Shown here: piece by piece, positions 1 to 64,000 of the stretch
How the letters are laid out: each line of letters begins with the position of its first letter
How positions within the stretch are numbered: position 1 is the stretch's first letter
Assembly (NCBI GenBank): GCA_945861415.1
Contig: CAMAUV010000009.1
Coordinates: forward strand, 1-64,000
From: Akkermansia muciniphila
Lineage (GTDB): Bacteria; Verrucomicrobiota; Verrucomicrobiia; Verrucomicrobiales; V1-33
DNA: 64,000 nt
Reading direction: 5' to 3'
Position numbers and translations under genes: made by a program
The notes under the pieces: generated by a model
Database searches by the model: none
What the model saw: only the letters and a program-made list of their open reading frames with translations
Told to the model about the DNA's origin: nothing

Positions 1-60
1 CGCTTCCAACGCTACACGGGCTTTAAATCCGGCATCATGTCTCTTTCGTTTGGCTTTCAT
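1..60 (-). CDS. IS3-family transposase OrfA, N-terminal 20 codons only (runs off window edge)
   Basis: Reverse complement of 1-60 reads MKAKRKRHDAGFKARVALEA, the typical start of IS3-group OrfA proteins. Confidence 0.75.
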   Translation of the reverse strand, partial: MKAKRKRHDAGFKARVALEA

Positions 61-150
61 TGGGTGGGTATTGCGTTCGCGGTTTCGTGCGCCAAGGTCC
101 AGCCCAATCATAGCTTAACCAGTGGCCTGGTTTTCGGGGTCCACCTCAGG
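1..150 (-). mobile_element. Terminal part of an IS3-family insertion sequence; outer end near 148-153
   Basis: OrfA start plus upstream sequence (rc) TGAGGTGGACCCCGAAAACCAGGCCACTGGTTAAGC, which resembles IS3-type ends. Exact boundary not determinable here. Confidence 0.6.
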
Positions 151-224
151 GGCAGAAGCGATTCCTGAATCCGCGCGCTGCCGGGAAGCGAATAGGAACA
201 TATTTATTGTTCCACCGGATGTGA

Positions 225-1565
225 ATGTATCCAACAACTAACTACCACCACACTCCACGCATGCCCTCTCTCCAGCTTCTGATCAAATCGCACTCTCTAA
301 TGCTAGCCGTGTTGCTATCCCACTCTGCCGTTATGGCGAAGGAAAAAACGCTAGCTTCCTTTGAGTCCGCCGAAAGTTTGAAATCGTGGACTTCTGTCAA
401 TGATGGCGTCATGGGAGGGGTATCAAAGGGCGGCTTTAAATACACAGGTCAGGGGACGATGGCTTTTACTGGGGAGCTGTCGCTGGAAAACAACGGCGGC
501 TTTTCGTCTATCCGCAATAAGCTCGCATCGCTCGATCTTACAGGCACGACGGGAATCGTGGTGAAGTCGCGGGGAGATGGCCGAACATACTGGGTAGAGT
601 TGCGGGTGGCGGGGCAAATGGGCGCGACTTCCTACCGAGCCAATCTTCCAACCACTGCGGGAGAGTGGCGGGAAATTAGAGTGCCGTATAAAGATTTCAG
701 GCTCCAAGCGTTTGGCCGTGAGCTACCGATTAAGCCGGTGGATCCTGCCGCCGTGGCCTCCATGGGCTTTACGCTTGCGGATAAGAAGGCCGGCCCCTTC
801 AATTTGGAGGTGGAATACGTGAAAGCTACTAGCGCCAGTGACGCTGCTGTCTCCACTGCTGCACCCGGCGGGAATACTCTGGTGGATGTAGCGGCGGCGG
901 CCGGTGGATTCAAAACCCTGCTCGCCGCGGCTAAGGCTGCGGACCTTGCCGGTGTGCTTTCCAGCGAGGGACCCTTTACGCTGCTCGCCCCAACTGACGA
1001 TGCATTTGCGAAGTTGCCTGAAGGCACGCTCGACACATTACTGAAGCCTGAAAACCGAAGCCAACTAGTGGAAATTTTGAAGAACCATGTCATTCCGGGC
1101 AAGGTCACCCTAGCCAAGGCACTGGAGGCGCGCGAAGGCACTAACTTGCTCGAAGCAAAGATTGCCTTCGCTTTCACGGATGGTCGGGTCGGGGTTGGAA
1201 CGGCGTCGTTGCTTAAGGCAGACATCGAGGCGTCGAATGGCATCATCCACGTGATCGATCAGGTGCTCATCCCGGCCAGAGCTGAATCGGGCCCGCTGAC
1301 TGCCGTGGGGCTCATTGAGCTGGCGATTTCGCGCGGAGTGCAACTCTTCAATGATGGCGACACTGCTGCCTGTGTGGCTGTGTATGAGGTGACCGTCGAA
1401 GCGCTGCGCTCCATGGACAGTGTGTCAGAGGCATCCCGCGCCACCCTTGCAAAAGCGCTGAAGGATAGTCGCGCCACTAAGCTCTCGCGTGAGCAGGCAT
1501 GGATCCTGCGCGGATCCATGGATGCCGTTTGGAAGATACTGAAGGATGCCAAGACGGCTCCGTAA
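225..1565 (+). CDS. Secreted CIA30-domain plus fasciclin (FAS1)-domain fusion protein; start may be 261 or 300
   Basis: N-terminal WTSVNDGVMGGVSKGG...FSSIRN (CIA30/NDUFAF1-like); central TLLAPTDDAFAKLP...LKNHVIPG...NGIIHVIDQVLIP (fasciclin); hydrophobic N-terminus. Confidence 0.75.
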   Translation: MYPTTNYHHTPRMPSLQLLIKSHSLMLAVLLSHSAVMAKEKTLASFESAESLKSWTSVNDGVMGGVSKGGFKYTGQGTMAFTGELSLENNGGFSSIRNKLASLDLTGTTGIVVKSRGDGRTYWVELRVAGQMGATSYRANLPTTAGEWREIRVPYKDFRLQAFGRELPIKPVDPAAVASMGFTLADKKAGPFNLEVEYVKATSASDAAVSTAAPGGNTLVDVAAAAGGFKTLLAAAKAADLAGVLSSEGPFTLLAPTDDAFAKLPEGTLDTLLKPENRSQLVEILKNHVIPGKVTLAKALEAREGTNLLEAKIAFAFTDGRVGVGTASLLKADIEASNGIIHVIDQVLIPARAESGPLTAVGLIELAISRGVQLFNDGDTAACVAVYEVTVEALRSMDSVSEASRATLAKALKDSRATKLSREQAWILRGSMDAVWKILKDAKTAP

Positions 1566-1686
1566 GCCGGCGCATCCGGACTCAATAGAAGTTTTTGGAC
1601 CCTGAAGGCTGCGTCGGGAACGACCAAATCATAATGACGTGGGCCGAAAGTCGTCGCAAACCTTTTCTCCGTTTACCAGCGATCTA

Positions 1687-2093
1687 CTAATTGCCCCCGC
1701 GCACCCTGTAGTAGGTCCAATTCGCCGAATGGTAGGTTTTCGGATCAATTCCAGAGATTTTCATCTCCTCAGTGCCAGTTACTTGGCCTAGCATCACTTC
1801 AACGTTGTCGAAGCGGCTGTATGGCTCATATCCGCGGCGATTGTCTTCAAAAGCCAGCTCCCTGTCTCCCGGCGCGTTGTCTTGCGGGTTGCACGCATGC
1901 GGGTGCTTTTCATTCTCGGCGATGTGGCGGAGGCACGGGCGCTGAGTGTGCTGATGGTGGCCGGTAAACTTGCGATATTGACGCCCTTATGGCGAAAGCG
2001 CACCTTAATAAGGTCGGCACGGCGCTCCGGGCCGTTGAGAAGCCAATAATTTCCGGCGGATAATGGTAGACGGAGCAGGATTCTTACTTGCAC
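1687..2093 (-). pseudogene. Apparent frameshifted, start-less gene remnant of unknown family
   Basis: Two consecutive minus-strand reading frames look coding: ...SAGNYWLLNGPERRADLIKVRFRHKGVNIASLPATIS... then, in another frame open from 1986 to 1687, ...DRELAFEDNRRGYEPYSRFDNVEVMLGQVTGTEEMKISGIDPKTYHSANWTYYRVRGGN*. Confidence 0.35.
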
Positions 2094-2123
2094 CTCGCGA
2101 GCGGCGCTAGAACACAGTTGGCC

Positions 2124-2789
2124 ATGAGTTCACTCACATCGCTCTTCGAAAACAACCGTCGCTGGGCTGCCAAGATGGAGGAAGGGACGCCCGGCTTTTT
2201 TCAGTCGCTGTCCAATCAGCAGGCACCCGGCTACCTCTGGATCGGGTGCAGCGACAGCCGCGTGCCCGCCAATGAGATCGTCGGACTGGCACCTGGCGAA
2301 CTCTTCGTGCACCGGAATGTGGCCAATGTAGTGGTCCACTCGGATTTGAATTGTCTTTCGGTCATGCAGTATGCGGTAGATGTCCTGAAAGTGAAGCACA
2401 TCATCGTCTGCGGCCACTACAACTGCGGCGGGGTGAATGCCGCGCTGCAGAACCTATCATTTGGTCTCATCGATAACTGGCTGCGTCACGTGCAGGATGT
2501 TTATCTCCAACATCGGGATGAGGTCGATCCGCTCAGCGAGTCCAAACAGCGGGCGCGTCTGAGTGAACTGAACGTCATGGATCAGGTGATCAATGTCAGC
2601 CGCACCACCATCGTGCAGGAAGCATGGAAGAGCGGGCAGGAGTTGTCACTGCACGGATTCATCTATGATGTGAAGGACGGACTCCTCCACCATCTGGTGG
2701 AGGACGTGGACAATACCGAAGATGCGCGAGCGCTGCACTCCGGAGATCTCCGCAAGGTAAACCGCGGGGTGGCCCTTCTCCCGGACTAG
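2124..2789 (+). CDS. can: Beta-class carbonic anhydrase
   Basis: WIGCSDSRVPANEI, VHRNVANVV, CGHYNCGGV zinc/active-site motifs; start chosen at internal ATG 2124 (MSSLTSLFENN). Confidence 0.93.
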   Translation: MSSLTSLFENNRRWAAKMEEGTPGFFQSLSNQQAPGYLWIGCSDSRVPANEIVGLAPGELFVHRNVANVVVHSDLNCLSVMQYAVDVLKVKHIIVCGHYNCGGVNAALQNLSFGLIDNWLRHVQDVYLQHRDEVDPLSESKQRARLSELNVMDQVINVSRTTIVQEAWKSGQELSLHGFIYDVKDGLLHHLVEDVDNTEDARALHSGDLRKVNRGVALLPD

Positions 2790-3059
2790 TTAGCCCTGCG
2801 CCGGCCGCGGGGCACCGAAGGCACCTTGAATGGTGGCTGCGGGAATGGGTTCCGGTGAGTGATCGCTGAGAAGCTCAAGCACACGGCGTGCCCGGCCCTG
2901 TTCGTCCTTCAGCACCTCCAGCAATGCCTTCTTCAGTGCTTCCACGCGGTAGTCGCTGGATTGGCCGTGGCGGTCCATGCGGTCCAGAAAGGAGGCGACG
3001 TCAATGACCCGTGCCCGGGCATCAATGAACTGCAGATCAACCAGTGGCGTGGCAGGCAT
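2790..3059 (-). CDS. Small conserved-looking hypothetical protein (89 aa) adjacent to deacetylase
   Basis: Intact ORF, tight packing with neighbours on the same strand; no recognised domain. Confidence 0.5.
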   Translation of the reverse strand: MPATPLVDLQFIDARARVIDVASFLDRMDRHGQSSDYRVEALKKALLEVLKDEQGRARRVLELLSDHSPEPIPAATIQGAFGAPRPAQG

Positions 3060-3062
3060 GGG

Positions 3063-3917
3063 TCAGAAACTGCCGGGAGTGAATGTGGGTCCGTTGACCG
3101 CTGGCGCCGACGCCTTAGCAAGCATGCCGCCCCCGCCTATGGTGATGAGCTGACTCACTGTCACGAAGCGGAAGCCCTTCGTAAGCAGGCCATCAAGTGT
3201 GCCGGGCATGGCGTCGATACTGGAGGGATGGATGTCATGCACAAGGATGATGGCACCGGGCTTGGTTTGGGTAAGAATGCGGCTGCGGGTGGTGGCCGCG
3301 TTTCGCGTTTTCCAGTCCTGAGGGTCGACGCTCCAAAGAATCGTCGGGTAACCATATTCGCTGAAAATCCACTCTTTCTGGCGGGCGGTGATGGCCCCGT
3401 AGGGCGGACGGTACATGCGGGGAGCCGTTCCGGTGATGGAAGTGAGGGCTTCGTGACTGCGCTGTAGTTCGCTGCGCACGCTGGCATCTCCGAGCTTACT
3501 GAGGTAGGGATGCGTCCACGTGTGGTTGGCAATTTCGTGGCCCTCCGCCACCATGCGGCGCATGATGTTTGGATTCCGTGCAACGTTCGCGCCGACAGTG
3601 AAGAAGGTTGCCTTTATGCCGCGGGCGGCAAGCATATCGAGGAGGCGCGGGGTATTGGGCACCACCGGTCCGTCATCGTAAGTTATGGCGATGAAAGGTC
3701 CACGGCCCGGGATGCTGGTGTAGCTGAGTTTGGTGCCAGGCGGCAGGCTGCCTACGGGGAGGTCCACGCCTTGATTGCGCAGCATCGGGCGGGCCATGGC
3801 TGTTGCTAGGCCGGCTGACGGACCTGCCGGATGGGAATCCCGCCGCGCGGTTTTGCGGGCACAGGACATTAAGCCGAAGGCGAACGCGGCAAGACAAAGG
3901 GTGGTTAGCAGTTTCAT
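3063..3917 (-). CDS. Polysaccharide deacetylase (NodB homology domain), lipoprotein
   Basis: ITYDDGPVVPNTPRLLDML, ATFFTVG, HEIANHTWTHPYL, RPPYG motifs; lipobox-like LMSC with start at 3917. Confidence 0.9.
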   Translation of the reverse strand: MKLLTTLCLAAFAFGLMSCARKTARRDSHPAGPSAGLATAMARPMLRNQGVDLPVGSLPPGTKLSYTSIPGRGPFIAITYDDGPVVPNTPRLLDMLAARGIKATFFTVGANVARNPNIMRRMVAEGHEIANHTWTHPYLSKLGDASVRSELQRSHEALTSITGTAPRMYRPPYGAITARQKEWIFSEYGYPTILWSVDPQDWKTRNAATTRSRILTQTKPGAIILVHDIHPSSIDAMPGTLDGLLTKGFRFVTVSQLITIGGGGMLAKASAPAVNGPTFTPGSF

Positions 3918-4047
3918 TAGTGATGGTAGCGGTCTCCCAAGCATCGTTCGTTTCTCAAGTTGACGCAACCCGAATGCTACAGGCGCGACAACTACCGAGT
4001 GCTTGGAGGCGTGCCGTGCTTTGCCGCCTGAAAGCGCGGGAGCGCGA

Positions 4048-5223
4048 TTATTCCTTCTTCTCGTCCCAGCCTCTCTCGGTGATGATGGCGGCGATGCCGC
4101 CTTTGGCGGGGTGGTCGGCGGGCAGGAACTTGTGGTTGTTCATATAATTGAAGGCACCGCGGAGCTGCATGATCTCACCCTTCATCCCCTCGCCCTTACT
4201 GGCCTTGGCGGCAGCCAGCCAGTCTGAGGAAAGCTTGTTGACCTGCTCCGCAGCGGCAGCGTCCTGGTCGTAACAAAGGCTCTCCATGAGGCCGAGCAGC
4301 TTGTCCTTGCTGGCGGCTTTTTCAGCTTTCTCACGGAGTCCGGCGGCTATTTCCTTTTTCTTTGTGGCGGCCGCTTCCGGGCTGAGTTGGCCGTCAGTGC
4401 CGCCTTCGACCGCGCGCGGAGGTAGAGGGCGGTACCAAACATTGCGGTAGCGCACGGGATTGCCGTGATCCTGCAGTTTCAGCGGGCCTTTTTCCGGGAA
4501 AGGCCGGGACTTGCTGCGACCCATGTGACCACCGCCACCCTCCAGCGGGGTGGCGTCTTGGGCGATCACCCCGTTGATTAGCACGGTGAGACGTCCGGGC
4601 TCGAGTTCCTTGCCGTCCTTGAAAACGGGGCGGCGGAAAATGATATCATAGACCTGCCACTGACCGGGGGCCACGAGGGGATTGGCCATTGGCGGACTCA
4701 CACCATAGACGGAGCCGGCGAAGCCATCCGGGTAAGTCGGGTTGTTGAAGTTGTCGAGGACCTGCACTTCGGTCAGGCCCATGAGGAACACGCCGCTATT
4801 ACCCCTGCCCTGGCTGTTTCCCGCCACTTTGGCCGGAGCGCTCCATTCCACATGTAACTGGCAGTCGCCCCATTCGGCTTTGGTCTTAATATAGCCGGCG
4901 CCCGGGACGCACTGCAAAGCGCCGTCCTTGACTATCCATTTGGTCGGTTCTGCGGGATTCTTGTCGGCCACCCAGTTGGAAAGTGTGGCCTCGGTTCCGT
5001 CGAAAAGGACGACGGCGTCCGAAGGAGGCTTGCCCGGATGCTCCTGGCTTGAAAAAGTGCCCGGAGTGACCAGCGGCGGCTGCGGGCGGTTGCGGTCATG
5101 AATCGACCACGCGTGAGTTTCGTCAGGGGGATCTCCGTAAAATGCACTGCCCGTATTAGCCATGACGCAGGCGGCGGGGAGATTGAGGAGGAGAAGGAAC
5201 GTGGTTCGGCTTTTCATGAGCAT
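4048..5223 (-). CDS. Secreted DUF1080 / 3-keto-disaccharide hydrolase-like protein
   Basis: LFDGTEATLSNWV...DCQLHVEWSAP...GNSGVFLMGLTEVQVLDN...YRNVWYRPL. Confidence 0.85.
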   Translation of the reverse strand: MLMKSRTTFLLLLNLPAACVMANTGSAFYGDPPDETHAWSIHDRNRPQPPLVTPGTFSSQEHPGKPPSDAVVLFDGTEATLSNWVADKNPAEPTKWIVKDGALQCVPGAGYIKTKAEWGDCQLHVEWSAPAKVAGNSQGRGNSGVFLMGLTEVQVLDNFNNPTYPDGFAGSVYGVSPPMANPLVAPGQWQVYDIIFRRPVFKDGKELEPGRLTVLINGVIAQDATPLEGGGGHMGRSKSRPFPEKGPLKLQDHGNPVRYRNVWYRPLPPRAVEGGTDGQLSPEAAATKKKEIAAGLREKAEKAASKDKLLGLMESLCYDQDAAAAEQVNKLSSDWLAAAKASKGEGMKGEIMQLRGAFNYMNNHKFLPADHPAKGGIAAIITERGWDEKKE

Positions 5224-5503
5224 GGAGAATAAGGAGTGCTAACAGTAGGGGAAAACGGAGTAAGGCAAGACGGGGCCAAGGCAAGTTTTCTGCATGCGGG
5301 AATGCGTAAGGGTGGCTTGGAAGGTTCGCGCCACGCTTTGCGATGTGCCGAACGCGCCAAAATTTAGCGATGCAGAAGATTTTTCCGTTGCGTCAGAATT
5401 CGCGCGGTCGAATAACACTGGCGGGTTTCACTCCCCGCTGCCGCTGCCCTCCATGGCTGCGGGGCGTTTTCGTTTCCCTCAGCGAAAAGAAACTTGTCTT
5501 TTT

Positions 5504-5525
5504 GCTTGTGAAATTTTTCACAAGC
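5504..5525. promoter_or_regulatory. Perfect 10-bp inverted repeat with 2-nt centre upstream of actA
   Basis: gcttgtgaaa-tt-tttcacaagc read directly; ends 32 bp before ATG at 5558. Confidence 0.45.
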
Positions 5526-5557
5526 GTCTATCTGCTCTCCCGCATCATCTTTTCAAC

Positions 5558-6214
5558 ATGGCCAACATTTTTCCACGCTGGACCAATACGCTGCCGCTCA
5601 AGATACTGGTTGCTCTCGTTTTTATCGGGGGAGGCGTTGCTGCGGCCATGAATTACTACTTCACGCCGAAATACACCCGGGTGGGCTACATGCCGAGCCA
5701 GCCAATCCCGTTTTCACACCAAATCCATGCCGGCCAGTTGGGAATGGACTGCCGCTACTGCCACAGCCATGTGGAAAAAAGCGGCCACGCCAACATTCCG
5801 ACAGCAGACACCTGCTACCGCTGCCACCAGCATGTGAAGACCAACAGCCCGCACATTGCCAAAATCAAAGAGGCCGTCGAGACCGGTAAGGCTCTGGAGT
5901 GGGTCAAAGTCCACAAGGTGCCAGACTACGCTTATTTTAATCACAGCGTCCACGTGAACAGCGGTGTGAGTTGCGTCAACTGTCACGGCAAGGTGAATGA
6001 AATGCCTGTCGTTTGGCATGACCAGTCCCAGAGCATGGCATGGTGTCTCGACTGTCACCGTAATCCCGAAAAGGCTCTGCGCCCCATGGACAAGATCACC
6101 AACCTCGATTGGACTGCCGAAAGCGCCGGCAAAGACCAGAAGGATTTGGGCGAGGCCTTAAAGAAAGCGTGGAAGATTCACCCGCCTGACAACTGCGCCG
6201 CCTGCCACCGCTAA
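5558..6214 (+). CDS. actA: Alternative Complex III subunit ActA, pentaheme cytochrome c
   Basis: Five CxxCH motifs (CRYCH, CYRCH, CVNCH, CLDCH, CAACH), N-terminal TM helix, first gene of act cluster; the ORF-track N-terminal extension to 5294 is not needed. Confidence 0.92.
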   Translation: MANIFPRWTNTLPLKILVALVFIGGGVAAAMNYYFTPKYTRVGYMPSQPIPFSHQIHAGQLGMDCRYCHSHVEKSGHANIPTADTCYRCHQHVKTNSPHIAKIKEAVETGKALEWVKVHKVPDYAYFNHSVHVNSGVSCVNCHGKVNEMPVVWHDQSQSMAWCLDCHRNPEKALRPMDKITNLDWTAESAGKDQKDLGEALKKAWKIHPPDNCAACHR

Positions 6215-6238
6215 GCCCAACCCCATTACCGGAACGAG

Positions 6239-9200
6239 ATGAAACGCATTTGGCAACATCCTGACGAAAAAACCACCGGCAAGCGCTATTGGCGCAGCCT
6301 CAACCAGCTCGCCGAACGTCCCGGCACCCTCGAAGCCCGCGTTCGCGAGTTTCCCGACGGTGTGGAGGCCTTGAAGGACGAGGCGGAGGCGGAAACCAGC
6401 CGCCGTAATTTCATCAAGCTGATGGGCGCCAGCACGGCCCTCGCCGGACTAGCGGCATGCCGCCGCCCGGAATTCGCCATCAAGCCATATGCCAAGGCTC
6501 CGGAGTGGGTTATTCCCGGCAAGGTTCTTTTCTATGCGACGGCCATGCCCCGCGCGGTCTCCGGCACCCCGATGGTGGTTCACACCTTCGAAGGCCGCCC
6601 GACCCATCTTCAGGGCAACAAACTTCACCCGGACAGCAATGGAGGCCTCGACATTCAGGCTCAGGCTTCCGTTCTCAACCTGTATGATCCCAACCGAGCC
6701 CAGTCCTTCCAGAAGGCCGGAGTCAAAGCGGATCGCGAAGAGTTCTACAAGTTCCTCGATGCCAAAAAGGCGGAGCTCGCCGCCAAGCAGGGCGGGGGGC
6801 TGGCCATTCTGATCGACGAAGCCGTCACGCCCACCCGTCAGCGCTTGCTGGGAGAGTTGGTCAAAAAGCATCCGCAGGCGAAAATTTACCGTCATGAGAC
6901 TTTTGGTCAGGCCAATGTGCGCGTTGCCTACGCGACTGCTTTCGAAGCAGGGGCCGCCCCGGCTTACGATCTTAGCAAAGCGGACCGCGTGTTTTCTCTG
7001 GACTGTGACTTCATGGGACAGGACCGCATCGGCAACAATGCCACCGGTCAGTTCATGGTGAGGCGCAAGGCGGACGCTCCTGAAGACGGGCCGAAAATGA
7101 ATCGCCTCTACGTCGCGGAGGGTCGATTCACCGTCACTGGCGGTATGGCTGACCACCGTCTGCGCGTGCACACCAGTCAGACGCTGAAAGCAGCAGTCCG
7201 CCTTGGCATAGCAGTCGCCGAGCTTACCGGTGACGCCGGGCTCAAGGCCGCGGCGGAAGCGGTGAAACTGGCGGGCTCCTACCAAGGCCATGCACGCTCG
7301 GACAAAGCCGACTTTTACAGTGCTTTCTTCAAAGAGGCCGCTAAAGACCTCGTGGAGAAGAAGGGTGCCTCCGTGGTGCTCGCCGGTTCTCAACAGGACG
7401 CAGCGGTGCACTTGCTGGCCATCGCCATAAATCAGGCGCTCGGCGCTTTCGGCACCGTCATCCAGATCAGGCAGACGGGTTCTCTTGTTGCTGGGACGCT
7501 GGACGAACTGGCCGCTTCGGCTGCTGGTAAACAGATTGATACGCTCGTCGTTATTGGCGAGACCGATCCGGTGTTTGAAGCGCCGCCGGACATCGTGGCG
7601 GGCGGTTTGTCGGCGGCTCTCAAAGCAGTGCCGAATGTGATCGTGCACACCACACGTCCGAAGACCATCACGGCGGCTTCCTCTTCATGGGTGGTTCCCG
7701 CTACGCACTATCTTGAGCAGTGGGGTGACACGCGTGGCTCTGAGGGTTCACTCGCGGTAGTGCAGCCGATGATCGCCCCGCTCTACTCCGGCGTTCTCAG
7801 CGATGTGGAACTTCTGCTCGCGGTGCTTTCTGATGCTCCTCTCGCCGGTCAACCGGCTCCCGCGCCCTCGGGCCCTGGACAACCAGAGGACACTGGCTTT
7901 GCCTTCAAGGCGGTCCGTGCGACTTTTGACGCCATCGTTAAAGACCCCAGCGAGTCTAAGTGGAACAATGCCCTCCGTGACGGTTTCGCTGCTGGCTCCG
8001 CTTATCCCTCCGCCTCCGCGGCTGCAGCCAGTATGCAGGCCATTGGTGCCGCTTTGGCCCAAGCTAAGGATGTGGATATCGGCGAAGGATTGGAAATTAC
8101 CTTCGTGCCTTGCTCCAAGATCCACGATGGCCGCTACATCAACAACGGATGGCTCCAGGAAGCTCCGGACTCGATGTCCAAAGTAACATGGGACAACGTC
8201 GCCATCGTCAGTGTGAAAACCGGCAAGGCTCTCGGCATCAATCCATTTACTGAAGACTCCGCCGAGGTGATTTCGGTCGAGGTCAACGGTCTCAAGCGCT
8301 ACTACCCGGTGCTGATGATTCCAGGTCACGCCGACAATTCCGTTACCATCGCCACCGGCTACGGCCAAGCGAGTGCCGGCCGGGTGGGCAAAGGCACGGG
8401 ATTCGACGCCTATGCGCTCCGTTCCGCTGCCACGCCTTACTTCGCCATGGTGGCACCTACCGCCGTCCGCAAGATTACGGAAAAAGTCAGCGGCAGTGAC
8501 GCGATGAAGGGCATTGAGGGCCGCGAGGAAATCCCAGTAGTTTATCCCCTAGGAAGGACAGAGGAGCACCACACCATGTATGGCCGCGCGCTCGTCCGCG
8601 AAGGCACCGTGGAGGACTGGCAGAAGGACAAGGATTTCGTGATGCAGCAGGGCACCGACGGCCATCTCCACGGAGACCGTGAGGCAAAGAACGCAGAGAA
8701 CAGCTACAGCTTCTACAAGCCTGCGGCCGGTAATGACGAAAACGGTAAGCCGATCGAACTCCTCAATGATACCCTGCACCAGTGGGGCATGGTCATTGAC
8801 CTGAACAAGTGCACCGGTTGCACGGCCTGCACCATTGCCTGCCAGTCGGAGAATAACATCCCTATCGTTGGCAAGGATCAGGTCATTCGCGGCCGCGAGA
8901 TGCACTGGATCCGCATGGACCGGTACTTTGCGACTGACCTTGACTCCGACGCTGCGCAAAACGGTCGCAAAGTGGAGAAAGAGGCATGGAACGAGGACAA
9001 TATGGACGAGCCCGAAATGCTGGTTCAACCGGTGGGATGTCAACACTGCGAAGCTGCTCCCTGTGAATCTGTTTGCCCGGTCAATGCCACCGTCCACACC
9101 CCCGATGGTTTAAACAGCATGGTTTATAATCGCTGCATCGGCACCCGCTACTGCGCTAATAACTGCCCATTTAAAGCCCGCCGCTTCAACTTCTTCGACT

Positions 9201-9769
9201 ACAATAAGCGCAACCCGCTCGTCGAGAACAGCTTCCTCGGTATTAAGCACAACAGCCTATACTCCGGTCCCTTCGGCCAGCGCCAAGATACGGAACTAAG
9301 CAAGCTGCAGAAAAATCCTAACGTTTCCATCCGTATGCGGGGTGTCATCGAAAAGTGCACCTACTGCTTGCAGCGGATCGAGAGCGCGCGGGTGGAAGCT
9401 CGCGCTCAGGGCCGCCGCCGTCGCCGGCTTGAGACCGGCCATTCGGACGAAAAACTGGTCATCGAAGACAAAGACATCCGCATTCCCACTGACGGAATCA
9501 AAACCGCCTGTCAGGAAGCCTGCCCCGCGGAGGCTATCGCCTTCGGCAACCGGCTGGATAAAGACAGCGCCGTGGAAAAGTGGCGCAAGAACAGCCGCAA
9601 TTACGAGCTCCTCGGCTACCTCAACGTCCGCGCCCGCACTACTTACCTCGGCCGTATCAAGAACCCGAACCTAGCGCTCCTTGCCCTCTCCAAACTGGAA
9701 AAGGAAAAGGTCGGTCAGGGCAGCAAAACACGCCACGTCCACGTCCAAACTGAGGGCGCAGCGCATTAA
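6239..9769 (+). CDS. actB: Alternative Complex III iron-sulfur/molybdopterin-like subunit ActB
   Basis: TAT-like [21 protein letters not shown]; MopB-like N-terminal part; C-terminal ferredoxin cysteines ([47 protein letters not shown]). Confidence 0.95.
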
Positions 9770-9810
9770 TCAGCCACTTTTTACCCACTACTTTTCACCA
9801 AAACTCACCC

Positions 9811-11331
9811 ATGGCCGACGCAGTACACGCCCATGACCATCCCGTCCACGACGGCGCACCTCCCCGCGCGAAGGTGCTCCTTCGTGAGCCGCTGGTGCTG
9901 AACAACCGGAACTATTCCTGGATCACGAACAAGATCGCGGGAGTCGTGGAAAATCCCCAGCCAAAACTCTGGTGGATTCTATTCATCCCGTGTTTCATCC
10001 TCACCTGCATCATGGTGGGCTGCTTCACCTTCCTCATTTCCACCGGGGTCGGTGTGTGGGGACCGAACAGCCCCGTTATGTGGGGATGGGATATCACCAA
10101 CTTCGTCTTCTGGATCGGTATCGGCCACGCCGGCACCCTGATTTCCGCGATTCTCTACCTCACCCGTCAGAAATGGCGGACGGCGGTGAACCGCTCGGCG
10201 GAAGCCATGACCTTATTCGCCGTGATGTGCGCCGGCCTCTTCCCGGCACTTCACGTTGGTCGAGTATGGATGGCATGGTTCCTTGCGCCCATTCCGAACT
10301 CGAATGCGGTTTGGCAAAACTTTAAATCGCCGCTGCTCTGGGACGTGTTCGCCGTTTCCACCTATTTCACGGTGTCTGTGATTTTCTGGTATCTCGGTCT
10401 GGTGCCAGACCTCGCTACCATGCGCGACCGGGCCAAGTCCAGCGTCAAGAAATTTGCCTACGGCTTGTTCGCCCTTGGCTGGCGTGGCGGTAATCGCCAG
10501 TGGCGCCATTATGAGATCGCCTACATGCTGTTGGCGGCTCTCTCCACCCCTCTGGTGCTCTCGGTTCACACTGTGGTTTCTTTTGACTTCGCCACCTCCA
10601 TTGTCCCGGGCTGGCACACCACTATTTTCCCTCCATACTTTGTGGCCGGTGCTATTTTCGGCGGTTTCGCGATGGTGCTTACGCTCATGATTCCGGTCCG
10701 CAAGATCTATGGTTTGCAGGATTTGTTCACCATGAAGCATGTGGACAACATGACAAAAATCATTGCCCTCACTGGCACCATTGTAGGCTACGCCTACCTC
10801 ATGGAATTGTTCGTCGCATGGTATTCCGGCAGCCTTTATGAATTCGATGCCTTCATGATTCGTATTTTCGACGGCCCTTACACGCCGTATTATTACGCCA
10901 TGTTCTTCTGCAACGTGATTGCACCTCAGGCCTTCTGGTTCAAGAAATGCCGCGAAAACCTCTGGGCCGTCATGGCGGTCTGCATGTGCGTGAATGCCGG
11001 CATGTGGTTTGAGCGATTTGTCATAATCGTGACTACACTGGCCCGCGACTTCCTGCCGGGCGCATGGGACATGTATCACCCCAGCTGGGTTGAAATCTGG
11101 AGCTTCATTGGCACTCTCGGGTTCTTCCTGATGCTCTTCCTTATATTCCTCCGCTACTTCCCCGTGATTGCGATCGGGGAAATAAAAGCAGTTCTGCCCG
11201 AGGCGGATCCGCACTACGATCCAGAGCGGGCCAAGCGCGACAACCTTGTCGCTCCGCCGCCTTATGAGGGCGACCTTGAACACACCGGCGGCCGACCCGA
11301 GTCGGCAGCTGCATCCACCGCCACTGCTTGA
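9811..11331 (+). CDS. actC: Alternative Complex III membrane subunit ActC (NrfD-like)
   Basis: Multi-TM NrfD/PsrC-like protein ([16 protein letters not shown]...[20 protein letters not shown]) following actB. Confidence 0.94.
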
Positions 11332-11353
11332 ACCTTTCACCGGACCTGCTGCC

Positions 11354-11908
11354 TTGAGTACACCACTGAAAAGAGTTCACGGATACCTCGCGGAGTTCAC
11401 CACCGTGCAGGATATCTTCCGTGCCGCCGAGAAGGTGCGCGATTCCGGCTTCACCAGCTGGGATGTTCACAGTCCGTTCCCCATTCACGGTATGGACGAT
11501 GCCATGGGGCTTTCCCGCTCTATCCTGCCGCGCTTCGTGTTCGTGGGCGGAGCCACCGGGACTCTGACTGCCTTCACCCTGCAGTATTACACGCAAGTGG
11601 TCCTCTATCCCACCGTGGTGCAGGCCAAGCCGGCGAACATATTCACCATCCCGGCGTTCTTCCCGGTGATGTTTGAACTCACGATTCTGTTCTCCGCATT
11701 CACCGCTCTCTTCGGCTGTCTAGCATTGATGAAACTACCGAGGCTGCATCACCCGCTTTTCAATTCGAAGAACTTTCCGCGTTTCTCCGACGATCGGTTC
11801 TTTATCTGTATCGAAGCCCGCGATCCCAAGTTCTCCACGGAGAAGACTAAGTCGTTCCTTGAGTCGCTCGGCGGCCAAAACATCGAACTCGTGGAGGGCG
11901 AAGCCTGA
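11354..11908 (+). CDS. actD: Alternative Complex III subunit ActD (DUF3341)
   Basis: DUF3341 pattern (VRDSGFTSWDVHSPFPIHGMDDAMGL). TTG start at 11354 avoids an 86-bp overlap with actC. Confidence 0.9.
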   Translation: MSTPLKRVHGYLAEFTTVQDIFRAAEKVRDSGFTSWDVHSPFPIHGMDDAMGLSRSILPRFVFVGGATGTLTAFTLQYYTQVVLYPTVVQAKPANIFTIPAFFPVMFELTILFSAFTALFGCLALMKLPRLHHPLFNSKNFPRFSDDRFFICIEARDPKFSTEKTKSFLESLGGQNIELVEGEA

Positions 11909-11916
11909 TCTGACCT

Positions 11917-12600
11917 ATGCGCTACTTCTTTCTCGCATACTTTCTCTCTGTTGTGCTCGTGGTGGGTTTTGCCGGATTCCGCGGTGACAAGTTCACGCAC
12001 ACGCCGATCGAAATCTTCGACGATATGGATCACCAAGCCAAGGTGAAGGCTCAGTCGGCCAGCGGTTTTTTTGCTGACGGCAGCGGTTCCCGTAAGCCGG
12101 TGGCTGGCACCGTTCCCATGGGGTTTGAGGTCGCTGTGAAATCCGCAGCCGACGGTGGTTTTGCCGACGGAGGATTCAGCCACGGCAGCGACTATTACAA
12201 TTCGGGCATCATTGGGGACTTCTACGGAGACGGCTACCCTGAGCAGGTCAAAGTGGATGAAGCTTTGCTGCGCCTAGGCAAGGAGCGTTATGACATCAAC
12301 TGCGCCATCTGTCACGGCGTCTCCGGCAACGGTGCCGGCGTGACCTCGAAGTATGGCATTCCCAACATTGCCAACTTCCACGCTCCTTCTTATATCAATC
12401 CCCAAGATCAAGCCTACCGTTCCAACGGCAGTATTTTTGAAACGATCACCAAAGGCAAGGGACTGATGGGGCCTTATGGGGCGAATGTATCCGTGAAAGA
12501 GCGCTGGGCCATCATCGCATGGATTCGGACCCTCGCCATCGCCCGCAACGAAGCGTCCGTCAAAGCTGTCGGAGCCGCCAAACAAACCCCGGCAAACTGA
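11917..12600 (+). CDS. actE: Alternative Complex III monoheme cytochrome c subunit ActE
   Basis: RYDINCAICHGVSGNGAG heme motif, distal GLMGPYG Met; position in cluster. Confidence 0.9.
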   Translation: MRYFFLAYFLSVVLVVGFAGFRGDKFTHTPIEIFDDMDHQAKVKAQSASGFFADGSGSRKPVAGTVPMGFEVAVKSAADGGFADGGFSHGSDYYNSGIIGDFYGDGYPEQVKVDEALLRLGKERYDINCAICHGVSGNGAGVTSKYGIPNIANFHAPSYINPQDQAYRSNGSIFETITKGKGLMGPYGANVSVKERWAIIAWIRTLAIARNEASVKAVGAAKQTPAN

Positions 12601-12609
12601 TTTCACTAC

Positions 12610-13959
12610 ATGAGCCATTTCGTAGCAGCCACCCATCTGCCAGTTGACGGCGAGCGCCTCCAAGAGTCGAAATTCGCCAAATGGCGGTCGCTCTTTATGG
12701 CCGCGGGCGCGCTGGGCCTAGTCCTTTCCCTCGTTCTCTTTTTGATGGGCGGTCCAACGGCCAATGCGTACGCGTTCAGTTACCTCTTCGCCTTCGAAGT
12801 ATTCTTCACGCTCACGGCTGGCGCCCTCTTCTGGTGCCTCCTGCACAGTGCGTCCAACTCCGCGTGGGGTGTGGCCATCCGCCGCATTCCCGAGACGCTG
12901 GCGCAGTCGTTCCTCGTGCTGGCCCTCCTAGGGTTGCCCCTTGTGATGCCCTTCATGCCCAACAAGCCCGAGTGGATTGGCCAAATGTGGGAATGGATCG
13001 GTCTGCATCAGGAAATAAAAGGGGACCCGGGTGTGGCTGGTGGTCTCAAAGCGGCCCTCGCTGCCAATCACGACACCCTGTTGCTCTATAAGAAGTATAA
13101 CTATCTGCACCTCGGTTTCGATGGGTTGCCGGGCTGGGATCTTCGCTACATCATTTACTTTGCTGCTCTTGGCTTCATCGCATGGAAACTGCTCGGCTAC
13201 TCCCTTCAGCAGGATGCTAACGGTGAGGTGCGGCCCACCTTCAGTGCCCGCCGCTTCTCCTGCGGTATGCTCCCTGTTTTCGCGGTCTGCACCACATTCG
13301 CCTCCATCGACTGGGTCAAAGGATTGAACTACAAGTGGTTCAGCACCATGTTCGGTGTCAATATCTTCGCCGGTTCTGCTCTCTGCAGTATGGCGGTGAT
13401 TATTCTGATTGTGGGCACCTTGGTGAAAACTGGTCACCTCAAGCGCATCGTGAACGAAGAGCATTTCCACCTGATGGGTAAGCTCATGTTCGCTTTCACG
13501 GTCTTCTGGGCCTACATCGCCTTCAGCCAGTACTTCCTCATCTGGTATGCAAACATTCCGGAAGAGACTCAATTTTACGCCATCCGGAACACCGGCGGCT
13601 GGTGGTATTTCTCCATCGCTCTCACGTTCGTGCACTTCCTTGCGCCATTCGTCCTGCTACTGCGCCGAAATGCGAAAAGGAACATTAATTACATCATGGC
13701 TTGTGCCGCGCTGGTTGTGGGCGTGCACATCATGGAAATGTATTGGCTGATCCTGCCTGAGCGCGGACGTTCCCTTTATCCGGAAGTGGGCACGGCTCCT
13801 GATGGCATGACGTTTCTGCGCGATTCCCTGTTCGATGTGCTTGCCTTCGTCACCTTCGCCGCGGTTTATGCCCTCGTGTTCCTGCGCAATCTTTCCAAAC
13901 ACAGCATCTATCCCTGCGGCGATCCGCGCCTCGAGGAGTCTGTCAACGTCGCCAACTAA
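12610..13959 (+). CDS. actF: Alternative Complex III membrane subunit ActF
   Basis: Multi-TM protein (SNSAWGVAIRRIPETLAQ...FSQYFLIWYANIPEET...WWYFSIALTFVHFLAPF) typical of ActF. Confidence 0.92.
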   Translation: MSHFVAATHLPVDGERLQESKFAKWRSLFMAAGALGLVLSLVLFLMGGPTANAYAFSYLFAFEVFFTLTAGALFWCLLHSASNSAWGVAIRRIPETLAQSFLVLALLGLPLVMPFMPNKPEWIGQMWEWIGLHQEIKGDPGVAGGLKAALAANHDTLLLYKKYNYLHLGFDGLPGWDLRYIIYFAALGFIAWKLLGYSLQQDANGEVRPTFSARRFSCGMLPVFAVCTTFASIDWVKGLNYKWFSTMFGVNIFAGSALCSMAVIILIVGTLVKTGHLKRIVNEEHFHLMGKLMFAFTVFWAYIAFSQYFLIWYANIPEETQFYAIRNTGGWWYFSIALTFVHFLAPFVLLLRRNAKRNINYIMACAALVVGVHIMEMYWLILPERGRSLYPEVGTAPDGMTFLRDSLFDVLAFVTFAAVYALVFLRNLSKHSIYPCGDPRLEESVNVAN

Positions 13960-13977
13960 CCGTCCGTCCTTATTCAC

Positions 13978-14367
13978 ATGGAAGAACATCCTGGAGATAC
14001 CCTCGGCAAACGTTTCCTCACCTTCTGGGGAGCGCTGGTGGCCATTGCCGCTGTGGTCGTGCTGCTTGGCATTTACCGCTGGATAGCCATTCCGTCCGAC
14101 ACTCAGGTCAACGATGGCGGCGCCGGCGAAATCCGCCTTACCACCACCCGCGAAGTCCGGAAGGCTCAGGAGAGCGAGTATCGCCGCAGCGTGGAAATCG
14201 CGCCTAGCAAGTCAGTGGAACTCACGCCTGAAGACTTCATTCCGCATGCCGCCAACATTTTGTCCGCGCAGAAGCCGGCGGCTACCGCATTTATGACACC
14301 CGCCGCCGCCGCCGCCAAAGCTGCGAGCGTGCATGATCCCAACCTTTCCAAATTCGAGGGCAAGTAA
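13978..14367 (+). CDS. Small single-TM hypothetical protein of the act/oxidase cluster
   Basis: Intact 129-aa ORF with one TM helix, co-directional, short gaps on both sides. Confidence 0.7.
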   Translation: MEEHPGDTLGKRFLTFWGALVAIAAVVVLLGIYRWIAIPSDTQVNDGGAGEIRLTTTREVRKAQESEYRRSVEIAPSKSVELTPEDFIPHAANILSAQKPAATAFMTPAAAAAKAASVHDPNLSKFEGK

Positions 14368-14400
14368 TTCCGCCCCCAATCCCGTCCAATTTTAACAATC

Positions 14401-15891
14401 ATGAGTCAGGAATCTCAGACGCTGCCCCCGGAAATCACCCCGGACGATATTCTCCAGCGCGCCGCGATCGACAAGTCCACGCGTCTGCCGGTGCTGTTCT
14501 TCTTCACCAGCGGCGTGGCATGGCTGCTCATCGCCACCGTGCTGGGCCTGCTGGCCTCCCTGAGCCTTGTGGCTCCAGATTTGCTGCCCAGTCAGTATTT
14601 GAACGCCGGTCGCCTCCAACCTGCGTTCGTCAACGCTCTCGTATACGGCTGGGGCTTCCAGGCCGGGATTGGCGTCATGGTTTGGATCATGGCCCGGCTC
14701 TGCCGCACGGAACTCCGCAATCCGGTGACCCTTGTGGTGGCCGGGCACTTCTGGAACATTGGGGTTACCGTTGGCGTGCTGGGCATTCTAGCTGGTTCCG
14801 GAAATCTGCACATGAAACTTTTGGAGTTTCCTTCATTTGCGTGGCCAATTCTCCTCGTGGCTTACACTTTGCTCATCGTGTGGATGGTGATCATGTATTC
14901 CGCACGCCGGAAGGGCATGATCTACATTTCCCAGTGGTATGTCCTTGCGGCCTGTTTCACATGGCCGTGGATATATCTCGTAGCCAACAGCTTGCTAAAT
15001 GTGCTTAAGAAATCTGGCGTCGCCGGGCCGGCCATTGCCTCGTGGTATGCGAACAACGTGCTTTTCCTGTGGATGGTACCCGTCGGTCTGGCTTCCGCTT
15101 ACTTCATCATTCCCAAGATTACGAACCGTTCGATTCACAGCTACAGTCTGAGCACTCTAGCTTTCTGGGCTCTCATCGTGCTGGCCCCGTGGGCCGGCGC
15201 CCAGGAATTGATTGGCGGCCCGCTGCCGAAGTGGTTGCCGGCGGTTGCTGGCACCGCGCAGATACTGCTGTTGGTGCCCATGTTCGCCGTAGTGCTCAAT
15301 CATTACAAAACGGTGCGCGGTTCCCACCACCTCGTGGAGGCCAGTCCTAGCCTCCGCTTCACTTTCTTTGGCGGGATTGGCTATGCATGCACCTGCGTTA
15401 TCGCAGCAGTGCTCAGCAGCATGAATCTCAGCCGCTACACCTTCCTCAGCTACGCGGCAGATTCCGTGCAGATGACCGGCTATTACGCCTTCTTCACCAT
15501 GACTATGTTTGGTGCCATCTACTTCATCGTTCCCCGCATCACGGGCTGCGAATGGTTGAGCGGGGCACGCATTCGCCGTCATTTCTGGCTTAGTGCCTAC
15601 AGCTGTATTTTCATGTGCGTTGTTCTGCTGGTCGCCGGTTTCTCTCATGGATCGGCCATCGACAACTGGAGCACCAACTACGAATCGGCCATGCTCTTCT
15701 CCAACGGCTACATCGTTGGGCGTGTGCTAATGTGGATCCTTCTCCTCTATGCCAACGTATCGTTTGCGTTGCATCTCGGGGCCATGGTGTTGAACCGCGG
15801 ACGTAAAGCGGGCCGACCCACATTGATCCATGAGCATGCTCCGACAGCAGTTTCCGCTCCTGCCGTAACCCTCGAACCCTCTAAGGCATGA
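14401..15891 (+). CDS. CcoN-like (cbb3-type subunit I fold) protein lacking canonical heme/CuB ligands
   Basis: CcoN-like stretches (SWYANNVLFLWMVPVGLASAYFIIPKITNRSIHSYSLSTLAFWALIVLAPWAGAQEL; LSRYTFLSYAADSVQMTGYYAFFTMTMFGAIYFIVPRITG), but ligand His positions are substituted. Confidence 0.8.
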   Translation: MSQESQTLPPEITPDDILQRAAIDKSTRLPVLFFFTSGVAWLLIATVLGLLASLSLVAPDLLPSQYLNAGRLQPAFVNALVYGWGFQAGIGVMVWIMARLCRTELRNPVTLVVAGHFWNIGVTVGVLGILAGSGNLHMKLLEFPSFAWPILLVAYTLLIVWMVIMYSARRKGMIYISQWYVLAACFTWPWIYLVANSLLNVLKKSGVAGPAIASWYANNVLFLWMVPVGLASAYFIIPKITNRSIHSYSLSTLAFWALIVLAPWAGAQELIGGPLPKWLPAVAGTAQILLLVPMFAVVLNHYKTVRGSHHLVEASPSLRFTFFGGIGYACTCVIAAVLSSMNLSRYTFLSYAADSVQMTGYYAFFTMTMFGAIYFIVPRITGCEWLSGARIRRHFWLSAYSCIFMCVVLLVAGFSHGSAIDNWSTNYESAMLFSNGYIVGRVLMWILLLYANVSFALHLGAMVLNRGRKAGRPTLIHEHAPTAVSAPAVTLEPSKA

Positions 15892-16652
15892 ACAGTCTAA
15901 AGTCTTTCGTCCTTACGCTCGGAGCCTGTGTAGGCATTCCCACCTACATCATGGCGGTCCGGCCATACGCTATCGAGCGTGAGCGTCAACCCGTGCCTTA
16001 CAAGGCCGAGGTGAATCCTGCCAACCCCGCTGCTCCTCCCGATGATGCAGAGACTTTTAAGGGCCTCTACTACCCTCCGTCCTACGCTGGCGACAACAAG
16101 CGCGGGGAACTGGTCTACGCTCGTGAAGGATGCGCTCAGTGCCACTCTCAGGTTGTCCGCGGCGGCCATACCGCCATCGACCCATGGAAGCGCCACGCTG
16201 GCCGGGAACAGGAGTATAAGAAGGACGTGCCTGTCACGGTGCGTGAAACCAGCCCTTGGGACTACATGCACGAAGATTTCGCTATGGTGGGCGTGCGCCG
16301 TGTTGGCCCCGATCTTGCCAACGCTGCTTACCGTTTCGATACCCCGGAAAAAACAGCCGCCCTCTACGCCCGTCTCTATGCTCCCCGCGCGGACGCATCT
16401 AGGGAATGGTCAAATTGCCCCTCCTTCGGCCACCTTTTTGAGGTGGTGCAAAAAGAGACCGAGGCCGGTCGCGGCGACGCGGTGAGAATCACTGGCAAAC
16501 ACGCTGCAAAGTATCTTCCTGACAGCGGATATGAAATCGTCCCCGGACAGGATGCCCGCGATCTCGTCGAATACATCCTCGGCTTGAAGCGCGACTACGA
16601 TCAGCCTGCCTCCATCACCGGCAAAAAACCCGCAGTCGAGGAAAAGAAGTAA
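15888..16652 (+). CDS. CcoO-like monoheme membrane-anchored cytochrome c
   Basis: REGCAQCHSQVVR (CcoO REGCxxCHSQ), RRVGPDLAN; overlaps the stop of the CcoN-like gene (ATGA). Confidence 0.85.
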   Translation: MNSLKSFVLTLGACVGIPTYIMAVRPYAIERERQPVPYKAEVNPANPAAPPDDAETFKGLYYPPSYAGDNKRGELVYAREGCAQCHSQVVRGGHTAIDPWKRHAGREQEYKKDVPVTVRETSPWDYMHEDFAMVGVRRVGPDLANAAYRFDTPEKTAALYARLYAPRADASREWSNCPSFGHLFEVVQKETEAGRGDAVRITGKHAAKYLPDSGYEIVPGQDARDLVEYILGLKRDYDQPASITGKKPAVEEKK

Positions 16653-16662
16653 CTTTACCGGA

Positions 16663-17424
16663 ATGAGCCTTATGTCCTCACAGTCCTCCAGCCAGACACC
16701 TCAAAACATTGACTACTCGCGCACGGCCAACGTGGCGCGTATGCACGCTGCAGTTGCCCGTGAATCCGGCGAATTGGCCTCCCAGTCCGTTCCAATTTCC
16801 CTCTGGGCCGTGGTTTCGATTGCCGTGGTTAGTATTTGTGCCGGCAGTTTCTTCAGTGGTGCTCTCGCCGATCACAAGCAAAAGCCCCCGGTTGGGGCCG
16901 GGGCCTCTGGTGGCATGAGCGATGAGGAACTCCACCAGCCTGCTAATTGGATTCTGGCGGGGAAATCGAAATACAGTCAATGCGCCGCGTGTCATGGCGC
17001 GAACGGGGAAGGGCAACCGGGCCAGTTCCCGCCGCTCAAAGCTTCAGAGTTCGTGATCCATGGTGAAAAGCGCCTCGTCGCGACATTGCTCCATGGCATC
17101 AGCGGTCCGTTAACGGTTGACGGCAAGCCCTACAACGGGGTCATGCCCAAGCTCGGCGGTGCTGCCAGCATGCCTGACAAGGACCTCGCCCAGCTGCTGT
17201 CATACGTCCGCAACGAATGGGGAAATAAAGGCAGTGTAATCTACGAAGACCAAATCAAAGCCTTGAAAAAGGATCTGGGGGATCGCCCTGGCCCCTACAC
17301 CGAAGTCGAACTGCGCGCGATCCCTCAGGATGCCCCTGCGCCTCTCTCAGAATGGGTCGCTAGGCTTGAGAAACCAGCCGCTGGTGCTGCCGCTGCCCCG
17401 GTCGCCGCCCCTCCGCCTAAATAA
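16663..17424 (+). CDS. Membrane-anchored monoheme cytochrome c (class I type)
   Basis: YSQCAACHGANGEGQPGQFPPL...NGVMPKLGG...DLAQLLSYVRNEWG; TM helix near the N-terminus. Confidence 0.85.
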   Translation: MSLMSSQSSSQTPQNIDYSRTANVARMHAAVARESGELASQSVPISLWAVVSIAVVSICAGSFFSGALADHKQKPPVGAGASGGMSDEELHQPANWILAGKSKYSQCAACHGANGEGQPGQFPPLKASEFVIHGEKRLVATLLHGISGPLTVDGKPYNGVMPKLGGAASMPDKDLAQLLSYVRNEWGNKGSVIYEDQIKALKKDLGDRPGPYTEVELRAIPQDAPAPLSEWVARLEKPAAGAAAAPVAAPPPK

Positions 17425-17475
17425 ACTTCTTCTTTTCTTTACCGCTCCGAGTTCAACCAGAACCGACATATTTTC

Positions 17476-19377
17476 ATGGAAGCCGCACACAGCACCCACA
17501 CCCACGACGCCCACGACCCCCACGGGCACGATCATGGTAATGACGACCATCATCATGAACTGCCATGGTACCAGAAATACCTGTTCTCCACAGACCACAA
17601 GGTTATTGGTGTCCAGTATGGCATCTCTGGCCTCCTCTTCCTCGCTCTCGGATTCCTGCTCATGCTCGTTATGCGCTGGAGCATCGCGCACCCGGGAGAG
17701 GCGCTTCCCGGGGGGCTAAGGTGGATCCTCCACATTTTTGGTGATGACTTTGTGACCCGCTGGGCACCTAACGGTGTCGTGTCCGGTTCCCTTTATAACA
17801 TGTTTGGCGCCATGCACGGCACCATTATGGTGTTCTTTGGGGTCGTGCCGCTGGGTTTCGCTGCTTTTGTAAATTTCGTGACCCCGCTGCAGGTGGGCGC
17901 TCCAGACATGGCCTTCCCCCGGCTGAACATGTGGAGTTTTTGGCTCTTCTTCGTCAGTGGCGTTCTAATGGTTTTCAGTTTCTTCCTGCCTACTGGTGCC
18001 GCCCAAGCGGGCTGGACCAACTACTCGCCGCTCTCCGCGACCGTAATGCGGGCCACAGACGCGCACTTCTGGACGGGGCAGACCCAGTGGCTTTTTGCCA
18101 TGGTGTTCAATATTTCCGCCTCTCTCCTCGGTGCTGTTAACGTGCTCACCACCGTCATTAATCTCCGGGCCAAGGGCATGACGTGGATGCGGCTGCCTTT
18201 CTTCACGTGGGCCATGTTCGTCATCGCCTTCCTTCTCCTGCTGGCCTTCCCTCCGCTGGAAGTAGCCGCGCTTATGCAGCTGTCCGATCAGGTCTTCGGG
18301 TCCAGTTTCTTCCTGCCAACAGGACTTTGGACCAAGGAGGAGGGACTACTCAACGTTTCCGGCGGTGGTCATCCGGTGCTATTCCAGCACCTCTTCTGGT
18401 TCCTTGCGCACCCCGAAGTCTATGTGCTCCTGCTGCCAGCCATCGCGATCGTTGCGGAAATCATTCCGTGCAACACACGCAAGCCGCTCTGGGGCTATAA
18501 GAGCATGGTCTATGGCCTGCTTGTTCTCGGCTTCCTTAGTTTCATTGTCTGGGCGCACCATATGTATCTGACCGGTATGGGAACGGTGGTGGCCACCTTC
18601 TTCCAGTTCACCACGGTGATGATCTCGGTGCCTTCGGTCATTCTTTTAACTTGTCTTATGATCTCTCTCTGGGGAGGTTCCATTCGTTTCACGATGCCCA
18701 TGCTGTTCGCCACGGCCTTCCTCCCAATGTTCGGAATTGGAGGCCTTACCGGACTACCCCTCGCCTTCCCGTTCATCGACCTCTTCCTGCACGACACATA
18801 CTACGTGATCGCTCACTTCCACTATGTGGTCGCCCCTGGCACTCTCTTCGGACTTTTTGCCGGAGTTTATCACTGGTTCCCCAAAGTCACTGGTCGCATG
18901 ATGGGCACGAAGTTAGGCCACCTGCATTTCTGGGGGTCCCTCATTGGTATGAATGTTCTTTTCGGCCCCATGTTTATTCAGGGAATGGCCGGCTTCCATC
19001 GCCGCTGGTATGACGGCGGCAAGTCTTTTGAAATGACCAGCCATGAGTACTTTTGGATGAATGAGTTGATCTCATGGGGTGCATGGGGCCTAGGTCTTGC
19101 TCAAATCCCATTCATCATCAACTTCTTCTGGTCCATTAAGGGCGGGAAGCGCGTTGCCTCGGACAATCCGTGGAATGCGACGACCCTTGAGTGGAACACC
19201 CCCACTCCACCACCTCATGGCAACTTCCTCACCGAACCGGTCGTCTATCGTGGTCCTTATGAATACAGCGTGCCCGGCGCTGAGAAAGACTATAGTCCGC
19301 AGTGGGAGCCAGTGACCGCAGCTGAAGAAGAGGGTCTCAAAGCCCTGCCCCAGTCTGCTCACCCGTGGAAGCACTAA
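17476..19377 (+). CDS. ctaD: aa3-type cytochrome c oxidase subunit I
   Basis: [73 protein letters not shown]: all heme/CuB ligands present. Confidence 0.97.
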
Positions 19378-19397
19378 CCCTAGCTGATTTTCCTACG

Positions 19398-20906
19398 ATG
19401 CAGATTCCCTACGAAGTCGAAGCTAGGCCCGATACCGGCCTCTACAATGCCAAAGTTGGCATCTGGCTGTTCCTTGCCTCCGAAGTCATGCTCTTCGGCG
19501 GGCTCTTCTCATCCTATGTGTTCCTGCGGCTCGGCGCAGATTTTCCATGGCCCTTCCATGAATTGAAAGTCCTACCGGGATTCATCAACACGATGGTGCT
19601 CATTGCTTCCTCCGTATCGGTGGTCGCGGCATGGGCTTCACTCAAAGCCCGACGCTACGGCTGGTATCAGGTGAACATGATAATCACTCTGCTCTGCGCT
19701 CTCGGGTTCATGGGCATTAAGTCTTACGAGTATTATTTTAAGTTCGTCCATTACTCCCTGAAATTGTCGGATGGCAGCGTCGTTGCCGGACATCCGAAGC
19801 ACGTGGATGATACGCACCATGGCGACCGGATCGCCTTCCAAGCTGATAGAATCACCATCAATCTCAAGAGCAGTAATCTGGAATTCCTAGATGGACTCCG
19901 CTCCGGCAGGGAAAACGCCCCCTATGGCGAGCCGGAAACAAAGGAACTGAAGTTTAAAACGAAAGTAGAGAAACCGGATAAGTCATTCATAAGCAGCGAC
20001 ATTACGCTCACGGATTCATGGCTGAAGGAAAAGAGCGAAGCCTACTGGGCGCTCAAGGAGGAAGAGAGCTATGCGGTCATTGCCCTCGAAACCCAAAAGC
20101 CTCTGGCCCGTCAGTCGGACAGCGATGGAGTCAAAGCGGACAAGCAGACGAAGGTGGACGCTATCAATAAGCAAATTGCAGCAGTGCAAAAAGAGTTCGC
20201 GGACAAAGCGGCCGCTGCCGGGCTTTCCGAAACCATCCTGCTCGAAAGCGCCCAACCGCTGACCTTTCTTAATAAGGAAAAAGGGCTCATGAAGTATGGA
20301 GCGAGCGAGTATTCCTTCCGCGAGGGCACAGTCCTGCATGGAAAGTTGCTGGCTGACACCATCCAGTTCAATGTGGACACGATCGACCTTCGTCAGACAG
20401 TCGACATCGAAAAGTCTCTTGTCTGGAAACATCTGGGAACTGAGCTCAAGCAGCGTTTCATGCGTTACAGCAACGAGAGGGTGGAGGAGTTCAAAAAGCA
20501 CCGCCCGAAAATTGCCGAGCCGGAAAAGAACGTTGTTTGTCAGCGTGATTCTCTCCGCGTTGAATTCGGCAATGAGAAGAAAAAGTTCATGAGCGAAGAG
20601 GAGGCGGATTCCTACCTGCACGATGAGAAATACATGATCAGCGTGCCCCGCTCGGAGAAGCGCTTCTACTCAAATTTCAGTCCTTCGCTCAGTCCCTATT
20701 ACGCCATTTATTTCCTGATGACCGGTCTTCACGGCCTCCACGTTATTGGTGGAGCCATCGTGCTTGGCTGGTTCCTTTTCACGGGGCGCAAAATGTATCT
20801 CCGTAATCCGGAACACCTCGCCAACCGGGTCGAGGTTGGAGGCCTCTTCTGGCACTTCGTCGATCTTGTGTGGATTTTCTTGTTCCCCCTGTACTACCTG
20901 ATGTAA
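19398..20906 (+). CDS. ctaE: Cytochrome c oxidase subunit III with large internal insertion
   Basis: COX III termini ([67 protein letters not shown]) separated by about 300 aa of hydrophilic sequence; start ATG 19398. Confidence 0.93.
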
Positions 20907-20925
20907 TTGCGAACGTATATCTTAT

Positions 20926-21285
20926 ATGGATCAAGCCACGGAACATTCCCACGACTCGCAGGGTTCGCACGATCACCCGATTGATCTGCGCAAGACCGTC
21001 CGCACCTATCTCAAGGTCGGAGCCACGCTCATCCTGTTCACTTTCATCACATGGGGTGTCGCCTATTTTGTCGATCTTGGTGATGAACACCTGAACATCG
21101 CCCTCGGCCTGCTCATCGCGGCGTTCAAGGTTACTCTGGTGTGCCTGATCTTCATGCACCTCAATCATGAACGTGGTCTGATCTACAAGACCCTGCTTTT
21201 CTCCATGATTTTTTTCGCGGCCATGATGTTCCTTTTCTGTCTGGCCTTCTACTCCCCGATCGAGGATTCATTTCTCAAGCCTTAA
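20926..21285 (+). CDS. ctaF: Cytochrome c oxidase subunit IV-type protein (CtaF/COX4_pro)
   Basis: Three TM helices with VTLVCLIFMHLNHE motif; position after SU III. Confidence 0.85.
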   Translation: MDQATEHSHDSQGSHDHPIDLRKTVRTYLKVGATLILFTFITWGVAYFVDLGDEHLNIALGLLIAAFKVTLVCLIFMHLNHERGLIYKTLLFSMIFFAAMMFLFCLAFYSPIEDSFLKP

Positions 21286-21297
21286 CAGTCTGCGATC

Positions 21298-21501
21298 ATG
21301 TCACTCAAGTCCTTCCACATTTTTTTCCTTGTTTTGGCGATCCTATTCGACCTTGGGATGCTGACTTACGCTTATTTTGGTGACAACAGTGTGACTCAGG
21401 AATTGCAGGCCTACGGAGTAGGTCTGGGGGTCATCGCTCTTTGTCTAATCGTTTACACGGTGTGGTTTATCCGCAAGAAGGCCCCCAAAATCATTGTCTG
21501 A
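21298..21501 (+). CDS. Tiny two-TM hypothetical protein (67 aa) in oxidase cluster
   Basis: ORF packed between SU IV and the next small ORF, strongly hydrophobic. Confidence 0.65.
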   Translation: MSLKSFHIFFLVLAILFDLGMLTYAYFGDNSVTQELQAYGVGLGVIALCLIVYTVWFIRKKAPKIIV

Positions 21502-21509
21502 ACCCAGCC

Positions 21510-21701
21510 ATGAAACTCACCATGATTGCCTGTGCCACCTGTATCAATACCGAAGGCTCGACCGGAGTCGCGGCAGCGAATGGGGCCGTGTTCGTGATGA
21601 TGGGGGCACTGGGAATCGTTTTCCTCACCGTGGCCGGCATTCTTTTTTCATTCATTCGCCGGGCAAGGCGGCACGCTGCGGCCAGCGCCAGCGAGGTGTA
21701 A
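21510..21701 (+). CDS. Tiny TM protein (63 aa) with CATC motif in oxidase cluster
   Basis: MKLTMIACATCINTEGSTGVAAANGAVFVMMGALGIVFLTVAGILFSFIRRARR; start ATG 21510. Confidence 0.65.
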   Translation: MKLTMIACATCINTEGSTGVAAANGAVFVMMGALGIVFLTVAGILFSFIRRARRHAAASASEV

Positions 21702-21738
21702 CCCGATTCTACTCACTTATTTTCTTTCCTAGTTCTCT

Positions 21739-23028
21739 ATGGGCTTTCTAAACAAACTTATGGGTATCCCGCCGGTTGGTTCCAAGCACGGCGAAATGGT
21801 GGATCACATGCTTGAACTCGTTCACTGGATCATGCTGGCGCTTTTCGTAGGCTGGAGCCTATTTCTGGTGATCACTTACATCAAATATCACCGTCGCCGA
21901 AATCCCCGGGCGAATTACGCCGGAGTCACGAGCTCTACTTCCAGCCACCTTGAAATCGGGTTGATCATCACGGAGGTTATCCTTCTCCTTGGTTTTGCAT
22001 TTCCCCTTTGGGCCAAACAGGTGGACCGGTTTCCTGATCCTGATGTGCGAGTCAATGCTTGGGCACAGCAGTTCAGTTGGAACTTCCATTACGCCGGCCC
22101 CGACGGGAAATTCGGCATGTCTAACCGCTTCCTGATTTCAGATCAAAACGTCATTGGCCTTGATTCGGAGGACCCAAATTCATGGGATGATTTCATTAGT
22201 AGCAGCTTGGTTTTACCGAAAAACAAGAAGATTGAAATCGCCATCACCTCCAAGGACGTGATTCATAACCTCGCCCTCGTGGGCATGCGTACAGCCATGG
22301 ATGCTGATCCCGGCAAAGTTAATAGGGTCTGGTTTGAACCCAATCTCGCCGGGGAATCGGAAATTATTTGCGGCCAGCTTTGCGGGCCCGCTCATGGCGG
22401 CATGAAGGCCATGTTGAATGTGAAAGGAACGATGGCTGAATTTCAGCAGTGGGAGAAAGAGCAGACTCCCGTCCGCGAGATGTCTTTCGCAAAAGATGTG
22501 GTTAAAAGGCTAAGCAGTGCGACAACCTCACCTTCAAGTGATACCGCTGTTCCCGCCTCGCCCCTCGCCGCGGTAACTGCGCCTGTGCTGGTTACAACCT
22601 CCTTACCTTCTCCGATACCCGCAGCGACTCCCGGAGGAGTTACAGTGGAAAAACTAGAACTCGGCGTAATTCCTAACGCAATGCAGTTCGACAAAAAAGA
22701 AATCAGCGTAAAGGCAGGTTCCAGAGTTGCCTTGTTGTTCAGTAACAAGGGGTGCGTCCTCCAGCATAATTTTCTTCTCATAAGACCCGGAAGCAAAGAC
22801 TTGGTGGGGGATCTTGCTGACAAGCAAATTGGCTTACCCGATGCGCTGGCTAAGCTTTATGTTCCTGATTCTCCGGATGTGCTTGTGAAGCCCGCTAAAC
22901 TCATCGGTATCGGGCAAAGTGACCTTATTGAATTTACTGTTCCTTCCGAGCCCGGAGACTATCCGTACATTTGCACCTTTCCTGGCCACTGGCGTCTCAT
23001 GAATGGCCTACTGAAAGTTACGCCCTGA
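21739..23028 (+). CDS. ctaC: Cytochrome c oxidase subunit II with C-terminal cupredoxin domain
   Basis: CuA site DVIHNL...CGQLCGPAHGGM; Ala/Pro/Thr/Ser-rich linker; C-terminal LQHNF...YPYICTFPGHWRLM (type-1 Cu His/Cys/His/Met pattern). Confidence 0.93.
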   Translation: MGFLNKLMGIPPVGSKHGEMVDHMLELVHWIMLALFVGWSLFLVITYIKYHRRRNPRANYAGVTSSTSSHLEIGLIITEVILLLGFAFPLWAKQVDRFPDPDVRVNAWAQQFSWNFHYAGPDGKFGMSNRFLISDQNVIGLDSEDPNSWDDFISSSLVLPKNKKIEIAITSKDVIHNLALVGMRTAMDADPGKVNRVWFEPNLAGESEIICGQLCGPAHGGMKAMLNVKGTMAEFQQWEKEQTPVREMSFAKDVVKRLSSATTSPSSDTAVPASPLAAVTAPVLVTTSLPSPIPAATPGGVTVEKLELGVIPNAMQFDKKEISVKAGSRVALLFSNKGCVLQHNFLLIRPGSKDLVGDLADKQIGLPDALAKLYVPDSPDVLVKPAKLIGIGQSDLIEFTVPSEPGDYPYICTFPGHWRLMNGLLKVTP

Positions 23029-23108
23029 GACCCCGTTTGTTCGTATAGTTTGATCTGCTGACAGACGCTGGGGCTACTCAGCGAAGGTTAGTAGATCCCA
23101 ACTCATTT

Positions 23109-24134
23109 ATGCCGGACATGGTTCTCCTTTCTCAGCGACTGCTCCCCAAGTTTGCGCTGCTCACGATCGTGTTGCTTTACGTCGTGGTGCTCGCGGGGAG
23201 CATAGTGCGGGCCACTGGTTCGGGCATGGGCTGTCCTGACTGGCCGCGGTGCTATGGCCGTCTCATTCCTCCAACTTCGTCTGATGAGATTGACTTTCGG
23301 AGGCTTGATCCTGCGAGGTTTGAGCGCTCATGGGCCAGCCATGGCCGTACATCGACGGTCGTGACCGAGGAAACACTGAGGGAAAACTTCAGCGCTAAGG
23401 AGACATGGATCGAGTTTATCAATCGCTGCTTGGGCGCTATCAGCGGGTTGGCAGCGCTTGTTACCTTTGTTTTAGCTGTCATTGCCCGCCGCCGGGACAG
23501 TCCGCTGATGTTGCTTCTCACGGTGCAGATGGTGCTCTTTGCTGCGGTCGCATGGATGGGTAAGGTGGTGGTGGATACCAATTTGCTGCCGTGGATGATC
23601 ACGGTGCACATGATGCTGGCCGCGGGCCTGATCGCCACCGCTCTGCTGGTGCGGTATCGGGTGGCTCCGGCGTGCGCGCTGCCGGTGAAGGCTTCGCTCC
23701 GGCGCCACATTCTCTTGAGTCTCATCCTCATCCTTATGCAGACGGTCATCGGCACTCAGGTTCGTGAAATGGTCGATAATCTCCCTGCCGGAGGATGCTG
23801 CGACGGCCGTCTCGAAGATCGCCTTGGCACGCCGATGGTCTGGCACCGGGTGGGCGCCATTCTCACTCTCACGGCCGTGGCCATTTTGTTTTTCCGGCTG
23901 AAGTTCCGCCCCGCCTGCGATGCCGCTGCGCCGGCACTGATCACCCTCATGGGACTGCTGGTCGCTATTGAGTACGGTGTCGGTGTCCTGCTGATCCGGG
24001 CCGATCTTCCGGCCTTTCTTCAGCCGGTGCACTTGTTCATCGCCTTCCTCCTCTTTGGCATGGTGCTTACCCTTCTGCTGCGCAGCCGGTTGCAGAATGA
24101 TGAGCCGGCCCCCAAGGTTGCCTCCCATGAATGA
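23109..24134 (+). CDS. ctaA: Heme A synthase (COX15/CtaA)
   Basis: VLAGSIVRATGSGMGCPDWPRCYG, multi-TM; followed by ctaB. Confidence 0.92.
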   Translation: MPDMVLLSQRLLPKFALLTIVLLYVVVLAGSIVRATGSGMGCPDWPRCYGRLIPPTSSDEIDFRRLDPARFERSWASHGRTSTVVTEETLRENFSAKETWIEFINRCLGAISGLAALVTFVLAVIARRRDSPLMLLLTVQMVLFAAVAWMGKVVVDTNLLPWMITVHMMLAAGLIATALLVRYRVAPACALPVKASLRRHILLSLILILMQTVIGTQVREMVDNLPAGGCCDGRLEDRLGTPMVWHRVGAILTLTAVAILFFRLKFRPACDAAAPALITLMGLLVAIEYGVGVLLIRADLPAFLQPVHLFIAFLLFGMVLTLLLRSRLQNDEPAPKVASHE

Positions 24135-25104
24135 TCCCGCCGTTCAGCCAGTCACCGTTTCCTCCGGAAGCGGAGAGGCCCTCGGTTTTACGAGGGCCGA
24201 CTTCATGACCCTAACCAAGGCGCGACTGAGCGCTCTGGTGGTGATCACTACTTTTGCCGGCTATTGGCTGCACCATCTTTTGCGGCCTCAGCCTGAGGAT
24301 GTCCCGTGGCGGCTCATTCACACCATTATCGGCACCACTCTCACCGCTTTTGGGGCATCGGTCTTCAATCAGCTCATGGAGGTGGATGCTGATGCCCGCA
24401 TGAACCGCACCGCTGCCCGTCCGCTGCCGGCGCGCAAGCTTCTTCCGGAGGCTGCTTTCATTCTCGGCGGCCTGCTGAGCGCTCTGGGCATCATCCATCT
24501 TGGGGTGAAGGTGAATGTGGAATCCTCAGCGCTCGCGGGCCTTACGCTCCTCGTTTATCTGTTTATCTATACGCCGATGAAGCGGAAGTCTCCGCTGAAC
24601 ACGATCGTAGGTGCTGTTTCGGGAGCTATTCCGCCCGTCATTGGCTGGGTGGCGGTCCCAGGCGGAAAGGAGTTTCACAATTACGACCGCGAGCTTCTCC
24701 GCGCGGATCTCCTCTTCACGAGCGAGTCCCTCTTCCTGTTCAGTCTTCTCTTTCTCTGGCAACTGCCGCACTTTCTGGCGATCAACTGGATGTATCGCCA
24801 TGAATACATTCGCGGGGGATTCAAAATGTGGTGCAATACGGATGAGACCGGCCGCGCCACAGCGCGGCGTGCCCTTGGCTGGAGCCTGCTCATGCTGCCC
24901 CTTGCGGTGTGGCCTTCGCTTTCCGGTTTTGCCTCGTGGACTTTTGCGGTGCCTGCTTTCCTGCTCGGCGGATGGCTGGTCTGGCTGAGCTGGCAATTTC
25001 TCAAGGCACCGGACCGCTTGCGGGCACGGAAGCTCTTTTTCGCCACCCTACTCTACCTTCCCGCCATGCTGGCCGCGCTTCTGATTTTTGCGCGCCGCAG
25101 TTAA
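24127..25104 (+). CDS. ctaB: Protoheme IX farnesyltransferase (heme O synthase)
   Basis: LTKARLSALVVITTFAGY, NQLMEVDADARMNRTAARPLP, YTPMKRKSPLNTIVGAVSGAIPPVIGW; start ATG 24127 overlaps ctaA stop. Confidence 0.95.
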   Translation: MNDPAVQPVTVSSGSGEALGFTRADFMTLTKARLSALVVITTFAGYWLHHLLRPQPEDVPWRLIHTIIGTTLTAFGASVFNQLMEVDADARMNRTAARPLPARKLLPEAAFILGGLLSALGIIHLGVKVNVESSALAGLTLLVYLFIYTPMKRKSPLNTIVGAVSGAIPPVIGWVAVPGGKEFHNYDRELLRADLLFTSESLFLFSLLFLWQLPHFLAINWMYRHEYIRGGFKMWCNTDETGRATARRALGWSLLMLPLAVWPSLSGFASWTFAVPAFLLGGWLVWLSWQFLKAPDRLRARKLFFATLLYLPAMLAALLIFARRS

Positions 25105-25132
25105 TCCCTCACACGTCTTATTTCCATCGTCT

Positions 25133-25864
25133 ATGTCTGCGCCCCCACACCCCGAGGCTGCCCGTCTGAGCAAGCAAACTGTCGTGCTAATTTGCATGAC
25201 TATCATGTCCCTCGGTTTTGTTGTGTGGTGGAACTATTACATCAAATTCAGCCAGGATAAAATGGAAGGACGTCTACCGATTCGTTCGCGCGTGGAGACA
25301 GACCCCGGCGCCTTGGTCGATCAGAACGGAACAGTTCGGAATCTTGATGCTCTGCGAGGGAAGGTGATCGTGTGGGCGTATGTTTACACTACCTGTCCTT
25401 CTGGGTGTGCCGGACTTGCGGATGAGATGAAGAAACTTCAGGATGAATTCGGTAAAGACCCCCGCTTTCAGATGGTTTCCGTTAGTCTTTACCCCGAGCA
25501 TGACCGGCCGGAAATGCTGAAAGGTTGGACCACTATTAAGAATTTTACCGGCGAGAACTGGTGGTTTGTGACATCGAAGGAAGGCACGGAGGCAGATGGT
25601 GAGCGTGTACGCGGTTGGATGAAGAAGACATTTGGAATGTGGGCCATTAAGAAAAGCCCGGAGCACATCGCAAATAATCCGGCGGATGTGTGGGACCACA
25701 AAGTAGTTTTTTCTCTTTCGGATGCGAAGGGTAACATCCGTACCCCGACGGACAGCCTTACCTTCTGGGATCCATTCTTCAAAGCATTTGATTCCGGATG
25801 GTATCCAAGGCCAATAGCTGAGGATATCAAGAAACTCCTCGAAGAAGCCTCTGCAACACCATGA
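25133..25864 (+). CDS. SCO1/SenC family copper chaperone-like protein
   Basis: VYTTCPSGCAGLADEMKKLQDEF CxxxC motif; SCO-like fold signature. Confidence 0.88.
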   Translation: MSAPPHPEAARLSKQTVVLICMTIMSLGFVVWWNYYIKFSQDKMEGRLPIRSRVETDPGALVDQNGTVRNLDALRGKVIVWAYVYTTCPSGCAGLADEMKKLQDEFGKDPRFQMVSVSLYPEHDRPEMLKGWTTIKNFTGENWWFVTSKEGTEADGERVRGWMKKTFGMWAIKKSPEHIANNPADVWDHKVVFSLSDAKGNIRTPTDSLTFWDPFFKAFDSGWYPRPIAEDIKKLLEEASATP

Positions 25865-26307
25865 CCGGCGAAGACCTTCCATTCATCAACTCCTGCCTCA
25901 ACGGCGCCGCGACCGTCCTCCTCTGTGCGGGTGTGGCCCTCGTAAAAGCCAAACGCATCACCGCGCACCGCGCCTGCATGATGAGCGCCTTCGTCATTTC
26001 CTGCCTCTTTCTGGTGCTTTATCTGTACCACAAGTATGCCGTTATGAAGGGCGTTCACACCCCGTGGCCTGGCCCGCCGGAGTGGAGAACGGCTTACCTG
26101 ATCATGCTTTTCAGCCACATCGCTCTCGCCATGGTAGTTCCTATACTGGCGCTTATCAGCATCAGTCGTGGCTTGAAAATGCAGGTCGAGCTTCACAGGA
26201 AGATATCCCGCTGGACCTTTCCCATCTGGCTCTACGTCAGTGTGACCGGTGTGCTGATCTACGTGCTCCTCTACCGGACATGGCCGCCAGTTTCCGCAGG
26301 ATACTGA
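25861..26307 (+). CDS. DUF420 membrane protein (CtaM-like)
   Basis: LPFINSCLNGAATVLLCAGVALVKAKRITAHRACMMSAF...YVSVTGVLIYVLLY; ATGA overlap with SCO gene. Confidence 0.88.
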   Translation: MTGEDLPFINSCLNGAATVLLCAGVALVKAKRITAHRACMMSAFVISCLFLVLYLYHKYAVMKGVHTPWPGPPEWRTAYLIMLFSHIALAMVVPILALISISRGLKMQVELHRKISRWTFPIWLYVSVTGVLIYVLLYRTWPPVSAGY

Positions 26308-26387
26308 TTCCAGCGCCGGGAGCGGCGCAATCCGTCCATTAGCCCGCCTTTCTATTTTTTCCCGCTGCACTTTCACCGGTTTCGGTT

Positions 26388-27890
26388 ATGGAAGTGTTCA
26401 TGCCATCTGCTGCCAAGCCACGCACTGCCGCCCGGCGCGCTCCTGCTCTCGATTTCACCTCAGGCTGGGACTACTCCCGCGCGCCGGAATCCGTGCGCCC
26501 GGACATCCGCAAGGAATACGGCCTCTTCATCAACGGGCGGTGGCAGAGCGCGAAATCGGGGAAGACTTTCGCCACCATCAATCCCGCCACGGAGGAAACC
26601 ATCGCGCAAGTCGCTGACGGTGGCGCCGAGGACGTAGACGAAGCCGTCCAAGCTGCCCGCCGCGCCTACGACCTTGTCTGGAGCAAAATGAGCGGCGCGG
26701 ACCGCGGCAAGTATCTCTACCGCATCGCCCGCATCCTGCAGGAAAAGGCTCGCGAACTTGCTGTGCTGGAAACCATGAACGGCGGCAAGCCCATCAAAGA
26801 AAGCCGCGATATGGACCTCCCGCTCGCCTCCTCGCACTTTTTCTATTACGCCGGTTGGGCGGATAAGCTGGCATACGCTTTCCCTGGACGTGATCCACAG
26901 CCGCTTGGCGTCGCCGGTCAGATCATCCCGTGGAATTTCCCGCTCCTCATGGCGGCATGGAAAATCGCACCCGCGCTCGCCTGCGGCAATACCGTCGTTC
27001 TCAAGCCCGCCGAGACCACGCCGCTCACCGCGCTGCACCTCGCCCAGATTTTCCAGGAAGCCGGACTCCCTGACGGCGTGGTCAACATCGTACCCGGCGG
27101 ACGCGAAACCGGAGCCGCCCTCGTGCAGCACCCTGGCGTCGATAAACTCGCCTTCACCGGCAGCACCGCCGTCGGCAAATGGATCGCCAAAACCGTCGCG
27201 CCGACTGGCAAGAGGCTCACTTTGGAACTGGGAGGCAAAGCCGCCAACATCCTCTTCGCCGACGCCCCTATCGACCAGGCCGTCGAGGGCATCGTCACCG
27301 GCATCTATTTCAATCAAGGCCACGTCTGCTGCGCAGGTAGCCGCCTGCTGGTCGAGGAAAGCATCGCCGACACCGTCATGCGCAAACTCCGTGACCGCAT
27401 TCGCACCCTGCGTGTCGGCGACCCTCTGGACAAGAACACCGACATCGGAGCCATCAACAGCCGCCACCAACTCGGTAAGATCAAAGAACTCGTCGCCGCC
27501 GGCGTGGCGGAAGGCGCCGACCTCTACCAGAGCGACTGCGCCTTGCCAAAACGCGGCTTCTTTTACCCGCCCAGCTTCTTCACCGGCGTCACCGCCAGTC
27601 ACCGCATCGCCCGCGAAGAAATCTTCGGCCCCGTGCTCAGCGTCATGACCTTCCGCACCCCTGACGAAGCCGTCGAGCGTGCCAACAACACCTGCTACGG
27701 CCTCAGCGCCGGCGTCTGGACCGACAAAGGCAGCCGTATTTTTGAAATCTCCAGCAAACTAAAAGCCGGCGTCATTTGGGCCAACACCTACAACAAATTC
27801 GACCCCGTCAGTCCCTTCGGCGGCTACAAAGAAAGCGGCTTCGGCCGCGAGGGGGGCATGCACGGGCTGTATCCATACGTGGCGGTTTGA
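26388..27890 (+). CDS. Aldehyde dehydrogenase family protein
   Basis: PWNFPLLMAAWKIAPALACGNTVVLKPAE, LELGGKAANILF, FNQGHVCCAGSRLLVEE. Confidence 0.95.
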   Translation: MEVFMPSAAKPRTAARRAPALDFTSGWDYSRAPESVRPDIRKEYGLFINGRWQSAKSGKTFATINPATEETIAQVADGGAEDVDEAVQAARRAYDLVWSKMSGADRGKYLYRIARILQEKARELAVLETMNGGKPIKESRDMDLPLASSHFFYYAGWADKLAYAFPGRDPQPLGVAGQIIPWNFPLLMAAWKIAPALACGNTVVLKPAETTPLTALHLAQIFQEAGLPDGVVNIVPGGRETGAALVQHPGVDKLAFTGSTAVGKWIAKTVAPTGKRLTLELGGKAANILFADAPIDQAVEGIVTGIYFNQGHVCCAGSRLLVEESIADTVMRKLRDRIRTLRVGDPLDKNTDIGAINSRHQLGKIKELVAAGVAEGADLYQSDCALPKRGFFYPPSFFTGVTASHRIAREEIFGPVLSVMTFRTPDEAVERANNTCYGLSAGVWTDKGSRIFEISSKLKAGVIWANTYNKFDPVSPFGGYKESGFGREGGMHGLYPYVAV

Positions 27891-27920
27891 AACTTGCGCA
27901 AATTGCCGTGCGTGCAGTGG

Positions 27921-28859
27921 TCATGCCTGTGGCGATGGCGCGGGAGTTGGAGCAGGGGCAAGGAACCGTTCTTTTAGAAAGGCTTCAACTTTTCGAGGCA
28001 CTTCAGGGTCGTTGAAGCGCCCATGGCCGCCGTCTTTCACGTTATAGAGTTCGTTGGCCACGCCTGCCTTCTTCAACGCTGCCGCCAGTAACTCACTCTG
28101 ACCATGGGGCACGAGTGGATCTTTTTTACCATGCACTATGAGAAATGGCGGGTCGGTTTTGTCCACGTAGGTGAGAGGGTTCGCGCTCTTCACCTTTTCG
28201 GGAATCGTCTGCACCGGTCCACCGAGCAGTTTGGCCTCCGGTGCGTCTGGAGTGTCATGATCCATCGTGCCCGGCAGGCGCTGGGTGTTCATTTTAGAAA
28301 CATCCGTGGGACCAAAGAAATCGATGACGCCGGCCACCTTCGTGTCCTTGTCCGTGTGTGGCCCCAGATTACCGTCCATCTCGGTGACACCGGCGCTGGT
28401 CCCCAACACCGCGACGAGATGCCCGCCGGCCGAAGTTCCCCACACCACGATGCGCTCCGCATCCAGCTCGTATTCCTCAGCGTTGGCTTTGATCCAGCGG
28501 ATGGCCGCCTTGCAGTCGTGAATTTGCGCCGGCCATTTCGCTTCTTGACTCAAGCGATAGCCGACACTGACTCCGGCACAGGTTCCCTGCGCAGCAAATC
28601 GTATTACCTGCCCGCGTCCCTGCTCTTTGCTGCCCGCCTGCCATGCGCCACCGTGAACAAAGACCAGCACTGGCAGCTTTTTCCCCGCCTCCCTGTTCTT
28701 TGGCAGAAATATATCCAGCAGCTGGCGCACATTCTCCGTGGTGGCATAGGGCATGTCCAGTTTTGCATCTACCGATAGCGGAATCGCCGGCCCGGGACGC
28801 TGGGCGCGGAGATTGGAGCAAAAAGACAGGAGAACGAGGGGGACAATAGAGCGGTTCAT
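27921..28859 (-). CDS. Secreted alpha/beta hydrolase (esterase/lipase, BD-FAE-like)
   Basis: VFVHGGAWQAGSKE, VVWGTSAGGHLVAVLG, PFLIVHGKKDPLVP; signal peptide. Confidence 0.9.
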   Translation of the reverse strand: MNRSIVPLVLLSFCSNLRAQRPGPAIPLSVDAKLDMPYATTENVRQLLDIFLPKNREAGKKLPVLVFVHGGAWQAGSKEQGRGQVIRFAAQGTCAGVSVGYRLSQEAKWPAQIHDCKAAIRWIKANAEEYELDAERIVVWGTSAGGHLVAVLGTSAGVTEMDGNLGPHTDKDTKVAGVIDFFGPTDVSKMNTQRLPGTMDHDTPDAPEAKLLGGPVQTIPEKVKSANPLTYVDKTDPPFLIVHGKKDPLVPHGQSELLAAALKKAGVANELYNVKDGGHGRFNDPEVPRKVEAFLKERFLAPAPTPAPSPQA

Positions 28860-29042
28860 ATCGAAATGGTGGTGACGGTAACTGATGAGTTCTAAGCAGA
28901 AGCCGCGGTTACATCGGCAGGAACTGAACCTTTCGATGAGGCGTTTCCACCTTCACCCGTGCTAAACCGCACGCAGCCCGGCTGTCCAGCATAACCATGC
29001 GGTCAATTCCGGCACCTTGCTCAGCGACAAGTGGACATTCGC

Positions 29043-29957
29043 TCAGACGTCGTCCACAGCAGGCAGCCACGGTCGAAATTCCGGCGGGATGGGGGCCTCA
29101 AAGACAAGACGCCGATCGGTCTCGGGGTGGTCAAATCCGAGCGTGCGCGCGTGCAGCATCAGACGGCTGGTGCGCGTTTGGCGGCTGGTGCGGGCGTAAA
29201 TTTCATCACCCAGAAGTGGATGGCCAAGGTGACGCATATGTACGCGGATCTGATGCGTTCGCCCGGTATGCAGCGTGCATCGCACGAGCGAATCACTGCC
29301 GGTGATGTGGAGGACTTCGTAGTCGGTTACAGCGTGCTTGCCTGCGGGCGGGGGCACCACGGCCATGCGCAGGCGGTCGTGGGGATCGCGGGCGATGTGC
29401 GTTTCCACCGTGCCACTGCGCTGGGCCGGGATACCCTGCACGACTGCGAGGTAAACTTTTTCCACGCTGCGCCCGGCGAACTGCTCGGTGAGACTGTGGT
29501 GTGCGGCATCGGTGCGGGCCACAACGAGGCAGCCGCTCGTTTCCTTATCCAACCGGTGCACAATGCCGGGCCGGGCCACACCGCCGATGCTGCTCAGCCC
29601 GCCGAACCGGTGGAGTAGCGCATTGACGACCGTGCCGTCTTCATTGCCGTGGGCGGGATGGACGACCATACCGCAGGCCTTATTCAGCACGGCAAGGTGG
29701 GCGTCTTCATAGAGCACCTCCAGCGGGAGATCCTGCGGCTGGGCCTCCGCGGGTTTGTCCGGCGGAATGGTCCCGCTGATAGCATCCCCGGACTCGACGT
29801 CGGCACTGGCCTTGGTCGCGCGGCCATTCACGGTGACATGCCCCTCTTTGATCAGGGCTTGAATTCGTGAGCGGGAGAGATCGGGCAGACGGGCCGCCAG
29901 AAATTTGTCGAGCCGCCCGCCCCGCTCCGTTGCTTCGGCGGTGAAAGTGAAATCCAT
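29043..29957 (-). CDS. RluA-family pseudouridine synthase with S4 domain
   Basis: S4-like N-terminus, GIVHRLDKETSGCLVVARTD, HTGRTHQIRVHMRHLGHPLLGD. Confidence 0.94.
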   Translation of the reverse strand: MDFTFTAEATERGGRLDKFLAARLPDLSRSRIQALIKEGHVTVNGRATKASADVESGDAISGTIPPDKPAEAQPQDLPLEVLYEDAHLAVLNKACGMVVHPAHGNEDGTVVNALLHRFGGLSSIGGVARPGIVHRLDKETSGCLVVARTDAAHHSLTEQFAGRSVEKVYLAVVQGIPAQRSGTVETHIARDPHDRLRMAVVPPPAGKHAVTDYEVLHITGSDSLVRCTLHTGRTHQIRVHMRHLGHPLLGDEIYARTSRQTRTSRLMLHARTLGFDHPETDRRLVFEAPIPPEFRPWLPAVDDV

Positions 29958-30060
29958 TTGTATCTCTGCGGCGCGCTGGGTGTGATTTCAAGGCGAGTCT
30001 CCCGCTTGCTCCCTAAGGATGTTCTGTGCATAGGCAGCATGAATTCCACTTACCTGACCT

Positions 30061-31050
30061 ATGGCACAAATCTACTACTCCGGCCCCAACCGCCAGCCTG
30101 TTATCGTTGATGACACAGAAATTCCCGCCCTTGTCGCGAATGGTAGAGTCAATGCCGGCACGCTGGTATGGATGAATGGAATGGCGGACTGGAAACCTCT
30201 GAAGGATGTCCGGCCTGATTTGTTGAGCGCACCTGCCGCACTTGCCGGAACTGGGCCTCCGCCCCCACCGCGCAAGTCCCATGAGATCGACTACAAGCTC
30301 TTTGGCGAAGAGATGCAGATCGTGGAAATAGAACTCGACCCGGGGGAAACCGTGATCGCGGAAGCCGGGGCTATGAATTACATGGATCAGGGCATCAAGT
30401 TTGAGACGAAAATGGGCGATGGATCGAACCCGAAGAGCGGCTTCTGGGATAAGATGAAGCAGGTTGGGAGTCGGGTGTTCACTGGGGAGTCGCTGTTCAT
30501 GACCCACTTCACCAATCACGCTACGGGCAAACAGTCCGTGGCTTTTGCCGCGCCGTATCCGGGAAAGATCATCCCCATCGAGTTGAACCAGTACAACGGC
30601 GAACTGCTCTGTCAGAAAGACGCGTTTCTCTGTGCTGCCATGGGCACAAAGGTGGGCATCGCATTCGCGCAAAAGCTGGGTGTGGGCCTTTTCGGTGGTG
30701 AAGGATTCATCCTGCAAAAACTCAATGGCGACGGACGGGCATTCATCCACGTGGGCGGTACGGTGATCAAAAAGGAACTGCGCGGGGAAATGCTGCTCGT
30801 AGATACGGGCTGCCTTGCGGCATTCACGCAGGGCATTGAATACAACATTCAGCGTGCCGGAAATCTAAAGAGCATGGTGTTTGGCGGTGAGGGGCTCTTC
30901 CTTGCGACTCTGCGGGGATACGGTACCGTTTGGATTCAGAGCCTGCCCTTCGTTCGTCTTGCGGGTCGCATCCTCGCGAACCAAACGGGAGCCGCAAGTA
31001 GCGACAGCGGATCGCTCCTCGGTGGACTGGGGAATTTGTTCGGCGATTGA
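30061..31050 (+). CDS. GYF_2 domain plus AIM24/TIGR00266 family protein
   Basis: N-terminal [44 protein letters not shown] (GYF_2); [25 protein letters not shown] (AIM24). Confidence 0.88.
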
Positions 31051-31098
31051 GCCTGCCATCGCCACGGAAGCCCCCACCGCTTCTCGCCGCCGCTCACT

Positions 31099-31576
31099 AT
31101 GTCATGGGGTGCGATGATTGTTAAATCCGCAGAGACTCAGGCCCCGATCGGCGGCTTTGAAGAACTGGCCGGAATGATTACAGACTTCTGGGAAACGGAC
31201 GAATCCCTGCCGCGCGAAAATTTTCCCCTTTGCCGTCCAGTCCACTTGCGGGGCAGCGGCTGCCGCATGGAGTCCAAGCTGCAGACGGCCGAAAAGATGG
31301 AGCGGATTCAGGAGAAACTAAAGCAGGAGGACAGTGGGAACCCAATTCAGCTTGAGGAATTGCTCTCGTGGGATCTCCGGGCCCGGCGGAGGAAGTGGTG
31401 GCCATTCTTTTCTCCATCAAAGGCGGCGGCGATCTGGCCGGGGATTTGGCGAATTCTTGCCTGCTGCACGACTCGTTTTAATCTACTTCCTGACCATGGA
31501 AACGATCGATCGGGAGGCTCCCGGCCGGGAATCCTATCATAAGTGGCAGGGGTTTCGGGATCATCTTGGGGAGTGA
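31099..31576 (+). pseudogene. Possible degenerate gene; plausible coding in three shifted frames
   Basis: Frames switch between ...RIQEKLKQEDSGNPIQLEELLSWDL..., EEVVAILFSIKGGGDLAGDLANSCLLHDSF* and ...YFLTMETIDREAPGRESYHKWQGFRDHLGE*. Confidence 0.25.
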
Positions 31577-31767
31577 ATTCCGGCGACGGCCTCAGGCTTT
31601 AGCGGCCCGCCGGGGCCGCTGGGTAATTCCCTGACGCAAGGAAAAATTATCTTCCCCTTGACCATGCACGGGGAAGGCCGTCTCGTTAATTTGGTTTCCA
31701 GCCCCGCGCTGAGGGGTGTGCCCCTCCCGTTTTAGTGCTTAATCCACTGAAAATCAAGGCACCCTAG

Positions 31768-32904
<1,137 letters not shown>

Positions 32905-33008
32905 CACTTTTCACCTGCATCCCCCGCCGTTATGACTGAGAGCCTGCAAATCACCTGCCTAGAGCCGGTTTGCTTGAACTCATTGCCCACCGGGGGTGCG
33001 CCGATGCA

Positions 33009-33881
33009 ATGAAGAAGCTGAATTTGCTTGCGCTGGCGTTGTTCGTGGCAGCCCTTGGTTGGGTCTACACGTTTAACAACGATATCACGCGCACTATTCA
33101 GAACCGCATCAGCGCATTCTTCGCCGCGTTTAAAAAGACAGGTGCCAGTGCTCAAGACGCGATCACCGGGGCCAGCGAGGCAAAGATGACGTCGGAGCAG
33201 CTCCGCGCCCTCAATAACAAGCTAGCCATTGAGAATGCGGAACTAAAAATCTACCGCTCGCAGGTGGAGAGCCTTCAGGGCGAAGTGAAGCGGCTCAGCG
33301 AACTGCTGAAATTCGATGAGCGAAGTCCGCTCGCCCTCATTCCGGCCAAGATCATCGTGCGCAAAGTGAGTGCATGGCACCACGGAGCCACCATTGACCG
33401 CGGCAGCCGCCACGGCATCCAAGCGGGCAGCCCCATCGTGGTGCCGGTGAGACCGCGCCCGGACGCGCCTGAGCAGCCCGCGCTGGTGGGCCGCATTCTG
33501 CGCATTGGTGAAAATGAGAGCGAAATACTCTTCATCACTGATGAGCTTTGCAAAGTTTCTGGCCGGGTGGAGGGCAGTGTCTTCAAGGGTATCCTCGAAG
33601 GCGTGCGCGTCTCCACCTCCCGCCGCCCTGAACTGCGTCTGCGCTATCTTTCCCGTGAAGCCACCGTGGAAAAAGAGCGCCTTGTCTATTCTTCTGATAC
33701 TACCAACCGCTTTCCTCCCGACATTCTGCTTGGGACCGTTGTCGATTTCCGGCCGGGCGATGCTTCCAGCGAGGCCATCGTCGAGCCGGCCGCAAATCTA
33801 GATGATTTGCCCTATGTCTTCGTGCTGGAGCAGAAAGTGGAGGCCAAATCCGCCCCGCCACCGCCTGCGGACCCGCCATGA
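33009..33881 (+). CDS. mreC: Rod-shape determining protein MreC
   Basis: Single TM, coiled-coil, IVRKVSAWHHGATIDRGSRHGIQAGSPIV; between mreB and mreD. Confidence 0.92.
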   Translation: MKKLNLLALALFVAALGWVYTFNNDITRTIQNRISAFFAAFKKTGASAQDAITGASEAKMTSEQLRALNNKLAIENAELKIYRSQVESLQGEVKRLSELLKFDERSPLALIPAKIIVRKVSAWHHGATIDRGSRHGIQAGSPIVVPVRPRPDAPEQPALVGRILRIGENESEILFITDELCKVSGRVEGSVFKGILEGVRVSTSRRPELRLRYLSREATVEKERLVYSSDTTNRFPPDILLGTVVDFRPGDASSEAIVEPAANLDDLPYVFVLEQKVEAKSAPPPPADPP

Positions 33882-34486
33882 TGATCTTCGTCCTCTTGCT
33901 TTTCATACTCTCCGGCTTCGGCTTTGTGGTGCAGGATTTTATTCCCTCCATCGACTGGGCATGGCATGCGCGCATCTTCATCGTGCCGGTCATCTTTTTT
34001 GCATGCGCCATCAGTCTGCCGTATCCGGTGATGCTGCTGTTTGCGTTCGCCACGGGTTTTGTGTGGGATGCGCTGAATCATGTCTCCTTGCAGTTTCCGG
34101 ATGTCGCACGGGTAGCCATTGAAGTGGGAGCTGTGCCGCCAGGGGCCGGGGCTCCGTTTGGCTTCACGATTTTCCTCTACGGGCTGCTTGGCTCTCTCAT
34201 GCACGGCATCCGTCCCCTCTTCCGCCGCGGGCGCTGGGAACTGCCGGTGCTCATGACCGGAGCGGGAACCTTTCTGCTTCTCACTCTCGATTACGTCTTT
34301 ATCAATTTCCGCCGCGGCGGCTTCCATTTTCCGCTGGAGGTCTGGCATCACATCGGAGCCACCGCCGTCCTGTCCATGATCGTCGCCCCCTTCGTTTTCC
34401 TTCTTATCAACTGGCTCGCCAAAATCAGCGGATACAGCATCCGCTACGAAGGCCTGAGCCGCCGTCGCTGGTCTCTCCCCAAATGA
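33878..34486 (+). CDS. mreD: MreD-like membrane protein
   Basis: Multi-TM, position mreC-mreD-PBP2, ATGA overlap. Confidence 0.75.
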   Translation: MMIFVLLLFILSGFGFVVQDFIPSIDWAWHARIFIVPVIFFACAISLPYPVMLLFAFATGFVWDALNHVSLQFPDVARVAIEVGAVPPGAGAPFGFTIFLYGLLGSLMHGIRPLFRRGRWELPVLMTGAGTFLLLTLDYVFINFRRGGFHFPLEVWHHIGATAVLSMIVAPFVFLLINWLAKISGYSIRYEGLSRRRWSLPK

Positions 34487-36810
34487 ACTACAGCCCTCGC
34501 CTCCGCCTTCTCCTGCTTGCCGTCGTTATCGTCGCCGGTTTCTTCGCGCTGTTTTACCGTCTCTGGTATCTCCAGATCGAACAGCAGGAGCACTACATGG
34601 CCCAGCAGCCGGAAACCGATACGGCGCAACAGCGCGTGCCCGGCACCCGCGGAAACCTTCGTGACCGTACCGGTAGTTTTTATTTCGCCCGCAATGAGAC
34701 CAGCATAGAGATTGGCATCAATCTGCGGGCGGTGGAACTAGCATGGTACGAAAAGCATCGACTGGATCTGCGCAAAAAGGATTTCGTTAAACCCATGCGT
34801 CCCTATGGGCCAAAAGCCGTGGAGGGGCTCGACATCATTGCTGTGCTCAACGAGATCGTCTTTGAGCCGCTCAATAATCTGAGGCTTTACAAAGTGCCCG
34901 CTACGGACGCCGCGAAGCGAAAACAGGAGCAGTCCATCATTCTCTCCTACATGTCCAACAAGGGGGTCATTCCTTTCCCTTATGAGAAAGATCTTCTGCA
35001 GGGGGACGATGAAAGCTTTCGCCGTTTTACCGCCTACGTAGAGAACGCCCCCAGCATTCCCGGCCTCACCATTACGGAGCGGCCCAAGCGCCGCTATCCC
35101 ATGAAAGCGATGGCTGGACATCTCGTGGGCTACATTCAGGAGAACCGCGATGTCCTGCCTGATGAGGAAAAGGCAGCCATGGACAAAGCAATTGCGAAAG
35201 CCGCGGCCGCCGACAAGCCGCGGCCGCAGTTCTACTTCGAAGCGGACGACATCGGCGTGTCCGGTTTGGAGGAATCTCAGAATGAAAAACTGCGCGGCAA
35301 ACCCGGCGAGCGCACATGGTTGGTGAACGAACATGGACGGCTCACGGAGGAAATCCGCGAATTGCGCCGCGATCCTCTGCCCGGCGCGGATGTTTTTCTG
35401 ACGATCGATGCTAGGATGCAATACATCGCCGAGATGGCGCTGCGCGATTCCAAAGCCGGACGCGCGGCTGCTGTGGTCATGCATCCTAACACTGGTGAGG
35501 TGCTGGCTATGGCATCGCTGCCTTCTTATGACCCATCCATGTTTCTTCCTCCTAAGGACAATGACGCGATCAATGCCCTCTACGATAAGGAATCCCCATT
35601 CCCACCAGCCTCACTGCCACTGGCGCTTCGTGCAGACACTCCCGGCTCGGCATTCAAACTGATGGTGGCGCTGGCGGCTTCCATGTCCGGGAAGCCGGTC
35701 ATTCGCTCCTACGGCTGCAACGGCGGTATTCTTTTCGGCAATAAAGTGGTCAGGTGCATGGGGACTCATGGCTCGCTGGGGCTGGCGGATGCTGTCAAGA
35801 AATCCTGCAATTGCTACTTTATGCAGCTCTCCATGGCTGCGAAGATCGAGAACCTGCAGGAAGTCACAAAGCTGTTCCATTTTGGCCAGCAGGACTTCCC
35901 CATGGGGAGCGGTATTGAAGTGCCCGGAATGGAGGGCAATGGCCGCCTCTACAGCCAGTCAGGCCGGTTCACTCAGACAGACACCGCCCTCGCTGGGATT
36001 GGTCAGGGACCGATCAACGTCACTCCCCTGCAACTGGCGATGCTGGCTTCCGCCATTGGCAACGGCGGCAAGATCTATCAGCCGACGCTGATTCACCATT
36101 TTGAAGAGCATCAGTATGACCGCGACAGCCGCCGCCAGAAGGTAATCACCGAGTTCAAACCTAAGCTGCTGGCCGATCTGATCAGTATGGGGGTCAAGCC
36201 ACTCGACCTCGAAGAAATGCAACTGGGCATGTGGAAGGTCGTCAACGAGCAGGGCGGCACGGCCATTGCGCGGGCCAAATCTACTATGGTGGTCATCGCC
36301 GGGAAAACCAGTACCGCTCAGCGAAAACTAAACGGCAAGGATGATGACCGCGTGTGGTTCATGGCGTATGCTCCTGCTGACAAGCCGACCATCGCTGTCG
36401 CCGTCATGGTCATTAACGGGAAAGCCGGAGGCCGTGTTGCAGCACCTATTGCCAAGCGGATCATTGAGCAGTGCATTGGTCTTGATGCCGGCACTTATCA
36501 TGTAAAGCCTTACGCACTGGACCCGGCTAAGGGCGGTTACAATTACCTCGATGAAGTCGTCTTCGAGGGAGATAATGTTCCGAGCAATTCAGACGAACCG
36601 GAAACCGCCGAAGGCACCGGAGAGGATTCCGCTGACACGGAGCCCGTTGCCGTGGCGCCCGGACCCAAAATCATGGCACCTAAGGCTGAAGTAGTCCCCG
36701 AAGATGATGCGACAGTAATGATTCGTCGGGTGCTGGAGCCTGTGAAATTCCGCCTTAAAACCGATCCCCCCAACCCGTCTGCGATAACCCCTGCGACAAA
36801 GACGAACTAA
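34483..36810 (+). CDS. mrdA: Penicillin-binding protein 2 (transpeptidase)
   Basis: N-terminal TM plus dimerisation domain; catalytic PGSAFKLM, later SCNCYFMQ and KTSTAQ motifs. Confidence 0.92.
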   Translation: MNYSPRLRLLLLAVVIVAGFFALFYRLWYLQIEQQEHYMAQQPETDTAQQRVPGTRGNLRDRTGSFYFARNETSIEIGINLRAVELAWYEKHRLDLRKKDFVKPMRPYGPKAVEGLDIIAVLNEIVFEPLNNLRLYKVPATDAAKRKQEQSIILSYMSNKGVIPFPYEKDLLQGDDESFRRFTAYVENAPSIPGLTITERPKRRYPMKAMAGHLVGYIQENRDVLPDEEKAAMDKAIAKAAAADKPRPQFYFEADDIGVSGLEESQNEKLRGKPGERTWLVNEHGRLTEEIRELRRDPLPGADVFLTIDARMQYIAEMALRDSKAGRAAAVVMHPNTGEVLAMASLPSYDPSMFLPPKDNDAINALYDKESPFPPASLPLALRADTPGSAFKLMVALAASMSGKPVIRSYGCNGGILFGNKVVRCMGTHGSLGLADAVKKSCNCYFMQLSMAAKIENLQEVTKLFHFGQQDFPMGSGIEVPGMEGNGRLYSQSGRFTQTDTALAGIGQGPINVTPLQLAMLASAIGNGGKIYQPTLIHHFEEHQYDRDSRRQKVITEFKPKLLADLISMGVKPLDLEEMQLGMWKVVNEQGGTAIARAKSTMVVIAGKTSTAQRKLNGKDDDRVWFMAYAPADKPTIAVAVMVINGKAGGRVAAPIAKRIIEQCIGLDAGTYHVKPYALDPAKGGYNYLDEVVFEGDNVPSNSDEPETAEGTGEDSADTEPVAVAPGPKIMAPKAEVVPEDDATVMIRRVLEPVKFRLKTDPPNPSAITPATKTN

Positions 36811-36861
36811 ACCAATTCACCGGCTGCCCAGCGGCCACCTAACCATTTAACCATTCAACAC

Positions 36862-38469
36862 ATGCCACTAGCAAACGTGATTAAAAAAATACGCAGACTT
36901 TTTGGAGCGAGTACTAACTTCAATGAAGGGTTCCGCATCGTCGTCAATACCGAGAGACTTGAGCAGCGCGTCGCCGTCGTGGAAAACGGGATGCTTGAGG
37001 AATACACCATTGAGCGCACCGGCACGCAGCACATCGTCGGCAGCATTTATAAAGGCCGCGTCCGCAATATTGAGCAGGGCCTCAAAGCCATGTTCGTGGA
37101 CATCGGTCTTGAGAAGAATGCTTTCCTGCATTTCTGGGATGCCATTCCCGCCGCCGACAATGAAGAGGACGGTGGGGGTGACATCGAGCACATCGACCGT
37201 GGCAGAAAAGCCAAAGTAACAAAGAAGAAGATCACCGCCAAGGATATTCCTGGACTTTATCCGGTGGGCGCGGAAATTCTCGTGCAGGTCACCAAGGGCC
37301 CCATCGGCAACAAAGGCCCGCGGGTGACGACGAATATTTCTCTGCCCGGGCGCTTCCTCGTGCTGATGCCGCTCAATGACATGTTCGGCATCAGTCGGAA
37401 GATCGACGAACCCAAGGAGCGCGACCGCCTGCGCAAGATTCTCCGCAAGCTGAACTTGCCGGACGGCATGGGCGTCATCATGCGCACCGTCTGTCAGGGG
37501 AAGCGTGCGCGTTATTTCGTGCGCGACCTTGCCATGCTCGTGAAGCAATGGAATGAGATCAGCCAAAAGAGCGAGAGCCGTCAGGCCCCCGTGTGCGCCT
37601 TTCAGGAGCCGGATCTTGTGGAGCGCACCGTGCGCGACTTTCTCACCGAGGAAGTGGATGAAGTCATTTGCGACGATGAAGCCACCACCGAACGCATGCG
37701 CAAACTGGTTGGCCTTATCAGCCGCCGCAGCAAGAAGGGCATTCACTGGGTGCAGAGCAACGAGCCCATCTTCGAGCGGCTGGGTATTCAAAAGCAGATC
37801 GACAATGCCTTCCACCGTCAGGTCTGGCTCAAGTGCGGCGGCTACATTGTCATTGATGAAACCGAAGCGCTCATCGCTATCGACGTGAATACCGGGCGCA
37901 ACAAAGGCAGCGATGATCTGGAGAAGACCATTCTCGTCACCAACCTTGAAGCTGCTGAGGAAGTTGCCCGCCAGCTCCGCCTGCGCAACATGGGCGGACT
38001 CATTGTGGTGGACTTCATCGACATGAAACACCGCCGCGATCAGATGGCCGTGTCTAAGATGATGAAGGACAAAATGCGGCGCGACAAAGCCAAAGTGCAG
38101 GTCCTGCCAATTTCATCGCTGGGGCTCATGGAAATGACTCGCCAGCGCCTCCACGAAAGCCTGAGCACAGCGGTCTATGACGACTGCCCGACGTGCAATG
38201 GACAGGGTCGCCTCAAGTCCACCGAAACCGTGAGCGTGGAACTGCAGCGCCGCCTCACCAGCATCCTCCAGCGCTATCCGGACAGCGACCACGACATCAT
38301 GATCACGGTGAGCCCCGAGGTCATGCACCGCCTGCGCACCAAGGATGAGCAACTGCTGGTGGAAATGGAGCGCAAGCATCACGGTCGCTTGAGCTTCCGC
38401 GTGGATCCGGCCTTGCACCGGGAAACTGTGTTGATCACGAATGCGCAAACCGGCAAGGACATGAAGTAA
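36862..38469 (+). CDS. rng: Ribonuclease G/E family protein
   Basis: S1-like GSIYKGRVRNIEQGLKAMFVDIG, AIDVNTGRNKG, GGLIVVDFIDM, CPTCNGQG. Confidence 0.95.
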   Translation: MPLANVIKKIRRLFGASTNFNEGFRIVVNTERLEQRVAVVENGMLEEYTIERTGTQHIVGSIYKGRVRNIEQGLKAMFVDIGLEKNAFLHFWDAIPAADNEEDGGGDIEHIDRGRKAKVTKKKITAKDIPGLYPVGAEILVQVTKGPIGNKGPRVTTNISLPGRFLVLMPLNDMFGISRKIDEPKERDRLRKILRKLNLPDGMGVIMRTVCQGKRARYFVRDLAMLVKQWNEISQKSESRQAPVCAFQEPDLVERTVRDFLTEEVDEVICDDEATTERMRKLVGLISRRSKKGIHWVQSNEPIFERLGIQKQIDNAFHRQVWLKCGGYIVIDETEALIAIDVNTGRNKGSDDLEKTILVTNLEAAEEVARQLRLRNMGGLIVVDFIDMKHRRDQMAVSKMMKDKMRRDKAKVQVLPISSLGLMEMTRQRLHESLSTAVYDDCPTCNGQGRLKSTETVSVELQRRLTSILQRYPDSDHDIMITVSPEVMHRLRTKDEQLLVEMERKHHGRLSFRVDPALHRETVLITNAQTGKDMK

Positions 38470-38726
38470 GCAGCCAAATCCTTCGCTATGAAATTCCTCG
38501 TGATCTCCCGCAAAGAGGCCGTGACCTGAATTCTGAGCCCGCTGCTGCTCGCGTTTGGGGGCATGAGACTGTTTCTGCATCTGGGGCAGGTGCAGCATGT
38601 TTATCCCGGCGGGTATCTGGCGCATCATTTGTTGACCGACCGCCTCATCACGATCCCGGCGCCTTTTGTCCTCACCTTCAGGCCGCGCAGCCGTTTCACC
38701 GCTGTGCTATCGGGGCTAGCCCTGCC

Positions 38727-38897
38727 ATGATCCCGGACGAGATCGTCTACCTCGTGGCGACCAGAGGTTCGGGTGCAGATTACGTCTCGGCGCTCTCGTT
38801 GTGCGGGGCGCTGGTATTCATCGCGCTGGGGTTGGCGGCCCTGCCGTTCACTTTTTTGCTGGGCGGGAGGCGCGGCGGCTGGTCTACAGCTCCTTAG
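38727..38897 (+). CDS. Tiny membrane protein candidate (56 aa), absent from ORF track
   Basis: MIPDEIVYLVATRGSGADYVSALSLCGALVFIALGLAALPFTFLLGGRRGGWSTAP*; start overlaps the preceding small ORF stop (ATGA). Confidence 0.4.
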   Translation: MIPDEIVYLVATRGSGADYVSALSLCGALVFIALGLAALPFTFLLGGRRGGWSTAP

Positions 38898-40125
38898 GCC
38901 TCTGCATGAGACTGGCGACTCTGTGGAGGAGGCGACCGGCGCCTCCTCCGTCGATGACCCTGTGGTCAAAGCTCAGGGTGAGCCCAGCTTGCGTCTGCGG
39001 GATAAATTTTTCCTGCTCCGCGTCCCAAAAGGGTTGCTTGATGCCTACGCCGAGCCCCAGTAGCAGACTTTGTTCCGGTAGAGGAATGGGCGTGGCCCAT
39101 TCAATACCAAATGTTCCAAAGTTGGTGATGGTGGCAATCCCTACGCCGCGGGCTTCCGGCGGGAGTTTGCGTTCACGGGCGCGCTGCACCAGTTCGTTAT
39201 AGTTGGCGGTCAAATCGGCCAGTGTCTTCTTCTCCACATCACGTATAATGGGGACAAGAACGCCTTCATCTACTTCTACAGCGAACCCAAGATCAATGGC
39301 CGGCGGGTGCACGATACGTTTACCGATGAGGCGGCCGGCAGCCGCGGTATTTTCGGATAGTGCGATGGCAAGAGCGCGCATCGCATACAGGGCGGGACCG
39401 GGGCGCGGTTCGGTATGAGCTTTCCGGTGTTTCAGCAGGGGATCAAGATTCACTCGAATGCCAATCGTGGCTAGCGGCCGCGTCCAGCTGCGGCGCATGG
39501 AGTCCGCCACTGCGATGCGCATGGGGCTGGCTGCCGTGGTCTGGTGCTGATCGAGCTGTGCCATGAAGTTCTCGAAATCCTCCACAGTAACGCGACCGCC
39601 GCTTCCGCTGCCGGCTACTCCAGAGAGGTCGGAGGCATTGATGCCCAGTTCAACCATGCGGGCCCGGAGACGCGGGGAAATGTATCCGGCTCCGGTGGTG
39701 GATACGGGCACAGGCAGGCCTGTCAGCACGGGCTGCACTGGGGGCGTCTCCGCATGCATCTGAATGCTGGACTCCACTTTAAAGTGTAGGCCGGCAAGAT
39801 CATCACCGGTAGCGGTGTCGCCGGCAGTCACTGGCTGCACGGGGTTTTCCGCTATGGGCTGAACCCCGGCGCGAGCGGCCTCCTCAGCAGTCACACGAAG
39901 GTAGCCCAGCGTGCTGCCCACGGGATAACTCTCGCCATTGCGGCAGCTAAATTCCTCCACGATGCCGCTGCATGGTATAGTGACGCTCATGGTGGCCTTT
40001 TGCGTTTCCACCTCCATGATTTCTTGGTCGGCCTGCACGCTGTCACCCGGGTGGACTTCAAGCCGGATAATCGTCGCCTCGGCAATTGATTCACCGAGTT
40101 GAGGCATGAGAATCGGAATACGCAT
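38884..40125 (-). CDS. pdhC: Pyruvate dehydrogenase E2 (dihydrolipoamide acetyltransferase)
   Basis: Lipoyl domain (EVETQKATMSV), E3-binding region (ISPRLRARMVELGI), catalytic SFDHRVIDGGGAGRL. Confidence 0.93.
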   Translation of the reverse strand: MRIPILMPQLGESIAEATIIRLEVHPGDSVQADQEIMEVETQKATMSVTIPCSGIVEEFSCRNGESYPVGSTLGYLRVTAEEAARAGVQPIAENPVQPVTAGDTATGDDLAGLHFKVESSIQMHAETPPVQPVLTGLPVPVSTTGAGYISPRLRARMVELGINASDLSGVAGSGSGGRVTVEDFENFMAQLDQHQTTAASPMRIAVADSMRRSWTRPLATIGIRVNLDPLLKHRKAHTEPRPGPALYAMRALAIALSENTAAAGRLIGKRIVHPPAIDLGFAVEVDEGVLVPIIRDVEKKTLADLTANYNELVQRARERKLPPEARGVGIATITNFGTFGIEWATPIPLPEQSLLLGLGVGIKQPFWDAEQEKFIPQTQAGLTLSFDHRVIDGGGAGRLLHRVASLMQRPKEL

Positions 40126-40139
40126 AGGTTGGGAAAGGC

Positions 40140-41102
40140 TTACTGCTTGAGCAGATCACGAATGGACGACTCAATCGTCGCCGCAGTAGGCCGGTGAACG
40201 GCCCATAAATTTGGGTGGTAGGGAATGGGCGTGTCCTTGCAGTTCAGGCGGCGCGGCGGCGCATCCAAGAGGTGGAAGCCTTCCATGGCGATGCGGGAGA
40301 CGACCTCTGCCGTGACGCCGCCCCACGGAAAGGACTCGCCGACGGCGAGCAGGCGTCCGGTACGGGCCACCGATGCGAGAATTGTATCCGTATCCAGCGG
40401 CTTCACGCTGCGCAGGTCCACGACTTCGATTTCGAATCCATCGCGCGCCAGTTCATTAGCGGCGGCGAGGGCTTCGTGCAGCATGGCGCTGTAAGTCACC
40501 ACGGTGGCATGGCGTCCGCCGCGCATGATGCGGGCCTTGCCGATGGGCAGACGCTCCTCCGGCAGGGAATCGGCTTTGAGGTGGTAGTAGAGGAATTTGT
40601 GTTCGCAGAAAATGACGGGATCGTTGAGCGTGATGGCTTCCAGCAGCATCCAGTAGGCATCGCCTACTGTCGCCGGCGTGAGCACCACGAGTCCCGGATA
40701 GTGCGCATAGAGGCTTTCCATATTCTGACTGTGGAATGGCCCGCTGCCCGATGTGCCTCCGCTGGGTAGGCGCACTACGAGAGGGCAGGGAACTCCCGTG
40801 CGCCAGTAGTGTGTAGCCGCCTGATTGATGATCTGGTTGAAGGCGATGCTGGAAAAGTCTGCGAACTGCATCTCCACGATGGGCCTCATGCCGTCGATGG
40901 CAGCGCCTACGGCCATGCCCAGCATGGCGTCTTCACTGATGGGGCTGTCCAGCACGCGGCCGGGGAATTCCTTCGCCAGATTTTTGGTGGCTTTGAAGGC
41001 ACCGCCAAAAGTGGCGATGTCCTGGCCGTAAAGAAAAACGGCGGGGTCCTCACGCAGCGCCTTGTTTTGCGCCTCACGGATTGCTTCGAGGTATGTAATG
41101 CT
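40140..41102 (-). CDS. pdhB: Pyruvate dehydrogenase E1 component beta subunit
   Basis: ITYLEAIREAQNKALREDPAVFLYGQDIATFGGAFKATKNL; GTG start at 41102 overlaps the E1alpha stop. Confidence 0.94.
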   Translation of the reverse strand, partial: SITYLEAIREAQNKALREDPAVFLYGQDIATFGGAFKATKNLAKEFPGRVLDSPISEDAMLGMAVGAAIDGMRPIVEMQFADFSSIAFNQIINQAATHYWRTGVPCPLVVRLPSGGTSGSGPFHSQNMESLYAHYPGLVVLTPATVGDAYWMLLEAITLNDPVIFCEHKFLYYHLKADSLPEERLPIGKARIMRGGRHATVVTYSAMLHEALAAANELARDGFEIEVVDLRSVKPLDTDTILASVARTGRLLAVGESFPWGGVTAEVVSRIAMEGFHLLDAPPRRLNCKDTPIPYHPNLWAVHRPTAATIESSIRDLLKQ

Positions 41103-42157
41103 CACGCGGTCTGCAGGTTTCCTTCCATCAACCATTCCGACGCCAGCGGCATCCATGTCTCCCGTGCCGGGTCGGGACGCGGTTCGCGCTGGGCCTGCGC
41201 CACGGCCTGCTGGACCTGCTCGTAGGCTTCAGCCTCCATGAGTTCCAGTTCGTGGGGAGAAGCCCAGCCATTGGTCAGCATTGTGGCGCGGGCGGCCTTG
41301 AGGCAGTCGCGATTTTCCGCCAGTTCGCGCAATTCCACGGGCACATAAGATGCGTCGTCGTGAGCCCCATGGCCGCAAAGGCGCAGCAGACGGCCCACCA
41401 CCATTTGGGGGCCGCCGCCGGCACGTGCCCGACTCACTGCTGCATCGAACGTGGCGATGCACTGTGCGAGGTCTGTGCCGTCGATGGAAATTCCCTGCGC
41501 CCCATAGCCGCGCGCACGCTCGACCAGATCGTCACAGGCAAACTGCCGCGTGCTCGGCGTGGAGTAGGCGAACTGATTATTCGCCACCGCTACTACTAGG
41601 GGCAGACGCTCCACCGCGGCCATATTCATCGCCTCGTGCCAGGCGCCAGTGGAGGTCCCACCTTCACCGATCGACGCCGCGCCCACCACTCCGGTTTCCC
41701 CTTTGAAGCGGCGCGACATCAACACCCCGCACACCACCGAAACCATAGCTCCAAGATGCGAAATCATCGCGGGCATGCCTTTCCGCGGTTCGCCGCGGTG
41801 GATATTGCCGTCCCGGCCGCGCATTGGCCCGAGCACACTGCCCAGATAGGTGCGCAGCGTGCTGAGCACCGTGTCCCCAAAAGCCATCCGGCCAGCCTGG
41901 TCACGGATGAGCGGGGCAAAGACATCTCGTCCCTGCTGCAAAGCCATGCCCAGCGCTGCGCTGAACGCCTCCTGTCCGCGGCCCAGATAGACGCCGCCGA
42001 CGATCTTTCCGGCGTGATATAAAGCGGCGATTTTATCTTCCACCGTGCGCGAAAGCAGCATCCAGCGGAACCCCTCGGCGAACCTCTCCGCCGTGACGCC
42101 CGTGGGCAACAAACCTTCTATGCTTGCTGACTGAATCATTAATTTCCTCGCGTACAA
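41102..42157 (-). CDS. pdhA: Pyruvate dehydrogenase E1 component alpha subunit
   Basis: TPP motif GAASIGEGGTSTGAWHEAMNMAAVERLPLVVAVANNQFAYSTP. Confidence 0.94.
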   Translation of the reverse strand: MYARKLMIQSASIEGLLPTGVTAERFAEGFRWMLLSRTVEDKIAALYHAGKIVGGVYLGRGQEAFSAALGMALQQGRDVFAPLIRDQAGRMAFGDTVLSTLRTYLGSVLGPMRGRDGNIHRGEPRKGMPAMISHLGAMVSVVCGVLMSRRFKGETGVVGAASIGEGGTSTGAWHEAMNMAAVERLPLVVAVANNQFAYSTPSTRQFACDDLVERARGYGAQGISIDGTDLAQCIATFDAAVSRARAGGGPQMVVGRLLRLCGHGAHDDASYVPVELRELAENRDCLKAARATMLTNGWASPHELELMEAEAYEQVQQAVAQAQREPRPDPARETWMPLASEWLMEGNLQTA

Positions 42158-42426
42158 CAGGGCGAACAGAGCGACAAGGGAAACTTCCGCCTTGAGAGCA
42201 CCAAGCCGACGTCCGGTCTCCGGCGGTTCCCTCTCCGTCTAGGTGAGGCGCAGGCAGGAACACTTCTTCAAACCACCAAAGCTGCTCATGAAGAACGGGT
42301 TATCGAAAAATATTACCGGGAATGCCTGCAATTTCATTGTGTTGGAGATTGCCATGGCAGCCACGCCCAGGTATAATCACAGCCCTAATTCAGTCCGGGC
42401 CGCCCAAAGTTATTGATTCGCCGACC

Positions 42427-45400
42427 ATGAAAAAATTGCTCCTCTTCCTGACTGTCGTCGGTTCGCTGGCGACTTTCTTATATTTCCTCGCGGCGCCCGC
42501 TCAAGAGGAAGACCCGGCAGGCAGCGTGCCCGGCAAGTCGCTCGCTAAAAACAACTCCCTGACGAAGGCAAAGGACCAGTCTGCAAGGCCCTCTAAGCAG
42601 GGCGCAGAGTTTGGTGCGCACGCGCTCCAGGCGGCGAAATCGCCGGATTTTAGAGCCCTGCAAGCTTTCCGTGAGTGGGAACAGCGCTATATGGCGGCGA
42701 CGGTGGAGGAACGTGCGTCCATGGCATCAGAAGGGGCGCACTTGGCAAAAGTACGCCGGCCGGAAATGAAAAAGCTGATCGTGCAGAATCCACGGTTGGC
42801 GCTGGAAATTGCGGTGCGTCCGGTGGTGCGGCAGGACCTGCCTGCGGAGGTAGTGGCGGAACTAGAGAAGCTTGTTAGTAAGAGCGGTGATTTCAAAGCT
42901 TACTTTGGCCGTCCGCAGGAGGGCCTGACCCTGCCGGAGGACGCGGAGCTGGTGATGCGCTACTTTGAAACGGCGGAAGGCGACAGCTTTAAAGCCCGGG
43001 TCTTTGGGAATATGCGGGAGGCCGTCAGCCGCAAGGGTGTGCCATTCCGCGGCGTGGCAATGGACCGGGAACTGGCCGTGGCGGAAAATCCAGTGCGGCA
43101 GATGGAAGCTGGGGAGAGAATTGCTGCAGGCACACAGATTGACGAAACGTGCCCGGTTTCAAGTATCAGGACACCCACCAGCTCGGAGACACCTATTGAG
43201 GTGGAGCCGGAAACTCCTATCGTGGAATTGGGCGGGCGCATTATCCGTCTGTGCAACGGCACGCATGTCCACTTGTTTGGCGAATCCCAGCTTTGGGCCA
43301 TCGGCGGCCCCGGCGGCGCAGGCAATTTCCTCGACAACCACCCCGGCACTTCTTCCGAAGCGATCGGGAATTTCCGCTGCCTCTACATCCGGGTTACTTA
43401 TCCGGACCAGATGCGCGCTCCGAACACCGAGGGCCGCGCCTACAGTGACATGCGGAATGTTTCGCGGTTCTACCTTGAGAATTCGTTTGGTAAGCTGACG
43501 ACCACTACCTCCGTGACCCCGCTCATTGTGATGCCGCATACTAAAGCGTGGTACATTGCCAAGGACAGCGAGGTGGACGGACTGGGCCTTGTGCACAGCC
43601 ATGCACGGGAAGAGGCCCGCAAACTGGGATACGACAACACCAAGTTCAACTGCACCATTGTCCGCGTGAACGAAGGTCCGCGGCTGAGCGGCATTTCGTG
43701 GGGCGGTGGAGACAGCGTGTGGGTTTCATGGGACGGCATGGACGTGCTCAACCATGAATGTGGCCACTCGCTAGGGCGCAATCACGCCAACTTTTGGGAG
43801 ACCACCGACGGATCGGCCATCGGCTTGGGGGAAGACCGGGAATATGGAAACACTCTCGACGTCATGGGCGGGGGCAGCGGATTTGGGGCTCACTACAACA
43901 GCTACAGTAAACGAAGCCTCGGCTGGCTTCAGGACGGCTACACTCACCGCCCCGGCACCACGCCGAACTACAATGGCGTCTACCGGATATATGCTTATGA
44001 TCAGCCTCGGCTGGAGGAGGAGAAACGCTACTCGCTGCGAGTGGACAAGGACGCCCAGCGCCGATTCTATCTTGAATACCATCCCGCCATCGGCGGCAAA
44101 TGGCCCAACCAGATGGTTCTGATGATGAGTGGTCTGGGCAGCAACGCGGGACACCTTGTGGACACCACGCCCGGCAGCGTCGGCGGCAAGGGCGACGGCG
44201 GCATCCAGATCGGTCGCACGTTCAGTGACTTTGAAAGCGATACGCACTTCACCGTGCTGAGCAAGAACGGCACCAATCCCGAGTCGCTGGATGTGGCGCT
44301 AATGCGGGGGCCATTCCCCGGCAATCTACCTCCTGTGGTGAGCCTCGCCGCCTCTGCCGCCACGGCGGCCGTAAATGGCAGCGTCACTTTCACCGCGAGC
44401 GCCAGCGACCCCAATGGAGACACGCTCGCCTATCACTGGGATTTCAGCGACGGCTATGTGGCGGCGAACTCCTCCAGCATCACGCGGAATTTTACCGCCA
44501 CGGACCAGCAGACTATCGGGCTGACGGTGAGCGACATGAGGGGGGGTAAGGTTAGGGCACACACTTATCTTACTATTGGCAATCCCGGCCGCGTCATGGT
44601 CAGCGGACGCATCACCGCCGCCGGCCAGCCGCTCCCGGGTGTATTAGTGATCAGTGACACGGACAAGTATTGCTTTACTGATACAAACGGCGATTATGTG
44701 CTCGCCGACCTCCAGACGGGCTTCCGGACCCTGACGGCTTCGCTCACCGGCTACACGTTCACACCGGGCTTTACCAATCCTCTGAGCGGCACACTCGCGG
44801 GCACGGCGCCGACCGTGACGGGGCTGGACTGGACTGCCGACAGCGTTAGCGAAGTCACCCTGACCGCTACCGACGCCGCAGAAGGCGGAGCAAGCGGCAG
44901 CTTTGTCATCACCCGCACCGGCGATACTGCGGCTGCGCTGAATGTGACCGTGGCCCCCGTCGGCGGTTCGGCGGGGAAGACTACGGATTACACTTTCTCT
45001 CCCGACTACAGTGCCAGCGGGAGTATGAACACGTTCACAATTCCCTCCGGACAGGCTTCGCTCATGGTCACAGTCGTCGCGGTGAATGACACCGCGCAGG
45101 AAGGCCCGGAGACGGTCATGCTCCAGCTCGCAGCCGGTGCCTATCAAGTTCGCACAAGCGGTCTCGCCTCGCTCACTATTGCTGACAACGACACCATCCG
45201 CCCCGTGGTGAGCATCGTCGCCACCGACATCTACGCTGCCGAGACGGCCGGCGACATGGGCACGTTCCTTGTGAGCCGCACCGGTGACAAGGGGTCCGCG
45301 TTGACTATTTCTCTTACCTACAGCGGCACGGCCACGAATGGCCCGGACTACGCTCTTCCCGCACAGGTGACCATCCCTGCCGGCCAGTCCTTCACACTGC

Positions 45401-48400
45401 TCACGTTCACTCCGGCAGACGACACCGCGCAGGAAACTCCTGAGGACGTGACCGTGAGGGTCGCGGTGAATGCCGCTTACGTCGTCAGCACCATCGCCGC
45501 CGCCGCCAGTGTGACCATTACCGACAACGATTTAGCAACGCTGAATGTCACTGCGCTGGATGACACTTTGAACGAGGCCGGGCGCGGCACGGGCCTTGTA
45601 GTCATTTCCCGCACTGGCAGCCTCTCGGCACCGCTCACGGTTTACTACGGACTCAGCGGTAGCGCACTTCATGGCACGGATTACGCGGCGCTGCCGGGGC
45701 AGGTCACTTTCCCTGCAGGAGTCGAGAGCGTGCCAGTCTTCCTCACACCGTACGACGACGATCAGGGCGAAGCGGAGGAAAGCATCACCTTCCATCTCGC
45801 GCTCTACGATAACGCCTATACGCTGGGGCCGAATTTCACGGCCGTCCTCAACATCAAAGACAATGCCGACCCGCCATTGTTGACCGTCACTGCCAACAGC
45901 GCTTCCGAGCCTTCGACCAGCGGTACCTTTACCTTTACGGCGTTTGGTAACGTCAGCGGAAATGTAGCAGTGAACTATTCCATTAGCGGCACCGCCAGCG
46001 GAGGATCAGACTTCACGTTGCCCTCCGGAACGGTGAACATCGCGGGGACTTCCACGGACACAAAAGGCGTCTCCGCTACCGTGAGTATTCCCATTCTCAA
46101 CGATGCGCTGCCGGAGGACACGGAGACCGTCGTTCTGACCATCACCTCTGGCGCGGGCTATGCGGTTTACAATGATGGTCAGGCCACCATGCGCATCAAA
46201 GACGATGACTCCGAACCCGTGGCCGTCAGCGCTAGCAGCGGCAGTCTGAAAGAACCCTCGGACGACAGCGCATTCTACATTTCCCGCGTCGGAAGCACTG
46301 GCGAACTTGCTGTGAGCTACGCTATGAGCGGTAGTGCCACCAACGGCATAGACTACAGGATTCTCAGCGGCAGAGCGGTCATACCCGATGGCGCTACAGG
46401 TGTGGATGTCGGTGTCACTACCACGGATGACACCCTTAGGGAAGGCGCAGAGACCGTCATCATGACTCTGAACAAAGGAGCAGGTTACGGAATAGAAGTG
46501 GCCCAAGCGACGCTTTACCTCGAAGACAACGACCTGCCTTCCAGTCTGCCCTCCATGGGCTTCACCTCCGCCACCGGAGCCACCACTGAGATGCCGGATG
46601 CGACCATTGGAGAGTATCGCGATATCCCCGTCACCCTTCCCTCCGCCATGACGGGTACAGTAACCATGGACTACGTGGCCCGCGGCGGCACCGCCACCGG
46701 CGATGACATCGACTGGAGCTTCGCGGATGCGGCCAGCGGCAACGCGCTCATCAGCCGCGGCACCCTCACTTTCCCGCCCGGGACGACGACCCAGAATGTG
46801 CGCATCCGGGTGCGCAATGACGGCGTCATCGAAGGCAGCGAGACCATCATCATTGACCTGATCAATCTCAATACGGGAGGAAGCGGCGTGCGCTTCAGCA
46901 GCACGCGCTATCGCCATACCCTTACTGTGACGGACAATGCTGCGGCGAACCCGGTGCCGCGCGTGAGTTTTCTCACCGCAGCCACCACCCGACAGGAAAG
47001 CGACGGCACAGAGCCGCTTCTGATTGCCGCCCTGGACACTGCCAGCGCTTCCACTGTCACGGTGAACTATACGCTCGGAGGCACTGCCACCGCCGGCAGC
47101 GACTACGCACTGGCTCCAGTAACGCTGACATTTATTGCTGGAGAGACCTTTAAGAGGGTTCCACTCACCATCATCTCCGATGGTGTCACAGAGCTGGCGG
47201 AAACCATCATCGTAACTCTCAGTTCCCCAGCCGGAGCGGTCATCGGCAGCATCCCGGCGCACACCATCACTGTTGCGGATGTAAATGTCGCCGCGGTCAG
47301 CGCCAGTGCCAATTCAGCCACCGTGGAAGAGGACAGCAGTCAGAGCGCGGTCTTTACCATTACACGCACGGGAGGCGCTACTGTTTTCCCACTAACCGTT
47401 AGCTACACCATCAGCGGCACTGCCTCTGCGGGGGCGGACTATAACGCGCTGAGCGGTAGTGTTACGCTGGCAGGCGGCCAACTGAGCGCAGCGCTCAACA
47501 TTACTCTCTTGCCGGACACCGATCAGGAGAGCGGCGAAACCGTAATCCTCACGATCAATGACACCGCGGATTACAATCCCGGAGCAACACCAGTGGCCAC
47601 CGTCACCATCCTCGACGATGACGCTCCGCCGGTAATCACCTACGTGACCCCTACGGCTGCCAGTGTGGCCATCCCGCAAGGCGTGGGGCTGATGGCGGAG
47701 GTCAATGCAACGCGTGAACTTCCCTCTGGCAGCTCCCTCGCTGCGGTGATGTGGAGCTCCGTCAGTGGCCCCGGAACGGTCACTTTTGAAACCCCTGACA
47801 GCCGCCGCACCGCAGTGACTTTTGATGCCGCCGGCACCTATGTCCTCCGGGCCAGTTCTACCCACGGCATTACGGTCGATGCGGATGTCACCGTGACTGT
47901 AGTGGCTCATGCGATTACCCAAAACTTCACGGCTGCCCGGTTTGGCAATGCTCCGGTGACTGCAGGGTTCACTTACACTGAGGCCACGGGCACCTACAAT
48001 CTAACCACCGGGGGCAGCAGCATTCCCAGCACCGGCACAGAGGATCAGTTCCTCTTTGCCGGGCAGGCGATTACAGGAGACTGCAGCATCACGGCCCGTT
48101 TCGTGAGTCTCGGCATCGGCGGCAGTAATACATCGGACAACCGTTCGGGTGTGATGATCCGTGAAACCCTGAACAGCGGCGGAAGTCCTCACGCCTTTGT
48201 CGGCATCACTAAAACGCCTGCCGCGCGCTTCATCAGCCGTGCGGTCACAGGAACCACCAGCACGAATACCACAGGCATCGGTAGTTTCCCATACTGGGTG
48301 CGGATGGTTCGCGGCGGTAATGTGTTCACCGGCGAGACAGCACCCGACGTCAACGGCGCCCCCGGCACATGGACCCAGCTGGGTAGCCGAACCATCGCCA

Positions 48401-49197
48401 TGCCGTCCGTAGCCCTCATCGGAATCGCCGGGGCCAGCGGCAGCAGCAGCGGCAACACTGCCGCCGCCGTGGTTGTGGATAATGTCCGCATTCTCCCCCA
48501 TGCCCCGATTTCCAATCTCGGTGTCAATGTGGACGCCGGTGCCGCCCTGAGCGGTTCCGGGCCATGGAATCTGGATGCCACCGTAAGCGATGACAATCAG
48601 CCCGACCCTGCTTCGCTGAGCACCGGCTGGCTCTCCCTCAGCGGCCCGGCCACTGCCACCTTCCAGAATGCCGGATCAGTTGATACCGGTGTGTTCTTCC
48701 CAACTTCAGGCACCTATCGCCTGCGCCTCACCGCAGATGACAGTCAGGTCACTACCTTTGATGACACTACGGCGGTCATCAGCACCCAAACGCCGATCGA
48801 AGCATGGCGGGCCGCGCAGTTCGGAGTCAACGCCACCAATCCCGCCATCGCCGGCAATCTGGTGGATTTTGAAAACGACGGACTGACAAACATTGTCGAA
48901 TACGCCCTAGCCAGCACACCTCAGACCAGCGTCGCGGCCCACCTCCCCGTCTCCACCACCGACGGCGCCACTATTACCTACACCTACCGCCTGAATCTTG
49001 ATGCCAAGGACGTTTCCGTGGAGCTTCAGGCCTCACCGGATATGACCAACTGGAGCAATACCCCGGCCACGCTCAACACTCTTAGTGACGATGGCCATGT
49101 GCGCGTCATCCAGGCCACCATTCCTGCCTCGGCGAACCGCCGCTTCATCCGCCTCAACGTCACCCATTCCCATCAGCTAAATCCATGGCGCAAGTAG
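42427..49197 (+). CDS. Giant secreted metzincin (M11-like) protease with PKD and about 8 Calx-beta domains
   Basis: Signal peptide; HECGHSLGRNH (HExxHxxGxxH) with downstream LDVMGGGS Met-turn; PKD-like domain; repeated Calx-beta units; secreted C-terminal module. Confidence 0.88.
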   Translation: MKKLLLFLTVVGSLATFLYFLAAPAQEEDPAGSVPGKSLAKNNSLTKAKDQSARPSKQGAEFGAHALQAAKSPDFRALQAFREWEQRYMAATVEERASMASEGAHLAKVRRPEMKKLIVQNPRLALEIAVRPVVRQDLPAEVVAELEKLVSKSGDFKAYFGRPQEGLTLPEDAELVMRYFETAEGDSFKARVFGNMREAVSRKGVPFRGVAMDRELAVAENPVRQMEAGERIAAGTQIDETCPVSSIRTPTSSETPIEVEPETPIVELGGRIIRLCNGTHVHLFGESQLWAIGGPGGAGNFLDNHPGTSSEAIGNFRCLYIRVTYPDQMRAPNTEGRAYSDMRNVSRFYLENSFGKLTTTTSVTPLIVMPHTKAWYIAKDSEVDGLGLVHSHAREEARKLGYDNTKFNCTIVRVNEGPRLSGISWGGGDSVWVSWDGMDVLNHECGHSLGRNHANFWETTDGSAIGLGEDREYGNTLDVMGGGSGFGAHYNSYSKRSLGWLQDGYTHRPGTTPNYNGVYRIYAYDQPRLEEEKRYSLRVDKDAQRRFYLEYHPAIGGKWPNQMVLMMSGLGSNAGHLVDTTPGSVGGKGDGGIQIGRTFSDFESDTHFTVLSKNGTNPESLDVALMRGPFPGNLPPVVSLAASAATAAVNGSVTFTASASDPNGDTLAYHWDFSDGYVAANSSSITRNFTATDQQTIGLTVSDMRGGKVRAHTYLTIGNPGRVMVSGRITAAGQPLPGVLVISDTDKYCFTDTNGDYVLADLQTGFRTLTASLTGYTFTPGFTNPLSGTLAGTAPTVTGLDWTADSVSEVTLTATDAAEGGASGSFVITRTGDTAAALNVTVAPVGGSAGKTTDYTFSPDYSASGSMNTFTIPSGQASLMVTVVAVNDTAQEGPETVMLQLAAGAYQVRTSGLASLTIADNDTIRPVVSIVATDIYAAETAGDMGTFLVSRTGDKGSALTISLTYSGTATNGPDYALPAQVTIPAGQSFTLLTFTPADDTAQETPEDVTVRVAVNAAYVVSTIAAAASVTITDNDLATLNVTALDDTLNEAGRGTGLVVISRTGSLSAPLTVYYGLSGSALHGTDYAALPGQVTFPAGVESVPVFLTPYDDDQGEAEESITFHLALYDNAYTLGPNFTAVLNIKDNADPPLLTVTANSASEPSTSGTFTFTAFGNVSGNVAVNYSISGTASGGSDFTLPSGTVNIAGTSTDTKGVSATVSIPILNDALPEDTETVVLTITSGAGYAVYNDGQATMRIKDDDSEPVAVSASSGSLKEPSDDSAFYISRVGSTGELAVSYAMSGSATNGIDYRILSGRAVIPDGATGVDVGVTTTDDTLREGAETVIMTLNKGAGYGIEVAQATLYLEDNDLPSSLPSMGFTSATGATTEMPDATIGEYRDIPVTLPSAMTGTVTMDYVARGGTATGDDIDWSFADAASGNALISRGTLTFPPGTTTQNVRIRVRNDGVIEGSETIIIDLINLNTGGSGVRFSSTRYRHTLTVTDNAAANPVPRVSFLTAATTRQESDGTEPLLIAALDTASASTVTVNYTLGGTATAGSDYALAPVTLTFIAGETFKRVPLTIISDGVTELAETIIVTLSSPAGAVIGSIPAHTITVADVNVAAVSASANSATVEEDSSQSAVFTITRTGGATVFPLTVSYTISGTASAGADYNALSGSVTLAGGQLSAALNITLLPDTDQESGETVILTINDTADYNPGATPVATVTILDDDAPPVITYVTPTAASVAIPQGVGLMAEVNATRELPSGSSLAAVMWSSVSGPGTVTFETPDSRRTAVTFDAAGTYVLRASSTHGITVDADVTVTVVAHAITQNFTAARFGNAPVTAGFTYTEATGTYNLTTGGSSIPSTGTEDQFLFAGQAITGDCSITARFVSLGIGGSNTSDNRSGVMIRETLNSGGSPHAFVGITKTPAARFISRAVTGTTSTNTTGIGSFPYWVRMVRGGNVFTGETAPDVNGAPGTWTQLGSRTIAMPSVALIGIAGASGSSSGNTAAAVVVDNVRILPHAPISNLGVNVDAGAALSGSGPWNLDATVSDDNQPDPASLSTGWLSLSGPATATFQNAGSVDTGVFFPTSGTYRLRLTADDSQVTTFDDTTAVISTQTPIEAWRAAQFGVNATNPAIAGNLVDFENDGLTNIVEYALASTPQTSVAAHLPVSTTDGATITYTYRLNLDAKDVSVELQASPDMTNWSNTPATLNTLSDDGHVRVIQATIPASANRRFIRLNVTHSHQLNPWRK
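44840..47640 (+). repeat. About eight tandem Calx-beta domain repeats (protein-level)
   Basis: Recurrent pattern TxxE...G.F.ITRTG....LTV.Y..SGTA..G.DY..L.G.V....G......I.I..D...E..ETV.LT........A..TI.DND. Confidence 0.8.
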
Positions 49198-49334
49198 CCT
49201 CCCCGGCGCTCTCATGACGCTGAATCGAATTTCGGGCTTCGTCATTCTGGCTTGGCTGCGTCTGTTTTGCGGCTCGTCATTCCCGGCGCAGTTATCACGG
49301 ATTAGACGTGTCTTCTTGTTCCGGCTGCGCCGGG

Positions 49335-50279
49335 TCACGGGTTCAGCGCTGCCTTGATTCGGATGAACCGGATAGGGCTGGCTACCACGCTGCGCCACTC
49401 AATGCGCTCGGCACCTGAGCCGTCGTAAAGTGGGCGGCGGGAGAATTCGGTGTAATCTATGCTCGCGGTCCATGGCGCGCCGGGGTTGACGGAGAATTCG
49501 GGAGCCATGCTGAATCCGGGCACAACACCGCGGCGCCCATGCCAGATCACATAGATAGTTGTGCCGTCGGATTCGCCCGGTAGGGCGATGCACTGAGGCA
49601 GGCCCGGGATCACTCCTGAGAGCGGGGCTGAGCTGCCGTGGGCGAAATGCTGGAGGACTTTGCGTTCGTCGGGCAGGAGAGAGTTGCTACTTTTGCTGAG
49701 GTCTCCGAAGGCCCACTGCTCCCAGTAGTCCGGCAGCTTATCGCCATCGGTGTCTGTGATGGTGGCGGCGGTGGTGAGAAATTGTTTTACCGTATTGTAG
49801 TTTGCCGCCACGCCGAGGTCCATGGAGGTGAGATTAAAGGCGGCTAGTTTGCGGTTCAGGGGATCGAGAATGATGACATCCCGGTAGAGCGCGCCCCATG
49901 CGCTTTGCATGTTCACCGCCGGGGTATCGCGCAGCCATGTGAGCGGCCTGGCAGCGTACATGCGGGCGTCGGTGCCGTCGGCGATTTCGTTGATACCGAT
50001 GATGTCCACGGGCAGGCCGGTCGTATCCTTCAAATCGTTGTAGATCGCGGCAAGGTAGCCAAACTGGCTGCGGCAGTAGCTTCACGTCTCGCGGCCAAAA
50101 TACCATGCGGTAACTTGGTGCTGGTAGTTGCGCGGAGAGACGGGCGTAGTTGTAACGCGGTAGCGGTTGGATAGGGTGTTTACCTCATTAAGCGAAAAGT
50201 CCGACAGTGGATCGATGGCGTGCGCCGGGAGAGCAGTGAAGATGAACAGGAAAAAAAGGAACTGGAGTAGTGGTTTCAC
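49335..50279 (-). CDS. Putative secreted selenoprotein, thioredoxin-fold with UxxC, SelP-like N-terminal layout plus DxDGDxLPDxWE module
   Basis: ORF-track entries 50082-50279 and 49335-50033 are in the same frame, joined through TGA at 50084-50082: ...QHQVTAWYFGRET[U]SYCRSQFGYLAAIYNDLKDTTGLPVDIIGINEIADG...; signal peptide MKPLLQFLFFLFIFTALPAHA. Confidence 0.65.
50057..50069 (-). promoter_or_regulatory. Candidate bacterial SECIS hairpin in coding RNA, downstream of UGA
   Basis: RNA: UGA-AGCUACUGCCGC-AGCCA-GUU-UGGCU; perfect 5-bp stem, loop beginning with G, stem starting 12 nt after UGA. Confidence 0.5.
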
Positions 50280-50416
50280 GATGCCAGAGTAGCGGACGAG
50301 GACAGTTTGTCGAGTGCGCTGGCAGTCCTTGGTTTCCCGAAGGAACGGGGGCCTGCGCGGGAATCTCCCTGTTGCGCCATTTGCCGCCCCGGCGTTTGCA
50401 GGTTGTACAATTACAC

Positions 50417-50974
50417 ATGGAAACGCAAGGACAGCAACTCCTAGGAGCGCGCGAAATCGATAACCGCGTCCACCGGATGGCTTTTCAAATTCAGGAGAAT
50501 CATCCGCGCACTCCCTTTGTGCTGGTGGGTATTTTCAAACGCGGTGTGCCTCTGGCCAAAAGGCTCGCCAAGGTCCTGGAAATGGAGCGCCCCGATGTAA
50601 AGTGCGGTGCCATCGATATCACGCTCTACCGGGATGATCCGGGCAATGTGAGCGCCGCCGATGTGATGGAGGTGGCGGAGATGCCGCTGGACATTGACGG
50701 GAGCGTGGTGGTGCTGGTGGATGATGTGCTTTTCACTGGGCGCACCGTGCGGGCGGCTATTGATGCGCTGATGGATTTTGGCCGCCCGGCAAAAATTGAA
50801 CTGGCTTGTCTCGTGGACCGGGGGCACCGCGAGTTGCCCATCCAGCCGAACTACTGCGGCCTCGTGCGCCACACCGGGCCGGGTGAATATCTGCGCGTCG
50901 TGCTGCGCGAGGAGGATGGACAGGACGGACTGTATCTGGTGAAGAGCAAGACTGACCCCGTGACTCCTGCCTGA
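50417..50974 (+). CDS. pyrR: Bifunctional pyr operon regulator / uracil phosphoribosyltransferase
   Basis: VVVLVDDVLFTGRTVRAAIDALMDFGRPAKIELACLVDRGHRELPI; upstream of pyrB. Confidence 0.95.
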   Translation: METQGQQLLGAREIDNRVHRMAFQIQENHPRTPFVLVGIFKRGVPLAKRLAKVLEMERPDVKCGAIDITLYRDDPGNVSAADVMEVAEMPLDIDGSVVVLVDDVLFTGRTVRAAIDALMDFGRPAKIELACLVDRGHRELPIQPNYCGLVRHTGPGEYLRVVLREEDGQDGLYLVKSKTDPVTPA

Positions 50975-50980
50975 TCTTTT

Positions 50981-51919
50981 ATGAAGCCGCGCAAAGACCT
51001 TCTGGATATCGAAAGCCTCAGCGTTGAGGAAATCGAGCATGTGCTCGCTCAGTCGCGCCCGTTCAAGGATCTAATCCGGCGCAGCGTAAAGAAGGTGCCG
51101 CCGTTGCGCGGGCGTCATGTGCTCACGCTTTTCTACGAGCCCAGCACCCGCACCCGCTCCAGCTTTGAGATCGCGGCCAAGCGCCTCAGCGCGGATGTGA
51201 CGAACTTCACCGTCTCCACAAGCAGCGTAGTGAAAGGCGAAACGATTATCGATACCATCGAAACCCTGCAGGCCATGCAAGTGGACTACATCATCGTGCG
51301 GCACGGTTCCTCCGGGGTGCCCAACCTCATCGCGCGTCACAGCTCAGCCAGTGTCATCAATGCCGGTGACGGCAACCATGCGCATCCAACGCAGGGCCTC
51401 CTCGATGCCTTCACCATGAAAGAAGTGTGCGGGGACTTTGCTGGCCGGCGGGTGGTCATTGTCGGCGATGTGCTGCACAGCCGGGTGGCGCGGAGTACGA
51501 GTACCATCCTGCGCAAGCTGGGTGCTAAAGTTGGCTTCTTCGGCCCTGGGCCGCTCATCCCGGACGACCGCCACGCGGACATCGTGACATTCAAAACCTT
51601 CGACGAAGTCTTCGACTGGCAGCCGGAGGTCATCTACCTCCTGCGCATCCAGATGGAACGGCAGAAGGATCAGTATTTCCCCAGCCTGCACGAATATCAC
51701 CGTCTCTACGGCGTGACTGGCGAGCGCCTCAAGACCATCCGCCAGCGCGGCATTTACATCATGCACCCCGGCCCGGTGAATCGCGGCGTGGAACTCGTGG
51801 ATGACGTGATGACCTACGAGAAAACCCTCATCAACCAGCAGGTCGAAAACGGCATCGCTGCCCGCATGGCCGTGCTCCACTGGCTGCAGCCGGGAACAGT
51901 CATGAGGGAAATGGATTGA
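50981..51919 (+). CDS. pyrB: Aspartate carbamoyltransferase catalytic subunit
   Basis: LFYEPSTRTRSSFEIAAKRL, HPTQGLLDAFT, IYIMHPGPVNRGVE. Confidence 0.97.
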   Translation: MKPRKDLLDIESLSVEEIEHVLAQSRPFKDLIRRSVKKVPPLRGRHVLTLFYEPSTRTRSSFEIAAKRLSADVTNFTVSTSSVVKGETIIDTIETLQAMQVDYIIVRHGSSGVPNLIARHSSASVINAGDGNHAHPTQGLLDAFTMKEVCGDFAGRRVVIVGDVLHSRVARSTSTILRKLGAKVGFFGPGPLIPDDRHADIVTFKTFDEVFDWQPEVIYLLRIQMERQKDQYFPSLHEYHRLYGVTGERLKTIRQRGIYIMHPGPVNRGVELVDDVMTYEKTLINQQVENGIAARMAVLHWLQPGTVMREMD

Positions 51920-51931
51920 GGTGAGCCGCAG

Positions 51932-52170
51932 CTATTCTGAGCCCAGCCATTCGTTGTTCTGCAATCTGCCCCGCCAGTAGAACGGCCGCTGCCGGCGGTG
52001 GAGACGGCCACGACGGCGATGGTTTCTTCGTTCAGGAAATAGTTCAGATGATACGGTAAGCGTTTGATGTTTGCCCGTCGGACATCAGCAATAAGGATGG
52101 AATGCCGAAGCGGATTGGCGAGAATACACGGAGTGAACGCCGCCACTTCCTCGAGAAATCGGTTCGCCAA
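51932..52170 (-). pseudogene. Truncated and frameshifted ParE/RelE-family toxin
   Basis: ANRFLEEVAAFTPCILANPLRHSILIADVRRANIKRLPYHLNYFLNEETIAVVAV continues only after a frame change as LHRRQRPFYWRGRLQNNEWLGSE*; N-terminal strand missing. Confidence 0.65.
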
Positions 52171-52176
52171 AAGCGG

Positions 52177-52419
52177 CTACTTGCGTCTTAGCTTGCCCAT
52201 AACCTCCCCCATCGGAATCATCTTTACCTTGCCGCTTTTGATCTCCTCTACCCGGCGAAGGATTTCTTCCTCCCATGTTGCCTCTGCGGCTGACTTTTCC
52301 GCGTGCAGTAGTTCCTCACCCGGCACGAGGTGTTCCTCGGGGCTGAGTTGCTTGGATTCTTTGCGGAGACGCTCATGGCGGTGGAAGTAGCACGGCGGCT
52401 GAGGGCTGTCTACGCTCAC
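52177..52419 (-). CDS. Antitoxin-like (TIGR02574-type addiction module component)
   Basis: LSPEEHLVPGEELLHAEKSAAEATWEEEILRRVEEIKSGKVKMIPMGEVMGKLRRK, directly upstream of the toxin remnant. Confidence 0.6.
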   Translation of the reverse strand: MSVDSPQPPCYFHRHERLRKESKQLSPEEHLVPGEELLHAEKSAAEATWEEEILRRVEEIKSGKVKMIPMGEVMGKLRRK

Positions 52420-54341
52420 TTTCCCGCCTTCACCCTAGCGAGGATGGCCGGGAGGTCGCCATACTTCAGCGCGCCGGGTAGCATGTGCGGGGCGCGGAAG
52501 TTGGTGAGGCTGGCAAAGCGGAAACCGGTAGCCGGGAGCACGGCTTTTGCCACCACTCCGTCGCCGGCTTGGGTGAGCGACAGGGCAAATTCCGGCACGT
52601 CGTTCTCCGTGGCGCGGACTTCGATGGCGGCAGGTTTGCGCTCGTGGTTTTTGATGAACGTGAGAAGCGTTAGGACGTCGTGCGCGCGGCGCTGTAGTGG
52701 GGAGTGATTGTAACCGTGGGTGAAGCCGCCGAAGTCGCGGTCCCCCTCCACATGGCGTGCCGCTTCCCGCGTGCCGGGCGCGGGGTCGGTGTAGAGCGCG
52801 GGCACGCAGACAGCGGTTCCCGCGGCCACGGCTTCATCGACCCCGCCAGCGGTGGTTAGGAGCACTCGGCTATTCCAGTTTTTCGGGTAGTGCCATGTGG
52901 CGGCCACGCGCTCGCTGTGCGTGCGATTGGCGACCCAGCCTGTCATCACGAAGCGATCCGGCTTCTCCTCTTTCTGATCTACGATCCATTCACAGGCGCC
53001 GGCGCGGTCCCATGTGCGCCCGGCGAGCACACTGAGCGCTTCGTCGATGATTTGCGGACGCGCGGCGATTTTCTTCTGCGCGTCGTTTTTCCAGTGCTGG
53101 AGCAGCACGCGCTCAAGGTCTGCATCGTCCGCCTTTGGCGCAGGGTGCTCAGCAGTCCAGACGGTGGCCTCTTCCTTCGTCAGAATCTTCACTTCCTTTT
53201 CCTCTTCCGGGGCGGGCTGCGGGGTTTTAAGGTGTTTGGCAAACCACTTATACATGGCCATGCGGCTGTGCAGATTGTAGTTGTGCGGAAACTCCGTACG
53301 GTCGTGCAGGAACACATTTTCCGGCGCGCCCATCGTGGCGTAGTGGCGCTGGAGTTCGGGAAATCCTTTCGTCGCCATCTCCTTCGTCCAGTCGTTGGCT
53401 GTAGTCATGCCGAGCGGCTTCGGCGCAAAGAGTGCGGCGAACTCCACATTGCTCGTCTCCACACGTAGGAGGCTGGTATTTTCGCACGTGCAGCCGCCCT
53501 GCATGGCCGTGCTTACCATGACGCAAGGGAAGATGGCCGCGGGGCGAGGGTCGATGGCACCAGTTATAAAGGTCTGCGTGCCGCCGCCGCTTGCGCCAGT
53601 GACGCCGATGCGCGCGGCATCCACTTCCGGAAGCGACTCTACGAAATCCAGCGCCCGGATGCCATTCCATGCCTGCAGGCCCATGATGCTTTGCAAATGT
53701 CCCTCCGCCTGCGGACTGAACAGGCCCCAGCGTTCGGCGCTGATCATGTTCGTGCGCTGCTGCTTGAATCTGTGCGCCAGTTCGTAGCTGAGCTGCATGC
53801 TGTCGGCATAGCCGATCATGTCGTAGAAGAAGACCACGCAACCCATGCGGGCCAGGGTCGCGCAGCGGCACTGGAGGGGGTTGATGGCGTTGTTGGGCAT
53901 CTTTTCGCCGCCGCTGCGCAGGTCGCTGGAGATTTCTCCCTCCGTCTGGCGGAGAAAGCGTCCGTTGTTCCAGTGACCGTGCGGGCAGAGAACGGCCGGC
54001 ACTTTACCTTCCATCTTCGCCGGACGGTAGAGGCTGCCCGTGACGAAGTATCCAGGCATGGACTCGAAGAAGACGCGCTCCACCGAATAGTCGCCGCAAT
54101 CCACGCGACCGTGGGTTACTACCTTGAGGGCAGTTTTTTCGGGCAGCGGGTGCAGTCCCAGCGCCACTAGCAATTGCCGGCGCACCTGAGCTGCCCGTGC
54201 ATCCCATGCCTCCCGAGTCGGTGGCGGGTTGAACGGGAAGTAGCCGTTCAAATCCTTTAGCTTGCCCAGCCGCATGTCCGGCGGAGCCTCGGCGGCTGTG
54301 AGGCTGAGCGTGCTGGCGAGGAGAAGGAGGAGTTGGCGCAT
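52416..54341 (-). CDS. Secreted alpha/beta hydrolase family protein (acetyl-xylan-esterase-like)
   Basis: AVLCPHGHWNNGRF, RIGVTGASGGGTQTFITGAIDPRPAAIFPCVMVS; start ATG 54341 (signal peptide). Confidence 0.85.
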   Translation of the reverse strand: MRQLLLLLASTLSLTAAEAPPDMRLGKLKDLNGYFPFNPPPTREAWDARAAQVRRQLLVALGLHPLPEKTALKVVTHGRVDCGDYSVERVFFESMPGYFVTGSLYRPAKMEGKVPAVLCPHGHWNNGRFLRQTEGEISSDLRSGGEKMPNNAINPLQCRCATLARMGCVVFFYDMIGYADSMQLSYELAHRFKQQRTNMISAERWGLFSPQAEGHLQSIMGLQAWNGIRALDFVESLPEVDAARIGVTGASGGGTQTFITGAIDPRPAAIFPCVMVSTAMQGGCTCENTSLLRVETSNVEFAALFAPKPLGMTTANDWTKEMATKGFPELQRHYATMGAPENVFLHDRTEFPHNYNLHSRMAMYKWFAKHLKTPQPAPEEEKEVKILTKEEATVWTAEHPAPKADDADLERVLLQHWKNDAQKKIAARPQIIDEALSVLAGRTWDRAGACEWIVDQKEEKPDRFVMTGWVANRTHSERVAATWHYPKNWNSRVLLTTAGGVDEAVAAGTAVCVPALYTDPAPGTREAARHVEGDRDFGGFTHGYNHSPLQRRAHDVLTLLTFIKNHERKPAAIEVRATENDVPEFALSLTQAGDGVVAKAVLPATGFRFASLTNFRAPHMLPGALKYGDLPAILARVKAGK

Positions 54342-54424
54342 AGGTGTCATCTTAATCTGAGCATAGAGGGCGCAGCATTGGCAGCAAATACGTGACAGGG
54401 TAGCCCCGGCAAATGCCACGTGGT

Positions 54425-55702
54425 TCACTCCACCACCCGGCACGGCACCAATATCCCATCCTTCATCCCGTGGATGATCTTCTTATCCGCGGGCACGATG
54501 GTGGCCAGCACGCCGCCGCAGCGGATGGTGCCGTCGGATTTCGCTACGAAGTAATATGGGCACAGGCGCACGCGGCCCTGCATGATGCGCATGGCACCAG
54601 TCGCCGGGTCAAAGTAGGGATGCTCCACGAGCCGGGCGGCACGGAATTCCTGCATCACCCATGGATTCGAGTTAAAGTCCCCCTGCGCCTGTGCCAGCGC
54701 GACGGCCCACTCCGGTTGGCTCACATCGTGGCCCATCACCACACTGCGGCTACCCCATGCGTTGGGAGAGAAGCCGCTGAGCTTCAGCACCAGCGCGCGC
54801 TGTTTTTGGGAAAACGCGGCCACTTCCTGCCACGAGTGCGCCTCCAGTCGCGGGAATACGGCTTGGGGCGGCAGCGGCGTGGGGTCCGCCACCCAGCCAA
54901 ACGGGATGATTTTCGCCAGCGCTGCCTGCTGATTTTCGCGCAGCGCTTGCCGCCACACCTCGCGCAGCGGGCGGCACCAGAAGAGCGCGAGCCACAGCTT
55001 CTCCTCCAGCCACGGCTTCATGGGCGGGTTTACTGGCACCGTGGCTAGCGCACGCCAGTTCTTTATGTTCTCCAGATCAAACAGCTCAAAGAACCGGTAA
55101 ACGTCGCGGCCCCGCGGGGCATAGTTCTCTGCTCCTACCACGGAAAACGCCTCCCCCAACTGAAGCGCCAGCCACTCCATCTCCGGCAGATAGTCGCCCG
55201 CTTCCTTGCTCACTGCGATGTCAGCACCCAGCGGGAAGAGACTGCGGAATCCCTCCAGCATGCCGTCGGCTCCGCCGCAAAGGTCCCATCCGCCCCTCAG
55301 TGCCGCGTAGGTTTGCGCCAGCCATGCCGTGAGGCCGATGCCTCCAGGCACGCTGTCTATTTCTGTCAGGGAAATACCGTCTTCTGTCAGCAAGAGGTCC
55401 GGTCGGATCACGCCGGGCAGCGCCTGCCGCCATTCTTTCGCTGTGGCAACCTCCAGAAGTTCCGGCGGTTTTCCCGCATCCAACAGCGCCGCGATCCACT
55501 CCGGTTGGCGGCCTTTGCGACTCTGATAATAGAGATCATTGGTAGCCCGCAGAAAGTTGTGCAGCCGGTGCCCCAGCTTTTCCAGATCCGACCACAGGGC
55601 AGCGGAGAGCGGGAACGGCTCCGGCGACGCGAGCCATTCTTTACCGGCAAAGAGACCGGCATCCGGCATGGCGCGGCGGACATCATCGAGGGTAGCGGAC
55701 AT
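54425..55702 (-). CDS. Conserved hypothetical protein, possibly ATP-grasp-like (425 aa)
   Basis: Long ORF; LLTEDGISLTEIDSVPGGIGLTAW, LKLSGFSPNAWGSRSVV, NPWVMQEFR. Start reset to ATG 55702 because upstream codons overlap the tRNA. Confidence 0.65.
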   Translation of the reverse strand: MSATLDDVRRAMPDAGLFAGKEWLASPEPFPLSAALWSDLEKLGHRLHNFLRATNDLYYQSRKGRQPEWIAALLDAGKPPELLEVATAKEWRQALPGVIRPDLLLTEDGISLTEIDSVPGGIGLTAWLAQTYAALRGGWDLCGGADGMLEGFRSLFPLGADIAVSKEAGDYLPEMEWLALQLGEAFSVVGAENYAPRGRDVYRFFELFDLENIKNWRALATVPVNPPMKPWLEEKLWLALFWCRPLREVWRQALRENQQAALAKIIPFGWVADPTPLPPQAVFPRLEAHSWQEVAAFSQKQRALVLKLSGFSPNAWGSRSVVMGHDVSQPEWAVALAQAQGDFNSNPWVMQEFRAARLVEHPYFDPATGAMRIMQGRVRLCPYYFVAKSDGTIRCGGVLATIVPADKKIIHGMKDGILVPCRVVE

Positions 55703-55774
55703 GCGCGGCCCATCCGGGGGCGCGCCACTATTTGCAAGGGGGTGGAGGAAAGGAAATTCCTGCCTTGGGAAAAA

Positions 55775-55849
55775 TGGTGCTCCCGTCAGGAATCGAACCT
55801 GAATCACCGGCTTCGGAGACCAGTGTCTTATCCGTTAGACTACGGGAGC
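55775..55849 (-). tRNA. tRNA-Arg (anticodon CCG), CCA encoded
   Basis: GCUCCCG...CGGGAGC-A-CCA acceptor; D-arm GUCU/AGAC; anticodon loop CUCCGAA; T-arm UCAGG-UUCGAUU-CCUGA. Confidence 0.95.
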
Positions 55850-55976
55850 TAAGCATCTGCGCCGGTCCGGCGTCACTTGTGGGATATGTCCACGGGCTGT
55901 GGCGTTTGGCAAGCTGCTTTTCTGCCGACAGTTTTCTGTGGCAAAGCAGCAGGGTTCCCCCGATGCGCCTAGGGTC

Positions 55977-56186
55977 ATGAATGCAGAAATTTCCTTCACC
56001 CTCAACGGCCAGCCACACACGCTGGCGGTCGGCGCCACGGTGACCGTGCTGCTCTCCTCGCTACAGATGAACGGGCCCGTGCTGGTGGAGCGAAATGGCG
56101 AGGCGCTGTTTCCCCGGGAGTTCGATACGACTCCTCTGGCGGCTGGCGACCGGATGGAGATCATCCGGGTCGTTGCGGGGGGGTAA
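55977..56186 (+). CDS. thiS: Sulfur carrier protein ThiS
   Basis: ISFTLNGQPHTLAVGATVTVLLSSL...VLVERNGEALFPREF...GDRMEIIRVVAGG with GG C-terminus. Confidence 0.9.
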   Translation: MNAEISFTLNGQPHTLAVGATVTVLLSSLQMNGPVLVERNGEALFPREFDTTPLAAGDRMEIIRVVAGG

Positions 56187-56329
56187 GTGGGACATCCTGG
56201 AAAGGAGGTAGCGGATGAAACAGAGAGTGGAGGGCCTTCTTGCTGGTAAAACTCACGTCCGTTCCCGGGTGCGAGAAAAGTTTGTCGAATTCTGCGGGAA
56301 GGTGACACAGTAGGGGAAGCTTCACTCTT

Positions 56330-56617
56330 TTGACCGACCTCACAAGACTGACTGCCCGCGGCAAAAGACCTGCCGCTGTGCAGCAGGAATGGCCGCTTAA
56401 GAACCACTACGCAGGACGTCCGTTATGCAATGCTCCTGCGCTGATTGTCGAGGTGGCAGAATCCATCAAAGACCCGGCAAGCCATAAACTGGCAATGGAT
56501 CACCTAATTTCTAATGCAGCTTAAGACAACCTTGAGGCTGCGTTGGAACCGTGGATCGGCACCCTGCACGCGAAGGAACCGGCGGAAGCCCGGGCGATCA
56601 TTTCTGCGGCAAATTAG
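56330..56617 (+). pseudogene. Short ORF interrupted by an in-frame TAA at 56522
   Basis: ...LIVEVAESIKDPASHKLAMDHLISNAA*DNLEAALEPWIGTLHAKEPAEARAIISAAN*. Confidence 0.3.
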
Positions 56618-56712
56618 GCCGGCTGAGCGGGAAGGGTATCTCTTTGGATACTCCTTGCAGGCCCGGGAAGCGTAAGATAAATCGGTCGCCCGCCGTTACG
56701 GGGTAATCCTAA

Positions 56713-57333
56713 ATGCCTGCAATCCTCCGACTGAGCCTTGTGCTCACTACATTTTTTCTCTCAGCCTGCCGCCCTCCTGATACTGTTGAGGTGGTTGATT
56801 CCCGTGAGCCCTTTCGGGATGACCGTGAGCCGGCGGAGGCCACTGAATATCAGCGTTTTGCGGAAAATACGACGCAGACCATGTTCCAATGGACAAAACC
56901 GCAGGACTGGCGCGGGGTCAAGGCTTCCCAATTCCGGGAAATCAATTTTGCTTTTGGCCCTTCTTCGGAAGGGGAGTGTTACCTCACAGTGCTGGCGGGT
57001 TCTGGCTCGGGGGTAGCAGAGAATTTTAACCGATGGCGCGCTCAGTTTGGTATGGAACCGATGAAAGAAGGAGAAGTCGCCGCACTTCCCACGGAGACTT
57101 TCTTGGGACGCATGGTGCCGGCATTGGACATTTCGGGTTCATACAATCCTGGTTCAATGAGTCCCGGGGGATCTGTCCCAAAGGCGGAATGGCGGCTGGT
57201 GGGGGTCATCATGGAAGCCCCCGGGGCAGTCATCACCGTGAAGATGACCGGACCGAAAGCGCTGATTGAGGCCGAACAAGAAAATCTGGATGCCTTTCTC
57301 GCTTCCGTAGTACCCGCGCCAAACCTGCGCTGA
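56713..57333 (+). CDS. Hypothetical lipoprotein
   Basis: MPAILRLSLVLTTFFLSAC lipobox, intact ORF upstream of resB. Confidence 0.7.
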   Translation: MPAILRLSLVLTTFFLSACRPPDTVEVVDSREPFRDDREPAEATEYQRFAENTTQTMFQWTKPQDWRGVKASQFREINFAFGPSSEGECYLTVLAGSGSGVAENFNRWRAQFGMEPMKEGEVAALPTETFLGRMVPALDISGSYNPGSMSPGGSVPKAEWRLVGVIMEAPGAVITVKMTGPKALIEAEQENLDAFLASVVPAPNLR

Positions 57334-57355
57334 ACCCTGCCTCAAATATTCCTGC

Positions 57356-58615
57356 GTGAACGCTGAACCCACCACTCCCTCTTCCCCCTCGGCTCAGGTC
57401 CGTGTGCGCGGCCCTCTCGACCGCATACTAGCCGTGCTGAGCTCGTTTCACATTGCCTGCGTCTGCTTCGCTCTCGTTCTGATCCTGACTTTTGTCGGCA
57501 CCATTTATCAGAAGGAGACCCTTTTTGGGCTCTACGACTGCCAGCGCTATTACTTTGAATCGTGGATCGTGCCACGCGTGGCATGGCCGCTGGGTATTCC
57601 GCTGCCGGGCATGGCGCTCGTATTCGCGGTCATGTTTGTAAACATCCTTGCCGGAGGCGTCCTGCGCATCCGGAAGAGCAAGCGCACCATCGGTGTGGTG
57701 ATCTCTCACTTGTCCATCCTCGGCTTCTTCATCGCTGGTGCGGTGTCTCTATGGACGAAGACTGAGGGTCACCTTCAAGTTAATGAAAAAAGCGAAAATA
57801 GCATCGTTCAGTCGGCCATGGATTGGGTCATTGAGGTACGCGAGTTAAAATCTGCCGATGGTCAAGCCCCGCAGGACAATTCTGTACGCTTTATTAAGGA
57901 CAAGTTTTATCGTGACTGCGTGGGGGACCGCACTCGGGACTTCACCAGCAGCGTGTGGCCGTTCACACTAACCGTTGGGGGTTATGTGCGGAATGCGCAA
58001 ATTGTGCCTGCGGATGACCCGGATCTTGGATCCAAGGCCCCGCGCGACGGGGCGTTCGCGATTCTCGCCCTCTCTGTCAAAGCCACCAACGAAGAAAACA
58101 TTGGCGGTGCGCGCGTCGAGGTGAAGGATAAGTCCGGAAACCGCGTTGTGTCCGGGCTGTCCACAGCGCTGGAGCGCGCGCCCATCGTCTTCGAAACGGG
58201 CGGTAAAAGGTTTTCCGTGAGCATGACACGCGAGCGCTGGGAGGTGCCGTTCAGTGTGTTCCTCGATGACTTCCGTGCGGAATATTATCCCGGCACCCGG
58301 AAGGCGCGGGCCTACGAAAGCGACATAAAGGTGCGGCACTCCAACGGCAACGAGAGCAATCACCTGATCTCTATGAACAACCCGCTGCGGGACTCAGGCT
58401 ACGTGGCTTACCAGACCAGCTTTGACGATAAAGCGCCGCCCGGGGAGGAGAAATACTCAGTTTTCACCGTGGTGAAAAATCGCTCCGACCAGTGGCCGCT
58501 CTACAGCCTCATCGCCTGCACCCTCGGTCTGGTCATCCACTTTGTTTATAAGCTTTACCTTTTCCTTAACCGCAACGCCCGCAGGCAGGAACCGCAAGCT
58601 GCTAAAGCCCTATGA
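57356..58615 (+). CDS. resB: ResB-like cytochrome c biogenesis protein
   Basis: FHIACVCFALVLILTFVGTIYQ, VISHLSILGFFIAGAVSLW, SDQWPLYSLIACTLGLVIHF; GTG start; precedes CcsA. Confidence 0.88.
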   Translation: MNAEPTTPSSPSAQVRVRGPLDRILAVLSSFHIACVCFALVLILTFVGTIYQKETLFGLYDCQRYYFESWIVPRVAWPLGIPLPGMALVFAVMFVNILAGGVLRIRKSKRTIGVVISHLSILGFFIAGAVSLWTKTEGHLQVNEKSENSIVQSAMDWVIEVRELKSADGQAPQDNSVRFIKDKFYRDCVGDRTRDFTSSVWPFTLTVGGYVRNAQIVPADDPDLGSKAPRDGAFAILALSVKATNEENIGGARVEVKDKSGNRVVSGLSTALERAPIVFETGGKRFSVSMTRERWEVPFSVFLDDFRAEYYPGTRKARAYESDIKVRHSNGNESNHLISMNNPLRDSGYVAYQTSFDDKAPPGEEKYSVFTVVKNRSDQWPLYSLIACTLGLVIHFVYKLYLFLNRNARRQEPQAAKAL

Positions 58616-60675
58616 AACCGCGCACTATTACCGCCGTCTGTCTCGCCGCCATCGCCGGCGTGCTCATGATCTATCAGGGATACAAGAGCATGCCAAAGGC
58701 CTATGAAAAGACGTTTTCCAAAACAGAAGTGCCGCCGGAGTGGAGGCCGGATGTGGTCGAGGCCGTGGAGCGAATGGCCATAGCCGCCACTGACGGGCGC
58801 GTAAAGTCCGTTAATACCTTCGCGCATTACGAACTGCTGCGTGCCCGCGGCTATGCCGGAATGGAATTAAAGGTCGAGGGGCAGGATAAGAAGCGCTCCT
58901 GGACGCCCACGGCATGGCTGCTGGATCTGCTCTTCTATCCGAAGTTGGCGGAGCACTACCCGGTATTTGTTGTGGAGGACAGCGAGGTGGTGGCCAAGCT
59001 TGGCATTAAGCCCCACGAAAAACAACGCGACCGCTATACTTTTCATGAATTGAACACAGGCCGGGCTGCCCTCGCGGCTGCCATGCAGCGTTTGCAGGGG
59101 AAGAAGGAGGAGGACAAGGACCGCATCGAACGCCTCACCAGTTCACTCGCCGAAAACTTTATGGCCTACGAGTCTCTCGCTCAGGCTCTCGCCGGAGCGC
59201 ACAATCAGGTCACCTTGGGTGAGGAAGTGGAAGACCCTGCGCTCAAGGCTATGGCCGGCAAGCCCATCCCCGTGATGGAAGCCATGGCTGCCTTTGCCAC
59301 CTGCGGGGCATGGAAGGACATGATGGCCAAGCGCAAAGCCGGGGAACCCGTGGCGCCGCCCCCGTGGATGCGAAACCTTGTGGAAGAGTTGCTAGGAAAA
59401 ATGGGCACGGCTGGAGCCCTGCGCTGGTACCCGCCTACAGCGACCGACAAAGAAAACTGGGAAACTGCCAACGGACTGGTAAACGATTTGACGGAGGAGG
59501 GCTTACATGCACCCACCGCCGCTGACAAGCTGCGTGAGCTTGCGCTCATGGGAGCGCTCGCCACTGACCCGCAAAAGAACGGCGAGCTGCAGGACCGCCT
59601 CAAGGCCTTCGCTGAGAGCCGGATCGGTGAAGCAAAAAAGTTTGACCACTATAACAAGATTGAGCTCGACCGCACCTACCTTAAATACCACATCTTCTCA
59701 TACGTCACGCGGTTCTTCATCGCACTGTTTTTTCTGACCGCGATCTCATGGCTCCTGCCGCCATGGCCGCTGCTGCGGAAAATACTCGCTAGGCTGTGTC
59801 TCTTGGGATTTGCGGGAATTGCTGCCGGAATGACGCAGCGGGTCTTTATCACCGGCTGGGGACCAGTCACCGGCATTCACGAGACTTTGCCCTACATCAC
59901 CATCATCGGCGGCCTCTTTGCCCTGCTGCTGATGAAGTATCTCAAAAATCCTCTGCCGCTCGCGATGGCGGTCGTCATCGGTGCTGCCGGGATGTTCTTC
60001 ACCTCGCAGCATGAACTGCTTGATTCCCGGGACACCATGCCGGCGCTAAACGCTGTGCTGCGCACCAACTTCTGGCTCTGGACGCACGTCACCACCATCA
60101 ACATTGGCTACGCCACGGTGATCATCGGCGCCTTCTTCAGCATGGCCTATCTCTTTTCGCGCATGTTCGACATCATGCGCAAGGACTCCGGCTTCTTCCG
60201 CGATCTCACCCGCACCGCTTACGGAGTGCTCTGCTTTGGTATGTTTTTCAGCCTTATCGGCACCATCCTCGGCGGTATTTGGGGGAATGAATCGTGGGGC
60301 CGCTTTTGGGGCTGGGATCCGAAGGAAAACGGCGCCCTCCTTATTACCGTCTGGTGCCTGTTTGTTATGCACATGCGCATGGCGGGCTGGGTCAAGGAGT
60401 TCGGCTTCCACTTCTGGAATGCCGCGGCAGCTCTGCCCGTGATGTTCTCATGGTGGCACGTGAATCTTCTCAACATCGGACTGCACAGTTACGGCTTCAC
60501 AGAAGGTTTGCTGGGCAAGCTCTACATAGCCTACGGCATCACCGCTCTCGTGCTCATCATCGGCCTCATAGCCCGGTTCGCCGAGCATATCGCCCGCAAG
60601 CAGATGACCGCTACCGGAGCAGAAAAGCAGCCTGAGCCCCCTTCCGCGCCGGCTTCGGCAGAATCTGCGTCCTGA
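58612..60675 (+). CDS. ccsA: Cytochrome c biogenesis protein CcsA/ResC with large N-terminal extracytoplasmic region
   Basis: WWD motif WGNESWGRFWGWDPKENGALLITVWCLFVMHMR; overlap with resB. Confidence 0.92.
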   Translation: MKPRTITAVCLAAIAGVLMIYQGYKSMPKAYEKTFSKTEVPPEWRPDVVEAVERMAIAATDGRVKSVNTFAHYELLRARGYAGMELKVEGQDKKRSWTPTAWLLDLLFYPKLAEHYPVFVVEDSEVVAKLGIKPHEKQRDRYTFHELNTGRAALAAAMQRLQGKKEEDKDRIERLTSSLAENFMAYESLAQALAGAHNQVTLGEEVEDPALKAMAGKPIPVMEAMAAFATCGAWKDMMAKRKAGEPVAPPPWMRNLVEELLGKMGTAGALRWYPPTATDKENWETANGLVNDLTEEGLHAPTAADKLRELALMGALATDPQKNGELQDRLKAFAESRIGEAKKFDHYNKIELDRTYLKYHIFSYVTRFFIALFFLTAISWLLPPWPLLRKILARLCLLGFAGIAAGMTQRVFITGWGPVTGIHETLPYITIIGGLFALLLMKYLKNPLPLAMAVVIGAAGMFFTSQHELLDSRDTMPALNAVLRTNFWLWTHVTTINIGYATVIIGAFFSMAYLFSRMFDIMRKDSGFFRDLTRTAYGVLCFGMFFSLIGTILGGIWGNESWGRFWGWDPKENGALLITVWCLFVMHMRMAGWVKEFGFHFWNAAAALPVMFSWWHVNLLNIGLHSYGFTEGLLGKLYIAYGITALVLIIGLIARFAEHIARKQMTATGAEKQPEPPSAPASAESAS

Positions 60676-60875
60676 TTTTCGCGGGGTGTAATGCGGACCT
60701 GCCAGTCCGGTCCGTGAGCGGTAGCCCGTTCCCGGAAACTGGCTCCATTCCTGTCCAAAATCCAGTTGCCGCCGAGGGGCGGCGCTCCTAGGCTTGCTGC
60801 TCTTCCTGCGGGGCGGATTCCTTTCCTACCCGCTGGATCACTTTTCCCATCAATCTCCACTTTCCGCCTTCAACC

Positions 60876-62741
60876 ATGCTCGAGACCTTCCGCAAGCACC
60901 ACAAAGTCATGATGATCGTCGTCGCGGCGATCGTGATTGTCGCCTTTACGTTCCTCTATTCGCCAACTCGCGATACCTTCGGCCGGGGAGGTGGCACAGT
61001 GGCTACGCTCAACGGCGAGGCTCTCACGGGAAATGATGCCGAAGCGCTTTTCCGGCAACTCGGCATGGCCGGCCAACTCTCGATGATGGGTGGCGGCACG
61101 GGTGGTCAGGACATTATGACGGATTTTGGCGGCATGGCATGGCAGGGCCGGGTGTTCGGAGGCATCTCCCAAATCGTCGACCTACTACAGCCGAAAGACC
61201 GGAACGAGATGGATCTGGATGGTCCTCTGAACGTGGCCCTCCTGCGCCAGGAGGGCCTGCGTCTCGGTGTGGATGTCGAACGGGAGGACCTCGAGAAGGC
61301 CATTAAGGACCTCGGAGCCTTCAAAACCAATAATGCTTTCGATGACTCCAAGCTCAACAGCTTCCTCGACAGCGGAGCCCACGGTGACCGCCCCACCACG
61401 GAATCCAAACTCTTGACGGTCGTGCGCGATGCGCTGCTCTATCAGCGGCTGGGAGAACTAGTCGGCGGCACATGGTCTCCGTCTCAGGCCAAAGTGGATA
61501 ATTCCTACGCCCAGCAAAATACTCGGACTACCGCGCAGACCGCTCTCGTGGAGAAGAAGAGCTACGAGAATCAAACCGTCAGCGACGAAGACGTCAAGAA
61601 ATACTACGACGAGGAGAAGGCCAAGCAGGACGTCATCAATTCCGACGACAAGGAACCCAAGCCCGGAGCGGATGCTTCCCTGCTCACCGAGGAAAAGCGG
61701 ACGGTGAAATACGTGGTGACTACCGCCGTTAAGCCGCTCGATGCGCCCATCGCCCCCATCCCGCCGACTCCTGTCCCGCCGCTGGAAGATACCAGCAAGC
61801 TTCCGGAAGACCAAAAGAAGGCCAAAGAGGAGGAGCACAAAAAGCTCACGGATGACTACAATGCCAAAAATACTGAGTATGATGCTAAGGTCGCTGAGCA
61901 CACCAAGGCTCTCGAAGCGCACGCCGCCAAGGTGAAAGAAACCGAAGAGGCTAAAAAGCAGTGGCTGGAGAATCTCAGCAATTTCAGTTCCGCCCTCGCC
62001 GATACCGACGCCCGCAATGACAAGAGCTTTGAGGAAGTTGCCAAAGAATTCAAACTGGAAGCCAAAACCGCCACCTTTACCCGCACAACCCTCCCGGATG
62101 ATCTCAAGGCTACCGTTGTAACCCCTGTCCCGACGCCCGGCCGTGCTCCGCAGAGCGCCGCTTTCAATCCCGCCGACGGTATCTTCGCTTCCGGAGAAGG
62201 CAATGACGACATAGCCAGCCCTCAAGACCAGAGTCTCTTCTGCATTTGGGTGGTAGAAGACATTGAAGCTCCTGCCATGAAGCCACTGGAGGAAGTGAAA
62301 GCCGCCGTCTCTGAGAAGCTCAAAACGGACAAGATCAACGCCGCGCTCAAGGCCGCCGGAGACGATGCCCGTTCTAAAATGATGGAGGCGCTGAAAGGCG
62401 GAAAGCCCTTTAAGGAAGCCGCCACGGCAGCAGCCCTCAATGCTGTAGAGGTGCCCCCTTTCTCCAACAAGAAGCCTGTTTCGGAGGCTGCTCCGAATGG
62501 TTCCATCATCAAGAGCATCGCTGATGCGCTGAACAAAGGTGACCTCTCCGAAGCCGTCACAGTCCCTGAGGGCCTGCTTTTCGTCTTCGTGGAGAAGAAG
62601 GATCTGCCGAACGATCCCAAAATGGCTGATAATAAGAAGAACATGATCACCAGCCAGTCTATGAAGGGATCGGACAGCCCGCTGTTCCGCGCGTGGTTCC
62701 TTGCCCGCCGCAGCGCGGCTACGGCGGTGACCATGGAGTAA
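60876..62741 (+). CDS. SurA_N/PpiD-like periplasmic folding protein
   Basis: Single N-terminal TM, TVATLNGEALTGNDAEALFRQL (SurA N-terminal pattern), long charged helical middle. Confidence 0.75.
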   Translation: MLETFRKHHKVMMIVVAAIVIVAFTFLYSPTRDTFGRGGGTVATLNGEALTGNDAEALFRQLGMAGQLSMMGGGTGGQDIMTDFGGMAWQGRVFGGISQIVDLLQPKDRNEMDLDGPLNVALLRQEGLRLGVDVEREDLEKAIKDLGAFKTNNAFDDSKLNSFLDSGAHGDRPTTESKLLTVVRDALLYQRLGELVGGTWSPSQAKVDNSYAQQNTRTTAQTALVEKKSYENQTVSDEDVKKYYDEEKAKQDVINSDDKEPKPGADASLLTEEKRTVKYVVTTAVKPLDAPIAPIPPTPVPPLEDTSKLPEDQKKAKEEEHKKLTDDYNAKNTEYDAKVAEHTKALEAHAAKVKETEEAKKQWLENLSNFSSALADTDARNDKSFEEVAKEFKLEAKTATFTRTTLPDDLKATVVTPVPTPGRAPQSAAFNPADGIFASGEGNDDIASPQDQSLFCIWVVEDIEAPAMKPLEEVKAAVSEKLKTDKINAALKAAGDDARSKMMEALKGGKPFKEAATAAALNAVEVPPFSNKKPVSEAAPNGSIIKSIADALNKGDLSEAVTVPEGLLFVFVEKKDLPNDPKMADNKKNMITSQSMKGSDSPLFRAWFLARRSAATAVTME

Positions 62742-62745
62742 GGTC

Positions 62746-63105
62746 ATGGACGAGCATCCTCCCCAATTACAGGCCCTGCTGGATGACGCCAGCGGTGCGG
62801 TAGCTCTGGGGGATGTGGAGGATGCCGCTGCGCTATTCCGCAAAGCTGCGGAAGAGGATCCTCTTTGCTTTGATGCGTGGCACGGACTGGGTATGTCTCT
62901 CATGCGCGCCGGGGATCTCAAAGGTGCGGTGGGCGCTGCCATGATGGCCACTGACCTGCAGCCCAACGACCTGCTTGCATGGACCAGCCTTTCCCAAATC
63001 CACGTCAAAATGGGAGACATCGCCGGAGCCGAGGAAGCCAAAGCCAACGCCCGAATTTTGGGCCTTGGCGGACGCATTTTGAAGGACGCGCCGTCCGGTG
63101 TCTAA
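62746..63105 (+). CDS. TPR repeat protein
   Basis: ALGDVEDAAALFRKAAEEDPLCFDAWHGLGMSLMRAGDLKGAVGAAMMATDLQPNDLLAWTSLSQIHVKMGDIAGAEEAKANA. Confidence 0.85.
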   Translation: MDEHPPQLQALLDDASGAVALGDVEDAAALFRKAAEEDPLCFDAWHGLGMSLMRAGDLKGAVGAAMMATDLQPNDLLAWTSLSQIHVKMGDIAGAEEAKANARILGLGGRILKDAPSGV

Positions 63106-63138
63106 CGGAGAGAGTATAACTGGTGCCGCCGGCGCGGG

Positions 63139-64000
63139 TTACGCGGGGATCAGTTCCGCTACGGCATCGCGCTCTTCTTTCAGTTCGTTGATGGTGATGT
63201 TAATCTTGCCCTTCGCGAAGTCCGAATGGCTGAGGCCCTGCACGATTTCATGCTTCCTGCCGTCGGTGTGAATGGGATAGCCGACGATGAGGCCCTTTTC
63301 GATTCCGTAGCTGCCATCGCTGGGCACGCAGACGCTCGTCCAGTCACCCGCAGGGGTTGGGGTAGTGAGGCTCCGCACGGTATCCACCACGGCATTGGCG
63401 GCACTGGCCGCGCTGCTGCTGCCGCGCGCGGCGATAATGGCCGTCCCGCGCTTTTGCACAGTTTCGATAAACGACCCGCGCAGCCAGTCGTGATCACTGA
63501 TCACATCCGTAGCGGGCTTGCCGCCGATCTTTGCGTTGAAGAAATCGGGATACTGCGTGGAGGAGTGGTTACCCCAGATTGCCATGTTGGTCACAGCGCT
63601 GCTATGAATGCCGGCCTTCGCGGCGAGTTGGCTCTTGGCACGGTTTTCGTCGAGCCGGGTCATGGCGAACCAGCGGTCGGCTGAGAGGTCCCGCGCATTG
63701 TTCATGGCGATGAGGCAGTTGGTATTACAGGGGTTGCCTACCACGAGGACACGCACGTCCGCTGCGGCATTGCGCTGGATGGCCTGTCCCTGGCCGATGA
63801 AGATTTTGCCGTTAATGTTGAGTAGGTCCTTGCGTTCCATGCCGGCTTTGCGCGGCACCGAACCGACCAGTAGCGACCAGTTAACGCCGCGAAACGCCTC
63901 GTCCATGTTTGCCGTAGCCACAACTCCCTGCAGGAGCGGAAAAGCGCAGTCATCAAGTTCCATGACCACGCCATTGAGCGCCGGAAGAGCCGGCTCGATT
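63139..64000 (-). CDS. mdh: Malate dehydrogenase, partial (N-terminus beyond window)
   Basis: [58 protein letters not shown]. Confidence 0.95.

Follow-up and report, generated by a model that had tools for sequence, protein, structure and literature searches.

We analysed a minus-strand locus in a 64,000-nucleotide stretch of DNA (hereafter the window) from a draft genome of 4.66 Mb (94% complete, 113 contigs). The frame starts with GTG at position 50279, ends with TGA at 49337–49335, and contains 314 codons with one internal stop, a TGA at 50084–50082. When this codon is read through, the translation around residue 66 is ...VTAWYFGRET-U-SYC-RSQFGYL..., where U is selenocysteine (Sec). Coordinates and translation bear out the preliminary description of a single frame interrupted by one TGA. 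ORF calling yielded just a downstream piece of 232 amino acids starting with TTG at 50033, in agreement with the expectation that gene callers would split or truncate the gene. The features of the locus are summarized in Table 1.

Table 1. Features of the read-through gene in the window.
Feature	Positions	Strand	Basis
Predicted complete selenoprotein gene by read-through, 314 aa, GTG start, TGA final stop	49335..50279	-	Homologues align over the whole length
Probable Sec signal peptide (VKPLLQFLFFLFIFTALPAHA)	50217..50279	-	Judged by eye; homologues also start with a hydrophobic leader
Thioredoxin-fold domain, NCBIfam NF053656 redoxin_TUGYCR	49761..50216	-	156 bits; AlphaFold2 model and Foldseek
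In-frame TGA, predicted selenocysteine codon 66, Sec of UxxC	50082..50084	-	TGA in 25 homologous genes, Cys in 7
Cys69 codon (TGC), probable resolving cysteine of UxxC	50073..50075	-	Invariant in homologue alignments A1–A3
bSECIS-like hairpin GCAGCCA-GUU-UGGCUAC	50055..50071	-	Apical loop 17 nt after UGA; pairing counts and covariation in the family
C-terminal tail: D-x-D-x-D Ca-binding-like motif (DTDGDKLPDYWE) and beta-rich verrucomicrobial C-terminal domain	49338..49760	-	Conserved in homologues

The protein is predicted to be exported, to either the periplasm or the cell surface. The motif of its C-terminal tail is also present in large, unrelated proteins from the phylum, which suggests a general surface or export tail, possibly with a role in retention or display; TSP3_bac gave a weak match in one homologue. 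The convergent neighbour on the plus strand (42322–49197) encodes a protein of 2291 amino acids with Calx-beta and PKD domains, a metalloprotease-like HExxH motif (HECGHSLGRNH) near the N-terminus, and, as judged by eye, a C-terminal tail of the same kind.

An in-frame TGA within UxxC or CxxU, with at least 40 and at least 60 open codons on either side, occurred nine times in the window and is by itself not rare. The TGA at codon 66 was the only one of the nine flanked on each side by a long open frame (150 and 248 codons), and it goes beyond chance because it is conserved, the same codon being TGA in 24 further homologues and Cys in seven. Within the same taxonomic family, three genomes (G393, G394, and G395) had TGA at codon 66 and one (G391) had TGT (Cys). 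A class-wide profile search added seven TGA genes and one Cys gene (G430), and an order-wide search added 14 TGA copies, giving 25 TGA genes including that of the window. Two of the Cys forms were found in Verrucomicrobiota genomes (G391 and G430) and five in Planctomycetota from a wider genome-contig collection. The stop at the active-site codon was TGA in all 25 genes, never TAA or TAG, and the second active-site residue, Cys69, was invariant in the alignments. When the Sec and Cys labels were placed on a 25-row tree, three changes were needed. The dN/dS values against the nearest homologue were about 0.25 before the TGA and 0.28 after it, which indicates purifying selection on both sides and a gene that is not otherwise decayed. 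The homologues thus carry Sec-TGA or Cys exactly where the preliminary description had placed the TGA, as the leading residue of UxxC in a thioredoxin fold.

The distribution of the family was examined with several searches. A plain protein scan of the wider genome-contig collection gave no match, and with a 12-row profile the same collection gave Planctomycetota genes of the Cys type alone; the back-translated pattern was probably built with Cys codons, so that Sec forms there may have escaped the search. Full-length searches across the phylum gave matches confined to the C-terminal calcium-motif tail, and a phylum-wide profile search returned short C-terminal-motif matches and ordinary thioredoxin or nucleoredoxin-like proteins, with no family members. 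No match to the family was found in the plasmid collection searched, and no conserved gene neighbourhood was found among 13 genomes compared. Directly upstream of the Cys homologue in G391 lies an exported thioredoxin-like gene (L037, ATWCASC), a possible partner. Three genomes of the same genus (G397, G398, and G399) had selA and tRNA-Sec and no copy of the family gene; the family is therefore patchily distributed. In G472, which has selA and tRNA-Sec, the similarity of one homologue (L055) ends just before the active site (FYFATAS, followed by unrelated sequence), and this copy is a broken gene or a misassembly.

We searched the source genome for the four components of Sec insertion, and all were present. 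A tRNA-Sec gene (selC) with the anticodon TCA scored above the Rfam cut-off, SelB scored 298 bits (cut-off 242), and SelA (484 bits) and SelD (351 bits) were both above their curated cut-offs. The selD gene (L031, G000:C76) itself contains one in-frame TGA, which falls in the active-site segment VDCAGUASKLAP and has a strong GC-rich hairpin after it. SelD of this genome is probably a selenoprotein, so that the window protein is very probably not the only selenoprotein of the organism. Among 22 genomes searched, selA was present in all 11 Sec-form genomes, with a partial match at a contig edge in G394, and gave no match in both Cys-form genomes checked (G391, 86% complete; G430, 96% complete). 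No tRNA-Sec above the Rfam cut-off was found in the Sec-form genomes G393 (87% complete) and G394 (77% complete).

The sequence after the UGA was compared with the published rules for bacterial SECIS elements (loop of 3–9 nt with G in the first two places, spacing of 16–37 nt, stem of 4–16 bp, and MFE ≤ −7.5). The hairpin of the window formed six of seven pairs, five of them contiguous, with an MFE of −8.7 kcal/mol, and its 3-nt loop starting with G, spacing of 17 nt, and contiguous stem of five pairs agree with these rules. Taken alone it was unexceptional against redraws of synonymous codons (P = 0.19), and the case for the hairpin rests on the family, not on the window sequence alone. A GUU triplet stood at the loop position between the hairpin arms, from 17 nt past the UGA, in all 25 Sec genes. 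In these genes, 159 of the 175 stem pairs were formed, compared with 100.8 ± 5.4 when synonymous codons were redrawn with the protein kept, although relatedness among the sequences and a codon table derived from this window mean that such counts are not independent trials. The covariation score was 0.560, compared with 0.164 ± 0.031 for shuffled alignments and at most 0.112 for slid versions, and five of the seven stem pairs had changes on both sides. The hairpin was absent from the seven Cys genes, where 25 of 49 pairs were formed, near the null value of 19.9 ± 2.6. The Gln codon that contains the loop G was CAG in 25/25 Sec genes and CAA in 6/7 Cys genes.

These results indicate that UGA at codon 66 of the window gene is read as Sec, a reading to which we assign a probability of about 0.95. 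The suggestion of a probable selenoprotein made in the preliminary description thus gains from the Sec machinery of the genome, the Sec and Cys homologues, the conserved SECIS-like hairpin, and purifying selection. If the TGA were instead a real stop in a decaying gene, or if the downstream part were a separate gene starting from the TTG at 50033, the stop codon and the frame split by gene callers would be accounted for. However, a true stop would hardly recur as TGA at one active-site position throughout the 25 genes, with the Cys homologues intact and dN/dS well below 1 on both sides, and a separate downstream gene would begin too late to include the active site or the first strand; we regard this alternative as extremely improbable. 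An error that turned TGC or TGT into TGA is conceivable in a draft genome, but separate assemblies supply 24 further genes with the identical TGA, and the SECIS-like hairpin is conserved, which makes such an error the least credible of the explanations considered.

The thioredoxin-fold domain matched the NCBIfam model NF053656.1 (redoxin_TUGYCR, "TUGYCR motif thioredoxin fold (seleno)protein") with 156.3 bits (cut-off 100) over residues 26–170, and all five members scanned and four more homologues also matched. Sec or Cys stands at the same motif position in the model and in the window protein, whose motif is TUSYCR instead of TUGYCR; the model itself gives no function. The gene had been described as unannotated, which holds for simple ORF calling but not for the family, since this model already covers it. 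A 2026 review (PMC13188914) tabulates 119 prokaryotic selenoprotein families, and redoxin_TUGYCR is not among them; a full-text literature search on the NF053656 family name found no paper. As far as the literature was searched, the family is catalogued by NCBI but undescribed, and the window gene is a new member.

The AlphaFold2 model of the domain alone had a mean pLDDT of 74 and a pTM of 0.72, whereas that of the full-length protein was poor (pLDDT 48). The best PDB matches of the domain model in Foldseek were ResA, DsbE/DsbF, and other extracytoplasmic thiol-disulfide oxidoreductases, with TM-scores of approximately 0.5. The modelled fold is nearest to the TlpA/ResA/DsbE type, with which the window protein shares the predicted export and the place of the first Cys of CxxC; it differs in having Sec for this Cys and Arg for the cis-Pro, in a comparison based on a low-depth model with a TM-score near 0.5. 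Arg occupied the cis-Pro column of these relatives in 16 of 17 rows of the family, so the chemistry may differ from the classical TlpA-type reaction. The Prx-like thiol:disulfide oxidoreductase selenoproteins (PF00578, UxxC) listed in table 1 of PMC13188914 likewise combine an AhpC-TSA/Redoxin superfamily fold with UxxC, whereas the window protein adds a signal peptide and the verrucomicrobial tail. Against AhpC-TSA (PF00578) the window protein scored 11.7 bits, below the gathering cut-off of 26, and a Planctomycetota homologue (L060) passed with 32.8 bits.

Two other functions were weighed against that of a thiol-disulfide oxidoreductase. The preliminary description had drawn attention to the N-terminal domain of selenoprotein P (SelP), and a bacterial counterpart of this domain would carry or store selenium and not act as a catalyst. 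The part of the resemblance that stands is the shared thioredoxin fold, the place of UxxC, and export, and the later segments are similarly spaced; human SelP, in a sequence checked by its PF04592 match alone, scored 13.2 bits against the family profile, compared with 7.5 for its best shuffled copy. However, TlpA (15.7 bits) and nucleoredoxin-like proteins (30.2 bits) scored higher, so that the similarity is no greater than to other redoxins. SelP_N (PF04592, cut-off 23.2 bits) gave no match at the family gene in 13 genomes and none in five members scanned, and the window family has one Sec per protein and lacks the Sec-rich C-terminal tail. Membership in the selenoprotein P family was rejected on the Pfam result and the order of these scores, and a carrier or storage role is very improbable. 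A peroxidase, in which Sec66 would reduce peroxides outside the cytoplasm with the aid of the Arg that replaces the cis-Pro, is the less remote of the two. We retained it because peroxiredoxins also have Arg in the cis-Pro region, and the best Pfam match of the Planctomycetota members is AhpC-TSA. We nevertheless consider a peroxidase unlikely, since the fold matches are thiol-disulfide oxidoreductases, the peroxiredoxin TxxC/U signature is missing, and Sec leads the motif instead of standing second in it (review table, PMC13188914).

The product of the window gene is thus most likely a Sec/Cys thiol-disulfide oxidoreductase that is exported and carries a C-terminal tail common among Verrucomicrobiota. 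Sequence evidence supports the decoding of UGA as Sec as well as the hairpin, the fold, and the exchange between Sec and Cys, and the thiol-disulfide oxidoreductase reaction, which we infer from fold and motif, is probable to a lesser degree than the Sec reading. In the proposed mechanism, SelB with Sec-tRNA-Sec would bind the hairpin located 17 nt past the UGA, so that Sec is inserted at residue 66, and the signal peptide would direct export of the selenoprotein. Sec66 would then attack or donate to a substrate disulfide in the manner of TlpA/ResA-like oxidoreductases, and Cys69 would resolve the intermediate as a Sec–Cys bridge. A broader and more tentative proposal, which we put forward with some doubt, is that these exported selenoproteins form a family that is essentially unstudied and occurs widely but patchily across Verrucomicrobiota, with Sec as the usual form, the GUU-loop SECIS as its own conserved element, and an Arg in place of the cis-Pro that suggests a reaction unlike ordinary TlpA-type disulfide exchange.

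The sequence evidence for the selenoprotein reading is unusually clean. The extracytoplasmic redox capacity of these bacteria would be under-annotated, because gene callers halve the protein and drop its active site. Moreover, the 25 Sec and seven Cys versions form a natural experiment, in which the residue switched approximately three times and the SECIS hairpin accompanies Sec alone. With this set, direct tests of the rules of Sec insertion and of the benefit of Sec relative to Cys may be possible.
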